From positions 107,246 to 171,245 of the forward strand of contig CACEHM010000002.1 in NCBI GenBank assembly GCA_902559355.1: a stretch of 64,000 bases of DNA, read 5' to 3'. Position numbers and translations under genes: made by a program. The stretch's first letter is position 1; each line of letters begins with the position of its first letter. Below the pieces are notes generated by a model. That model was given only the letters and a program-made list of their open reading frames with translations. It was not told the DNA's origin and ran no database searches. This document shows, one piece after another, positions 1-64,000 of the stretch. This DNA comes from an uncultured Gammaproteobacteria bacterium. GTDB lineage: Bacteria; Pseudomonadota; Gammaproteobacteria; GCA-002705445; GCA-002716945.

Positions 1-2241
1 ATGGATATTTATATTAATAACAATAAATATCAAGCATTAGATGATGAAACTATCATACAAGTTGCTGACCGTCATGATATTCATATTCCAAGATTTTGCT
101 ATCATAAAAGATTAAGTATTGTAGCAAGTTGTAGAATGTGTCTTGTTGAAGTTGAGGGTGCTAAATATCCTCAACCTGCATGCTCTACAATTGTAAGAGA
201 TGGTATGAAAGTTAACACTGTGGGCTCAGTTACAGAAGATGCTCAAAAAAGTACTATGGAGTTCTTGTTAATTAATCATCCACTAGATTGTCCTGTTTGT
301 GATCAAGCTGGCGAATGTGAACTTCAAGATATCTCCTTAGATCATGGAGATTATAAATCAAATTATAAAGAGATAAAACGTACTGTAATAGATAAAGATA
401 TTGGCAATCTTGTTACAACTGAAATGACCCGGTGTATTCATTGTAGTCGATGTGTACGTTTTGGAGAGGAAGTTGCAGGCATAAAGGAACTTGGTATGAC
501 AGGTAGAGGCGAGGAGACGAAGATTGAAACATTTGTAAATCAAAGTCTGACTTCTGAACTATCTGGAAATGTTATTGACCTTTGCCCTGTAGGAGCATTA
601 AATAACAACCTGTATAAGTACAGTGCTAGAACATGGGACTTGAAGCAAATTAGTTCTATTTCTTCAAATGATTGTTTAGGTTCAAATATTTATTATCATA
701 CATATAAAAATGAAATTAAAAGAACTGTTCCAAAAGAAAATGAACAAATAAATTTATCATGGTTAGCTGATAGCGACCGATTCGGGCATGAAGGAATTGA
801 ATCTGAAGAAAGAATACTTTCCCCATTTGTCAGAAGTGAGAATAAGCTTATTCAATCTGATTTGGAAACACTTAATCAAGCTGTATCTCAAAAAATGCAA
901 GAGTATACATCAAGCACAACAGCTGTGATGTCAGCACAATCATCATGCGAAGAGATGTACTTATTTCAAAAAATTCTTAGAGAAAGTGGTATTCCTAACA
1001 TTGATCATAGAAGTAAAGAGTGTGATTTTGGATATCAAGATTACTATCCTATTATCCCATCATTCGATATAAAACTTAGTGAAATCGAATTTATGGAAAA
1101 TATAATTCTTGTAAATGTTAACATTAGCAAAGAATTCCCCATACTATCCGTATATTTAAGAAATGCAGTCAAACAAAACTCTACTAATATTATCTCTTTG
1201 TCAGCTTATGAATACTTGGAGAATTTTGATATCTCTCATTCAGAAACGTTAAGCCCAAAAGAGCTCGAAAAATATTTTACTACCACTTCAAATAATATTT
1301 TGTCAAATATTAACAAAGATAAAAAAAATCTAATAATCATGGGTCCATCAACAACTTATTTGAAGAATTATACTAATATTACTAATAATATTAGTAGATA
1401 TGCAAAATCAATAAATTCTAAATTATCTCTTTTAGGGGATCAATGTAATACATCAGGTGCTTGGGCAATGGGCGTTGTTCCTCATAGATTGCCGGGAGGT
1501 ATTGAAATAGCAGAATTTAAGAACACAGCTTACCTTTCATCGTATCCTAAGAATGACTTATTAATCATTTATAATCTTGAGCCTGAATATGATTTCTCTA
1601 ATGACACAGAAATTATAGATAGATTAAAAAATTCTAAATTCAATGTATTCTTTTCTTCTTATATGACAGATTCTATTAATAAGTATGCAGATGTTGTTTA
1701 TCCGCTAGCTGTTCAACAAGAATCTCATGGCTCTTACATAAATACAAACAAACAACTTCAAGTATTTAATCAAGTTATATCTCCAAGAGGACAATCCAAG
1801 AATGGATTAGAGATACTATTAGGACTTTCAAAAAGACTTGGAATTAACATTGATGATGAGCAAATCTCTAAAGATATAAATGAAATTTTATCTAAAATGA
1901 ATATTAAAAGTAATTACATTCTTATTGATACTATAGAGATGACAAACGAAAAGAATACCCTAGAAAAAATAATTATCAGAAGCTCAAACTCAAATAACCC
2001 AACATTGAGAAGATGTAAATCTTTACTAACCACACATGATAATGATGATTTCATGAGCATCCCCAATAGTATGAAAATCAATAGTGAGTCAAAAATTACA
2101 ATTAATGAATCAGAAAATAGTTTTAAAATTAAAGCAAATATTAAAGTTCATGATAAACCTGATAATACTATTTTGGTAAAAATGAATGGAAGATATGCAC
2201 AGAAAATTGGTTCTTACAATACTAGTGTAGACCTATCATAA
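1..2241 (+). CDS. nuoG: NADH-quinone oxidoreductase subunit G
   Basis: N-terminal 2Fe-2S ferredoxin-like region ([10 protein letters not shown]), [14 protein letters not shown] and [11 protein letters not shown] cluster motifs; first gene of nuoGHIJKLMN; ATG falls at window base 1. Confidence 0.95.
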
Positions 2242-3254
2242 TGGAAGCAATATTTTATATCATAAAGACCTTGATATCTATTTTAGTGGTCATTGTACCT
2301 TTATTTTTAATAGTTGCATATGTTACTTACTCGGAAAGAAAAATAATTGGATTCATGCAATCAAGAATGGGTCCAATGAGAGTGGGCCCCTCTGGTCTAC
2401 TGCAACCTATCGCAGATGTTCTCAAGCTAGTATCAAAAGAAATAATAATTCCTACTAATGCTAACAAAGGCATTTTCCTAACTGCTCCTATGCTTATGCT
2501 TATTCCATCTTTATTAGTCTGGTCTGTAATTCCGCTTTCAGAATACTTTATTATTTCTAATATTAATGCTGGGTTATTATTCATTTTAGCACTAACATCA
2601 TTAAGTGTTTACGGTGTGATATTAGCTGGATGGGCTTCTAACTCCAAATATGCGTTCCTAGGTTCTATGAGATCAGCAGCACAAATAATCGCCTATGAGA
2701 TTGCAATGGGTTTTGCCTTAGTTGGAGTGTTGATGCTTTCTGGAAGTCTAAACTTGCAAAACATTATTTACGCTCAATCTGGAAGCCTATTTAATTGGTA
2801 TTGGCTGCCTTTATTCCCATTATTCTTAATATACTTTATTGCTGGAGTTGCAGAAACTAATAGAGCACCATTTGATGTATCTGAAGGTGAGTCTGAGATT
2901 GTTGCTGGTTTTCATGTGGAATACTCAGGGATGGCATTTGCTATGTTCTTTTTAGCCGAATACATGAACTTAATATTAATAAGCATATTATGCAGCATTA
3001 TGTTTTTTGGAGGGTGGTTATCGCCATTTCAGGGAACTGTAATAGATTCATATTTATCTTTTATTCCTGGATTCATTTGGCTTTCTATTAAAACGCTTAT
3101 ATTTATTTTCGTATTTCTCTGGCTCAGAGCTACTCTTCCAAGATACAGGTATGATCAAATCATGAGACTGGGATGGAAAGTATTTCTCCCAATTACTTTT
3201 TTTTGGCTTACCATTATTGGTATTTTAATATATCTTGATTACTTACCACTATAA
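2241..3254 (+). CDS. nuoH: NADH-quinone oxidoreductase subunit H
   Basis: [32 protein letters not shown] and [26 protein letters not shown] motifs. Confidence 0.97.
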
Positions 3255-3256
3255 TT

Positions 3257-3742
3257 ATGAACAGTATAATCAAATTCATTAAAAGTTTATTTTTCCTTGA
3301 GATTTTTAAAGGACTAAGTATTACAGGTAAAAAACTTTATAAGAAACCTATCACTATTCAGTATCCTGAAGAAAAAACACCACAATCAACTAGATTTCGT
3401 GGTCTCCATGCACTAAGAAAATATCCAAATGGAGAAGAGAGATGTATTGGTTGTAAACTTTGTGAAGCTGTTTGTCCTGCACTTGCGATAACAATTGATA
3501 CAGAAGAGAGGGCTGATGATAAAACAAGAAGAACAACTAAGTACGATATAGATCTCTTTAAATGTATATACTGCGGTTTCTGTGAAGAGGCATGCCCTGT
3601 TGATGCAATTATTGAGACAAGCATTTTTGAGTACCATTTTGAAAATAGAAACGATGGAATTATGAATAAAATAGATCTTTTAAAAATTGGTGACTTATAT
3701 GAACAACAAGAGTTAAAAGACAGAAGTGCAAATGACTTATGA
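3257..3742 (+). CDS. nuoI: NADH-quinone oxidoreductase subunit I
   Basis: Two 4Fe-4S motifs [13 protein letters not shown] and [16 protein letters not shown]; nuo operon position. Confidence 0.97.
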
Positions 3743-4335
3743 ATATTGAATTAGTAACTTTTTTTATATTTAGCACATTACTTATATTTACTTGTTTTAA
3801 AGTTATAACATCATCAAATCCTGTTCTATCAGCGATTAATTTAGTCTTTTCATTTTTTTTATCTGCAGTTCTATGGTTGCTTCTTGGAGCTGAATTCTTA
3901 TCAATCATTCTAATTCTCGTATATGTAGGTGCTGTAATGGTCCTTTTCCTTTTTGTAGTAATGATGCTAGATATAAATATTGCAAAAAAAACAGCAGCAT
4001 ATATAAAATATCTTCCTTTAGGGATAGCAGTTTTTATAGCCTTCAACATACTCATAATTTATTTTTTCATTAACACATTTGAGAATATTGACTACAATGC
4101 AGTTAAAAATATAGAAATTATAAGTGATAGCAATACTCAAAACTTGGGTTATCTTTTATTTACAAAATATATTATTGAGTTTGAGATTGCTGGACTAATA
4201 CTATTACTCGGAATCATCTCAGCGATTGTACTTACTTATAGGAAAAATCCGAAAAATAAATATCAGAATCCTACTAAACAGATTTCAGCTTCCAAAAAAG
4301 ATAGACTAAAGATAATAACGGATCTCAAAGAATAA
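3739..4335 (+). CDS. nuoJ: NADH-quinone oxidoreductase subunit J
   Basis: Membrane protein with [31 protein letters not shown] motif; operon position. Confidence 0.95.
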
Positions 4336-4336
4336 T

Positions 4337-4642
4337 ATGATTCCAATAAGTTATTATTTGATATTAAGTACAATTATATTCACTATATCAATAGCTGGTA
4401 TATTTCTTAACAGAAAAAATATTCTTGTTTTATTAATGTCCCTAGAATTAATGTTTTTATCAGTTAATTTTAATCTAATTACATTAGGCAATTACCTGGG
4501 GGATCTTACTGGACAAGTTTTTGTATTTTTTGTATTGACTGTCGTTGCAGCTGAGTCTGCAATTGGTCTAGCTTTATTGATTGTATTATTTAGGAGTAAA
4601 AAATCTATTGATGTAGATGATTTGTCGGAGCTAAAAGGTTGA
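4337..4642 (+). CDS. nuoK: NADH-quinone oxidoreductase subunit K
   Basis: 101 aa, three TM segments, [13 protein letters not shown] and [13 protein letters not shown] motifs. Confidence 0.96.
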
Positions 4643-6561
4643 TAAATATTGCTTTGTTACTTTTACTTACTCCACTCATAGGGACTCTAATCCTTTTGTA
4701 CTTGCAAAACTCATCAAAAAAACTAACTATTATTATTTCAAATTTATCTATATTATTTTCTTTCTTGCTTTCTGTGTACTTACTAATTCTTTATATATCA
4801 TCCAATGCTTCTACTTTATCTAAAGATGTATTAGTCTTCGCTGATGTAAAGATATATTCCTTAGCATTTGGACTTTATATTGATTCATTGTCCCTAGTAA
4901 TGTGTACTGTAGTCACCTCAGTCTCCTTTCTTGTTCACTATTATTCTATTTCTTATATGAAAGATGAAAAATCATTTAATAGATTTTTTATCTACACAAA
5001 CTTTTTTACATTCTCAATGCTTCTAATAGTTTTATCAAATAACTTTTTTCAACTATTTATAGGATGGGAGCTTGTAGGGTTATCTTCTTATCTATTAATT
5101 GGTTTTTGGACTAAGAAAGATTCAGCCATTAAAGCAAACTACAAAGCATTTCTGGTTAATAGAGTGGGTGATATAGGATTAATCCTAGGGTTATGTTTGA
5201 TATTTATTTCATATAATACAACTAACTATAATGAAGTATTTCAACTAAAAGATACTATAAATAATACAAACATAAACATTTTTGGATATACATTTAATAC
5301 TCTAAGTTTTATTTGCTTTTTGCTATTTATAGGCGCAATGGCTAAATCTGCACAAGTGCCGCTTCATTTTTGGCTTCCAGATTCTATGGAGGGCCCAACG
5401 CCAATATCTGCCCTTATTCATGCTGCTACTATGGTAACCGCAGGTATTTATATGGTCGCAAGGCTATCACCTCTTTATGTTTTAGCAGAAGATGTTTCAT
5501 TGTTTATATTGTACGTTGGTTCGATTACTGCATTTTTCCTTGGAATAGTTGCATTAGTGCAAAATGATATTAAAAGAATTATTGCATATTCAACTATCTC
5601 ACAGTTAGGCTATATGACTGCTGCACTAGGTGCATCATTATATTCATTAGCTATTTTTCATTTAATCACTCATGCTTTCTTCAAAGCACTATTATTTCTG
5701 TGCGCTGGTTCAATAATTATAAAATGTCATCATGAGCAAGATATCAGGAAAATTGGAGGTTTGAGAAGGTTTATGCCTATTACGTATATGGCATTTTTAT
5801 ATGCCTCACTATCTTTAATTGGATTTCCTCTCACATCAGGTTTTTATTCCAAAGAGACAATTATTGATGCGGTGGGATATTATGGTCACACAATTCCATA
5901 TATAATGCTTTTATTATCGATATTTACCACCACACTATATACAGCAAAAATATTCTCTAAGGTCTTTTTTGGTGAATGTACTTTACATTTAGATAATGAA
6001 TTAAAAAATAAAGAAAATGATAGTGAAATGTTAATGCCGCTTGTGGTATTAACCATACCTTCAGTATTTTTAGGTATATTTATTTATGACTCTTTAATGT
6101 TGGGGACATTATTTGGAACTTCGTTAGCAGCACAAGAACTTGTGGAATCATTCTATAATGATTATGTTATTAATTCTCTAAATTTTTTTCTACACTCTTT
6201 TTTGACTATTAATTTTTTAATATTATTATCAGCTATAATCTTCGGATATTTTTATTACTATAAAAAATCTTTTGTGATAAAGACACCTTCTTTTATCAAA
6301 AATATCTTAACAGAAGAATATGGTTTTAACATTTTTTCATCTAAATATATTCCTGAACTTCAAAACTTTATAACTAAATATTTATGGAGACGTGTTGATA
6401 TATCAGCTATTGATAATGGATTTGTTAATAATACATCATATTTGCTTAATAAAATTTCATATAAGGTTCGCAAAGTACATACAGGTTTCATATATCATTA
6501 CTCACTAACCATAATTTCTGCTTTAATATTATTACTATTAATCATTGGGTATAAGAACTAA
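4639..6561 (+). CDS. nuoL: NADH-quinone oxidoreductase subunit L
   Basis: [55 protein letters not shown] motifs. Confidence 0.97.
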
Positions 6562-8064
6562 ATGTTTGATTATCCTATTCTTAGCTTGTTAATATGGATA
6601 CCTATACTTATAGGACTATTGCTAATTTTATCAAAAAATATTAGTGACAATATATCTCAACTCATAACATTGCTAACATCGTTTTTAATACTGGTTGTTT
6701 CATTAAATTTAACTCAAGCTTATGATCATACAACAAGTCAACTTCAATTTATTGAGCGTATCGAATGGATATCTGGCCTTAATATATTTTATTATCTTGC
6801 AGTTGATGGGATATCTGTTTCACTTATATTACTAACAGCTTTTATAAACTTTTTAATTGCGATTTATGCGTCCTCAGAAAACTATGTGAAAAAGTCTTCT
6901 TTTTTAGGTTACTTTTTAATTTTAGAAGGGCTTCTAATAGGAACCTTTTCAGCATTTGATAGCATTCTTTTTTATATATTTTTTGAAAGTTTATTAATTC
7001 CATTATTTCTAATTATAGGTATATGGGGTGGAGCTAACAGAAAATATGCTACTTTGAAATTCTTTCTTTATACATTATTTGGTTCTGTTTTAATGTTAAT
7101 TTCTATAATTTATTTAGCAAAAATATCTGGATCATTTGCAATTCAGGATTTTTATTCTGTTAATCTGTCATTTCAAGAAGAGATATTGATACTCTTAGCA
7201 TTTCTAATAGGATTTGGAATTAAAATACCAATGTGGCCTGTTCATACATGGCTGCCAGATGCACATGTAGAAGCCCCAACAAGTGGATCAGTTATTTTGG
7301 CTTCAGTTCTTCTTAAAGTTGGTGGATATGGAATGATTAGATTTATGTTGCCTGTAACAACAGACGCTGGAATTTATTTAAGTGAGTATATGATTTATTT
7401 ATCTCTAATAGCTATCATCTATATTAGTTTTGTAGCTTATGCTCAAGAAGACATGAAAAAACTAATTGCATATTCTTCTGTAGCGCATATGGGTTTTGTT
7501 ACACTAGGTATCTTCCTGGTTTTTAATCTACTTGACAGTAATACATCTGCTGCAATAATTGGCCTAGAGGGTGCTATGGTTCAGATGATATCTCATGGAT
7601 TAATATCTGCGGCATTATTTTTTTGTATAGGAATAATATACAAGCATTCCAAATCGAGACTTCTTAAAGATAATTATGGCGTTTCTAAATTCATGCCAAT
7701 TTTCTCTTTTATGATGATTTTTTTTCTTATGGCAAACTCTGGCTTACCAGGGACTTCGGGTTTTGTTGGGGAATTTCTTGTAATTACTTCATCTTTAGGC
7801 TCAAGCTTTTTATTCGGTTTTCTTGCAGCGACATCACTACTTCTATCAGCATCATATTCACTTAAAATGGGTAAAACTGTTTTATTTGGAGATAACCTTA
7901 AAAACACACAAGGATATATAGAATGTAGTTTTAATGAGAAAATTGTTCTAACAATTCTAATTATATTCATTTTATATCTTGGTATTATCCCAGATTACTT
8001 ATTTAAAATTATTGACCAATCTGTTATTGGAATTATTGAGTCGTTATCAGCAGGTAAAATATAA
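6562..8064 (+). CDS. nuoM: NADH-quinone oxidoreductase subunit M
   Basis: FFESLLIPLFLIIGIWGG, PVHTWLPDAHVEAPTSGSVILASVLLKVGGYG motifs. Confidence 0.97.
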   Translation: MFDYPILSLLIWIPILIGLLLILSKNISDNISQLITLLTSFLILVVSLNLTQAYDHTTSQLQFIERIEWISGLNIFYYLAVDGISVSLILLTAFINFLIAIYASSENYVKKSSFLGYFLILEGLLIGTFSAFDSILFYIFFESLLIPLFLIIGIWGGANRKYATLKFFLYTLFGSVLMLISIIYLAKISGSFAIQDFYSVNLSFQEEILILLAFLIGFGIKIPMWPVHTWLPDAHVEAPTSGSVILASVLLKVGGYGMIRFMLPVTTDAGIYLSEYMIYLSLIAIIYISFVAYAQEDMKKLIAYSSVAHMGFVTLGIFLVFNLLDSNTSAAIIGLEGAMVQMISHGLISAALFFCIGIIYKHSKSRLLKDNYGVSKFMPIFSFMMIFFLMANSGLPGTSGFVGEFLVITSSLGSSFLFGFLAATSLLLSASYSLKMGKTVLFGDNLKNTQGYIECSFNEKIVLTILIIFILYLGIIPDYLFKIIDQSVIGIIESLSAGKI

Positions 8065-9494
8065 TGTTGAATATTTTATTCATACCCGAAATAATACTTT
8101 CAATCGGAGTGATGATAATCATTCTATTTGACTTATTTTTTCAAAAACAGAAAGGACTCTCATTCACTTTAGTACAGTTTCTATTATTAATAGCTGCCTA
8201 TTACTCTCTGGATAATAAGTTTTCACCTAGTTATAGCGCATATACACTTAATGAATTTACAAACGTTTTTAAATTCATTCTTTTAGTTGGCTCTCTTACG
8301 ATATTTCACTATACATATAAGCATCTTAAATTTCTAAAAATTCTTAAAATCGAATACTTCACGATTTCGTTACTAGGCCTTATTGGAACTATGATTATGA
8401 TTTCAGCAAATAGTTTACTAATGTTGTATCTTGGTATTGAATTATTATCACTATCTTTATACGCACTCATTGGTTTCAATAAAAAATCATCTTTATCATC
8501 TGAAGCTGCAATTAAATATTATGTTCTGGGAGCAATGTCATCCGGCATACTATTGTTTGGTATTTCATTAATTTACGGCTTCACAGGTTCTATAGTCTAT
8601 GATGATATAGCATCTCAATTGATTAGTATCGATATGAATTCAGTCGATTACATAGCTATTGTTTTTGGAATCATTTTTATAACTGCCAGCCTATGTTTTA
8701 AGTTTGGTGCAGCCCCATTTCATATGTGGGTTCCTGATATATATCAAGGTTCTTTAATAAGTACTACAATATTATTGAGCACTCTTCCAAAGATTGCAGT
8801 TTTTATTGTTTTTCTTAAATTGTATTTCATACCATTTATTCTTCTCAGAGAAGTATGGTCAGATATATTAATTTTTGTCGGAATGCTCTCTATAGTAATA
8901 GGGAGTCTGTTTGCTTTAACTCAAGAAAATATAAAAAGACTTCTAGCATATTCTGCTATATCTAATATAGGATTTATCATATTATCACTTGGCCTTATCT
9001 CGGTCGACGGCATTCATGCATCACTCTACTATACTGTGGTGTATAGTCTAACAGCACTTGCGTCATTTGGTATTATTACTCATATTACCTCCAACAGTAA
9101 CGGCATTGAAAAGATAACCGATCTAGCAGGACTATCAAAGACACATCCATACTTTGCTTTTTTAATTTTAATTACTATGCTGTCCTCAGCAGGCATTCCA
9201 CCTTTAGTTGGATTTCATGCAAAGTTAATGGTAATTAAGGCGTTAGTAAGTAGTTCATATATTATACTTTCAATCATTGTTGTCATAATGACTGTTGTAT
9301 CAGCTTATTACTATTTAAAAGTTATTAAAACGATTTATTTTGATAACAGAGAGGATTTAATCTCAACTTTCTCTAATAGTGATATAATTTTATCGATAAA
9401 CGTTTTATCACTTATAGCTTTAGGAATTTTTCCTTATCTATTATTCAATTTAACTAGTTACCTTATGAGAATATTTTCTGTAATTTCTATTTAA
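8064..9494 (+). CDS. nuoN: NADH-quinone oxidoreductase subunit N
   Basis: GIELLSLSLYALIGF, FGAAPFHMWVPDIYQGS motifs; end of nuo operon. Confidence 0.96.
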   Translation: MLNILFIPEIILSIGVMIIILFDLFFQKQKGLSFTLVQFLLLIAAYYSLDNKFSPSYSAYTLNEFTNVFKFILLVGSLTIFHYTYKHLKFLKILKIEYFTISLLGLIGTMIMISANSLLMLYLGIELLSLSLYALIGFNKKSSLSSEAAIKYYVLGAMSSGILLFGISLIYGFTGSIVYDDIASQLISIDMNSVDYIAIVFGIIFITASLCFKFGAAPFHMWVPDIYQGSLISTTILLSTLPKIAVFIVFLKLYFIPFILLREVWSDILIFVGMLSIVIGSLFALTQENIKRLLAYSAISNIGFIILSLGLISVDGIHASLYYTVVYSLTALASFGIITHITSNSNGIEKITDLAGLSKTHPYFAFLILITMLSSAGIPPLVGFHAKLMVIKALVSSSYIILSIIVVIMTVVSAYYYLKVIKTIYFDNREDLISTFSNSDIILSINVLSLIALGIFPYLLFNLTSYLMRIFSVISI

Positions 9495-9533
9495 CTTGAA
9501 AATAATTTCCATAAATTATAGACTTCATACCAG

Positions 9534-9610
<77 letters not shown>

Positions 9611-9666
9611 TAAAATAATCAAATTCTCTTTCGCATTACATCTATTTTGATATACAATACAAACAC

Positions 9667-9687
9667 GGCTCCTATTGGGGCCATTTT
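9667..9687 (+). terminator. Hairpin with short T-run between tRNA-fMet and rimP; possible terminator or attenuator
   Basis: GGCTCC-TATT-GGGGCC stem-loop followed by ATTTT, just upstream of the rimP start. Confidence 0.45.
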
Positions 9688-9699
9688 AATGCTTGTTTT

Positions 9700-10155
9700 A
9701 TGAATGAAGTTGAAGAAAACATAATGAATAAATTGAATGAATTGCTTCCAAATGATTTGAAAGCTATAAATGTGAATATATTTGGTAATAGCGATTCTAG
9801 AAGTATTCAAATAATGATTGAGTCTGATTCTGGTGTATCCATTGATCATTGCTCAAAGGTAACAAAGCTAGCTAAAAATATAATCACATTAGAAAAATAT
9901 ATTGACGATAACTATAGCATTGAAGTCTCTTCACCTGGCATAAATAGACCGCTTTATAACATGGGTGATTTTATCAAATACCAGGGAGAAAAAGTATTTA
10001 TAGAATTAAAAAAAAATATTAATAATCAGAAAAGATTCAAGGGATATTATGAGGTGATTGACGATATAATTTGTATCAATTATAAAAAAGAAAAAATATC
10101 AATAACATTCGATGCTATAAAAAAAGCTAATTTAGTTAGGGAGATAAAAATATGA
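9700..10155 (+). CDS. rimP: Ribosome maturation factor RimP
   Basis: YSIEVSSPGINRPL motif; directly upstream of nusA. Confidence 0.93.
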   Translation: MNEVEENIMNKLNELLPNDLKAINVNIFGNSDSRSIQIMIESDSGVSIDHCSKVTKLAKNIITLEKYIDDNYSIEVSSPGINRPLYNMGDFIKYQGEKVFIELKKNINNQKRFKGYYEVIDDIICINYKKEKISITFDAIKKANLVREIKI

Positions 10156-11657
10156 ATAAAGAGATACTTCTAATAATTGACACAGTCTCTAATGAAAAAA
10201 ATGTTGATCGAGAAATTATTATTGATGCAATGGAGCATGCATTAGCATCTGCTGTAAAGAAAAAATATAAACTTGATAATAAAACTCAAGATGAAATTGA
10301 CGTGGATGTTAGCATCAATCAAGATGATGGTTCATACACGACTATGAGAAAATGGGAAGTTGTAAATGAAATGTTAGTAGACGATGAGTATGAAAAGAAA
10401 ATGCTTATTGAGTTTGCTAAAGAAAAAAATTCTGATATCAATGTTGGTGAATATATAACTGAAGAAATTGAATCAGTAGAGTTTGGTAGGATTGTGGCTC
10501 AAACAGCAAAACAAAACATAGTTGCTAGTCTGAAGGCAGCAGAGAGAAACAGAATAGTAGATCTTTATGCACCCAGAATAGGAGAACTATTATTTGGTAT
10601 AGTAAGAAGAGTTGACAAAAATAATGTATTTCTTGACCTGAACTCCAATGAAGGTAGCAGCCTTTCTGATGAAGCTATGATTCTGAAAGAAAATCTTATA
10701 CCTAGAGAAAATATTAAACCAGGCGACAGAATTAGGGGTTATTTGAAGGATGTACAATCAGAGTTAAGAGGTCCTCAATTATATATTTCTAGAAAATGCT
10801 CAGAGTTTTTAATCGAGCTTTTCAGATTAGAAGTTCCAGAAGTAGGTCAAGGTATTATTGAGATATTAGGAGCTTCAAGAGACCCAGGACTGAGAGCTAA
10901 AATAGCAGTTAAATCAAATGATCCAAAACTTGATGCAATTGGAGCATGTGTTGGTATGAGGGGATCTAGAGTACAGTCAGTATCTAATGAACTTGCTGGA
11001 GAAAGAATAGACATCATCCCATGGGATGAAGATCCAGCAAAATTTGTTATTAATGCTATGTCTCCTGCTGAGGTCTTATCAATAGTAGTTGATGAAACGA
11101 GTAAGACTATGGATATAGCTGTTGCAGAAGAGCAGTTATCACAGGCTATTGGGCGAGGGGGTCAAAATGTCAGATTAGCAAGCGAGCTAACAGGCTGGAA
11201 TCTTAATGTTATGAGTAAGGATGATGCTGATGACAAAAATACTAAAGAAGAAGAGGAAACGGCAACTAAATTTCAAAATGAACTTAATGTTGACAACGAT
11301 GTTGCAAAAATACTTGCTGAAGAAGGTTTTACTTCTATTGAAGAGATAGCATTATGTGAAATTGAAGAACTTGAAAATATAAATGGTTTTGATACAGATC
11401 TTGTAAATGAACTTAGAAAAAGAGCTAATGATGAATATGATAAGAAACAAAAAGAAATAGAGGATAAGTCGTCGTTGAAAAACTTATCTGATCTTACAGA
11501 TGATCATATAATATTACTTAAAAACAATGATATATTAACTATTAGTGATGTGGCAGATTTATCAATTGATGAATTGCTTGATTATATTGAGTTATCGAAT
11601 GAAACTGCCGGAAAGGTTATAATGCAGGCTCGTGAGAGTTGGTCTGAAGAGGAATAA
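10152..11657 (+). CDS. nusA: Transcription termination/antitermination factor NusA
   Basis: S1/KH region including GACVGMRGSRVQ and AIGRGGQNVRLA, C-terminal HhH repeats. Confidence 0.97.
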   Translation: MNKEILLIIDTVSNEKNVDREIIIDAMEHALASAVKKKYKLDNKTQDEIDVDVSINQDDGSYTTMRKWEVVNEMLVDDEYEKKMLIEFAKEKNSDINVGEYITEEIESVEFGRIVAQTAKQNIVASLKAAERNRIVDLYAPRIGELLFGIVRRVDKNNVFLDLNSNEGSSLSDEAMILKENLIPRENIKPGDRIRGYLKDVQSELRGPQLYISRKCSEFLIELFRLEVPEVGQGIIEILGASRDPGLRAKIAVKSNDPKLDAIGACVGMRGSRVQSVSNELAGERIDIIPWDEDPAKFVINAMSPAEVLSIVVDETSKTMDIAVAEEQLSQAIGRGGQNVRLASELTGWNLNVMSKDDADDKNTKEEEETATKFQNELNVDNDVAKILAEEGFTSIEEIALCEIEELENINGFDTDLVNELRKRANDEYDKKQKEIEDKSSLKNLSDLTDDHIILLKNNDILTISDVADLSIDELLDYIELSNETAGKVIMQARESWSEEE

Positions 11658-13825
11658 TGTCAGAAAAAGACAACATAAAACTTAAAACGGATACTTTATC
11701 TTCAAGGAAAAGTAGCGCTTCAGTGGGCGTACATGTCAAAAGAAAAAGAAAGATTATTGCTAAGCCAGCATCAAAAGACTCATTAAAAAAAAATGACGTT
11801 TCCGTTTTAAAAAAAGAAGTTAAAAATTCCTCTCCACTAATAAAAACAAATAACGAAAAAAAAGTTAAAACATTAGTTAAAGTTAGTGAAGCACCAACAC
11901 AGGATATTAAGCCTTCAAAAAAACAAAAAATTAATAAAGATGAAAAAATTGAAAAAATGGAGAGCAAAGAGCTTCATCTTAAATCACCCAAACAAAAAAA
12001 AGATAAAAATAAAAAGAACAAAAATCATATCAAAGATATAGCTCCAACTCATAAGTTTGAAAAGCCAACCGAACCTGTAAAAAGAGATGTGAAAATAAGT
12101 CAATCTATGACGGTAGCTGAACTTGCTAATCAGATGGCTTTGAAAAATACCGATCTTATATCAAAAATGATGAGCTTGGGAGTTATGGCTACTGTAAACC
12201 AATCTCTAGATCAAGATACAGCAATTCTTATAACAGAAGAAATAGGACACAACCCAGTTATACAAAAAGAGAATGAAGATGATATTACACAACCAGAAAA
12301 GATAAAAATAACTGATGGAAAAGCTCGTGCTCCAATAGTAACAATTATGGGCCATGTAGATCATGGTAAAACTTCACTGCTAGACTATATCAGAAAGTCA
12401 AAAATTACTGAGTCTGAATCTGGCGGAATTACACAACATGTTGGTGCATACAGAGTCAAAACTAACAATGGTGAAATAGCTTTTCTTGATACACCTGGAC
12501 ATGCCGCATTCACCAGTATGAGGGCTAGGGGCGCTCAAGTAACTGATATAGTAATACTTGTTGTTTCAGCAGATGACGGAGTAATGCCTCAAACTGAAGA
12601 GGCTATTGAGCATGCTAGAGCAGCGGGGGTACCATTAATAGTTGCTATAAACAAAATTGATAAAGAAAATGCTGATCAAGAAAAAGTTAAAAATGATTTA
12701 GCAGCAAAGAATGTAATTCCTGAGGAATGGGGTGGTGAAACAATTTTTATCCCTATATCTGCACTTACTGGAGAAGGTGTCGATACCCTTTTAGATTCTG
12801 TTGTTCTGCAGGCTGAAATTCTAGAACTGAAAGCTCATGACACTGGCCCTGCCACAGGCGTTGTAATTGAATCGTCACTAGATAAAGGTAAAGGACCTGT
12901 TGCAACCGTATTGATTCAAAATGGTATATTAAATATGAAAGATTTTGTTCTAGTCGGTCAAACATTTGGAAGAGTAAGAGCTCTTTTCAATGAGTTTGGT
13001 AAACCGGTTAACAATGCAGGACCAAGTACTCCTGTAGTTATTACTGGTTTGTCTGCTACACCAAATGTGGGTGATCAGTTAATATCAACAGATGATGAGA
13101 AAAAAGTCAAAGAAATTGCATCTACAAGAGAGAAAAAACAAAAAGAAATTGACATGCAAAGCAAACAAAAGAATTTTTCAATAGAATCATTTGGTGATGC
13201 TAATGGTACTAAAAAAATTATAAACTATCTAGTAAAGACTGATGTTCAAGGTAGCTGTGAGGCTATTTTAAATAGCTTACAATCTATAGAAAATCCAGAT
13301 GTTGGTTTAGAGATAATATATAGCGGTGTTGGTGGCATAACGGAATCAGATATCAATTTAGCTCTAAGTGCACAGGCTCATGTAATAGGATTTAATGTAA
13401 GGGCAGATAGTAAAGCTAAAAAATTAATCGAATCACACGATATACCCTTACAATACTTTAGCATAATTTACGATTTAATAGATGCTGTGAAATTTGACTT
13501 GTCTGGTGAACTTGAACCAGAGGTTAAAGAAGAAATTATAGGTATAGCTACGGTTAAAGATGTATTTCGTTCATCAAAGCTTGGCGCAATAGCAGGAACT
13601 ATAGTATCAGAAGGAACAATTCAAAAAGATCAACCCATAAGAGTATTACGCGAAAATACAGTTATTTATGAGGGAGAGCTAGAATCTTTAAGAAGGTTTA
13701 AAGAAGATGTTAAGGAAGTTAAAAGCGGAACAGAATGCGGTATTGGCGTTAAGGACTATAATGATATCAAGTCTGGTGATCAGATAGAAGTTTACAAGAG
13801 AACTGAAATCAAGCGCTCTGTTTAA
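11657..13825 (+). CDS. infB: Translation initiation factor IF-2
   Basis: GTPase motifs GHVDHGKTS, DTPGHAAF, NKID; Lys-rich N-terminal region. Confidence 0.97.
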   Translation: MSEKDNIKLKTDTLSSRKSSASVGVHVKRKRKIIAKPASKDSLKKNDVSVLKKEVKNSSPLIKTNNEKKVKTLVKVSEAPTQDIKPSKKQKINKDEKIEKMESKELHLKSPKQKKDKNKKNKNHIKDIAPTHKFEKPTEPVKRDVKISQSMTVAELANQMALKNTDLISKMMSLGVMATVNQSLDQDTAILITEEIGHNPVIQKENEDDITQPEKIKITDGKARAPIVTIMGHVDHGKTSLLDYIRKSKITESESGGITQHVGAYRVKTNNGEIAFLDTPGHAAFTSMRARGAQVTDIVILVVSADDGVMPQTEEAIEHARAAGVPLIVAINKIDKENADQEKVKNDLAAKNVIPEEWGGETIFIPISALTGEGVDTLLDSVVLQAEILELKAHDTGPATGVVIESSLDKGKGPVATVLIQNGILNMKDFVLVGQTFGRVRALFNEFGKPVNNAGPSTPVVITGLSATPNVGDQLISTDDEKKVKEIASTREKKQKEIDMQSKQKNFSIESFGDANGTKKIINYLVKTDVQGSCEAILNSLQSIENPDVGLEIIYSGVGGITESDINLALSAQAHVIGFNVRADSKAKKLIESHDIPLQYFSIIYDLIDAVKFDLSGELEPEVKEEIIGIATVKDVFRSSKLGAIAGTIVSEGTIQKDQPIRVLRENTVIYEGELESLRRFKEDVKEVKSGTECGIGVKDYNDIKSGDQIEVYKRTEIKRSV

Positions 13826-13826
13826 A

Positions 13827-14156
13827 ATGAGCAGAATGCATAAAATTGAAGATCTTCTTCATAAAGAAATTGCCAGTATAATCGTTACTAAAATAGATAA
13901 TCAGGATGTTAAAAATACTGTAACTATCACTGACATAAAAGTCAGCAAAGATATCCGTAGTGCTATAGTATATTTTACAACTTTAAAAAATGATTTTAAG
14001 AAAATTGAAAAAATAATGAACACACTCAAACCAACAATCAAATTCTATCTATCAAAAAATGTACATCTTAAAAGAATTCCAGATTTTAAATTTATTTTTG
14101 ATGACACAGTAATTAAGGGACAAAAAATTAATACTCTTCTTAATTCACTCAAGTAA
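13827..14156 (+). CDS. rbfA: 30S ribosome-binding factor RbfA
   Basis: 109 aa, N-terminal MHKIEDLLHKEIASII and PDFKFIFDDT; between infB and truB. Confidence 0.9.
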   Translation: MSRMHKIEDLLHKEIASIIVTKIDNQDVKNTVTITDIKVSKDIRSAIVYFTTLKNDFKKIEKIMNTLKPTIKFYLSKNVHLKRIPDFKFIFDDTVIKGQKINTLLNSLK

Positions 14157-14163
14157 TTGATTT

Positions 14164-15045
14164 GTGATTAACGGAATAATTTTACTTAATAAATATAAAT
14201 TTGTAACTTCAAACAAGGTTCTTACTCTTTTTAAAAGAAAACTAAAAATAAAAAAAGCAGGATTACTAGGAATATTAGATCCACTAGCTACAGGCGTCCT
14301 TCCTATAGTTATTGGTGAAGCTACAAAATATATTACTTATATTGAAAGCAATAAAAAAAGTTATAATGTTAAATGTAAGCTTGGTGTATATAGTGAATGT
14401 GGAGATTTTGAGTCCAAACCTATCGAATTCGGTGATGAAAAATTAATTATACATAATCTGCAAGAACATACAATTAAAGACACTCTAGCTAAATTTATTG
14501 GTGACTATACTCAAGTTCCGCCAATGTTCAGTAGCACAAAATATAATGGAAAACCTCTTTACACCTATGCTCGCAAAAATATTGAAATCAAACGTGAACC
14601 CAAAAATAGACAAATTCATAAAATAAAATTTATATCTCTTAAATCAAATATTTTAGAATTTTCAGTTGTTTGTTCTTCTGGTACATATATTAGAACACTT
14701 GTACAAGATATTTCAAAAAAATGGGACTTACACTCATGTTTATATAGTTTGCATAGATCCAATGTAGAACCTTTTGAGGATTTTGATAATGTTACGCTAG
14801 AAAATTTAACTACCAAGAACTTTCATGAGCACTTAATTACAATACCTACTATGTTATCAAAACTGCCAAGATTATTGTGCACTGAGGAAGAGATAAATAA
14901 GTTGTACAATGGACTTTATATAGAAAAAAATGTAAATACTACATCAAAGTCGCTTCATAGGATTACAAGCAGAGATGATATATTTCACGGTGTTGGATTT
15001 TTTAAAGAAAATTATCTATATCCTAAAAGATTGATGAAAAGATGA
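14164..15045 (+). CDS. truB: tRNA pseudouridine(55) synthase TruB
   Basis: LDPLATGVLPI catalytic region and GTYIRTLVQDI; synteny rbfA-truB-rpsO. Confidence 0.93.
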   Translation: MINGIILLNKYKFVTSNKVLTLFKRKLKIKKAGLLGILDPLATGVLPIVIGEATKYITYIESNKKSYNVKCKLGVYSECGDFESKPIEFGDEKLIIHNLQEHTIKDTLAKFIGDYTQVPPMFSSTKYNGKPLYTYARKNIEIKREPKNRQIHKIKFISLKSNILEFSVVCSSGTYIRTLVQDISKKWDLHSCLYSLHRSNVEPFEDFDNVTLENLTTKNFHEHLITIPTMLSKLPRLLCTEEEINKLYNGLYIEKNVNTTSKSLHRITSRDDIFHGVGFFKENYLYPKRLMKR

Positions 15046-15110
15046 TATTTAGTTTGTAATAGTGCAGGGACATGATAAAATCCACACGTTAAAGAAATAG
15101 AAAAGAAAAT

Positions 15111-15380
15111 ATGGCATTAAATAATGAAACAAAAGCTGAAATTATAAAGAAATTTAAACAGTCTGATGGTGACTGCGGTTCTAGTTCAGTCCAGATAGCT
15201 CTTCTTACAGAAAATATCAATAAGCTTTCTGATCACTTTAATAAAAATAAAAAAGATAATCACTCAAGGTTGGGTCTTTTGAAGATGATCATGAAAAGAA
15301 GATCTCTAATGAGATACCTAAAAAGAACAGATATAACTACATATGAAAAGCTAATCAAAGAACTAGGACTAAGAAAATAA
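15111..15380 (+). CDS. rpsO: 30S ribosomal protein S15
   Basis: 89 aa; [46 protein letters not shown]. Confidence 0.97.
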
Positions 15381-17452
15381 TGCAAACAAAAGAATTTAAA
15401 TTAGGTTCCCAAACAGTAAAAATAGATACAGGTCTCATAGCAAAGCAGGCAAATGCATCGGTAACCGTAGAAATAGATGGTACAGTCATTTTGGGTACGC
15501 TTGTCGCCTCATCAGAACCTAACACAAGAGATTTTTTCCCTTTAACAGTAAATTATAATGAAAAGTCTTATGCTGCAGGTAAAATACCTGGAAGTTTTTT
15601 TAAACGAGAAGGAAGACCAAGTGAAAAGGAAACATTAATAAGTCGTTTGATTGATAGACCTCTTAGACCTTTATTTGCCGCGACTTACAATCAAGAAGTT
15701 CAAATAGTTTTAACATTAATGTCATACAATCCAGAAATAGATCCTGAAGTTCCAGCATTAATTGCCGCATCAACATGTGTGAAGCTTGCGGGCTTACCAT
15801 TTAATGGAACATTGGGTGCAGTTAAAGTTGGTTATGAAAATAATGAATATGTTCTCAACCCTACATCATCACAGCTTGAGACATCTCTCTTAGATTTGAC
15901 AGTAGCTGGGACAAATAATGCTGTCCTCATGGTTGAGTCAGAGGCTAAAGAACTTACTGAAAAACAAATGCTAGATGCTGTTAATTTTGGACATGACAAA
16001 ATGCAGGATATTATAAAAGCTATCGATGAATTAGTAAGTGAAGTGGGTGTAAATGTTATGGAAGCAGAACCTGCAGAGGATAACTCAGAGTTATACAATT
16101 CTTTAAAAACAAAATATGGCAATGAAATATCTGATGCATATCAAATAACTATCAAGCAAGATAGATATGAGAAACTATCAACATTAAAAGAGGATATAAT
16201 GTCTAAAGAAGTTTCTGATGAAGACGATAATTCAGACAAATTATCTGCAGTTTTTAATGATTTAAAAAAAGATATTGTTAGAGAAAGAATTCTAAGTGGT
16301 GAAAAAAGAATTGACGGAAGAGATAATTCGACAGTAAGACCTATATCAGTTCAAACAGGTGTCTTACCGAGGACTCATGGTTCTGCGTTATTCACTAGAG
16401 GCGAGACCCAAGCTTTAGTAGTCGCTACATTAGGCACAAATAAGGATGCTCAAATAATTGATTCACTAAACGGCAGAGTTGACGACCCATTTATTTTTCA
16501 TTATAACTTCCCACCATATTCTGTTGGAGAAATTGGAATGATTGGTTCACCAAAAAGAAGAGAAATTGGTCATGGAAAGCTCGCTAGAAGAGGCGTACAA
16601 GCAGTGATGCCATCTTTAGAAGATTTTCCATACACAATTAGAGTTGTATCAGAAATTACTGAATCAAATGGTTCTAGCTCCATGGCTTCAGTATGTGGTT
16701 CAAGCTTGGCAATGATGGATGCTGGTATTCCTTTAAAAGGCCCTGTCGCAGGTATTGCTATGGGTTTAGTAAAAGAAGGTGATAGACATGTAGTTCTTAC
16801 TGATATTCTTGGTGATGAGGATCATTTAGGTGATATGGATTTTAAGGTAGCAGGAACTGAATCTGGAATTAATGCACTTCAAATGGATATAAAAATTGAT
16901 GGTATTACTTCAGATATTATGGAAACAGCATTAAGTCAAGCAAAAGAAGCCAGACTACATATTCTAAATGAAATGAATAAAGAGTTAAGCGAACCAAGAG
17001 GCGATGTATCACAATTTGCACCTAGATATACTACAATGAAAGTCGACCAATCGAAGATTGCTGAGGTTATTGGTAAGGGCGGTGCAGTTATTAAATCAAT
17101 AGTCGAGCAGACCGGAGCAGTAATAGATATAAATGATGATGGCGTCATTAAAATTGCCGCGTCTGATCAATCAAAAAGCGATCATGCAAAGTCAATAATA
17201 GAGGAAATCACAGCTGGTCCACAAGTTGATAAAATTTACGAAGGTAAAGTAGCAAAAATAATGGACTTTGGGGCATTTGTAGCAATTACACCTAACAAGG
17301 ATGGTCTAGTTCACATATCACAAATCAGTGAAGACAGAGTCAAAGATGTTAAAGATGTATTATCTGAAGGTGATATGGTTAAGGTTAGAGTTCTTGAAGT
17401 TGATAAACAAGGAAGAGTAAAATTAACAATGAAAGGAATAGATCAAAGCTAG
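15380..17452 (+). CDS. pnp: Polyribonucleotide nucleotidyltransferase
   Basis: PNPase core repeats, KH ([12 protein letters not shown]) and C-terminal S1 domain; downstream of rpsO. Confidence 0.97.
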
Positions 17453-17459
17453 CCTTGAA

Positions 17460-17891
17460 TCAATCCATCTGAGTTTTTTCTAACTTTTCATGCCTTTCTT
17501 GAGCTTCAATTGAAAGAGTAGCTATAGGCCTAGCCTCTAATCTTTTTATTCCGATTGGTTCACCTGTATCCTCACAGTAACCATAAGATCCATCATCTAT
17601 ACGATTAAGAGCTTGGTCAATTTTTGATATTAACTTTCTTTCTCTATCACGTGTTCGTAATTCTAATCTAAATTCTTCCTCTTGTGTTGCTGCATCATTT
17701 GGATCTGATAATTTAGATGAGTCTTGTTTCATATGATCCATTGTTTTCTCAGCTTCTGTCATCAGTAATTTTTTCCATGAATAAAGAATATTTTTAAAGT
17801 GATCAATTTGCTCTAAAGACATATAGTCTTCACCTTTTTTAGGTTTATAGGGTTTGAAATTAAGATATTTCTCTAAATTGGATGTAGCCAT
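17460..17891 (-). CDS. dksA: DksA-type RNA polymerase-binding factor, Cys-poor zinc-finger region
   Basis: Coiled-coil EEEFRLELRTRDRERKLISKIDQAL; YGYCEDTGEPIGIKRLEARPIATLSIEAQERHE tail. Confidence 0.9.
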   Translation of the reverse strand: MATSNLEKYLNFKPYKPKKGEDYMSLEQIDHFKNILYSWKKLLMTEAEKTMDHMKQDSSKLSDPNDAATQEEEFRLELRTRDRERKLISKIDQALNRIDDGSYGYCEDTGEPIGIKRLEARPIATLSIEAQERHEKLEKTQMD

Positions 17892-17938
17892 ACCGATAGA
17901 TTATTTTGCTATTTGTTTAGCTTCATAGCAAGTCTTTT

Positions 17939-19261
17939 TTACTCTTTTCTCTTAACTTTTATTAAACCATCAGATACTTGTATTACAAGCTCACATTGGG
18001 GTTTAACATCATTAATACTTTTTACAATTTTATTATTTTTATCTTTTACAATTGCATAACCTTTGTTCAATATTAAATTAGGGTTAATTTGTTTTATTTG
18101 CTGAACTTTAAGATTAAGAAATTCTTTGTTAGCAATAATATTTGAATCTAAAGATTTTTTTATATTTTTATATAATTTATTGATATCAATATTATAATCA
18201 TCAACACTCATTAATATCTCTTTCATTAACTTGATCTGTCTATCTTTACAATCTTGTACAGACTTATGATTTAATTTAATTTTATTATCTATTACTCTAT
18301 GCAATAATTTTCTCTGCTGGATAAATTCTTTCGAAAAATCAATAATGATCTTAATAGGCTTGCTCATCTTAATAATAGTTAAAAAACCTTTTAATTTATT
18401 TTGCAATGAAATAATTAAATTATTAATTCGTTTTATAAATGAGATCTCAATATAATGTATGTCTTGTTTAAGTGTTTGGATGTCTGGAACTGATTTGATA
18501 GCTGCAGCTGTCGGAGTTTCTTGTGCACAGTCTGATGCATAATCTGCAAGAGTTATATCTGGTTTATGTCCAATCCCTGTAACCGTGGGTATTGATGAGG
18601 CAGAAATCTCTCTTACTAAATCTTCATCATTAAATGCCATTAGATCTTGAAGTGAACCGCCACCTCGCACGATTAAAATGACTTGAACGATAGCATCTTT
18701 ATTTATTCTTTTGAGTTGTTTAATTAAATTTCTTGGAGCCAAATCACCTTGAACTATAGATGGATATACATAAAGTTTTGATAAAGGATATTTTTCGTTT
18801 AATTTGGAGCAAACATCTTTTAAAGCATGGCTATCTTGTGCTGTTAATATCCCTATTGCATCAGGATATTTAGGTAAATCTTTTTTTTTATCAAAGATAC
18901 CCTCATAAGATAATTTCTTTTTAATTTTTTCTATTTCTTTTTTTATGAACCCATCACCAAACTCTGATAATTCAATTATATTGAGTTGAAATTGTGCAAA
19001 ACCAGCATAAAAATCTACTCTAGCTGAAACTATTACTTCTTTATGAAGATATTCAGATAAATCAAGACTATTTAAAGACCCTTTCCACATAACGCAGCTA
19101 ACTGTACTACTTGATTTGCTATCTCTTAATTTAAAATATTGATGACCTCTTGAGGACCTATAATCTGATATCTCACCTTTGACCGTAATAGGGTACTGAA
19201 AAGCAAGTAGCATTGCTTCTCTAGCCTCAGTATTAAGTTCAGAAACACTATATATTTTCAT
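17939..19261 (-). CDS. xseA: Exodeoxyribonuclease VII large subunit
   Basis: OB-fold N-terminus, RGGGSLQDLMAFNDEDLVREI and GIGHKPDITLADYASDCAQETPTAAA motifs. Confidence 0.95.
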   Translation of the reverse strand: MKIYSVSELNTEAREAMLLAFQYPITVKGEISDYRSSRGHQYFKLRDSKSSSTVSCVMWKGSLNSLDLSEYLHKEVIVSARVDFYAGFAQFQLNIIELSEFGDGFIKKEIEKIKKKLSYEGIFDKKKDLPKYPDAIGILTAQDSHALKDVCSKLNEKYPLSKLYVYPSIVQGDLAPRNLIKQLKRINKDAIVQVILIVRGGGSLQDLMAFNDEDLVREISASSIPTVTGIGHKPDITLADYASDCAQETPTAAAIKSVPDIQTLKQDIHYIEISFIKRINNLIISLQNKLKGFLTIIKMSKPIKIIIDFSKEFIQQRKLLHRVIDNKIKLNHKSVQDCKDRQIKLMKEILMSVDDYNIDINKLYKNIKKSLDSNIIANKEFLNLKVQQIKQINPNLILNKGYAIVKDKNNKIVKSINDVKPQCELVIQVSDGLIKVKRKE

Positions 19262-19303
19262 TTTTTAACTTTTCGTAAATAGGTATTCTATGTATAATAT
19301 AGA

Positions 19304-20794
19304 ATGGTAGGTACAACACATCAATCACGAAACAAAGTATTTTCTGGAGAAGCTCTAGCTTTTGATGATGTCTTACTCGTGCCTTCTTACTCTGATATTT
19401 TACCAATAAATGTAAATTTATCATCTTTTTTGACTAAATCTATAGAATTAAAAACTCCTATAGTATCAGCTGCAATGGATACAGTCACAGAATCAAAAAT
19501 GGCTATCACACTTGCGAGTGAAGGAGGGATAGGAGTCATACATAAAAATTTATCTATAGAAGACCAAGCTAAACAAGTAAGATTTGTAAAAAAATATGAA
19601 AGCGGCGTAATAAACAATCCTGTTACTGCCAATGCGAATTCAACAGTTTCTGAGATTAATAAAATTACAGAACGATTTGGCATATCAGGTGTGCCAATAG
19701 TAGATAATAAAAATCTGATTGGTATTGTCACTAATAGGGACTTAAGATTTGTGGAAAACTCAAATACAAAAGTATCATCTATAATGACTCCTAAAGACAA
19801 GTTGATTACCGTGACAGAAAATTATACTAAAAATAAAGTTATAGATTTATTAAGAGAAAATAGAATTGAAAAGGTATTAATTGTTAACAGGAAATATCAA
19901 TTAAAAGGAATGATTACTTTTAAAGATATACAAAAATCATCTACATACCCTAATGCATCAAAAGATAAGAATGGAAGTTTGTTAGTTGGCGCAGCTGTCA
20001 GCACAAGTAAAGAATCCTATGAAAGAATTGATGCCTTAGTTAGAGAAAATGTTGACGTGATTACTATTGATACTGCTCATGGACACTCTAAATCTGTTAT
20101 TGATACTTTAAAATATATTAAAAAGAAACATCCTGCTCAACAAGTAATAGTCGGCAATATTGCGACTGCTGATGCTGCTGAACTTTTAATCAAGAATGGT
20201 GCAGATGCAATAAAAGTAGGAATAGGCCCTGGCTCCATTTGCACTACGAGAATAGTAGCTGGAGTTGGCGTGCCGCAACTTTCAGCAATCTATAATTGTT
20301 CTAAAATAGCAAGTAAACATAAAATTCCATTAATAGCAGATGGAGGAATACGATATTCAGGTGATATTGCAAAAGCAATAGCTGCTGGTGCTGACTCTGT
20401 TATGTTAGGAGGCCTTCTTGCAGGTACGGACGAATCACCAGGTGAAGTTGAGATGTTTGAGGGAAGAACCTATAAATCTTATCGTGGTATGGGATCAATT
20501 GGAGCTATGCAAAGCGGTTCTAAAGACAGATATTTTCAAGATCACCAAAGTGAAAGTAAAAAACTTATACCAGAGGGCATAGAAGGAAGAGTTCCATATA
20601 AAGGAACAATGAAAACAATTCTCCATCAATTAACAGGTGGGTTGCGATCAAGTATGGGATATTTAGGTTGTAAAAATATAAAATTAATGAAAACAAAAAC
20701 CAATTTTATAAAAATATCTAATTCTTCAAAAATAGAAAGTCATACTCATGATGTTGCAATTGTTAAAGAGCCCCCAAATTATCAACCTAAATAA
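19304..20794 (+). CDS. guaB: IMP dehydrogenase
   Basis: [40 protein letters not shown] catalytic loop, CBS domains. Confidence 0.97.
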
Positions 20795-22338
20795 TGATAT
20801 CTGAAAGAGATTTAATTCTAATTTTAGATTTTGGTTCTCAATACACACAGTTGATTGCGAGGCGGATACGTGAACAGGGAATTTATAGCCTAGTAAAATC
20901 ATATGATACTGATATTAGTGAAATAAAGAATTTGAACCCTAGAGGTATAATTTTAAGTGGTGGACCAAATTCTGTAAACTTCAAGAAAACGCTTAAACCT
21001 AATAAAGAAATATTTTCTTTAGAGATACCTATATTAGGTATATGTTATGGCATGCAATTGCTTTCCAAAGAATTTGGGGGAAAGGTAATTAAATCAAGCA
21101 AAAAAGAATTTGGTGACTCAAAGTTAATAATCAGAAAAAAATCTAAACTATTTAAAGATATTAAAATTAATGTAGAACATAAAGTTTGGATGAGTCATTC
21201 AGATAAAGTGATTAATGCTCCTTTGAACTTTACTAAAATAGGAGAAAGTACAAATTCAAAAATTGCAGCATTTGAAAATACAACTACAGATATTTTTGGA
21301 ATTCAATTTCATCCCGAAGTAACACATACATCTATTGGGAAAAAAATACTTAAAAACTTTATTTTGATTTGTAAATGCAAGAAGTCATGGACAGCTAGTA
21401 AAATTAGTAAAGAGATGATTCATAAAATTAAATCAGATATTGGAGATGATAAAGTTATACTTGCGCTATCTGGAGGTGTCGATTCTTCAGTTGTAGCAGC
21501 AATATTAAGTAAAGCTATTGGTAAGCACTTATCATGTATTTTCATTGATACTGGATTATTGAGAAAAAATGAAATAATTGAAGTAAAAAATATCACTTCA
21601 TCGTTAAAAATAAATCTTACAACTGTCGATGCTTCAAGAAAATTCTTGTTAGCTCTTCGTGGAGTTAAGGACCCGGAGAAAAAGAGAAAAATTATTGGGA
21701 AGTGCTTTATAGATGTCTTTAATGCTGAAGCTAAAAAAATTAAAAATGTTAAATATCTTGGCCAAGGAACAATTTATCCTGATGTAATTGAATCATCATC
21801 AAAAAATTCTGAATCAGATGTTATTAAATCACATCATAATGTTGGCGGTCTCCCTAAAAAAATGAAATTAAAGCTTGTTGAACCTATAAGAGATTTATTT
21901 AAAGACGAAGTGAGAAGGGTAGGTCTTGAGCTTGGTTTACCTAAAGCTTTGATTAACAGACATCCATTCCCAGGTCCAGGTTTAGCAGTTCGAATACTTG
22001 GAGAGATCAATCATGAGAAGATAAAAATCCTTCAAGAAGTAGATTATATCTTTATTGACGAATTAAGGAATCAAAATTTATATAATAAAATAGATCAAGC
22101 TTTAGCAGTCTTAATACCCTCAAAATCTGTAGGTGTTATGGGTGATAAGAGACAGTATGGATATGTTATTGCGTTGAGAGCAGTGAACACCACAGATTTT
22201 ATGACTGCAACAGCTTGTCATATAAGTCATCAAACTTTAAATAATATTTCTACAAGAATAGTAAATGAAGTCAACGGTGTAGCAAGAGTAGTTTATGATA
22301 TTACATCAAAGCCACCTGGAACAATAGAGTGGGAATAA
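20794..22338 (+). CDS. guaA: GMP synthase (glutamine-hydrolysing)
   Basis: GATase motif GICYGMQLL, ATP-PPase ALSGGVDSSVVAA, C-terminal VYDITSKPPGTIEWE. Confidence 0.97.
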   Translation: MISERDLILILDFGSQYTQLIARRIREQGIYSLVKSYDTDISEIKNLNPRGIILSGGPNSVNFKKTLKPNKEIFSLEIPILGICYGMQLLSKEFGGKVIKSSKKEFGDSKLIIRKKSKLFKDIKINVEHKVWMSHSDKVINAPLNFTKIGESTNSKIAAFENTTTDIFGIQFHPEVTHTSIGKKILKNFILICKCKKSWTASKISKEMIHKIKSDIGDDKVILALSGGVDSSVVAAILSKAIGKHLSCIFIDTGLLRKNEIIEVKNITSSLKINLTTVDASRKFLLALRGVKDPEKKRKIIGKCFIDVFNAEAKKIKNVKYLGQGTIYPDVIESSSKNSESDVIKSHHNVGGLPKKMKLKLVEPIRDLFKDEVRRVGLELGLPKALINRHPFPGPGLAVRILGEINHEKIKILQEVDYIFIDELRNQNLYNKIDQALAVLIPSKSVGVMGDKRQYGYVIALRAVNTTDFMTATACHISHQTLNNISTRIVNEVNGVARVVYDITSKPPGTIEWE

Positions 22339-22369
22339 GCCTTTAGCGTTCAAAATTATTTTAGATTAT

Positions 22370-22723
22370 ATGAAACATAATCTCAATTCTATTTATGATA
22401 ATTGGTTAGTAATTACTATTGCATTATCAGTTGTCATAATTTTCTTCTCATTCTTTTCAGTAACTTCTCATTTTATGATACAAAACACTGATAAATATTT
22501 ACATACAGCTGCTTATTTTTTTTTAAGCTTTTCTGCTTCTCTTAGGAAACCAACTAATTATATTTTAATATTTATTTATTTTGTCTTCTTTGGAATTGTA
22601 ATTGAATTGGTGCAGCCATATTTTAATCGCTATTTTGAATTATTAGACATTTTGGCTAACTCTCTTGGTATTTTTTTAGCAATAACTTTTGCAGATTTCC
22701 TCAGAAAATATTATTCTTATTAA
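22370..22723 (+). CDS. VanZ-like small membrane protein
   Basis: 117 aa; DKYLHTAAYFFLSF and ELVQPYFNRYFELLDILANSLGIFLA match the VanZ-like pattern. Confidence 0.7.
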   Translation: MKHNLNSIYDNWLVITIALSVVIIFFSFFSVTSHFMIQNTDKYLHTAAYFFLSFSASLRKPTNYILIFIYFVFFGIVIELVQPYFNRYFELLDILANSLGIFLAITFADFLRKYYSY

Positions 22724-23074
22724 ATGTCAGAGGCACTTTTTTATCATAATCCTAAATGTAGTAAATCCAGAAAAGCCCTTGACATAATTGATACTCATAA
22801 TATAAATATTAAAGTAATACTTTATCTTAAAGATAAAATTACTAAGAGTATGCTTAAAGAGATACTTGATTCATCTGGACTATCGATTAGAGATATTATC
22901 AGAAGCAATGAAAAGGAATATAGAGAGAATAATCTAGATAATCTTAACCTTACCGAAGATGAACTTCTGAATCTTATACTCAAACACCCTAAACTACTTC
23001 AACGGCCAGTATTTGTTTTCAACAATAAAGCAATTATAGGTCGACCTCCTGAAGATGTTCTAAAAATTATATAA
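22724..23074 (+). CDS. arsC: Arsenate reductase (ArsC/Spx-like thioredoxin fold)
   Basis: YHNPKCSKSRKALDII, LLQRPVFVFNNKAIIGRPPE motifs. Confidence 0.85.
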   Translation: MSEALFYHNPKCSKSRKALDIIDTHNINIKVILYLKDKITKSMLKEILDSSGLSIRDIIRSNEKEYRENNLDNLNLTEDELLNLILKHPKLLQRPVFVFNNKAIIGRPPEDVLKII

Positions 23075-23116
23075 AATTTATAGTTGTACCTCTCAAATAG
23101 TTCATATATCATATGA

Positions 23117-23131
23117 GAACTTAATGAGAAC
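23117..23131 (+). promoter_or_regulatory. Putative LexA box GAAC-N7-GAAC
   Basis: Exact GAAC TTAATGA GAAC immediately upstream of the lexA ATG (23134). Confidence 0.7.
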
Positions 23132-23133
23132 TT

Positions 23134-23736
23134 ATGAAAGAATATTCTACTTTAACTACCAAGGAACAAAACACATATGACTTCATCGTTAGGTATTCAA
23201 AAAAATTTGGAAAATATCCCTTATTAACAGAAATTGCAAAGGGTATAGGAATTACATCAAAAGGTGTAGCGCATAGATATGTAAAATCTTTAGAAAAAGC
23301 AGGCAAAATCTTAAGGTTTTCAAATAAACATCGTGGTATTTCTACAATAGATGAAGGCCCTCTTTTTTTAAAATCTTTAGGAAAGATTGCAGCAGGTGGG
23401 CCTATTGAAGCAATAACTGATCAACAAAGAATTGAACTTGAATACTTGTTTACCAATAAAAAATCATATGCGCTCAAGGTAAAAGGAGAATCAATGATAG
23501 ATGCAGGTATAAATGATGGGGATTGGGTAATTATTGAAGAAAGTAAAAAATTCTATAAATCAAAAGTACATGTGATTTTAATTGACAATCAAGATGTGAC
23601 TTTAAAATATATAGAAAAGGGAAGCCCAGGAGAGATAAAGTTAATTCCTGCAAACAAAACATATAAAGAAACAATTTACCCTGTTGAAAGAATTTCTATT
23701 CAAGGATATGTAGTTGGACAAGTAAGAATATACTAA
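23134..23736 (+). CDS. lexA: LexA-family SOS repressor/autopeptidase
   Basis: N-terminal winged-helix, Ala-Gly cleavage site LGKIAAGGPIE, catalytic VKGESMIDAGINDGDWVII and VTLKYI lysine. Confidence 0.9.
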   Translation: MKEYSTLTTKEQNTYDFIVRYSKKFGKYPLLTEIAKGIGITSKGVAHRYVKSLEKAGKILRFSNKHRGISTIDEGPLFLKSLGKIAAGGPIEAITDQQRIELEYLFTNKKSYALKVKGESMIDAGINDGDWVIIEESKKFYKSKVHVILIDNQDVTLKYIEKGSPGEIKLIPANKTYKETIYPVERISIQGYVVGQVRIY

Positions 23737-24953
23737 TGAGTGAAAAAATCTTTATTCACGTAGATATGAACGCATTTTTTGCCTCAATAGAACAAAGAGA
23801 TTATCCAAAACTTTTAGGAAAACCTGTAGCTGTAACTAATGGAGAGCATGGCTCATGTATTATTACTTCTTCATATGAAGCTAGAGCATTTGGAATAAAA
23901 ACAGGAATGAGGATTTCTGATGGAAGAAAAATTTGTCCTTACTTAGTTCAAAGACCATCAAGACCAAAAGTATACGCAGAAACATCAACAAGAATAATGA
24001 ATATACTACATAATATATCTCCTGATATTCAAATATACTCAGTTGATGAAGCTTTTCTAGAATTAACAAATTGTATGAAAATTTATAAGGAAATTAATCA
24101 TGTCATATACAAGATTAAAGATCTTATTTATGAATCAGAAAACCTTAAATGTTCGATTGGTATATCATTTAGTAAATCATTAGCAAAATATGCTTCAAAA
24201 ATTAATAAACCAGATGGAATAACTTATATTAATAAAAATAATTATCACGAATATCTAGATAATTCACCAATAGATACTTTGTGCGGGGTATCAACAGGAG
24301 TTAAAAGTTTTCTAAATCACCATGGTGTTTACAAATGTTCTGATATGAAAAAGTTACCTATAAGTATACTTTCTAATAGGTTTGGCAATATTGGCAAAAA
24401 AATATGGCTAATGGCAAATGGAAATGATTTTGAAGGACTCATTCCAGACTTAAATCATCCAAAAAGTCTTGGACATGGAAAAGTATTAAAACCTAATACA
24501 AAAAGTAGCTATTTAATAAAAAAAGTATTCCTAAGGATGTCAAATAAATTAGCATTACGTTTACGTAAATCTAATTATGAATCAAATATTTTCTTAATAG
24601 GCATAAAAATAAAAGCAGGGTGGATACAAAAGAAAGTCAAAATAGAGAAAGCTACGTGTAATCGAAATGATATATTTAATATTTGCTTATCTTATCTAAA
24701 TTTGTTCGAAAAAAATACGGGCATTTATCAAGTTCAAGTTACAGCTTTAAACCCCTTAAAGAAGAATACACAAATGGACATTTTCAGTAAAGATAATGAT
24801 AAGAGTGAAGTTTTAGATCAAGCACTAGAGAACATACATGATAAGTTTGGCCCCGAGACTATTAAGCCCGCTCGCTTAATTAGTGACGATACAGATAGCC
24901 CAGACGTAATCGCCCCAGCATGGAGACCGAGTGGACATCGAAAATCGGTATAA
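23736..24953 (+). CDS. dinB: Y-family DNA polymerase IV
   Basis: IHVDMNAFFASIEQRD, YSVDEAFLELT; overlaps lexA by one base (TAATG). Confidence 0.93.
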   Translation: MSEKIFIHVDMNAFFASIEQRDYPKLLGKPVAVTNGEHGSCIITSSYEARAFGIKTGMRISDGRKICPYLVQRPSRPKVYAETSTRIMNILHNISPDIQIYSVDEAFLELTNCMKIYKEINHVIYKIKDLIYESENLKCSIGISFSKSLAKYASKINKPDGITYINKNNYHEYLDNSPIDTLCGVSTGVKSFLNHHGVYKCSDMKKLPISILSNRFGNIGKKIWLMANGNDFEGLIPDLNHPKSLGHGKVLKPNTKSSYLIKKVFLRMSNKLALRLRKSNYESNIFLIGIKIKAGWIQKKVKIEKATCNRNDIFNICLSYLNLFEKNTGIYQVQVTALNPLKKNTQMDIFSKDNDKSEVLDQALENIHDKFGPETIKPARLISDDTDSPDVIAPAWRPSGHRKSV

Positions 24954-24955
24954 AA

Positions 24956-24983
24956 AAAGGCCGAGGGGGTAGATTCGGCCTTT
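24956..24983 (+). terminator. Intrinsic terminator after dinB
   Basis: Perfect 9-bp stem AAAGGCCGA / TCGGCCTTT, 10-nt loop. Confidence 0.75.
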
Positions 24984-25003
24984 CATTAAAGGGGTGGGGA
25001 TAT

Positions 25004-25135
25004 GACATCTTGTCTGTATCCTGTCTATAACATTACTCTAACAAAATAGACATGTCAATAATAAATATGAACAAAAACTATACAAATATCAAAAATAATG
25101 GTACTGTCTGACAAATAATAGACAATACTTTGACA
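25004..25135. promoter_or_regulatory. Array of TGTCTRTA / GACA half-sites upstream of the MerR-family gene
   Basis: GACATCTTGTC 25004-25014, TGTCTGTA 25011-25018, TGTCTATA 25022-25029, AATAGACATGTC 25045-25056, TGTCTGACA 25105-25113, AATAGACA 25117-25124, TTGACA 25130-25135. Confidence 0.55.
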
Positions 25136-25141
25136 AATGCT

Positions 25142-26146
25142 ATGGAAAATATAATAATTAGAAACAATGACAAGGATAAGTCCAACATTAGTTTGCAAAT
25201 GAAAGAAGATTTAGCTGCTAAACCTAGACATTTGATTCAAGTTGTCAATAGACGGACGGGCTTAAGCTCAGATGTAATTAGAGTATGGGAAAAAAGATAC
25301 CAAGCAGTAGTTTCTCATCGAAATGATACAAACAGAAGACTCTATTCAGATAAAGATATTGATAAACTAACTCTCCTAAAAAGAGCAATAGCTGCAGGCA
25401 GGAGAATAGGCGATATAGCTGCACTTTCATACGATGATCTCTTTGAACTCGTAATGGGAGATGAATCAACTGCATCCATAGGCTATAAAAGACCTAGCAC
25501 AGGGACTATCATGGAATTGTTTGACGAGGCAGTTTCATGCATCAAAGAAATGAATAGCTGGAAACTAGATAATGTTTTATCAAATGCAGTAGCTATATTA
25601 AGCACAAATGATTTTTTAATTGAATTCATTAAACCACTGAGTAATTACATACAAGATGAGTGCTCAAGAGGGAGTATAAGATACTCACACGAAAAGATGT
25701 CGAAGCTTTGTATTAGGACATGTTTAAACAATCTTTACCTGAATCTTCGTTCATCAAAAGAGGATTGCCCTAGACTTGTTATAGCCTCATTGTTATCTGA
25801 GCATGAGAGTCTAGACACTCTGATGCATATGATTGTTGCTCAGAATATAGGATGGGATCTTACTTATATTGGAAATGGCGTCCCACATGATGAAATAACT
25901 TTTGCAGCATCTAAAGTCAAGGCACAGGTAGTCGTACTAGCCATAAACAACCCAAGAGATATCGCTAGAAAGATTTATGAAATCAAACATATTAGAGATA
26001 AAGCTGATAAAACAGAGGATATAATTTTAATCGGCTCTCAAAGTAGTGACTATAAACAGCTCAGTAATGAGTTTAACATCAATATATCAAATGATTTAAC
26101 AAGCTTTAGACTATCCTTGGAAAGGCTCTATAGCTTAATTCGATAA
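25142..26146 (+). CDS. MerR-family regulator with C-terminal cobalamin-binding-like domain (CarH/LitR-like architecture)
   Basis: HTH: RHLIQVVNRRTGLSSDVIRVWEKRYQAVVSHRNDTNRRLYSDKDIDKLTLLKRAI; C-terminal Rossmann-like LVIASLLSEHESLDTLMHMIVAQNIGWDLTYIGNGVPHDEI. Start moved from TTG 25130 to ATG 25142. Confidence 0.8.
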   Translation: MENIIIRNNDKDKSNISLQMKEDLAAKPRHLIQVVNRRTGLSSDVIRVWEKRYQAVVSHRNDTNRRLYSDKDIDKLTLLKRAIAAGRRIGDIAALSYDDLFELVMGDESTASIGYKRPSTGTIMELFDEAVSCIKEMNSWKLDNVLSNAVAILSTNDFLIEFIKPLSNYIQDECSRGSIRYSHEKMSKLCIRTCLNNLYLNLRSSKEDCPRLVIASLLSEHESLDTLMHMIVAQNIGWDLTYIGNGVPHDEITFAASKVKAQVVVLAINNPRDIARKIYEIKHIRDKADKTEDIILIGSQSSDYKQLSNEFNINISNDLTSFRLSLERLYSLIR

Positions 26147-28870
26147 AGTATTCTTTAGACTTTCCAAAGATAGAATATCATTTTCAATCTTTTTTCTGTT
26201 TGCAATATTTTGATTAATAATTTCAGCAGGGGCTCTTTCTATAAAGCTTTTATTGTTAAGTTTTGAATCAATTTTATTGATAACATCATTAAACTGCATA
26301 ATCTTATTGTCTATTTTATTTAGTTCATCTTTGACATTAATCATGTTTTTGATCTGTAAGTATAAAATAAATTTATCATCTATTAGTTCGATATAATCAT
26401 GATCGTCGAATTCAATATCATCAGCAATAGATAGTTCAATACCAGACAGGTTATTGATAAGCTTAACATTTTCAGTGATATCTAGATTAATCACTTCATT
26501 TTTTACAATTATTTTTGCAGCGATGTTAACTTTTGGATGAACACCAAGCTCAGTTCTGCTTTTTCTTATTTTTTTGATAATTTCTTGTATAACACTTACT
26601 CTTTCATATATATCATCCTCTTTTGAAATTCTAATTTGGGATGGAAATTTACTATTTATTAGGCCTGGTTCATCTACAAGCTTCTTATGGTAAAGATTAC
26701 TCCAAATTTCTTCTGTAATAAAAGGTATAATTGGGTGGCAAATTTTAAGTATTCTAATTATAGAATATATCAAATAATTCTTTGTAGTCTCTGTCGTATT
26801 ATTCTTAACTATCTCTAGGTACCAATCACAATATTCATTCCATACAAATTCATAAATACTATTTGCCATTAAATCAAATCTATATGTTGAACTATATTTT
26901 TTGAAATCCTTAGTAACATTATCTAGTTTATACATTATCCATTTATCAAATATTGTAGCAGATGATGTATTTAGATTTTCTTTGTATTCATACTCGTCAC
27001 ATGTAAGCATAATAAATCTTGATGCATTCCATAGCTTATTACAAAAATTTCTATATCCCTCTATTCTGTTTAAATCAAAGTTAATGTCTCTACCTGTTGA
27101 AGCCATTGCACAGAAATTAAATCGTAATGCATCGGCGCCATATTCTTTTATTCCATTAGGAAAATCTCTTTTTGTTTTTTTGACTACATTCGCTCTCTGC
27201 TTTTCATTGATTAGACTCTCAGTTCTTTTTTCAATAAGTTTTTCTATAGATATGCCCTCTATAATATCTATTGGATCAATAACGTTACCAATAGATTTAG
27301 ACATTTTCTTGCCTTCTGAATCTCTAACAAGACCATGAATATAAATTTTATTAAATGGAATCTTTTTTGTAAACTTAAGACCCATCATAATCATTCTTGC
27401 AACCCAAAAGAAGATAATATCAAATCCAGTGACTAAGAGATTGGTGGGATAGTATTTTTCAAATATTCCATTATTCTTTTTCCAGTCAAGAGTCGAAAAA
27501 GGCCATAGTGATGACGAAAACCATGTATCCAAAACATCATTATCGCGAGTTAGCTCAGTTTCTTTTTTGATAGAATATTTTTCTCTTACATTTTCTTCAT
27601 TTTTACCAACATAAACTTTTCCATCATTATCGTACCAAGCTGGTATTCTATGTCCCCACATTATTTGCCTACTAATGCACCAATCTTCAATATTTTCTAA
27701 CCAGTTGAAATAAATTTTTTCCCAGTGCTCAGGAACAAAACTAATTTTTCCATCCTTAACCACCTCTACACCATTATTTGCTATTTCTTTCATATTCATG
27801 AACCATTGACTCGTGAGTAGTGGTTCGATTATTTCACCCGTTCTTTCTCCTATGGGTACAGTTGTCTTATAAGGTATTTGTTCTACAAAAACACCTATAT
27901 CATCAAGATCTTTAACTAAATTGTCTCTTAGTTCATGTATATTCATTCCAATATATTTTTCATGAACATTCTCATTCATAGATCCGTCCTTATTTAGGAT
28001 ATTTATAAAATCTAAATTATGTTTCTTACCTATTTTGTAGTCATTAAAGTCATGTGCTGGTGTAATTTTCAGACATCCAGTTCCAAAATCTATATCCACA
28101 ATTTCATCTTGTATTATCGGTATTTCTTTATCGATCATCGGTAAAACTACATGTTTCCCTATGAGATGTTTATATCGTTCGTCATTTGGATTAATACATA
28201 CTGCTGAATCTCCAAAGAAGGTCTCCGGCCTTGTAGTAGCAACAGTGATAAACTCGTTTGAATCAACAACTTTATATCTTAAATGATACAAGTAACCATC
28301 TTTTTCTTCATTTATAACTTCTAAATCAGATACAGCTGTTTGGAGCTTAATATCCCAGTTAACAAGTCTATTACCTCTATAAATTAATTTACTATCATAA
28401 AGTTCAATAAAGATATCTCTAACATTTTCTGATAAATCATCATCCATTGTGAATCTATTTCTTGACCAATCCGCAGAGGAACCTAGTCTTTTCGTTTGAT
28501 TGATAATTGTGTTTCCAGAAATCTCCTTCCATTTCCAAACCTCATCAATAAATTCATCACGACTAAGGTCTTTGATATTTTTACCTAAACTTTTAAGTCT
28601 ATTTTCTACCACTAGCTGTGTAGCAATACCAGCATGATCAGTACCTGGTTGCCATAAAACGCTCTTACCAAGCATACGATGATATCTTACAAGAATATCA
28701 ATGATAGTATGTTGGAATGCATGACCCATATGCAATGTTCCTGTTACATTAGGTGGAGGCAACACTATAGAAAATTTAGATGTAGATTCTTTTGCTGAAA
28801 AAGATTTTGTCTTTTCCCAAGAATTATAAATCTTTTCTTCAATTTCTTTCGGCTTATATTGTTTGTTCAT
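26135..28870 (-). CDS. valS: Valyl-tRNA synthetase
   Basis: PPPNVTGTLHMGHAFQ and GKKMSKSIGNVIDP class I signatures; 911 aa. Confidence 0.97.
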   Translation of the reverse strand: MNKQYKPKEIEEKIYNSWEKTKSFSAKESTSKFSIVLPPPNVTGTLHMGHAFQHTIIDILVRYHRMLGKSVLWQPGTDHAGIATQLVVENRLKSLGKNIKDLSRDEFIDEVWKWKEISGNTIINQTKRLGSSADWSRNRFTMDDDLSENVRDIFIELYDSKLIYRGNRLVNWDIKLQTAVSDLEVINEEKDGYLYHLRYKVVDSNEFITVATTRPETFFGDSAVCINPNDERYKHLIGKHVVLPMIDKEIPIIQDEIVDIDFGTGCLKITPAHDFNDYKIGKKHNLDFINILNKDGSMNENVHEKYIGMNIHELRDNLVKDLDDIGVFVEQIPYKTTVPIGERTGEIIEPLLTSQWFMNMKEIANNGVEVVKDGKISFVPEHWEKIYFNWLENIEDWCISRQIMWGHRIPAWYDNDGKVYVGKNEENVREKYSIKKETELTRDNDVLDTWFSSSLWPFSTLDWKKNNGIFEKYYPTNLLVTGFDIIFFWVARMIMMGLKFTKKIPFNKIYIHGLVRDSEGKKMSKSIGNVIDPIDIIEGISIEKLIEKRTESLINEKQRANVVKKTKRDFPNGIKEYGADALRFNFCAMASTGRDINFDLNRIEGYRNFCNKLWNASRFIMLTCDEYEYKENLNTSSATIFDKWIMYKLDNVTKDFKKYSSTYRFDLMANSIYEFVWNEYCDWYLEIVKNNTTETTKNYLIYSIIRILKICHPIIPFITEEIWSNLYHKKLVDEPGLINSKFPSQIRISKEDDIYERVSVIQEIIKKIRKSRTELGVHPKVNIAAKIIVKNEVINLDITENVKLINNLSGIELSIADDIEFDDHDYIELIDDKFILYLQIKNMINVKDELNKIDNKIMQFNDVINKIDSKLNNKSFIERAPAEIINQNIANRKKIENDILSLESLKNTLSN

Positions 28871-29303
28871 TATATTTATTATGCATTAAAGTAAAATTAT
28901 TTTTCCTATATTCCAAAAACTTATTTCTACTTATTGATTTTTTTGATTCATCAGTATCCACAAATTCATAGATATTAATATTATTTTCAAGGTTCACTAA
29001 AGCATTATCATAATTATTTATAATAGAGGTATAATCATTAAATAGTTTGAGTTTATCAAGATTCTGTATAGATAATAATATTATTGGCGTATCAATTACG
29101 TCTCCCTTATTATAAATCTTATGTGGTAAAAAACTATTCTGTTCAAAAGACCAAAGTAGTTTATCTAGCTCTTCAAGCTTTTCATAATCATCAATTATGA
29201 TAATATTTTCATCTTTTTTGTATAAACATTTAACGAATTTACAAAGACATAACTTAATATCATGATTTATTTCAATTGAATAAAAATTTACGACTGATTT
29301 CAA
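28854..29303 (-). CDS. holC: DNA polymerase III chi subunit
   Basis: Chi-like N-terminus and LDKLLWSFEQNSFLPHKIYNKGD; syntenic between pepA and valS. Confidence 0.8.
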   Translation of the reverse strand: MKSVVNFYSIEINHDIKLCLCKFVKCLYKKDENIIIIDDYEKLEELDKLLWSFEQNSFLPHKIYNKGDVIDTPIILLSIQNLDKLKLFNDYTSIINNYDNALVNLENNINIYEFVDTDESKKSISRNKFLEYRKNNFTLMHNKYNEQTI

Positions 29304-29305
29304 TT

Positions 29306-30748
29306 TTATTTATTTGTCATCACAAAGTCTGTAAGTAATTTTACTGGTCTACCTGTTGACCCTTTGTCATTTCCCGAATCCCATGCTGTACCAGCGATAT
29401 CTAGATGTGCCCATTTTTCTTCCGTTGTGAAATTAGCTAAAAATGCAGCAGCAGTTATGGCGCCACCATACCTCCCACCTATATTTTGTATATCAGCAAA
29501 ATTAGTTTTTAGTTCATCAAAATAGTCACTATATAATGGTAATTCCCAAACACGATCACCAGTCTTATCAGCAGAACTTTTAATCTTCTTGGTTAGAACA
29601 TCATTGTTTGAGAATAAACCTGATGGATATTTTCCAAGACCGACTAGGCACGCGCCTGTGAGGGTTGCCATGTCTAATATATATCTAGGTTTATATTTTT
29701 TGGAAAATGTTAATGCATCACACAAGACTAATCTTCCTTCCGCGTCAGTATTTAGTATTTCGATTGTAATACCTGACATGCTTGTTACTACATCTCCTGG
29801 TCGAGTAGCTACTCCACTAGGCATGTTTTCAGCACATGCTAGTATGCCAATAACATTATTTTTTAAATTCATTTCAGCACATGCTTGCATAGTACCAATA
29901 ACTGAACCTGCTCCTGACATATCATATTTCATTTCATCCATATTAGGCGATGGCTTTAGAGATATGCCTCCTGTATCAAATGTAATACCTTTACCTACTA
30001 ACACGATGGGCTGTTTATTTTTTATAGGCATATATTTAATTATTACAAGTTTTGCTGGCTGTGTACTTCCTTGCGAAACAGATAGCAATGATCCCATTTT
30101 AAGAGTACGCATCTGCTTCTCATCCAGAACTTCCACTTTTAAGTTCTTATTCAATTTTTCTAATTTTCTTGCTTCTTTTGCTAAAAAAGTTGGATTACAT
30201 ATATTTGGAGGGGTATCACCAAGGATTCTAGCTTTATTAAGACCATTAGCTATCGCAATTGAAATATCTATGGTGCTACTCAATTGCTTATTACTAATTT
30301 TACTTGAAACGTTTAATAAACACTCCTTCAAAGATGAAGTATTCGTCTTTTTATAGCTATATTGAGTTTTTTCAATCTCTATAATACTAGATTTTATATG
30401 ATCATAATTCCTAATAGATATGTTATTAAGATCAAGCGAGATGCTTTTAATATTATAACCATTGATTTTCTTTAACGCAGAATTAAGATTTTTTTCATAA
30501 TTTTGAATTGTCAGCTTATTTTTTTGACCAAGACCAACAAGAAAGTAGTTTTTTTCATACATTTTACTAGAAAATATATTCATTGAACCTGATGCACCAG
30601 TGACTAATTTATTAGATATCGCCAATTTTACATCTTCAAACACGGCATCACTGAGGGCTGACTTATTAAGACTTGAAAGCTTATCTTCATAGACGAATAA
30701 TAAGTTGTAATCGGCTTTTGAATTTTTGTTGAATCTTAGGTATTTCAT
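29306..30748 (-). CDS. pepA: Leucyl aminopeptidase
   Basis: VGKGITFDTGGISLKPSPNMDEMKYDMSGAGSV and NTDAEGRLVLCDAL motifs. Confidence 0.97.
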   Translation of the reverse strand: MKYLRFNKNSKADYNLLFVYEDKLSSLNKSALSDAVFEDVKLAISNKLVTGASGSMNIFSSKMYEKNYFLVGLGQKNKLTIQNYEKNLNSALKKINGYNIKSISLDLNNISIRNYDHIKSSIIEIEKTQYSYKKTNTSSLKECLLNVSSKISNKQLSSTIDISIAIANGLNKARILGDTPPNICNPTFLAKEARKLEKLNKNLKVEVLDEKQMRTLKMGSLLSVSQGSTQPAKLVIIKYMPIKNKQPIVLVGKGITFDTGGISLKPSPNMDEMKYDMSGAGSVIGTMQACAEMNLKNNVIGILACAENMPSGVATRPGDVVTSMSGITIEILNTDAEGRLVLCDALTFSKKYKPRYILDMATLTGACLVGLGKYPSGLFSNNDVLTKKIKSSADKTGDRVWELPLYSDYFDELKTNFADIQNIGGRYGGAITAAAFLANFTTEEKWAHLDIAGTAWDSGNDKGSTGRPVKLLTDFVMTNK

Positions 30749-30824
30749 GATATTTCCAAATAATAAAGTTATACTGATTTAATGGTTAAGATTAACACTT
30801 TTATTTGACCTTGTAATTATTACT

Positions 30825-31868
30825 TTGAATTTAATTAGCCAATATATTTATAAAAACTCTCTTCTGTCAGTGTTATCTGTTTTATTAATTCTTTCGCTTA
30901 TACTTTTTGCAAATACAGGACTAAGATTGATGGAGGACGTTAATGATGGTGGTATTCCATCTGTATTTTTATTACAGCTACTGAGTTTAAAAATAATACA
31001 GTACTTCTCTTTACTTATACCTATCAGTCTGTTTTTTGGAATAATAATTGCTCTCAATAAGCTGTACGTATCTAATGAGATGGTAATTATGAAGATAAAC
31101 GGCTATTCGAATAAATTAATATCAGCGATTCTCACAAGAATGATTGTCATTACAGCTATCATTGTCATGCTTTTCAATTGTTTTATTACACCTTATACAG
31201 TAGACATTAGATCTGAAATCGAACATCGAATCATTCATGAACAAAAGATATACTCTTTGCGTGATAAAAATTTCACAATTAGCAATGATGGATCAAAGGT
31301 AATTTATATTAACAATAAAAATAAGCTTACTACAGCTAATGTATTTATTAAATCTAAAACTAATGAATCAAACTCGATTAGTATCTCATCTGGAATATCA
31401 ACATCAGAATCTAGTGACGACTTAATTAAATTAGTTGAGGGTAAGTCTTATGTATTCAATCCTGATGGAAGTTTTAGTTCTACAGAGTATCTAAATCAGG
31501 ATATTTTATTATCCAATGAAGTTCCTAAAAATATAAATAATGATCTAGAGTCTAAGTCTATTTTACAACTACTTCAGCTTGATGATATTTTTTCGTTTTC
31601 TGAAATTCTAAAGAGATTCTCTATGATAATAGCAACATTGATACTTGGTTATCTTGCAATACCTCTTAGTCATATAAATGCTAGAGAAGATAAATATAGA
31701 AATATATTTATTGCTGCATTTTTCTATTTTAGCTATATAGTTTTGATTAATATCTTTACGAAGTCATTTGATACTAGAGTATATATTTCATTCAGCCTAA
31801 TTACTCTTCATATCATTTATTTATACATCACATTTAAATTTCTTAATTACACGAATCGCACTAGATAA
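30825..31868 (+). CDS. lptF: LPS export permease LptF
   Basis: YjgP/YjgQ-type topology (N-terminal TMs, periplasmic domain, C-terminal TMs); divergent from pepA, followed by lptG. Confidence 0.9.
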   Translation: MNLISQYIYKNSLLSVLSVLLILSLILFANTGLRLMEDVNDGGIPSVFLLQLLSLKIIQYFSLLIPISLFFGIIIALNKLYVSNEMVIMKINGYSNKLISAILTRMIVITAIIVMLFNCFITPYTVDIRSEIEHRIIHEQKIYSLRDKNFTISNDGSKVIYINNKNKLTTANVFIKSKTNESNSISISSGISTSESSDDLIKLVEGKSYVFNPDGSFSSTEYLNQDILLSNEVPKNINNDLESKSILQLLQLDDIFSFSEILKRFSMIIATLILGYLAIPLSHINAREDKYRNIFIAAFFYFSYIVLINIFTKSFDTRVYISFSLITLHIIYLYITFKFLNYTNRTR

Positions 31869-31872
31869 TAAG

Positions 31873-32940
31873 ATGAATAAAATATTTATATATATGTTTA
31901 AAAAATACCTATTAGGATTCTTCCTAACAATAAGCATACTCATAAGTATCAATTTACTAATTATTTTTTTATCTGAGTTAAGAAACTTAGGAATAAATGA
32001 ATATACACTTTCTCTAATTGCTCAATATACTTTATTCTTAATCCCACAAAACTTCCTAGATATTTTCCCATACGCATTGCTAATCGGTAGCATGATCGCA
32101 TTCGGATCTATGGCTTATCATTCAGAAATCCTTGCAATCAATTCCAATGGTGTAGGCGTTAGAAAAACTATTTTCATAATTATGTTTCAAACTTTTTTAT
32201 TAGCATCTGCATTTACATATGTAGGTAATCATATTTCGCCACAGTTCTCTGTTCATGCACAAGAGATTAAAAATAAAGCTCTCAAAAAAAATAGTATTAA
32301 TCAAGAGATATGGTTTAAAGGCAAAGATTATATTATTAATGCTAAAAGAATGATTACTGATAAGCATTTAGAAGATATCGAAATAATAAATATCAATAAT
32401 GGTAGTATTAATTCAATCATTAATGCAGAGGTAGCGACTTATGATACTAATTGGATTTTGAATGGAATAAAAATTATCGACATCAATACTAATCAGATAG
32501 TTAATAAAGAAACACTTAATATATCTTCTGAGAAATTCATACCGTCTCAAATACTTAAAAATAAATTCAATAAGAAACGTCATCAATCGATTGAATCTCT
32601 GTATGCAAATATTATTTTCTATAATGAGTTGGGCATATATTATGAAGAGCATAAAGTCATGTTTTGGCAAAAAATGTTATTACCAATTTCCTGTTGTATA
32701 ATTGTTTTTGTTGGCATACCTTTCTTATTTACAAAAATTAGATCTACCAATCAAAGTCAAAAAATTATTTTTGGTATATTATTTGGAATCACTTATTTTG
32801 TTATTTCTAGTATTATTATCAATATGTGCCTAATACTAAATATATCTGCATTAATATCTGTCTTGATATCTATGGGGATATTTTTTATTTTTGGATATTT
32901 CTTATTTAATAAGCTGGTTAAAAGTCATATTCATATTTAA
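31873..32940 (+). CDS. lptG: LPS export permease LptG
   Basis: Same topology; FPYALLIGSMIAFGSMAYHSEILAINSNGVG motif; paired with lptF. Confidence 0.9.
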   Translation: MNKIFIYMFKKYLLGFFLTISILISINLLIIFLSELRNLGINEYTLSLIAQYTLFLIPQNFLDIFPYALLIGSMIAFGSMAYHSEILAINSNGVGVRKTIFIIMFQTFLLASAFTYVGNHISPQFSVHAQEIKNKALKKNSINQEIWFKGKDYIINAKRMITDKHLEDIEIININNGSINSIINAEVATYDTNWILNGIKIIDINTNQIVNKETLNISSEKFIPSQILKNKFNKKRHQSIESLYANIIFYNELGIYYEEHKVMFWQKMLLPISCCIIVFVGIPFLFTKIRSTNQSQKIIFGILFGITYFVISSIIINMCLILNISALISVLISMGIFFIFGYFLFNKLVKSHIHI

Positions 32941-33326
32941 TCAACTCTTTCCAAATAGGTTTTCGATAACTTATCTTGTAGAGATTCTGAGTAAAATATT
33001 AACAGTAGATGACCACCTATTAGAGCAATTATAATTCTTACAAAAGACTGAAGATAAGATATGTCTGAAGAACATCTACTATATATTTTTACTTTCCATA
33101 TTTTCATGCCAAGAGTTTGATTATATTTTTTCCAAAACCATGCATAATATAAAAAAACTATTAAAATAAGATATAGTTGATACAGATAGCTATTTAAAAC
33201 TGCATTGCCCTGTGTAAAAAGGATAATTGGTATCGTGAAAAAATATAATACTGCAAAGAGTAGGATTACATCATAAAAATTTATTAATAATCTTTTAAAT
33301 AAGCCTACATTATTCATAATGCTCAC
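32937..33326 (-). CDS. RDD-family membrane protein
   Basis: N-terminal RLLINFYDVILLF and TLGMKIWKVKI; multiple TMs. Confidence 0.8.
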   Translation of the reverse strand: MSIMNNVGLFKRLLINFYDVILLFAVLYFFTIPIILFTQGNAVLNSYLYQLYLILIVFLYYAWFWKKYNQTLGMKIWKVKIYSRCSSDISYLQSFVRIIIALIGGHLLLIFYSESLQDKLSKTYLERVD

Positions 33327-34566
33327 TTGATAGGACGAATGGGATTACTTTTACGTTTTCACCTTCTTTTATTTTATCTATGTGTTCTGCAAGTTCAATG
33401 TAACAATTTGCATCTTTTAATGATGATAATATATTTGAACCCTGAGCACCTGAGCTTTTAACAAAAAACTCACCATTATTAATTGTTAAAATACCTCTTT
33501 TATATTCTTTCCTGCCCTTTCTTTTTTTAATCTCGGATTGTAGTTTTGCAGTTAGAGTTAAAGATGTATTATTTTTTTGACCAGTCATTTTTCTTATTGC
33601 TGCACTCACAAATAAATTAAAAGTCACTACGACTGATACTGGATTTCCCGGCAATCCAAAGAAAAAGCATTTTTTAATTTTGCCAAATGCTAATGGCCTT
33701 CCTGGTTTGACAGCTATTTTCCAAAAATTTACTTTACCTAATTTTTCCAAAGCATCTTTGATAAAATCAGCATCACCAACTGATACTCCCCCTGTTGTAA
33801 GCAATAAATCACATTCCTTAGATGCTAGTACTAATTTTTTTTCTACAGATTTTAGTTTATCCTTTACTACCCCAAAGTCCTTTATTTTAATTGGATACTT
33901 TTGAAGTAATCCATGTAATAGATATCTGTTACTATCATATACTTGAGATTTTTTGATTTTAGTATCAATGCTTACAAGCTCATCACCTGTCGAAAAGAAA
34001 CCTATTATAGGTTTAGAATAAACTGCTATTTTTGCTTCGCCTAAGGATGCTAAAATTCCCATATCTACATCATCAATTTGTCTGCCTTTCAATAAAACAG
34101 TAGTATTCTTTTTGATGTCCTCACCAGGAAACCTTATATTTTGATCTTTGAATATATTTGCATTAATAACTATCTTATCGTCTATATTTTTAACAAGCTC
34201 TTTCATTACAACCGCATTACAACTCTTAGGAACCATACCGCCAGTCATTACTTTTACTGCTTCATTTATCTTTACATTTTTATTATATGGACGACCTGCG
34301 AAAGATTCTCCAACACATGTAAAAGTATATTTATTATTTGAGTTTGTAATATCCATACAAACCGCGTAACCATCCATAGCAGAATTTTTATAATTAGGTA
34401 TGTCTTGATTAGATTTAATGTTTTTTGCCAGAACTCTACCATAAGATTCTTTTAGGGGTACTAGCTCAGTATCTTTTTTGCTTACTATGGATTTTAATAT
34501 TCTTGATAGTGCCTCCTCAACATTCAAGGCATTTGGATCAAATTCATTAAAACAATTATCTTTCAT
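33310..34566 (-). CDS. moeA: Molybdopterin molybdenumtransferase MoeA
   Basis: DIPNYKNSAMDGYAV, VMTGGMVP, TTGGVSVGDADF, KPGRPLAFG, GLPGNPVS. Confidence 0.95.
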   Translation of the reverse strand: MKDNCFNEFDPNALNVEEALSRILKSIVSKKDTELVPLKESYGRVLAKNIKSNQDIPNYKNSAMDGYAVCMDITNSNNKYTFTCVGESFAGRPYNKNVKINEAVKVMTGGMVPKSCNAVVMKELVKNIDDKIVINANIFKDQNIRFPGEDIKKNTTVLLKGRQIDDVDMGILASLGEAKIAVYSKPIIGFFSTGDELVSIDTKIKKSQVYDSNRYLLHGLLQKYPIKIKDFGVVKDKLKSVEKKLVLASKECDLLLTTGGVSVGDADFIKDALEKLGKVNFWKIAVKPGRPLAFGKIKKCFFFGLPGNPVSVVVTFNLFVSAAIRKMTGQKNNTSLTLTAKLQSEIKKRKGRKEYKRGILTINNGEFFVKSSGAQGSNILSSLKDANCYIELAEHIDKIKEGENVKVIPFVLSSEHYE

Positions 34567-34611
34567 TTTTTTAAATTAAATAAATTATGTATACTGAGTA
34601 TATCAAATATT

Positions 34612-35520
34612 ATGCCGATATCAGATAATTCAATTGAATATCAACTTATAGATCAATATTGCAATGATGCATCGTTCAAAAGGGGCCTCTCTAGAAATAC
34701 AATATTAGCTTATAAATCTGATCTTAAAATATTCCTTACATGGCTTGAGCACAATAAAAAAAAATTCTCTAATGTAGATAGAATTATCATTAATAACTAT
34801 CTTGCTGATAGATTAGATAAAGGGACATCAGTAAGTACTATACAAAGAATAATTACTTGTATTAAATCATTCTATTTATTCTTATTTGAAAATAAAATTA
34901 TAGATAATAATCCTGCGCAACTAATAGAAAATCCGAAAAAAAGAAGAAAGCTACCAACTATTATTTCAGAAAATGAAGTAGAAAAGCTTCTTGAATCACC
35001 TGATATAAAAACAGGCGTTGGACTTAGAGATAAATGTATTCTTGAGCTGCTATATTCTGCAGGATTAAGAATAAGTGAACTATTAAATGTTAGAGTCAAT
35101 CAAATCTCTAAGGAAAAACCATTTTTGAAGATAAAGGGTAAAGGAAATAAAGAGAGACTCGTACCAATAGGTTCATCAGCGATGAGTCTATTGATATTAT
35201 ATATTGATACATATAGAGCTAATTTAAAGCCAACTAATCATATTGATATGTTATTTCTAAATGAAAATGGCTCTATTATTTCAAGGCAAGCTTGTTGGGA
35301 GATGATTCAAAAATACGCGACAGTTTCTCTTATTAACAAAAAAATATCCCCTCATAATTTGAGACATGCATTTGCAACACATCTGCTTAATAATGGAGCA
35401 GACTTAAGGACTGTACAGATGCTACTTGGCCATGCTAGTCTATCAACAACACAAATTTACACTCATATTGCTAAGGAGAGGTTGGTAAAATTTCATCAAA
35501 AATACCATCCTAGAGGATAA
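34612..35520 (+). CDS. xerD: Site-specific tyrosine recombinase XerD
   Basis: SAGLRISELL, SPHNLRHAFATHLLNNGADLRTVQMLLGHASLSTTQIYTHI; xerD-dsbC synteny. Confidence 0.92.
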   Translation: MPISDNSIEYQLIDQYCNDASFKRGLSRNTILAYKSDLKIFLTWLEHNKKKFSNVDRIIINNYLADRLDKGTSVSTIQRIITCIKSFYLFLFENKIIDNNPAQLIENPKKRRKLPTIISENEVEKLLESPDIKTGVGLRDKCILELLYSAGLRISELLNVRVNQISKEKPFLKIKGKGNKERLVPIGSSAMSLLILYIDTYRANLKPTNHIDMLFLNENGSIISRQACWEMIQKYATVSLINKKISPHNLRHAFATHLLNNGADLRTVQMLLGHASLSTTQIYTHIAKERLVKFHQKYHPRG

Positions 35521-35522
35521 CT

Positions 35523-36230
35523 ATGAAAAATATTTTTTTATTTCTTACTCTTGCATTGCTTGTTTCATGCGCTAAAAGAGATGATGCTGATATTGATATA
35601 AAAAAAACAATTTCTAATGCATATCCAGATATTGCTGTAGATGAAATAAAAAAAATTGATGAAAACTTCCATGAGATTATCATAAATAATAAAATTTACT
35701 ATGCTACGAATGATGGCAAATATCTAATCATAGGTAATGTAATTGATTTGAGTACAAAAGAAAGCATTACTGAAAATACCAAGATGAATCAAAGATTATC
35801 AATAATTGAATCGATTGATATGAAAAATCTTATGGTATTTAAGCCTAATAAAACTAATCATATTCTTACGATTTTTACGGATACATCATGCCCATATTGT
35901 CAAAAACTTCATAATGAAGTACCGAGTTTATTAGAAAATAATATTGAAGTTAGGTATGTTTTATTTTCACGAAATGGAAATGATGTAGATGCATATCAGC
36001 AGCTTGTAGCAGCATGGTGTTCCGACAATAAGGTCGAGGCTTTAGAGGATTTATTTGCCGGTGATATTTTAGAGGAGGGAGCTATGTGCGAGAACCCCAT
36101 CTCTAAAAACTTTGAGTATGCTGGCTCATTATCTGTTGAAGGGACCCCAACTATCTTTCTTGAAGATGGAAGAATCATACCAGGCTATCAAAACTATAAA
36201 AATATCATAGCTTTTATAAATCAGAAATAA
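35523..36230 (+). CDS. dsbC: DsbC-type thiol:disulfide interchange protein, predicted lipoprotein
   Basis: Lipobox-like LALLVSC, FTDTSCPYCQKLH active site, GTPTIFLEDGRIIPGY cis-Pro region. Confidence 0.88.
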   Translation: MKNIFLFLTLALLVSCAKRDDADIDIKKTISNAYPDIAVDEIKKIDENFHEIIINNKIYYATNDGKYLIIGNVIDLSTKESITENTKMNQRLSIIESIDMKNLMVFKPNKTNHILTIFTDTSCPYCQKLHNEVPSLLENNIEVRYVLFSRNGNDVDAYQQLVAAWCSDNKVEALEDLFAGDILEEGAMCENPISKNFEYAGSLSVEGTPTIFLEDGRIIPGYQNYKNIIAFINQK

Positions 36231-36231
36231 C

Positions 36232-37650
36232 TTACAAAAATTTTTTTTCTATATTGTTTAAGAAATTATCTATCTTTTTAAATTGATCTTCCATACCAGA
36301 AAATCTTGAATCAGTTATCGCTTTATCTAATTCTCTGCGAGCTTTTGCAAGTGTAGTCCATGGTAATTTTTCCCCATTGTGCGATATTTTATCTTTTATA
36401 TAATCTTGATGTTCTTTTCTAGTCTCTTCAGTAAGCAAATCATTTCTATCTGAATAAATTTTTCTTTTATATAGTTCTACTAATCTTTTATCTTCAAGAG
36501 AATTTAATTCTTTATCTAAATCATGAGCATTATCTATTTTCGATAATTGTTGAATTATTTTCCAGTCACTAGGACCTGTGAAGCCCTGATATAACATTTC
36601 ATCTACATGATCGGATGCAGACATGTAATCTCCGCTGTCAATTTGATAATCAGCAAGCTGATCTACAAGATATTGATTAACATTCATAATGAAATTACTT
36701 GAATCTTTTACTAAGTTAGCTCTTTCTTCGTATAATCCTTTATTCTCTAGATATTCCTTTTTTTGAATATTATTCATATGTTTTTCTTCTAGAAAGATTG
36801 GATAATCATTACTTTTAATTTTTTTTAGGATTTTGTTTTTAAATAATCCTCCTATACTTCTTGTCCTTGAGTTTATTACATCATCTGTAACTTCTTCATT
36901 TAAATTATAAAATATAATTTCTTTTGCATTATCAGGGTTACTGGTAACCAAGGATACTGGCATATAAGTTCCTGTTGCATTTGTTGGAGGAATTATAAGA
37001 ATATTATTATTATTAATATATTCATTAACATTTTTATAACTTCTAAACTGAATCATATGTTCCCATAATTCTGGTTCATTTTTTTTAATAATATTTGCTA
37101 AGTCTATTGTGGCATCAACATCACTCATCGCATCATGAGCAAATTCATGTTTTATTTCATTATTTTCCGCGAGTTTTTCTAGCTTTAAGCTCCTTTTGCC
37201 AGTTTTTTCATCATTTGGAATATTCAGATATGGCTTATCTAGATTACAGACTGCTAGAATTATTTTAAACAGGTCTGCTCTAGAATTATTGTTCGTGTTC
37301 GTAAGATAGGGAGCATGGAGAGATTGATAAAAACTACATCTAAGAAACTTCTCATCAAAATTAATATTATTATATCCAATAAAAATTGCAGGAGACCATG
37401 AGGCTAATTTTTTATGAACTCTATCCATAAATTCATAAAAGGATTGTTCACGACTTAATTGTTCTAAGTCAGTTTTTGTGATTAGCATTGCAACAGGTGA
37501 TGGAATAACACCGTCTCTTAATCGACATTTTTCATTGAACTCATCGATAATATTAAAGTTCTCATCAACTAGTTTTGCTGCAAGTTGAATAGGCTGATCA
37601 AAGTACCAACTTAATCCAGAAGTTTCAAAATCATAAAAAACATAATTCAT
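36232..37650 (-). CDS. sbcB: Exodeoxyribonuclease I
   Basis: YDFETSGL, GYNNINFDEKFLR, HDAMSDVDATI exonuclease motifs. Confidence 0.94.
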   Translation of the reverse strand: MNYVFYDFETSGLSWYFDQPIQLAAKLVDENFNIIDEFNEKCRLRDGVIPSPVAMLITKTDLEQLSREQSFYEFMDRVHKKLASWSPAIFIGYNNINFDEKFLRCSFYQSLHAPYLTNTNNNSRADLFKIILAVCNLDKPYLNIPNDEKTGKRSLKLEKLAENNEIKHEFAHDAMSDVDATIDLANIIKKNEPELWEHMIQFRSYKNVNEYINNNNILIIPPTNATGTYMPVSLVTSNPDNAKEIIFYNLNEEVTDDVINSRTRSIGGLFKNKILKKIKSNDYPIFLEEKHMNNIQKKEYLENKGLYEERANLVKDSSNFIMNVNQYLVDQLADYQIDSGDYMSASDHVDEMLYQGFTGPSDWKIIQQLSKIDNAHDLDKELNSLEDKRLVELYKRKIYSDRNDLLTEETRKEHQDYIKDKISHNGEKLPWTTLAKARRELDKAITDSRFSGMEDQFKKIDNFLNNIEKKFL

Positions 37651-37692
37651 TTATATTGTATGTTGGATAGTGTAATCTTATTATACACAACA

Positions 37693-39594
37693 ATGGTAAA
37701 AAAGACATACACCGCATCTGATATAGAAATTCTAAAAGGAATAGAGCCGGTTCAAAAAAGACCTGGTATGTATACTGACACATCTACACCTAATCATTTA
37801 CTACAAGAGGTATTAGATAATTGTGTTGACGAATCTATTGCTGGATTCTGTAATAATATTGATATTACTTTAAACACTGATGGGTCATATACAGTTAAAG
37901 ATGATGGACGGGGTATGCCAGTAGATATCCATCCAGAATACAAAAAATCTGGAGTTGAGGTTATTATGACCAATTTACATTCTGGCGCTAAATTTAGTAA
38001 TAAAAACTACAAATATTCTGGGGGGCTTCACGGGGTAGGTGTATCCGTAGTGAGCGCATTATCTGAATCTCTTATTGTTGATATTGAACGCGCTGGCGAT
38101 CAAAATCTTCATCAGATTTCATTTAAAAATGGAATAATCAGTAAAAATTTGTGTGCTATTGCTAAAACTACAAAAAATTCTCATGGTACCTGTATAACTT
38201 TTAAGCCAAATAAAAAATATTTTGATAGTGAAGACATTCAAATTACTAGATTACATAAGCTTGTAGAAGCAAAAACTATATTGAAGCCAGGCTTAAAGAT
38301 AATAATTAATGATTTAAAGTACAAAACTGGTAATAAAGTATATTGTCATACTGGATCCTTAGATTTATATTTAAAAAATAATCTAAAATCTCAAACTCTA
38401 CTTCCAATTGACCCAATTTTAATAGAACTTGATGATGATTTATTTGAAGTCTCTTCAACCGTTTGCTGGATAGAAGATATTGAGGAAATTATTCAAGATA
38501 GTTATGTAAACCTAATACCAACTTCTGATGGTGGTACCCATGTAAACTCTTTAAAGTCTGCAGTTGCTGATTCTTTACGAGATTTCATGATTACTCATAA
38601 AATTATGCCAAAGAACTTAAAAATTATCCCAGATGACATATGGAAAAATACATCTTATCTGATCTCAATTAAAATATCTGACCCTCAGTTTGTTGGTCAA
38701 ACAAAAAATAAATTACAATCCACATCTATTGGATCGAAACTATCATCTCAATTAAAGGATAGATTAGAATTGTGGCTCAATAATCATTCTGATACCGCTG
38801 AAGAAATATCAAACCTTGCTATACAGAATGCTTATCAAAGGTTATCAAATAATAAAACTAAGAAGATAAAGTCTTCAACAAAAAGTATTATAATGCCAAG
38901 TCGTTTATCGGACTGTTCTAGTAAAGACAATAATGTGAATGAATTATTTCTCGTAGAAGGAGACTCTGCTGGAGGTTCTGCAAAACAAGCCAGAGATAGA
39001 ACCTTTCAAGCTATATTGCCTTTGAGAGGAAAGATACTTAATACCTGGGAAGTTAGTTCATCAAAGATACTTGAATCAAAAGAAGTTCAGGATATATCGA
39101 CTGCAATAGGTGTAAAACCTGGTGAAAGTAACCTTTCGTCATTGAGATATGGAAAAATTTGTATACTGGCTGATGCAGATTCTGATGGTTTGCATATCGC
39201 AACATTACTTATTGCTTTGTTTGTTAAGCATTTTCCTGATCTTATCCTAAATGAACATATCTACGTTGCTCTCCCACCTCTCTACCGCTTAGATTATAAA
39301 AATAAAACCTACTATGCTATTTCTGACGATCATTTAAATAAAATACTTAGTCAATATAAAATTAAATCTACAGATAGTAATTTAAGTATAACTAGATTTA
39401 AAGGATTAGGTGAAATGAACCCATCTCAGCTTAGAGATACAACTCTTACTCCAGCATCAAGAAAACTTATCCTATTATCCCTTGATCATAAAAGTAAGGA
39501 TATAAAGAAATTAAATATGATGCTATCGAAAAAAACAGCTCCCGACAGAAAAGTATGGTTAGAAAAAAAAGGTAATCTTGCTCAAACAAGCTAA
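37693..39594 (+). CDS. parE: DNA topoisomerase IV subunit B
   Basis: [45 protein letters not shown]; followed by parC. Start set at ATG 37693. Confidence 0.95.
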
Positions 39595-41846
39595 TGACAA
39601 AAAATAGAGATATATTTTCATCAAATATAGAAAAAGTATCAATAGGAGACTTTAGTGAAGATGCATATTTAAATTATTCTATGTATGTAATTTTAGACCG
39701 TGCGCTTCCTAGTTTATTAGACGGCCTAAAACCTGTTCAGAGGAGAATAATTTATGCTATGAGTGAATTAGGGTTAAAACACTCTACCAAACATAAAAAA
39801 TCCGCTAGAACAGTTGGAGATGTATTAGGAAAATTTCATCCTCACGGAGATACTGCATGTTATGAAGCAATGGTGATAATGGCACAATCATTTGCTTATA
39901 ATATGCCGTTAATTGACGGACAAGGTAATTGGGGTACACAAGATGACCCTAAGTCTTTTGCAGCTATGAGATATACAGAATCAAAGCTCACACAATATTC
40001 ACAATTATTACTTAACGATTTAAAAAATGGCACATCAGATTGGATACCCAATTTTGATGGCACATTAAATGAACCTAAATTTTTACCATCTCAAATTCCT
40101 AATATTCTTATAAATGGAAGTTCAGGTATAGCAGTAGGCATGTCTACAGATATTCCACCGCATAATCTTGGCGAGATTATATTAGCGGTTCAATATATTA
40201 TTAATAACCCTAAGTGTAGTATCAGGGAACTTATGGAATTCATCCCAGCACCAGACTACCCAACTGGTGCAGACTTATTGCAAGATGAATCCGATATAGA
40301 TGCTATCTATAATGAGGGTACGGGTAACATTAAATTGAGAGCTGAATACAGTCATCATGGTAAGACTATTGAAATAACATCCTTACCTTATCAAGCCTCG
40401 ACTACAAAAATTATTGAACAAATTCAGTCACAAATCATTGATAAAAAGATTAGTTTTATAAACTCAATCGAAGATCAATCTGACGAGAAAAATCCTGTAA
40501 AAATCATTATAAAAATTAAAGGAAATAGTCATAACTCAAATGATGTAATGAATCATTTATACTTTACGACTGATCTAGAGAGAAGTTATAGAGTAAATCT
40601 AAATATGATTTCAATGGATGGTAAACCGAAGGTTATGAATTTGAAAGAAATCTTAACTGAATGGATCTCATTTAGAATCAATACATATAAAAGAAAACTT
40701 AATCATGAGAACAACAATATACTTGATAGACTTCACATTCTTGAAGGATTTTTAATTGTATATAAGCATCTAGATAAGATTATAGAAATACTGAGGAATG
40801 AAGATAATCCAAAACTAAAGATAATGAAAATAGGAAAGTTTTCTGAAAAACAATATGAATCTATTATTAATATGCGATTAAGAAATATAGCTAAACTTGA
40901 AGAAGATAAAATAAAAGATGAGTATAAGAAGCTTCAAAAACGAAATAAAGAGATAAACTCTATTCTTAAATCTAAAGCAAAACTCAATAAATTAATCATT
41001 CATGAACTTGATATTCTTAGTGAAGAGTATGCACATGATAGAAGAACAAATATTTTGTCTAATACAGACTCATCTAAACAAATCATACAAGAAATAAAAA
41101 TATCAAGTGAGCCTGTATCTCTAATTTTATCCAGTAATGGATGGGTCAAAACTAGCAAAGGTAGTTCTGTATCACTCGATAACTTAACATTTAAATCAGG
41201 TGATTCATATCTTGCTCATTTAGATATAGAAAATAATAAGCAAGTATCTTTTTTAGATCAAAAAGGATTTATATATTCAATGATGGTCAATGATATTCCT
41301 TCTGGAAGGGGTTATGGTGAATCTTTAAAAAAATATTTCAATATTGATGACGGAGTACATGTCACTGGAATGTTGAATACCTCTAATGATTTACATACCC
41401 TGTTTACCTCTGAGTCAGGTTATGGGTTCTTATGTAAGAATGAGGAGCTTTTATCTTCAAACCGAAACGGTAAATCAATTGTAAAAAATAAACAATCAAA
41501 TATTATTAAGCCACTTGAGGTTGATGTTAAAAATTTAGATTATTATTTACTTGTGACTAACAAGCAATACCTTATCTTATCTAAGCTTGATGATATTCCA
41601 ATCTTGACAAAAGGTAAGGGTGTGAAGTTAATTAACATACCTAAATCCGAAGATAGCGAAAAGGTTATATTTTCTGGGGTAATTAGAGCAGGGCAAAGAC
41701 TTGAAATATCTGCAGAAAATAAAAGAAGTAAATATATTGAATTTAAAGAACTTCAACCATATATTATGACTAGAACAAGGCGTGGAAAGAAAATTGAGCA
41801 AAAATTTATCCACAAGAATATGAAATTAAATTATAATATAGGATAA
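39594..41846 (+). CDS. parC: DNA topoisomerase IV subunit A
   Basis: [52 protein letters not shown] catalytic Tyr. Confidence 0.96.
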
Positions 41847-41848
41847 CT

Positions 41849-42763
41849 ATGAAAAGAATTTTTTATTTTATTGTAGTCAATATCGCAATACTATTTGTTT
41901 TAAGCATCTTTCTGTCACTTACAGGCTTTACCGGTATTCTTCAGTCGAATGGTGTAGATCTTGATTATGATTCACTTATGCTATTTTCACTTGTTTTTGG
42001 TATGGGCGGTTCATTCATTTCCCTATACATGTCTAAGTGGATGGCCAAATCCATGGCAGGTGTCAAATTAATTACTAATCCATCAAATGAATTTGAAAGA
42101 TGGTATTTAGATGTCGTAAAAAAACAATCAGCACAACTCGGATTAAAAATGCCAGAGGTTGGAATGTTCAATTCTCCCCAACCGAATGCTTTTGCTACTG
42201 GTTCATCCAAAAATAGTTCATTAGTTGCACTAAGCACAGGGCTTGTTAGCGCAATGAGTAGGGATGAAATCGAAGCTGTAATAGGTCATGAAATGAGCCA
42301 TGTTGCAAATGGTGACATGATAACGCTCACACTCATACAAGGAATAGTTAATGCCTTTGTAATATTTTTCTCCCGAGTAATCGGTCATTTTGTAGATAGA
42401 GTTATTCTAAAAAATGAGAGAGGATATGGTATAGGTTATTTTTTCACTGTAATATTCGCACAAGTAGTACTAGGGATACTTGCATCTACTATAGTATGTT
42501 GGTTCTCAAGAATGAGAGAATTTAGAGCAGATATTGGCGGTGCTCAACTAACTTCTAAAACTAAAATGATTAATGCTCTTAAAGCACTTGAGCGCCAAGT
42601 AGCAGCACCATTACCTGATCAAATGTTAGCATTCGGTATATCTAATAAAGGACAATCTAGTACGTTAAAAAAATTATTTTCTACTCATCCACCTTTAAGA
42701 AAAAGAATAGAAGCTCTAGAAAATTCTGATATCGAATCTGTGCCGCAAGAACAACTTAATTAA
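41849..42763 (+). CDS. htpX: Membrane zinc metalloprotease HtpX
   Basis: AVIGHEMSHVANGDM HExxH motif, REFRADIGGAQL, FSTHPPLRKRIEAL. Confidence 0.96.
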   Translation: MKRIFYFIVVNIAILFVLSIFLSLTGFTGILQSNGVDLDYDSLMLFSLVFGMGGSFISLYMSKWMAKSMAGVKLITNPSNEFERWYLDVVKKQSAQLGLKMPEVGMFNSPQPNAFATGSSKNSSLVALSTGLVSAMSRDEIEAVIGHEMSHVANGDMITLTLIQGIVNAFVIFFSRVIGHFVDRVILKNERGYGIGYFFTVIFAQVVLGILASTIVCWFSRMREFRADIGGAQLTSKTKMINALKALERQVAAPLPDQMLAFGISNKGQSSTLKKLFSTHPPLRKRIEALENSDIESVPQEQLN

Positions 42764-43329
42764 TGGTCGATCATTCACTTCTCAGAAATGGCAACAAAGT
42801 TCTTGTTGATAATCAACCCTATGTAATCATGGATACAGACTTTGTTAATCCAGGTAAAGGCCAAGCGTTTACTAAAATTAAGATAAAAAATCTTTTAAAT
42901 AAGAAAACTATTGAAAAGACTGTTAAAATTGGTGAAGAACTCAATGAAGCAGATGTTCTTAACACCTCAATGCAATTTCTCTATCAAGAATCAAACACTT
43001 TATTTTTTATGAATCTTGAATCTTATGAACAGATTGAATTAAATGTATCTTCGATAGACTTCGATCCTAGATGGTTAAATGATGGTGATGAATGTAACGT
43101 CACAATCTGGAATGAAGCTATCATAGATGTTGAGCTTCCTAATTTTGTTGTATGTAAAGTTACATCGACAGAAAGTGTTGCAAAAGGAGATACTGTATCA
43201 TCCACACTTAAAGATGCAGAATTAGATAATGGTATTACTGTAAAAGTTCCTGCATTCATCAAACAAGGTGAGGATATTAAACTTAATCCAAGTACTGGCG
43301 AATATTCATCAAGAGCAAAAAATGACTAA
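42763..43329 (+). CDS. efp: Elongation factor P
   Basis: FVNPGKGQAFTKIKIKNLL (Lys34 loop), C-terminal VKVPAFIKQGEDIKLNPSTGEYSSRA. Confidence 0.93.
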   Translation: MVDHSLLRNGNKVLVDNQPYVIMDTDFVNPGKGQAFTKIKIKNLLNKKTIEKTVKIGEELNEADVLNTSMQFLYQESNTLFFMNLESYEQIELNVSSIDFDPRWLNDGDECNVTIWNEAIIDVELPNFVVCKVTSTESVAKGDTVSSTLKDAELDNGITVKVPAFIKQGEDIKLNPSTGEYSSRAKND

Positions 43330-43702
43330 AGCGCAAGAACGTAGAAAAGCTGTAGAACAAGCTATACAAGAGCATAAAGCAAAAAAAAATAAATACATAA
43401 TAGCTGCAGTATTTTGGTTTCTATCAAGTTTATATATATATTCAAATGATGCGGGCTTTTCTGATGTTTATTCTTTAAAGCCATTTGTTTACTTTATAGT
43501 AGGTCCAGTCTTTGCATCTATCGTATTCGGTAACATCATGTTCTTCATGCAAAAAATAATAGAAAAAGGCGTAATTGGTTTTTTCGGAAAGAATTCTCAA
43601 AACCTTGTTTTACCCGTGATCTCATTCGTATTCTTTTGTGCATTAGTCGGAATGTTTATTATAATATTTAAATTTGCTGAACTACTACAAACCATTATCT
43701 AG
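43322..43702 (+). CDS. Hypothetical small membrane protein
   Basis: Charged N-terminus then about three TM segments; ATG 43322 overlaps the efp end. Confidence 0.65.
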   Translation: MTKAQERRKAVEQAIQEHKAKKNKYIIAAVFWFLSSLYIYSNDAGFSDVYSLKPFVYFIVGPVFASIVFGNIMFFMQKIIEKGVIGFFGKNSQNLVLPVISFVFFCALVGMFIIIFKFAELLQTII

Positions 43703-43778
43703 ATAAAATCAGATAAAACTAACCTGTTTTTATTTATCAATTAAATTAATAGATACAATAATATTAGAATCATGTATT

Positions 43779-44108
43779 ATGATTTTTATGCCTATACTTA
43801 TGAGAGACATATTATTACCAGTTCTTATATCAACTGTCTATTGGCTAGCTTTATATAATGGCGTCTTATTTCTTAACCTTTTTGTTTTTGTTGTATTATC
43901 TATTGTTTATGTTTATTACTGCAAATGGGTTAATGCGAATTATGAGCATATGTTTTCTCAAGAATCTGTTGATGAAAAACTTAAAGACATGAATGGATTC
44001 TCAAGGCGTATTATTACAGGTATATGGGTATCACACTTTGCATTCTTCTTCTTTGGGGGAATAAGCTTAGGTGTTTCAGTACCTTTTATCATCTACTTCA
44101 ATTTGTAA
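43779..44108 (+). CDS. Hypothetical membrane protein
   Basis: Hydrophobic N- and C-terminal segments; no recognised family. Confidence 0.6.
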   Translation: MIFMPILMRDILLPVLISTVYWLALYNGVLFLNLFVFVVLSIVYVYYCKWVNANYEHMFSQESVDEKLKDMNGFSRRIITGIWVSHFAFFFFGGISLGVSVPFIIYFNL

Positions 44109-44142
44109 ATAATAGTTAATATTATCAATATTGTAATAGACC

Positions 44143-45288
44143 ATGACTGATATATATGAACAAGCAAAAGATAAATTAGATAACTTTATAAAAAATGATA
44201 TTCTTACTTACTCTAAGAATAGGAACTATGATTATGGACCTAAAAATAGATCCAATGTATCTCATCTATCAAAATACATAACCCATCGTGTCATCAATGA
44301 ATATGATGTTATTAATTTAGCTTTATCAGAGTATTCTCTAACAAAAATAGAAAAATATGTTCAAGAAGTATTTTGGAGGGTTTATTGGAAAGGATGGCTA
44401 GAACATAGACCACAGGTATGGAGTGATTATTATGAATACTCAAACAACAATTCAAATAGTGAAGCCTATAAAAAGGCGATCGAAGGAACAACAGGAATTG
44501 TATGTTTTGATAATTGGGTAGAGGAATTAGTAAATGAAAACTACTTACATAATCATACAAGGATGTGGTTTGCAAGCATATGGATATTTACGTTAAATCT
44601 ACCATGGCAATTAGGCGCTAATTTTTTTATGAGACATTTACTGGATGGTGACAGCGCTTCGAATACTCTCAGCTGGAGATGGGTAGCGGGCCTTCAAACA
44701 ATTGGGAAACATTATTTAGCAACCGCGTCTAATATTAGTAAATTTACTAATAATGTTCATAAACCGCAAAACTTAAATGAAGATGCATTGCCACTCAATG
44801 AAAACAAAACCTATGACTTGATAGATATAAACTATTCTACTTTAGAACAAAGCAGTGATACGCTTCTAATAGCTGATAATAATCTTTCTTTGAAAAATCA
44901 TGAAGATATCTATTCAAAATACAAACATGTCTATTTGTTGTACCTTTCTAATGAATGTAGAAACATCGAGCTCAGTGAAAATGTATTGAATTTTAAACAT
45001 TCAATACTTCAAGATTTTTCTAATAAATATTCTAAATCACAAATAGTGAGTGGAAGTGATTTAAAAAAAGAGATGGATATAACTCAGAACATAGATGTTA
45101 TTTATCCATGTATTGGAGAAAATCATTCATTTTTAGAAAATAACAAAAATAATTGCAAATTAAATTATATCTATGGACAAGAGGATTTGTTCTGTTGGAA
45201 ATATGCAAAAAAGGGATTTTTCAATTTTAAAAAAAATATACCATTGATTATTGATAAAATTATCAAATCAAAAGATTTTTTTATCTAA
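44143..45288 (+). CDS. Photolyase/cryptochrome FAD-domain-like protein with a C-terminal alpha/beta-like region
   Basis: YGPKNRSNVSHLSKYITHRVI, VFWRVYWKGWLEHRP, YLHNHTRMWFASIWIFTLNLPWQLGANFFMRHLLDGDSASNTLSWRWVAG resemble photolyase FAD-domain motifs. Confidence 0.75.
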   Translation: MTDIYEQAKDKLDNFIKNDILTYSKNRNYDYGPKNRSNVSHLSKYITHRVINEYDVINLALSEYSLTKIEKYVQEVFWRVYWKGWLEHRPQVWSDYYEYSNNNSNSEAYKKAIEGTTGIVCFDNWVEELVNENYLHNHTRMWFASIWIFTLNLPWQLGANFFMRHLLDGDSASNTLSWRWVAGLQTIGKHYLATASNISKFTNNVHKPQNLNEDALPLNENKTYDLIDINYSTLEQSSDTLLIADNNLSLKNHEDIYSKYKHVYLLYLSNECRNIELSENVLNFKHSILQDFSNKYSKSQIVSGSDLKKEMDITQNIDVIYPCIGENHSFLENNKNNCKLNYIYGQEDLFCWKYAKKGFFNFKKNIPLIIDKIIKSKDFFI

Positions 45289-45303
45289 GCAAGAGCATAA
45301 ACT

Positions 45304-45771
45304 CTAAAAGCCTTTTTGTTTTGCAAAGGCAGCATAGTTCTTTTTACCAATTGCTATTTTTAGACTCATCTTGTAACTGGCTTTTTGATCATCTATACAA
45401 ATTACTTTGCTCCTAACTATATTTTGATCATCATAAATCCCAGTTAAGGTGTCAATATCTATGCTTAGTAGAATTTTATTTTGACTATCATCTAATCTTT
45501 TATAAATGTTAATCTTTTTATCCAAATTATAGCTTCTAAACACATCAATCTCGCCATCATGGTAGTCTACTACCAAATCTTTGTAGCCTCTGTCTATCCA
45601 CCATGAAACTATATGGACATGATCATCTAAGAATTTTAAGGAAAAATCTACAGTATTATTGGAAGTATCTGAAAAACTACATAGATACTCAGCAGTGGAT
45701 AGGTTTCTTTTATCGATATTAGAGCAATTACTCAATAAGATTATAGAAAAGAAAATTAAAAAGATTTTCAT
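45304..45771 (-). CDS. Hypothetical lipoprotein
   Basis: MKIFLIFFSIILLSNCSN lipobox-like signal; no recognised domain. Confidence 0.6.
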   Translation of the reverse strand: MKIFLIFFSIILLSNCSNIDKRNLSTAEYLCSFSDTSNNTVDFSLKFLDDHVHIVSWWIDRGYKDLVVDYHDGEIDVFRSYNLDKKINIYKRLDDSQNKILLSIDIDTLTGIYDDQNIVRSKVICIDDQKASYKMSLKIAIGKKNYAAFAKQKGF

Positions 45772-45777
45772 TAGTTA

Positions 45778-45939
45778 TTATTTCAACATCAAGGTAAGGA
45801 TAATACCCGTAAACATTACTATAGATAAAGAAGCAAGAACGGGTAATTTTTTCATTATACCTTTTCTCCAGAAATCAGGCTCTTTTCGCCATGTATCTGT
45901 GTCTTTCCAAAATGCTGAATCTTTTTTATTTTCTGTCAT
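45778..45939 (-). CDS. Small single-TM protein, 53 aa (not in ORF track)
   Basis: Reverse-strand read MTENKKDSAFWKDTDTWRKEPDFWRKGIMKKLPVLASLSIVMFTGIILTLMLK, clean ATG to TAA. Confidence 0.5.
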   Translation of the reverse strand: MTENKKDSAFWKDTDTWRKEPDFWRKGIMKKLPVLASLSIVMFTGIILTLMLK

Positions 45940-46013
45940 AATTTTAATTATTTATATTATCATATTATTTTTTTAAAACTTAAGCTCAGATAAATTTATT
46001 GCTAATATGTCAT

Positions 46014-47195
46014 ATGTCAAATAAATATGATGTCATCATTATTGGTGCTGGTGCTGCAGGGATGATGTGTGCCATTGAATCTGGTAAACGTGGAAAATCT
46101 GTCTTACTGGTAGATCATGCTGCTAAAATTGCAGAGAAAATAAGAATATCAGGTGGCGGCAGATGTAATTTCACAAACATAAATACAAACCCTAAAAACT
46201 TTATTTCACAAAATCCTAATTTCTCAATTTCTGCACTAAATCAGTACACACCAGATGATTTCATAGAACTCATTAAAAAACATAATATTGCTTATCATGA
46301 GAAAACCCTTGGACAGCTTTTTTGTGATCATAAATCTCAGTTAATTATAGACATGCTATTATCCGAGTGTAACCAAGTTAATGTTAAAATTAAAAAATGT
46401 TTTGTTGTAGATAAAGTTGAAAAAGTAAATGATGACTATATTGTCATCAACAATAATGATAAGTATTTTTCTAAATCACTTGTGATTGCTTCAGGAGGTC
46501 TTTCAATTCCAAAAATTGGAGCTACTGATTTTGGATATAAAATAGCCAGTCAATTCAATTTAAATATTGTTGAAACACAACCAGCATTAGTTCCATTAAC
46601 TTTCACAGATGAAATATTATCGTTATGCAACGAATTAAGCGGATTATCACTTAATGCAAATATTTCTCAAGGGAATATATCTTTTGAAGAGGGAATGTTA
46701 TTCACACATAGAGGGCTGAGCGGTCCCTCAATACTGCAGATATCGTCATATTGGTCGCAAGGCGATAGTATAAACATTAATTTATGCCCACGTGATAATC
46801 TAGGTGAAATTCTTCAAGATAAAAAAAATACTAAACCAAAACAAAATATCATTAGTATTTTATGTGAGTTTCTTCCAAAAAGATTAGCGATGATTATTTG
46901 TGATAAAAATAAATTTAAAGGGAATATTTCTGAATTATCAAAACAATCATTAGATAAAATTAATAATATTATAAACAGCTGGCATGTAACCCCAAAAGGA
47001 TCAGAAGGTTACCGTACTGCTGAAGTCACAAGAGGTGGTGTTGATACTGATGAAATATCATCAAAAACTATGATGTGCAGGAATCACCCTGGACTATTTT
47101 TTATAGGTGAGGTTGTGGACGTTACAGGCCATCTTGGTGGATATAACTTCCAATGGGCATGGTCATCTGGATTTGTAGCAGGCCAATATACTTAG
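46014..47195 (+). CDS. HI0933/YhiN-family FAD-dependent oxidoreductase
   Basis: VIIIGAGAAGMMCAIESGKRGKSVLLVD, ISGGGRCNFTN, C-terminal GEVVDVTGHLGGYNFQWAWSSGFVAG. Confidence 0.88.
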   Translation: MSNKYDVIIIGAGAAGMMCAIESGKRGKSVLLVDHAAKIAEKIRISGGGRCNFTNINTNPKNFISQNPNFSISALNQYTPDDFIELIKKHNIAYHEKTLGQLFCDHKSQLIIDMLLSECNQVNVKIKKCFVVDKVEKVNDDYIVINNNDKYFSKSLVIASGGLSIPKIGATDFGYKIASQFNLNIVETQPALVPLTFTDEILSLCNELSGLSLNANISQGNISFEEGMLFTHRGLSGPSILQISSYWSQGDSININLCPRDNLGEILQDKKNTKPKQNIISILCEFLPKRLAMIICDKNKFKGNISELSKQSLDKINNIINSWHVTPKGSEGYRTAEVTRGGVDTDEISSKTMMCRNHPGLFFIGEVVDVTGHLGGYNFQWAWSSGFVAGQYT

Positions 47196-47216
47196 CCAAA
47201 AATAGATAAATATTGC

Positions 47217-47519
47217 TTAGTTATCACCTTCTTTAACAAATATCCCATCTATCATCTTGCCTTTACGATTTTTTATGTCCGCGTAAGCAACTTTTAAGCA
47301 ATCTTTCATTGTTAAGTTATTTCTTACCATAATATTAATCAAAACCACCATCATATCTCCAACATCATCACGAATATCTTTCCCTTTACATAAGCTATCT
47401 GATAATTCACCAGCCTCTTGAATCAATTTAAGATATTGATCTTTATCTGTACTGCCTTCTATTAGATTTCTATCCCTGTGCCATTGTCCAATTAATTCTT
47501 CATAATTTGATTCTGTCAT
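47217..47519 (-). CDS. MazG-like nucleotide pyrophosphohydrolase
   Basis: QEAGELSDSLCKG and DDVGDMMVVLINI metal-binding EExxE/ExxD-like pattern. Confidence 0.7.
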   Translation of the reverse strand: MTESNYEELIGQWHRDRNLIEGSTDKDQYLKLIQEAGELSDSLCKGKDIRDDVGDMMVVLINIMVRNNLTMKDCLKVAYADIKNRKGKMIDGIFVKEGDN

Positions 47520-47596
47520 TATCGCTCTCTGATTTATCTTTTAATATTTATAACTATTTAAACTAAAGTTTACAATAATAACTTTTATTCTTCTGC

Positions 47597-48046
47597 TTAT
47601 ATAATCGGCGAAGAATGATGAATCTTGATTTTTAGACCAGTCTCACTAGACTTTAATACAAAAGTAAACGCTACTCTCATAGATTCATCTGAATTGACTA
47701 ATTTGAAATCTAGGATACCCATAATTGCAATAAGATCCTTCTCTATGACTGTATTTGTCTCATTAATATTTATACTTTCATATGCTTTTAAAGCAAAACC
47801 AGTATCTTCTGAATATTTACCACCTATGAAATAAGAAAGGGCTTCATCAGTTGAATTCCTAAATATAGTTTTATTAGTTAATGTAGGTTTGAACAAAACT
47901 CGCTCTTCATCAAATAGATAATGTTTATTGATAAATTCAAGCGCTATAGCCTTATAATCATCATTTTTTTCATAAGCAGTTCGAATCATTGAAAGACCAT
48001 CTGCCCATGATGTAACAAACTCTAATAAATCTTGTTTTGTTGGCAT
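47597..48046 (-). CDS. SnoaL/NTF2-like fold protein
   Basis: Length and C-terminal VAFTFVLKSSETGLKIKIHHSSPI typical of NTF2-like proteins. Confidence 0.5.
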   Translation of the reverse strand: MPTKQDLLEFVTSWADGLSMIRTAYEKNDDYKAIALEFINKHYLFDEERVLFKPTLTNKTIFRNSTDEALSYFIGGKYSEDTGFALKAYESININETNTVIEKDLIAIMGILDFKLVNSDESMRVAFTFVLKSSETGLKIKIHHSSPII

Positions 48047-48115
48047 AATTATTAATCTCAATACTCTAAGTACTAACTATTAAAGCATTTTATTGATTCT
48101 TTGTATTGTCAAAAT

Positions 48116-48277
48116 TTATTTTATTAAAATCATAGTAAATAAATAAATCACTCCAATAACGAAGGTAAATGAAACAGCACCAGCAAGTAAATAGCTAGTT
48201 CCTTTATTTAAATACTTATTATTCAATAAAGCAACAGCACTTATAAATATTAAAATTAAAATAAAAGCTAGAGCCAT
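48116..48277 (-). CDS. Small two-TM protein, 53 aa (not in ORF track)
   Basis: Reverse-strand read MALAFILILIFISAVALLNNKYLNKGTSYLLAGAVSFTFVIGVIYLFTMILIK. Confidence 0.45.
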   Translation of the reverse strand: MALAFILILIFISAVALLNNKYLNKGTSYLLAGAVSFTFVIGVIYLFTMILIK

Positions 48278-48282
48278 AAGTA

Positions 48283-48651
48283 TTAAAAAGTATATTTAGT
48301 GTTTATTACAATCCAGTTAAGGTCCCTTCCAACTGATTTCATTTTACTACGATAGTTAACATTTAGCTTGAGAGAATTAAAAAACGTCTTAGTAACACCA
48401 AATCTCAGATAATCATATGAAGCACCGGAGCCAATTGGTGTTCCCTCATTAATATCTTCGCCAAAACCTACTTCACCAAATAGTCTATATTTATCCAAAA
48501 CGACGCTTTTTCCTACTTTGATATGATGTGATGTTTTATAGTAGCTTGAGTCACTGAACCATAGTTCTTGTCTTGTTGCTATATAACTATCAGCACTTAG
48601 ATTTGATACTGAGACTATAAGCAAGAAAAAAATATATAATATATTACGCAT
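48283..48651 (-). CDS. Secreted/outer-membrane beta-strand-rich protein
   Basis: Signal peptide MRNILYIFFLLIVSVSNLSA; alternating strands ending NTKYTF (terminal Phe). Confidence 0.5.
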   Translation of the reverse strand: MRNILYIFFLLIVSVSNLSADSYIATRQELWFSDSSYYKTSHHIKVGKSVVLDKYRLFGEVGFGEDINEGTPIGSGASYDYLRFGVTKTFFNSLKLNVNYRSKMKSVGRDLNWIVINTKYTF

Positions 48652-48662
48652 TTATTTCTCCT

Positions 48663-49745
48663 TTAATATTTACTTAGTTGCCATAGGCTTGCACTGCCAC
48701 TTGAATTTATTAAGAATATTTCACCTTTACTATTGATTTCTATATCTCTTATTCTTCCAATGTCATCTTCAAATACGATATGCTCTTTTTTCACATTATT
48801 ATTTTCAAATTCCAATCTGTAAAGAGTCCTAAATTTTAATGATGTTACTAATACGTCTCCATTCCATTCAGAAAAATCATCTCCTTTGTATATAGCGATA
48901 TTACTAACTGCAATGGAAGGCGTCCAAGTCCATATTGGTTTTGTGAATCCTGGTTCCCATGCATTTCCATTTCCTATCTTCGTACCTATATAATTTTTTC
49001 CTCCCCATCCAATAATTTTCCAACCATAATTTTCTCCGAATTTTACTTCACCAAAAAAATCACCGCCTTTTGCTCCATGGTTTGATATATACACTTTCTT
49101 ATCGAAAGGCGAAACATACATCCCTTGAGGATTTCTCACACCAATTTGATAGACCTCTGGAAGCCACGTAGGCTTGTCTATAAATTTTGGATTGTCTTTG
49201 GGTATCGATCCATCTAAGTTTATTCTTATTATGCTTCCTGGATGATTAGTTATGTCTTGTGCAATCATACCTTTGCCTCGTTCACCCACTGATGCAAAAA
49301 GATGTTTATCTTTTATAACAATCCGAGAGCCAAAATGGTATCCGCTGTTAATTGGAGGTTCTGCTTGAAATATATTTTGAAAGTCTATTTTATTTTCGTT
49401 ATATAACCCTCTGGCAATAGAAGTAGATGAATTTCCACTCTCTCTATCTTCAGAATAGCTTACGTATACATAACCATCTTTATAGAGAATGTCTAAGAGA
49501 CCCCCTTGTCCATAATAATAAAAATCAAGATTATGTTCGATAGTATGTTTATTGCCACTATTCATATCGATGCGAACTATGTCACCGGTTTTCTCTGTTA
49601 CAAGTAGAGTCTGATCATCAACAAAAGACATTCCCCATGGCTCACTAAGCTCACTAGTAATTTTTAAAACCTTAAATTTTTCGTTTGAGGAAACTCCAGT
49701 ACTAAAGTATACGAGAGTCAAGAAAAAAAATATTAATCTAATCAT
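48663..49745 (-). CDS. PQQ-dependent (glucose/sorbosone-type) sugar dehydrogenase
   Basis: Signal peptide; EPWGMSFVDDQTLLVTEKTGDIVRID, GGLLDI, RIVIKDKHLFASVGERG, QIGVRNPQGM motifs. Confidence 0.85.
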   Translation of the reverse strand: MIRLIFFFLTLVYFSTGVSSNEKFKVLKITSELSEPWGMSFVDDQTLLVTEKTGDIVRIDMNSGNKHTIEHNLDFYYYGQGGLLDILYKDGYVYVSYSEDRESGNSSTSIARGLYNENKIDFQNIFQAEPPINSGYHFGSRIVIKDKHLFASVGERGKGMIAQDITNHPGSIIRINLDGSIPKDNPKFIDKPTWLPEVYQIGVRNPQGMYVSPFDKKVYISNHGAKGGDFFGEVKFGENYGWKIIGWGGKNYIGTKIGNGNAWEPGFTKPIWTWTPSIAVSNIAIYKGDDFSEWNGDVLVTSLKFRTLYRLEFENNNVKKEHIVFEDDIGRIRDIEINSKGEIFLINSSGSASLWQLSKY

Positions 49746-49817
49746 GTATATAATTATATAGAATCATACTATTCAACTAATATTATAACTCTCTCGTTGG
49801 GTATATATTTCATAGTA

Positions 49818-50666
49818 TTATTTTAACCTATTACCAAGTATTAACAGTTCTTTTATTTTTTTTCTTTTTGATGCTACTGAGTTTATGTTTCTACTAGCAT
49901 CGATACGGATTATTTTGAAACCTCTATAAAGATCTTTAACTATTTTCGTATTACTGTTGGACGCTATGACATAGGCTCCTTTTGAATCAGCTAATTTGAA
50001 ATGATCTGCCAGGTTTTTTTGTTGTTCTAGACCAAACTTTACAGAGTAATCTGTAAAATATGATGTTTCATTTAGAGGAACATATGGCGGGTCAAAATAT
50101 ACTAAATCATTTCTCTTAATTATGACTTCCTTATAATCTTTTGATGTAATATTTCTGTTTGGCGGCAATACTTTAGACAGTTGTAATATTTGCTCTGGTT
50201 TTATAAATGAAGCATTGGCATACCGACCTACAGGTACATTAAATTCACCTTTACTATTTACTCTGTAAAGTCCATTGAAACAAGTTTTATTCAACAGCAT
50301 CAGTAAGGAGCTTCTCGTTAGTGAAGAAATATTTTTATCTCTAGAATTATATAAATCTCTCATCCTATAGTAATCTTTTTCACCTTTATAATTTCGCAAT
50401 AATATTTCATATTCTTTTATTAAAGAACTACTTTTACTTTTGATATGTTTATATAGCTGTATAAGATCTTTATTAGCGTCATTGATATATAAATCTCTTT
50501 TTTCAATATTAAATTTATTTATAATGTTAAAAAATACTGCTCCTCCGCCAAAAAAAGGTTCAATATATCTATCGAATTTTAAGTTGATGTAATATTTTTC
50601 AATTATTTTGTTAAGTGAATATTTTCCACCAGCCCATTTAAGCAACGGTTTATTCTTAATAATCAT
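49818..50666 (-). CDS. Dam-family (D12 class) DNA adenine methyltransferase
   Basis: PLLKWAGGKYSL, YIEPFFGGGAVFF, DLVYFDPPYVPL (DPPY) motifs. Confidence 0.92.
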   Translation of the reverse strand: MIIKNKPLLKWAGGKYSLNKIIEKYYINLKFDRYIEPFFGGGAVFFNIINKFNIEKRDLYINDANKDLIQLYKHIKSKSSSLIKEYEILLRNYKGEKDYYRMRDLYNSRDKNISSLTRSSLLMLLNKTCFNGLYRVNSKGEFNVPVGRYANASFIKPEQILQLSKVLPPNRNITSKDYKEVIIKRNDLVYFDPPYVPLNETSYFTDYSVKFGLEQQKNLADHFKLADSKGAYVIASNSNTKIVKDLYRGFKIIRIDASRNINSVASKRKKIKELLILGNRLK

Positions 50667-50671
50667 TTGAT

Positions 50672-51496
50672 TTAAAATTTATGCTCTCTTCTGTGCCAAC
50701 CAAGATATTTAGCATGATGCTCTTGAAATTTAATTCGTTGCTTTTCATTAATACCTAATTTATTTAATAAAACTTTATCTATCTCATTAGATAAAAGTAC
50801 CTTACCATCGTCTGTAAAGGATACATATCCAAGCTCAAAAACTAAATCAATATTTGGGGACAATAGGATTCCATTAAATTCGTCAAATGCTTCAGAAGGA
50901 TTACATTTTGCGAATGGTTTTATATGTGCCCCAATCAAGAGCTTGATATCACTGATTTGTGTTATTGGACACTCATTATTCCAAATAATTTTAAGTTTTT
51001 CTTTAAAATACTTTTGATATTTAGAATTTCTTACGTTATGTTCTTGACGAACCCTGAGCTGATCTTCAAATTTTTTATTATCACCATAGACTTCTTTTTT
51101 CAATTCCCCATATGATCCTTTAGATATAGATAGCTCATAAAATTTGTTCCTTTTTTTATTGAACCATATTTTATAATTCAGGTCTCTGATTTCAGATTTA
51201 TCAACTATTTCACATTCTGGATAGTCTTTCTTAATCTGTTCATGTAGATCATCAGTAAACCTAATTCTGTATAAAGGGGTTTTTCTTGTACCATCATCAT
51301 TTTCTTTTTTAAATGTATTTGCTTTATAAATCTCTCCTGAATAATAAATATCTAGATCAACTGGAATCTCTGGCTTGCAAGGAAAAAACCCTTCTTCCAT
51401 TGAAGGATAAGGTGCTACAGTGGTGCGATCAACAAAGAAGCTTTTATCTAGGTCTTTAGTCCAATAATTTTCTATTCTTTTCCAGGAACTCGCCAT
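50672..51496 (-). CDS. HNH endonuclease, probable restriction partner
   Basis: NECPITQISDIKLLIGAHIKPFAKCNPSEAFDEFNGILLSPNIDLVFELG resembles HNH_2-type domains; adjacent to the methylase. Confidence 0.8.
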   Translation of the reverse strand: MASSWKRIENYWTKDLDKSFFVDRTTVAPYPSMEEGFFPCKPEIPVDLDIYYSGEIYKANTFKKENDDGTRKTPLYRIRFTDDLHEQIKKDYPECEIVDKSEIRDLNYKIWFNKKRNKFYELSISKGSYGELKKEVYGDNKKFEDQLRVRQEHNVRNSKYQKYFKEKLKIIWNNECPITQISDIKLLIGAHIKPFAKCNPSEAFDEFNGILLSPNIDLVFELGYVSFTDDGKVLLSNEIDKVLLNKLGINEKQRIKFQEHHAKYLGWHRREHKF

Positions 51497-51500
51497 GATA

Positions 51501-51526
51501 GTTATGTAAATATAACATTATATGTT
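51501..51526. promoter_or_regulatory. Overlapping palindromes in the divergent promoter region
   Basis: GTTAT-GTAAAT-ATAAC (51501-51516) and AACAT-TAT-ATGTT (51514-51526). Confidence 0.4.
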
Positions 51527-51629
51527 CACTAGAGTAACTTTAATATATATGGTGGCGATATCTATCTAATATTACATAAGGATAATACTTCTCCTTGTAG
51601 GATAGTTTAAAATAGTTAAAATAAAGATT

Positions 51630-53861
51630 ATGTCTCTAAGAAATCTTGTAAGCCTAGGTAAGTTTGAAGATAGATATAATGTTGATTCAGGTGAGGAAGT
51701 TAAAAAAGTACTAGATAACTTTTTTATTCCTGCGTTAAGTAATTCTCATACATATGATCGTCAGGCTGGCTATTTCAGCTCCGCTATATTTTCTATTACA
51801 TATCAAGCGTTGCCTAAATTTATAAAAAATGGCGGCAAAATGCGCATAATATGCAATGAATTTCTCACCAAAGAGGATATCGCTGCAGGTAAAGATATTT
51901 CGAGTCAGGAACAATTTAATGAAGAACTTCATTATCTGTTAGAAAATTTTCAACACCATAAGAGAACACAACTCCTTTGTTCCCTCATAAAGCAGGGTGT
52001 ATTGGAAATGAAAATTTGCTGGAAACATCAACCCGGATTATTTCATGAAAAAACAGGAATATTTCGTGATAATGAGGGCACTACCGTAACCTTCAATGGC
52101 GGAGTGAATGAATCTTTGGGTGGATGGCTCAGTAATTATGACTCAATGACGCTAGAACAATCTGGCGGAACAGGAAGAAAAAATGTTATTGAAGATCAAA
52201 TCAGAGATTTCGATAATTTATGGAAAAATTCACATGATGTGTGGCAGTGTGTCTCTTTGGATAAAGCGATAAAGAATAATATTATAAAAAATGCATTTGA
52301 TGCTAAAGATTTTGATAGAGAATTGGATGAAATCATTCGTATAGAGGACTCTCTCAAAGATATCTTAGCTAAAAATAACACATTAACTTTTGAAGACATT
52401 AAATCAATTCATAGATCAAGCAAAGATGCATCACCACTCGACGGAGTTACACTAATGGATCATCAAAAACTAGCTATCAATTCTTGGAGAGCTAATGATA
52501 ATAAGGCAATTCTTAAATACTGTACTGGAGCTGGAAAAACAATGATTGCAATGTTTGCAATACGTGAGATGTTAGCGAAAAATAAAAAACCATTAATAAT
52601 TCTTGATGGTCTTACTCTTAGAAAACAATGGGAAATAGAAATTAGAAAGTTTGTGACAAATAATGTATTTATTGCCCAAGGGAAAAATATTACAGAACAG
52701 TTGTCGGCTGTATCAAAAGATGATGGAAAAGATATAGTCATTCTAGTATGTGAACAGTCTGCAAAAACGCAAAACTTTCTCAATAATTTTACAATCGGCG
52801 AACATATATTTTTAGTGGCTGATGAATGTCATTGTTTATGGGCTGACGGTGCTAATAGAATCATTCAACAAAGTTGGAACAACTGTCCACGCTTAGGATT
52901 AAGCGCTACTCCTGAGAATACCTCATTTGAACAGCTCGATAGAAAACAACCAAGTAAGATTGATGTCGTTGAATTTTTTGGCGGTAAGAAAATGCCTGAT
53001 AATACTTACAAATTTACTGAAGTATTTACGATTAGGCAAGCCATTGCTGCCAAGCCTCCCGTCCTTACAAAATATTTCTATTATCCCATATCTGTGAATT
53101 TGACAGATACTGAAATGAGAGAGTATATGTCATTAACAAAAAAATATCACAACTTCCTTCATCAGCATGATGAGAATAATAAAGAAGATTTAGAAAGACT
53201 TAAACGTTATTTGATAGCAAGAGCACGAATTATTAAAAATGCCGAAAATAAACAATATAAATGTAAAGAAATTATAACTAGTAAAGCTTATAAAACACAT
53301 ATTATTAACCCAGAACGACAATCATGGTTAATTTATGTGGGTGCTGGCCAAGGTATTGACAAAGACGATGATAGAAGACAGATAGAGACTTATAGGGAAC
53401 TTATAAATCAGTCTATGCCAGGTGTGAATGTAATTGCGTATTTCAGTGATAAAGTAAAAAGTAAAGATAGGAAGAAAACCTTAGATGATTTTAAAAATAC
53501 GCAAGGCATTTTAATAGGCTGTCAAATGTTAGATCAAGGAATAGATATACCTCAACTATCTATGGGAATTATTCTAGCATCTTCTAAAAATGAAAGGACA
53601 TTTATTCAACGTAGAGGTAGACTTCTTCGCATAGATAGAAGTAACAGGTTGCATAAAAAAAAACATGCTGTAATTTTTGATATAATCGTTGTGCCTAATT
53701 TCAAATCATATAATGATGATTCAGAAGAACAAGATTTTCTTAAAATGGTTGAGGGAGAATGTCACCGAGCAATGCAATTTGCAGCAGATGCTGAAAACGA
53801 TGTTGAAAGTTTAAATGAATTAGACATAATAAGAAATAAACTTAGGGCTAGAGTCTCATAA
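51630..53861 (+). CDS. PLD-like nuclease domain fused to SF2 (DEAD/DEAH-like) helicase
   Basis: PLD-like FHEKTGIFRD...TFNGGVNES; Walker A YCTGAGKTMIA; VADECHCL; LGLSATPE; QMLDQGIDIPQLSMGIILASSKNERTFIQRRGRLLR. Confidence 0.88.
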   Translation: MSLRNLVSLGKFEDRYNVDSGEEVKKVLDNFFIPALSNSHTYDRQAGYFSSAIFSITYQALPKFIKNGGKMRIICNEFLTKEDIAAGKDISSQEQFNEELHYLLENFQHHKRTQLLCSLIKQGVLEMKICWKHQPGLFHEKTGIFRDNEGTTVTFNGGVNESLGGWLSNYDSMTLEQSGGTGRKNVIEDQIRDFDNLWKNSHDVWQCVSLDKAIKNNIIKNAFDAKDFDRELDEIIRIEDSLKDILAKNNTLTFEDIKSIHRSSKDASPLDGVTLMDHQKLAINSWRANDNKAILKYCTGAGKTMIAMFAIREMLAKNKKPLIILDGLTLRKQWEIEIRKFVTNNVFIAQGKNITEQLSAVSKDDGKDIVILVCEQSAKTQNFLNNFTIGEHIFLVADECHCLWADGANRIIQQSWNNCPRLGLSATPENTSFEQLDRKQPSKIDVVEFFGGKKMPDNTYKFTEVFTIRQAIAAKPPVLTKYFYYPISVNLTDTEMREYMSLTKKYHNFLHQHDENNKEDLERLKRYLIARARIIKNAENKQYKCKEIITSKAYKTHIINPERQSWLIYVGAGQGIDKDDDRRQIETYRELINQSMPGVNVIAYFSDKVKSKDRKKTLDDFKNTQGILIGCQMLDQGIDIPQLSMGIILASSKNERTFIQRRGRLLRIDRSNRLHKKKHAVIFDIIVVPNFKSYNDDSEEQDFLKMVEGECHRAMQFAADAENDVESLNELDIIRNKLRARVS

Positions 53862-53877
53862 TGGATCGTCAAAGAAA

Positions 53878-54129
53878 ATGAAAACTACAGATTCTATTAA
53901 TAGAGAAAAACTTGATGCAATGATGAGGGAAGAGCTGACTCATTATTTTAGCGAGGAGCAAGCTAATACTGATGATCCTGTGGTTTCCATTGATATACTA
54001 ATGTCTATATGGGATTTAGTAATAGAATACGAAGCTAAAAACTCTCAAGTATCTGATAAGAAAGCGGATAATTATAAAAACTTAGTTCACAAGATAAAAT
54101 TATTAATAAATAAACAACAAAATGATTAA
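53878..54129 (+). CDS. Hypothetical 83-aa protein in defense-like operon
   Basis: 16-nt gap from the helicase, overlaps the next gene by 8 nt. Confidence 0.65.
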   Translation: MKTTDSINREKLDAMMREELTHYFSEEQANTDDPVVSIDILMSIWDLVIEYEAKNSQVSDKKADNYKNLVHKIKLLINKQQND

Positions 54130-56161
54130 GCTTGATAAACTCATTTTAAACAATGTGGGTCCATACAGATACATAGAAAACTCTAATAGAGATATTGAGA
54201 TTTCTGATAATTGTAACTCAGACTATATTTTTATTCATGGTAGTCCTACGCACGGAAAAACAACTTTTAGAAATGCTCTCTCATGGCTGTTGTGTAATAA
54301 GTTCTCCGATGATTCAGCTGTTGGTAAATATTCGGATAATCATACGGTGTCAGATTTTATTAATCAAAATTGTGTTCAGTTTCCTGATCATCATTTTTTT
54401 GTCAAAGGTGAACTAGTAGATGATGTAAAAAATAAAAGATATGTAATAACAAAAACAATTAATTTAAAAGAAAAGGGAATAAAAAATATTGAGGACTTAA
54501 AAAATAATCCACCCGATGTTAATACAAATATAAAGGTCATAGATTTAGATACACAAGAAAACTATCATCCTCAAAATCCATTAAAGTTTTTAGATAATTT
54601 ATTTCCAAGCAGATTACTGGATTATTTTTTTGTTTCAGGGAATGATGTAAAAGCAAGGCTCAAAAAAAAGGATCTAGCTGCTGATTTTGAAACTATTCTT
54701 GGATTAGGCGCTTTCAATACTCTCAAAAGTGTATTGCAAGATATTAAAGAGGATTTAGCAAGTAAAAATGCAAGAGATGAGAAAGCAGATAAGGAGAGCA
54801 AGGCATTAAATAATGCTAAAGAAACGTATAAATTAGAACTTAACGGCAATGATAATGGAGCAGAAGGAAAAATTACTGAACTGGAAAATGTCACAAGAGA
54901 AATTACAAATACAGAAAATAAAAGAGACAATGCTATTTCTGAGTTATCTAAGTATGATGAATGTAGTAAGCTAGCAAGTGAACGAGATAACATAAAAGCT
55001 AAAATTGAGCTTAAGATTGAAAGCATGAGAGACGATGCAGAATGGTTACGAGCTCGAAGCTCAGAGCTCTGGGCTATTCATGCATACAATCATGTCATTG
55101 TACCAATGCAAGATGCCCCTCAGATTTATAACTCAGCAGATAGAACTCTTATTGATATAATTGATAGTATTACGTCGCATGAAGCGCCTTCACATATATT
55201 TCAAAATCTTAGTGATAATGATAAAGCAGTACTTGAAGAAATTGTCAATTTACACAAAGAAAAATTAGATGTAGATACTAGTGATATTTCAAGTTTTGAC
55301 AAATATAAAGGGGCGGATAAAGAAATCCTAAAAAAAACTAGAAACTTAGCTCAAAATAAAAATAAATTGCAAGAACTACAAATAGATTTAAGTGTTAAGA
55401 CTGCTGAGATTGCAAATACACCATTTCAAAATGAAACAGAAGAAAAAAAAGTTAAACAAGCTAAGATTCAATTAAATGGCATAGAAGATTTAATCGAATC
55501 ATACAGACACAAAGAACAAAAACTCAAAGCTGAAATTCAGGTTACACAAGCTAATCTCAAAGAGATTGAAGAAAAATTATCAAAGAACATCGAACATCTA
55601 ACAGCTGAAGAAAAGAAACAATTCGATGTTGCAAGTGTACTTATCCCAGTTGTTGAAAAATCATCAGATGCTTGTAAAAAAGCATACAGAAAAACATTTG
55701 AGACAAAAGCAAATGAAATATTCGAAGTAGTTAAAAATCCAAAAAACCCTAATGATTCATTAAAAATTGATGAAAAATACAATCTAACTATCACTAGACC
55801 TGGGCTTAGAGACAGCGAGGATCAAAAAACCAGAGAGCTTGAAAGAAAAAGGGAGTCAGGCTCAGAGGGCTTTATTGCAGCAACTGCTGTTACACTAGCG
55901 TTATCACAACTTGCTGTAAAACATTTCCCTGTTGTTCTTGATACGCCATTTGAACAAGGTGATTATCAAGATGACCTAAGGTTAATTGATGGTTGGAAAG
56001 AAATAAAGCAGCAAGCTATTATCTCATTTCAGAAACCTAAGGATGGTACAGATTCGCCTCTCTCATATCATAATCTTAAAGATAAATTTCCGATGTCAAA
56101 ACATTACCGTCTACACAAAGATGAAACCAAAGAGATGAGTTGGTTCGAGGAGATTAAGTAA
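54122..56161 (+). CDS. SMC/Rad50/DndD-like ATPase
   Basis: Walker A FIHGSPTHGKTTFRNALSWLL; long coiled-coil; C-terminal SGSEGFIAATAVTLALSQL and Walker B FPVVLDTPFEQGD. Confidence 0.82.
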   Translation: MIKLDKLILNNVGPYRYIENSNRDIEISDNCNSDYIFIHGSPTHGKTTFRNALSWLLCNKFSDDSAVGKYSDNHTVSDFINQNCVQFPDHHFFVKGELVDDVKNKRYVITKTINLKEKGIKNIEDLKNNPPDVNTNIKVIDLDTQENYHPQNPLKFLDNLFPSRLLDYFFVSGNDVKARLKKKDLAADFETILGLGAFNTLKSVLQDIKEDLASKNARDEKADKESKALNNAKETYKLELNGNDNGAEGKITELENVTREITNTENKRDNAISELSKYDECSKLASERDNIKAKIELKIESMRDDAEWLRARSSELWAIHAYNHVIVPMQDAPQIYNSADRTLIDIIDSITSHEAPSHIFQNLSDNDKAVLEEIVNLHKEKLDVDTSDISSFDKYKGADKEILKKTRNLAQNKNKLQELQIDLSVKTAEIANTPFQNETEEKKVKQAKIQLNGIEDLIESYRHKEQKLKAEIQVTQANLKEIEEKLSKNIEHLTAEEKKQFDVASVLIPVVEKSSDACKKAYRKTFETKANEIFEVVKNPKNPNDSLKIDEKYNLTITRPGLRDSEDQKTRELERKRESGSEGFIAATAVTLALSQLAVKHFPVVLDTPFEQGDYQDDLRLIDGWKEIKQQAIISFQKPKDGTDSPLSYHNLKDKFPMSKHYRLHKDETKEMSWFEEIK

Positions 56162-56667
56162 TGAATGATACGAATCATACATATTCAGCTTCGGATCAAG
56201 AGTGGCTTCAAAAAGGAGCTAGTGATGTGAGTCTGAGTGAGAAAAATATTGAATGGGTAGACAAGTTGTTCAAATCTACAGATAACCCTTATAAATTTAT
56301 TGATAGTAAAGAGGATTTTTATTTAGTAGGTTTCGTCGTTGCTTTAGCGCACGATAAGAAGCCAGAATTCTGGAAAGGACGCAAGGGCAAAGATAGGTTT
56401 ATTTCTAAAATCGTCAGAGGTTGGGATGCAGGAAGAGGCGATCAAGCAAGAACACTTCTGCGAAAAGTATTTGGGACAAAGATATTAGAAAATGGAATGA
56501 ATCCTGATATCGGTGCTAATAAATGTATATCCTCGCTTGTAGATCAAGGCCTAACTATCATTCATGAGAAGCATCTTATGGATGCGGGTGATACTACAAT
56601 GACATATACATGGTTTGGAATATCTATGCTACTTGCTGCACCAAAGTTGTGGGGGAAAACAATATAA
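56161..56667 (+). CDS. Hypothetical 168-aa protein, last gene of defense-like operon
   Basis: Start overlaps the ATPase stop (TAATG); no recognised domain. Confidence 0.65.
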   Translation: MNDTNHTYSASDQEWLQKGASDVSLSEKNIEWVDKLFKSTDNPYKFIDSKEDFYLVGFVVALAHDKKPEFWKGRKGKDRFISKIVRGWDAGRGDQARTLLRKVFGTKILENGMNPDIGANKCISSLVDQGLTIIHEKHLMDAGDTTMTYTWFGISMLLAAPKLWGKTI

Positions 56668-56737
56668 ATAATCTTTTGGAGCAGATTTATTTTATCAACT
56701 TACATGATGAAAGCAATAATCTAAAATTTATTATTAT

Positions 56738-56810
56738 CCTCCCCGCCCGGACTCGAACCAGGAACTAAACCTTAGGAGGGTCCTGTTATATCCTGTTTAA
56801 CTACGGGGAG
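56738..56810 (-). tRNA. tRNA-Arg (CCU)
   Basis: Reverse strand: acceptor CTCCCCG/CGGGGAG, anticodon loop CTCCTAA (CCT), T-arm GGTTCGAGTCC; no encoded CCA. Confidence 0.93.
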
Positions 56811-56844
56811 ATATTTTTGTATATTCTATAGTATAGTATGCAAT

Positions 56845-57480
56845 ATGAATATACTTTCAATTGATACTTCAGGAAAATCATTTTCCCTGACTCTAGTAAA
56901 AGATCAAACAAAAACTTCATTTATTGATACATCAGAATCTGTATCTAGCGAATCTGTGTTAGTTGAAATTGATAAATTAGTATCAGAATGTAAGATTACA
57001 CCAAAAGATATTTGTAGTGTTATCTATAACAATGGTCCAGGTAGTTTTACTGGAGTTCGTGTATCGTCCGCTATAGTCCAAGCAATTGGGTTTAGCAATA
57101 ACTGTCCAGTATATGGAATTAATTCACTGATGCTTATAGCTTACTCTGAGTATATAAAAAGTAATGCATCTAAAATTCAAGTTATCAAAAAAGCTTTTGG
57201 TGATCAGGTCTTCCATGGCTTATTTCATCTGACAAGCGATTCTTGTATATCGAATGATCCAATTAGAACATCTACATTTTCAGATGTAGAGATAGACTCT
57301 AATTATATTTTAATAACTGATGACAATAATACTATTAAAAATTTAAAAGATGATCATTTACTAATAGATAACTTTGTTGGCTCAGAACTTCTTATTGATT
57401 ATTACAATATTTATTGCGCGAAAAAAAATAATTTTGATTATAAAGATGCCTTACCAAGCTATGCTGGGCACACAATTTAA
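56845..57480 (+). CDS. tsaB: tRNA t6A biosynthesis protein TsaB
   Basis: MNILSIDTSGKSFSLTL, YNNGPGSFTGVRV motifs. Confidence 0.92.
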   Translation: MNILSIDTSGKSFSLTLVKDQTKTSFIDTSESVSSESVLVEIDKLVSECKITPKDICSVIYNNGPGSFTGVRVSSAIVQAIGFSNNCPVYGINSLMLIAYSEYIKSNASKIQVIKKAFGDQVFHGLFHLTSDSCISNDPIRTSTFSDVEIDSNYILITDDNNTIKNLKDDHLLIDNFVGSELLIDYYNIYCAKKNNFDYKDALPSYAGHTI

Positions 57481-58343
57481 ATTTTAACGCCAATTTTTTG
57501 TCCCACTCTTACAGCTTGATTAATTTTAAGGCCATCAGATAAGTTAATTTCATCCGTGAACAGTAGTATCACAGTAGAACCTGATTTAAACATTCCTATT
57601 TCGTTGCCTTTATCGAAGCTAATATTTTTATTACCATATTTTGTAGAAATAACTTTTTTAGGCATAGGAGGTGACACTTCTCCTTTCCATTGAGTCTCTA
57701 TTGATGATACGTTAATCGCTCCAACTAATATTACAGAAAAGAAAGAATCATTATTTTTAAAATGACAAACCAGTCGTTCATTTTTTGAATAAAGGTTATT
57801 TATACATTCCACTGCATGATCTGCTACACTAAATAATCTACCAGGTACATGAAGAGTCTTCATTAGTTTTCCAGTAAAAGGAATATGTACACGATGGTAA
57901 TCTTTTGGTGATAGGTAAATTGTTAAAAAACTTCCATTAGCATAGACGGATGACAATTCTTTATCATTAACCAGTAATTCTTTTATAGGAGTATTTTTAC
58001 CTTTCACTTGTAATATAGATTCGTTTGTAATTTTTCCAAACTGTAGAATTCTTCCATCACAAGATGAAACAATAGAATTATTATCTTGATTAATCTTATG
58101 AACTCCTTTTTTAAGTTTACGTGTAAAAAAATCACAAAAGGTATGATAGTTTTCAATATTCTCTTCTTCACATTCTTTAAGATTGATTTTAAAAATTCTT
58201 ATATAAAGTTTAATCAAGTATCGGGTTAACGGATGATGTGTTCTAGTGATGATATAAGTAAAACGTGACATTAAATGATGTGGAACTAAATACAACCAAT
58301 AGGAAAGTATCATTTTTTTTGCTTTTGAAAGGTAATTATCCAT
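57477..58343 (-). CDS. psd: Phosphatidylserine decarboxylase
   Basis: FCDFFTRKLKKG, SPKDYHRVHIPFTGKL, GMFKSGSTVILLF cleavage motif. Confidence 0.92.
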   Translation of the reverse strand: MDNYLSKAKKMILSYWLYLVPHHLMSRFTYIITRTHHPLTRYLIKLYIRIFKINLKECEEENIENYHTFCDFFTRKLKKGVHKINQDNNSIVSSCDGRILQFGKITNESILQVKGKNTPIKELLVNDKELSSVYANGSFLTIYLSPKDYHRVHIPFTGKLMKTLHVPGRLFSVADHAVECINNLYSKNERLVCHFKNNDSFFSVILVGAINVSSIETQWKGEVSPPMPKKVISTKYGNKNISFDKGNEIGMFKSGSTVILLFTDEINLSDGLKINQAVRVGQKIGVKI

Positions 58344-58449
58344 TTATTCGTATGTTATCGTTATGCTTGGTACATTTATACATGCTCCAATCAAATTTAT
58401 CAGCAAATATATGATATTTTGTCTATAATGCAATAAAAATATATTAATT

Positions 58450-59508
58450 ATGTCAGGAAATACATTCGGTAAAATTTTTAGAGTAACCACCTTTGGTGAA
58501 AGCCATGGGAAAGCGCTTGGTTGCGTTATAGATGGTTGTCCACCTAACATTAAAATAGATGAATCTGATATTCAAAAAGACTTAAATAGGCGCAAACCTG
58601 GACAGTCTAAATATACTACTCAAAGAAAAGAAGATGATAAGGTAGAAATACTCTCAGGTATTTTCAATGGAGTCACTACAGGTACACCAATCACTTTAAT
58701 TATTTTCAATAAGGATCAGAAATCTAAAGACTATTCTGAAATTAAAAATAAATTTCGTCCAGGACATGCTGATTTTACTTATCAGAAAAAATATGGCATC
58801 AGAGATTACAGAGGCGCTGGAAGGTCATCTGCAAGAGAAACAGTTGCAAGAGTAGCAGCTGGGGCTATAGCTAAAAAATTTTTAAATAAGATTAATAAAA
58901 CAAAAATATTTGGATATGTTTCACAACTTGGTGAGATAACGCCTGATAAAATAAAACTCACTGATATAGAAAAGAACTCCTTCTTTTTTCCTGATGGAAA
59001 AAAAATATCTGAATTAGAAAAATATTTGATGAGTATTAGAAAGTCCGGTGACTCTATAGGTGCGAAAGTTACTATTGTAGGCAAGAATATTCCTATTGGT
59101 ATAGGCGAACCTGTATTTGACAAACTTGATGCAATGCTTGCTCAAGCAATGATGTCTATCAATGCTGTAAAAGGTGTTGAGATTGGAGCAGGTTTTGATG
59201 TGGTTACCCAAAAAGGTTCAGAAGCTAGGGATGAAATTACACCTAAAGGTTTTTTGAGTAATTTCTCAGGCGGAACACTAGGTGGGATATCGACTGGGCA
59301 AGACCTTAAGGTTAATATTGCACTTAAACCTACATCTAGCATTTTAGTTCCTGGCAAAACAGTCGATATTAAAAACAAGCCAACTACAATTAGAACGAAA
59401 GGTAGACACGACCCCTGTGTTGGCATAAGAGCGGTACCTATAGCCGAGGCGATGATGGCATTAACACTATGTGATCTATACCTTCGCCACAAAGCACAAA
59501 ATTTATAA
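58450..59508 (+). CDS. aroC: Chorismate synthase
   Basis: [54 protein letters not shown]. Confidence 0.97.
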
Positions 59509-59518
59509 GTCATTTAAA

Positions 59519-60922
59519 ATGAAACATACTCTTTACGATAAAATATGGGCTGATCATTGTATTCATGAGAACGAGGATAAATCGTCTCTTATATATATTG
59601 ATCGACATTTGATACATGAGGTGACATCACCTCAGGCATTTGATGGTTTAGATATTAAAAAAAGAGATATCTGGAATAAGCAGTCTATTATGGCAACGAC
59701 TGATCATAACGTACCCACTATTAATAGAGACAAAGGTATCACAGATCCAGTATCAAAAATTCAAGTTGAAACATTAAGGGATAATTGTAAAAAGCATAAC
59801 ATTGAATTATACGATCTTGATAATATCAAACAAGGGATAGTCCATGTTATTGGACCCGAGCTTGGCATGACACAGCCTGGCATGACATTGGTTTGTGGTG
59901 ACTCACATACTTCAACTCATGGTGCACTTGCATCTTTAGCTTTTGGAATAGGAACAAGTGATGTTGAACATGTTCTAGCAACTCAGTGTCTTAATTTGAC
60001 AAAAGATAAAAATTTTAAAATTCATGTGAATGGAAAACTTAAGCCCTTTGTAACATCAAAAGATTTAATTTTATACATTATTGGTAAAATTGGTACATCT
60101 GGTGGAACAGGTTTTACTATTGAGTATGCAGGCGAAGCAATTACTGATTTATCTATTGAGTCAAGAATGACTATGTGCAACATGACTATAGAAGCAGGTG
60201 CAAAATCTGGTCTAATGGCTTTTGACAAGACTACACATGACTATCTAAAAGATAGAGAATTCTTACCCAGCAAAAAGCATTATGATAACGCCCTTAAATA
60301 TTGGGAATCATTGGTAAGTGATGAAAGTGCTCATTTTGATAGAACAGAAGTATTTGACGCTAATGATGTTGAGCCTCAAGTAACATGGGGAACGTCACCA
60401 GAGATGGTTACACCTGTGGATAGCAAAATCCCAACACCCGATACTGTGACCAATGAAGAGGAGTATATCGATACACTAAAATATATGGGGCTTGAACCTG
60501 GTGTAGAAATTAATTCAATATCTCTTGATAAAATATTTATAGGTTCTTGTACTAATTCTAGAATAGAGGACTTGAGAGATGCCTCACAAGTAGTCAAAGG
60601 CGAAAAAGTATCTAGCAGTATCAAACAGGCTATAGTTGTTCCAGGCTCAGGACTTGTAAAAGCGCAAGCAGAAGCAGAGGGCTTAGATAAAGTATTCATT
60701 GATGCTGGCTTTGAATGGAGGGATCCAGGATGTTCAATGTGTTTAGGCATGAATGATGACTTCTTACAACCATATGAACGATGTGCGTCAACATCTAATA
60801 GAAATTTCCAAGGTCGACAAGGAGATAAAGGCCGAACACATCTTGTTAGTCCAGCCATGGCAGCAGTTGCTGGCATTAAAGGTCATTTTTATAATGTTAA
60901 GGAATTCATGAATGAAAAATAA
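59519..60922 (+). CDS. leuC: 3-isopropylmalate dehydratase large subunit
   Basis: [54 protein letters not shown]; start set at the [10 protein letters not shown] methionine. Confidence 0.97.
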
Positions 60923-61550
60923 TAATTTTCAAGGGCAAGTTATTCCTATAAATAGAGATAATGTAGATACAGATTTAATCATCCCAAAGCAATACTTAAA
61001 ATCTATTAAAAAATCTGGTTTTGGTCCATTTTTGTTTGACTCACTTAGGTACACCACCACAGCTACGCTTGACAGTAATAGTGATAGAACTGAAGTCTCA
61101 TCTTTTATATTAAATCAAACACCTTATAAGAAGGGCACAATATTAATTGCAAAATCTAACTTTGGGTGCGGTTCATCTAGAGAGCATGCAGTATGGGCTA
61201 TACAGAATTATGGAATTAATATTGTAATTGCTGAAAGCTTTGCAGATATCTTTACAAGAAATAGTTATGCTAATGGCCTTTTGTTAATTTGTTTAGATAA
61301 AAATATCATTGCGAAGATTATTAATGATGCTTTGTCATCAGATTCTTATAAAATTAAAGTTCATCTAGAATCTAATATTATAACTTTGCCAAACGAAGAA
61401 AATATATCATTTACTATTGATGATTCATATAAAGAGAGAATCTTAAATAACTTAGATGATATAGAATTAACCTTACAATATAAAAATAAAATTACTGAAT
61501 ATGAGAATAAAATAAAACAAACGAAGCCTTGGCTATTTGATAATGAATAA
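60912..61550 (+). CDS. leuD: 3-isopropylmalate dehydratase small subunit
   Basis: [33 protein letters not shown]. Confidence 0.96.
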
Positions 61551-62619
61551 AAAAAATATATTAATTTTCCCAGGAGACGAAATAGGTCCTGAAATTATAA
61601 CTGAAGCTATAAAGGTTATTGATTATTTTAACGAGTCCAAGTTAACAAATATATCATATGATTTTGCAGATATTGGAGGTGCAGCTCTTGATAAATATGA
61701 TACGCCGATTAAAACTGATGACTTAGATAAAGCAAAAAAGTCTGATGCAATTTTATTGGCAGCTGTGGGTACTCCTAAGTATGATAATAATCCTAGAGAG
61801 AAAAAACCAGAATATGGTCTTTTAGCTCTTCGAAAGCACCTTAATTTATTTATAAATATTAGACCAATATTTGTTTTTAATTCTTTGTTAGGATATTCAT
61901 CTTTAAAATCAGAGCTTATAAGCGACTTGGATATTGTAATTATCAGAGAACTAATAGGTGATGTATATTTTGGAGAGCCTAGAGGATTTAAAGATATTAA
62001 TGGAGATAGAGTAGGTTATAACACAATGTTATATTCAGAATCTGAGGTACAACGTATAACTCAATTTGCTATAGAAGCTGCTAAAAACAGGCAGAAACAG
62101 ATTACATCAATTGATAAGGCTAATGTTCTAGAGTGTTCACAATTATGGCGTCAGACTGTTGATCGCATGATGATTAAACATAGCGATATTGATTTACAAC
62201 ATATGTATGTTGATAACGCTGCTATGCAAATTATAAAAAATCCTAAACAGTTCGATGTTATTTTAACACCTAATTTATTTGGTGATATCTTATCTGATGC
62301 AGCATCAATGTTAACTGGCTCTATAGGGCTATTACCTTCTGCTTCATTATCTAATGATACTGGAATGTTTGAGCCAATACACGGGTCAGCACCTGATATA
62401 GCAGGCCAAGGAATAGTAAATCCATTAGCAATGATACTATCCTTAGCTATGATGTTTGAGTATACTCTCGATAAACCTGAGCTCTCTAAGATAATTAAAA
62501 AAGCTGTTGATGAAGTGCTTAACGATGGATATTTCACAAAAGATTTATCTTCTAAAGACTTTATTTCGACATCTCAAATGGGTGATAAGATTTTAGAGAG
62601 AATAAAAAAACAATGTTAA
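61543..62619 (+). CDS. leuB: 3-isopropylmalate dehydrogenase
   Basis: LIFPGDEIGPEI, RELIGDVYFGEPRG, NLFGDILSDAASML, EPIHGSAPDIAGQG. Confidence 0.96.
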   Translation: MNKKNILIFPGDEIGPEIITEAIKVIDYFNESKLTNISYDFADIGGAALDKYDTPIKTDDLDKAKKSDAILLAAVGTPKYDNNPREKKPEYGLLALRKHLNLFINIRPIFVFNSLLGYSSLKSELISDLDIVIIRELIGDVYFGEPRGFKDINGDRVGYNTMLYSESEVQRITQFAIEAAKNRQKQITSIDKANVLECSQLWRQTVDRMMIKHSDIDLQHMYVDNAAMQIIKNPKQFDVILTPNLFGDILSDAASMLTGSIGLLPSASLSNDTGMFEPIHGSAPDIAGQGIVNPLAMILSLAMMFEYTLDKPELSKIIKKAVDEVLNDGYFTKDLSSKDFISTSQMGDKILERIKKQC

Positions 62620-63635
62620 AGAAACAAGATAAATACAATATTGCAATAGTAGGCGCTACAGGAATAGTAGGTGAATCTTTATTAAGTATCCTAGATAGTA
62701 GAAGCTTTCCTATTAATAGTATTCATGCTGTTGCTAGTCAAAAATCTAAAGGAGTAAAAGTTAAGTTTGGCAATCATCTACTCACAGTCGAAGCTTTAGA
62801 TGAATTTGACTTCAGTAATATTGATATAGCATTTTTCAGTGCAGGAGGCTCCATTTCAAAAGAGTATGCACCCAAAGCAGCTTCTCAAGATTGCATAGTT
62901 ATAGATAATACATCCGAATTTAGATATATTGATAATATACCGCTGATAGTTCCAGAAGTTAATCCGAATGATATCGATAAATATAAAGAAACTAATATAA
63001 TTGCCAATCCAAATTGCTCGACAATACAGATGCTTGTTGCACTAAAGCCGCTTCATGATGAATTCGGTGTAGATAATATTAATGTCTCTACTTATCAGGC
63101 TGTATCAGGTTCAGGCAAGGACGGTGTAGAAGAATTACTTCAGCAATCATCATCTTATATAGATCAAAGAACCATTGAAAAAAATGTCTATCCTAAACAA
63201 ATTGCATTTAATGCAATACCTTTTGTAGATTGTTTTCTAGACAATGATTACACAAGAGAAGAGATGAAAATGGTATGGGAGACACAAAAGATTTTAGATA
63301 AAAGCATTAAAGTAAACCCTACAGCTGTAAGAGTACCTGTACTTGTGGGTCATGCAGAGAGCATTTATATTGAAACAAAGAAGGATATTGATATTGATAT
63401 AGCAAAAGAGGTACTTAGAAATTTTAATGGCATTAAACTTATTGATGATACTGAATCTATCGATTTTCCAACTCCTTTTGAGCATGGTCATGGTACAGAT
63501 GATGTTTATGTTGGGCGTATTAGAAAAGGTTTAGATAAAAATAATACTTTAAATTTATGGGTAGTAGCTGATAATGTAAGAAAAGGTGCTGCGCTTAATA
63601 GCATTCAGATTGCAGAATATTTAACTAGGAGTTAA
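62613..63635 (+). CDS. asd: Aspartate-semialdehyde dehydrogenase
   Basis: VGATGIVGESLL, NPNCSTIQMLVALKPL, STYQAVSGSGKDGVEEL, GHGTDDVYVGRIRK. Confidence 0.96.
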   Translation: MLKKQDKYNIAIVGATGIVGESLLSILDSRSFPINSIHAVASQKSKGVKVKFGNHLLTVEALDEFDFSNIDIAFFSAGGSISKEYAPKAASQDCIVIDNTSEFRYIDNIPLIVPEVNPNDIDKYKETNIIANPNCSTIQMLVALKPLHDEFGVDNINVSTYQAVSGSGKDGVEELLQQSSSYIDQRTIEKNVYPKQIAFNAIPFVDCFLDNDYTREEMKMVWETQKILDKSIKVNPTAVRVPVLVGHAESIYIETKKDIDIDIAKEVLRNFNGIKLIDDTESIDFPTPFEHGHGTDDVYVGRIRKGLDKNNTLNLWVVADNVRKGAALNSIQIAEYLTRS

Positions 63636-63637
63636 TT

Positions 63638-64000
63638 GTGAAACTATTCTTATTTATAATTATAATACTTTCAGTTTTAGGAATATTGGAATACAAAGCT
63701 ATAGTACCAGCATCATCATTTGGTATTTTATTAGCACTTGATACTATTGCTAACTTTATAAAATCTTTAAACATACACACATATTATTTAATTCTTCCGG
63801 ATATCACAATTACAGTCCAAGGATTACTCTCATTATTTTTAGTATTATTTATAGTTGGCTATATTTCAGATAGATTTAGAACTCTTGACCTAAAGGTTAA
63901 ATCATTAAATAAAGAAATTAACAAACTCAATGCTATTAAAGAGGAAACTAAGATATCTGAGCCAGAATCAAATAATGAGATGCAACAAATTGCCTCGGAT
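63638..64000 (+). CDS. Hypothetical membrane protein, truncated by window end
   Basis: GTG start 3 nt after asd; open frame to window end; two hydrophobic segments then a coiled-coil-like region. Confidence 0.55.
   Translation, partial: MKLFLFIIIILSVLGILEYKAIVPASSFGILLALDTIANFIKSLNIHTYYLILPDITITVQGLLSLFLVLFIVGYISDRFRTLDLKVKSLNKEINKLNAIKEETKISEPESNNEMQQIASD

Follow-up and report, generated by a model that had tools for sequence, protein, structure and literature searches.

The PbeABCD system that has been studied is DndCDEA-PbeABCD of H. jeotgali A29 (Xiong et al. 2019, PMC6459918), where PbeABCD together with phosphorothioation (PT) was shown in 2019 to block virus replication, giving about 10^4-fold protection with PT at G-PS-ATC. 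PbeABCD halts virus replication without detectable cleavage (PMC6459918); the HKD domain has been argued to imply cleavage (PMC10853773, 2024). Solitary copies account for 320 of the 553 published pbeAC and have been suggested to be inactive (PMC6459918). Solitary PbeABCD copies near methyltransferases (MTases) were already noted in 2019 and 2024 (PMC6459918, PMC10853773), and the question whether solitary modules are defunct or now rely on methylation in place of PT was posed in 2019 (PMC6459918). In the CxC ABC-ATPase/DndE-anchored systems (Rakesh, Aravind and Krishnan 2024, PMC10853773) linked methylases are an alternative to PT, the named types being cytosine-5 and circularly permuted cytosine-N4. 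The same work gives DndE as a double ribbon-helix-helix (RHH) protein, PbeD as the DndE cognate and PbeB as rapidly evolving (PMC10853773).

The locus described here lies in a 64,000-nucleotide stretch of DNA (the window), and its four-gene operon is a complete but divergent PbeABCD (CxC-ATPase/DndE-cognate) defence module. It resembles the module of H. jeotgali A29 in gene order and approximate protein sizes (B, 66 aa there and 83 aa here; D, 152 aa there and 168 aa here), but dndCDEA is absent from its neighbourhood, DndC was not found in the assembly, its ATPase (gene 3) is hookless and a Dam-HNH gene pair adjoins it. With the CxC systems (PMC10853773) it shares the ATPase-DndE pair, the HKD-SF2 protein and a small protein; it differs from them in having no CxC hook and in its methylase, which is of the Dam adenine-N6 type. 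Overall, the locus is a divergent, hookless, non-PT PbeABCD, probably partnered by methylation. It makes a compact case for testing: the genome is small, the module is intact, its PbeA is of methylase-linked ancestry, and the one candidate methylase lies within the same insert at a distance of 133 bp.

Four genes in the order of PbeABCD

All four genes lie on the forward strand: gene 1 (51630–53861, 743 aa), gene 2 (53878–54129, 83 aa), gene 3 (54122–56161, 679 aa) and gene 4 (56161–56667, 168 aa). A 16-nt gap separates genes 1 and 2, genes 2 and 3 overlap by 8 nt and genes 3 and 4 by 1 nt; these ORF coordinates agree with the layout read in the initial annotation. An HKD-SF2 PbeA, the A-B-C-D order, a DndD-like coiled-coil ATPase and a DndE cognate are all found here. 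Gene 1 and the architecture tie the operon strongly to the family; genes 3 and 4 are well assigned, and gene 2 is placed by its position.

That annotation had proposed a defence-type module built on an HKD-helicase and a DndD-clade ATPase, which PADLOC, profile matches and gene order bear out, and had thought the system possibly undescribed. The latter is ruled out, as PADLOC matched genes 1 and 3 to its PbeA and PbeC models and the gene order is that of the published PbeABCD (PMC6459918, PMC10853773). A canonical Dnd system was rejected as well, since no DndC was found in the window's own assembly (1.04 Mb, 93% complete); the lack of a DndC-like gene, first remarked on at the locus, thus holds for that assembly too and the module is not linked to PT. 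Association with PT (DndCDEA) is absent at the window and is not a requirement of the family. Because so many published pbeAC are solitary, the absence of DndCDEA lowers only the PT-based claim.

Dozens of unrelated genomes have the same A-B-C-D order, which puts the four-gene arrangement far beyond chance. The order is annotated in haloarchaea (Halorubrum, Halobaculum), Ruegeria, Lactiplantibacillus, Sphingomonadaceae and others. Among 75 loci with a full-length ATPase, which were found via PbeA, 62 have an ORF in the D position after the ATPase and 63 have one in the B position before it. Homologs elsewhere do carry the four genes together, as their treatment as one system had presupposed. 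At two loci (L006, 10110–16353; L014, 1–5908) the PbeABCD genes adjoin Ssp-like sets (PAPS reductase-type, DUF4007, ATPase and cysteine desulfurase) and not DndBCDE.

Gene 1 is PbeA, with an HKD (PLD-like) nuclease domain and an SF2 helicase. It matches five PADLOC PbeA models (best PDLC02707, 1.4e-151) and Pfam ResIII and Helicase_C; the Dnd-restriction helicase domain TIGR04095 is matched below its cut-off. Every motif noted at the outset was located in the sequence: the PLD-like HEKTGIFRD occupies residues 139–147 and the SF2 motifs are TGAGKT (299), DECH (398), SATP (425), DQGID (635) and QRRGR (660). In an alignment with nine plasmid-borne PbeAs, to which gene 1 is 22–29% identical, H139, K141, D147 and N160 are conserved among the homologs. 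An alignment of the N-terminal PLD region by itself proved too divergent as a genome-scan query.

The 83-aa and 168-aa proteins are not new in kind and occupy the PbeB and PbeD positions. Gene 2 encodes a small acidic protein whose size and place, between PbeA and PbeC, fit PbeB. A profile of 67 PbeB-position ORFs scores it at 3.6 bits, within noise, and PADLOC gives a weak BrxA match (0.0017).

Gene 4 had no match in PADLOC, Pfam and other profile searches, a PDB sequence search with it returned noise, and hhalign directly against four canonical DndEs found no match. A profile made without the window from D-position ORFs of other genomes ranks gene 4 best of all window ORFs (18.7 bits, the next reaching 3.1), with an alignment colinear over most of its length; hhalign to the profile on its own gives P 4.3e-05. 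Since gene 4 was missing from the best hhalign rows in a control run, its independent support comes from hmmsearch and the fold. The AlphaFold (AF2) model (pLDDT 74.5, from a 49-sequence alignment) contains two strand-helix-helix units, and its eight best PDB matches in Foldseek are all DndE (first probability 0.93; E-values not below 0.1). A weak sequence signal and a concordant predicted fold make a good case for gene 4 as the PbeD/DndE cognate, a predicted DNA-binding protein with two RHH units.

An ATPase without a zinc hook

Gene 3 is a PbeC-like coiled-coil ABC ATPase with Walker A GSPTHGKT (40), signature SGSEG (579) and Walker B VVLDTPF (about 606), and its AF2 model is Rad50/SMC-like. 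The C-x(1-2)-C zinc hook is absent from it; the protein has just five cysteines, none of them at the coiled-coil apex. This is new here: of the 75 full-length PbeC relatives surveyed, 74 have a C-x(1-2)-C motif about midway along their length. The hookless ATPases of the survey are that of the window and that of a SAR86 cluster MAG (L078, 9312–14106), which groups with the MTase-linked clade and whose PbeA, as assembled, is split across several reading frames. The hook is likewise missing from canonical DndDs of the surveyed loci. Its absence here bears on the question of whether ATPases of this clade need to dimerise at the apex.

When genome and viral collections were scanned directly by DNA pattern, gene 3 found no relative, and relatives were therefore gathered through PbeA alignments. 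A PDB sequence search with gene 3 gave only noise. Gene 3 was not found in 368 other genomes of the class and matched only two plasmid records (~22% identity), a DndD and a PbeC. With the window left out of its construction, a PbeC profile finds gene 3 with 135 bits (2.6e-41). In PADLOC the PbeC model (1.8e-19, 67.8 bits) and the DndD model (4e-19, 67.1 bits) nearly tie, and against the curated DndD cut-off gene 3 falls below (60.7 vs 245.85 bits).

The trees allow two placements of this sequence: gene 3 may belong with PbeC, having lost the hook, or may lie on the DndD side. The second placement would make the locus a hybrid, with a true hookless ATPase of the DndD clade inside a PbeA operon, and would be compatible with either of the modes of action considered below. 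The PADLOC near tie is in keeping with this, the full tree sets gene 3 beside DndD rows (SH-aLRT 93, at an unresolved fork), and constraining gene 3 to the DndD side is not rejected (p-AU 0.81). However, gene 3 is the longest branch in the tree (2.5–3.0), and once the other long rows are removed it no longer groups with the DndD clade, whose support without gene 3 is then 100. Canonical DndD is likewise hookless, but here the assembly has no DndC and partners A and D are Pbe-type. We regard a hybrid of this sort as rather unlikely.

The tRNA-Arg island and its Dam-HNH pair

Homology to a close relative (psd protein 97% identical) ends at 49761 and resumes at 56737 (blastn), which delimits an acquired island of six genes (49762–56736). 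Its right edge is a tRNA-Arg (CCT) gene on the reverse strand (56737–56811, ARAGORN). In the close relative the island slot holds 2.1 kb of unrelated content, a photolyase cassette. Across the genus the slot is variable, containing the photolyase cassette, a tyrosine-integrase element (L121, relative G752, 4863–8565) or the defence island. No att repeats were found at the tRNA edge in the window, and PbeA was not found in 24 other genomes of the family, many of them incomplete. Dam, HNH and the four pbe genes sit in one insert of ~7 kb at a tRNA-Arg integration hotspot, and the six genes likely arrived in one event.

The HNH endonuclease gene (50672–51496, 274 aa) is the first of a pair on the reverse strand, followed after 5 nt by a Dam/DpnII-type DNA adenine N6 methyltransferase gene (49818–50666, 282 aa). 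The pair forms an operon of its own, divergent from PbeA across the 133 bp, and may be a type II restriction-modification (R-M) system. The HNH protein matches Pfam HNH_2 (7.8e-08) and PADLOC REase_II (5.1e-14), and its C-terminal half matches the HNH nuclease structure 6YEX (3.9e-15); the first ~150 residues have no Pfam match and might sense DNA sites or modifications. The Dam gene matches TIGR00571 dam (7e-73) and MethyltransfD12 (2.1e-52). Among solved structures it is closest to the DpnII methylase M.DpnIIA (2DPM, 7.5e-52), so GATC is its likely site, judged from sequence. GATC occurs 148 times in window positions 1–64000 against 253 expected (ratio 0.58), with most other palindromes tested near 1. 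We rejected this scarcity as a trace of GATC restriction, because it is common to the relatives' fetched stretches without the island (0.59–0.83).

The initial annotation had offered a modification-independent or a methylation-coupled role; PbeA phylogeny and the neighbouring Dam gene favour the latter. The PbeA tree puts the window's protein in a clade of 11 (SH-aLRT 98), of which ten members, the window included, are MTase-linked and none is PT-linked. The other members mostly have an upstream N6_N4-type methylase (N6_N4_Mtase, confirmed by Pfam). At the window there is no operonic methylase and Dam is the sole candidate, a combination of MTase-linked, non-PT PbeA ancestry with a Dam/DpnII-type enzyme that is new here. 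MTases lie near 16 of 49 non-PT loci and none of 40 PT loci (Fisher p 3e-5), a contrast that may be overstated since the MTase queries were taken partly from the same loci; counting by motif alone gives 6/49 and 0/40 (p 0.03), with related loci non-independent. The absence of MTases near PT loci is what would be expected if one mark replaces the other. Four other loci have a Dam-family gene near PbeABCD, and at one of these it belongs to a DpnII-Dam pair that diverges directly from the module; the Dam-like ORF that lies upstream of PbeA in L104 had no Pfam match and was left out of the count.

Three loci invite direct comparison. Aurantiacibacter atlanticus (L007) and Devosia equisanguinis (L027) belong to the same PbeA clade (98) and have no PT genes in the fetched stretch; both have an N6_N4 methyltransferase directly upstream in the same direction and CPTC hooks, whereas the window has neither. 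Like the window, a Candidatus Saccharibacteria MAG (L057, 233–6948) has a complete PbeABCD with a divergent Dam-family R-M pair beside it, at a gap of 111 bp. It differs in that its nuclease is DpnII (PF04556) and not HNH, its PbeA falls in another clade and its ATPase has a CACC hook.

Proposed methylation-guided defence and its alternatives

We propose, as the reading with somewhat better than even chances, methylation-guided PbeABCD defence by a module acquired within the 7-kb cassette at the tRNA-Arg hotspot, with Dam supplying the self-mark. The putative DndE-like protein with two RHH units (gene 4) and the coiled-coil ABC ATPase (gene 3) would form a DNA-scanning core. On meeting cognate sites that lack the host mark, the core would sense the missing methylation and then recruit PbeA or license it to act; with its SF2 motor and HKD domain PbeA would stall or cut the foreign DNA, so that replication stops. 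Gene 2 may act as a regulator of the complex. The self-mark would be adenine methylation, probably at GATC, made by the adjacent Dam/DpnII-type methylase in place of PT. Since the partner of the studied PbeABCD puts PT at G-PS-ATC, one mark could conceivably have been exchanged for the other at the same site. More tentatively, and with odds clearly against it, the hookless PbeABCD may itself read the GATC adenine methylation made by the Dam of the neighbouring R-M pair in place of PT, which would mean that the two marks are interchangeable at one site and that the ATPase can work hook-free.

Several points weigh against methylation-guided defence. The published Pbe module needed PT, and inactive solitary copies are possible (PMC6459918); gene 3 lacks the hook that defines the CxC systems and sits on a long branch, and gene 2 has no sequence match. 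Dam and HNH may also simply be an adjacent type II R-M system complete in itself. Two independent systems would then share the island, an ordinary HNH-Dam R-M and a PbeABCD without modification partner that is triggered by phage DNA structures or proteins and would act through suicide or the sensing of DNA structure, modes suggested for systems under PbeB regulation. The separate, opposite-strand HNH-Dam operon and the changing content of the tRNA-Arg slot fit this arrangement; 33 of the 49 non-PT PbeA loci have no MTase by the queries used, and a suicide/PbeB-release model has been proposed (PMC10853773). Yet the window's PbeA clade is consistently MTase-linked, Dam is the only MTase candidate at hand and PT-linked loci have no MTases nearby, and we give two independent systems about one chance in four. 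It is improbable that the operon is a degenerate solitary PbeABCD without function, carried along by hitchhiking since it lost its modification partner and ATPase hook: solitary pbeAC have been suggested to be inactive (PMC6459918), gene 3 has diverged rapidly and the other hookless locus has a broken PbeA frame, but here the four ORFs are intact, the HKD, helicase and ABC motifs are conserved and translational coupling is kept in a genome of only about 1 Mb.

Within the MTase-linked clade, the PbeC proteins (L007, L026, L027, L028, L031, L105, L107) mostly carry C-x2-C hooks (CPTC, CHLC, CPVC, CIWC, CECC, CSYC) and not the CxC for which the wider clade is named. PbeA operons are also present on phage records and viral contigs (L016, L017, L104–L109), and the PbeABCD module may travel with viruses or prophages.
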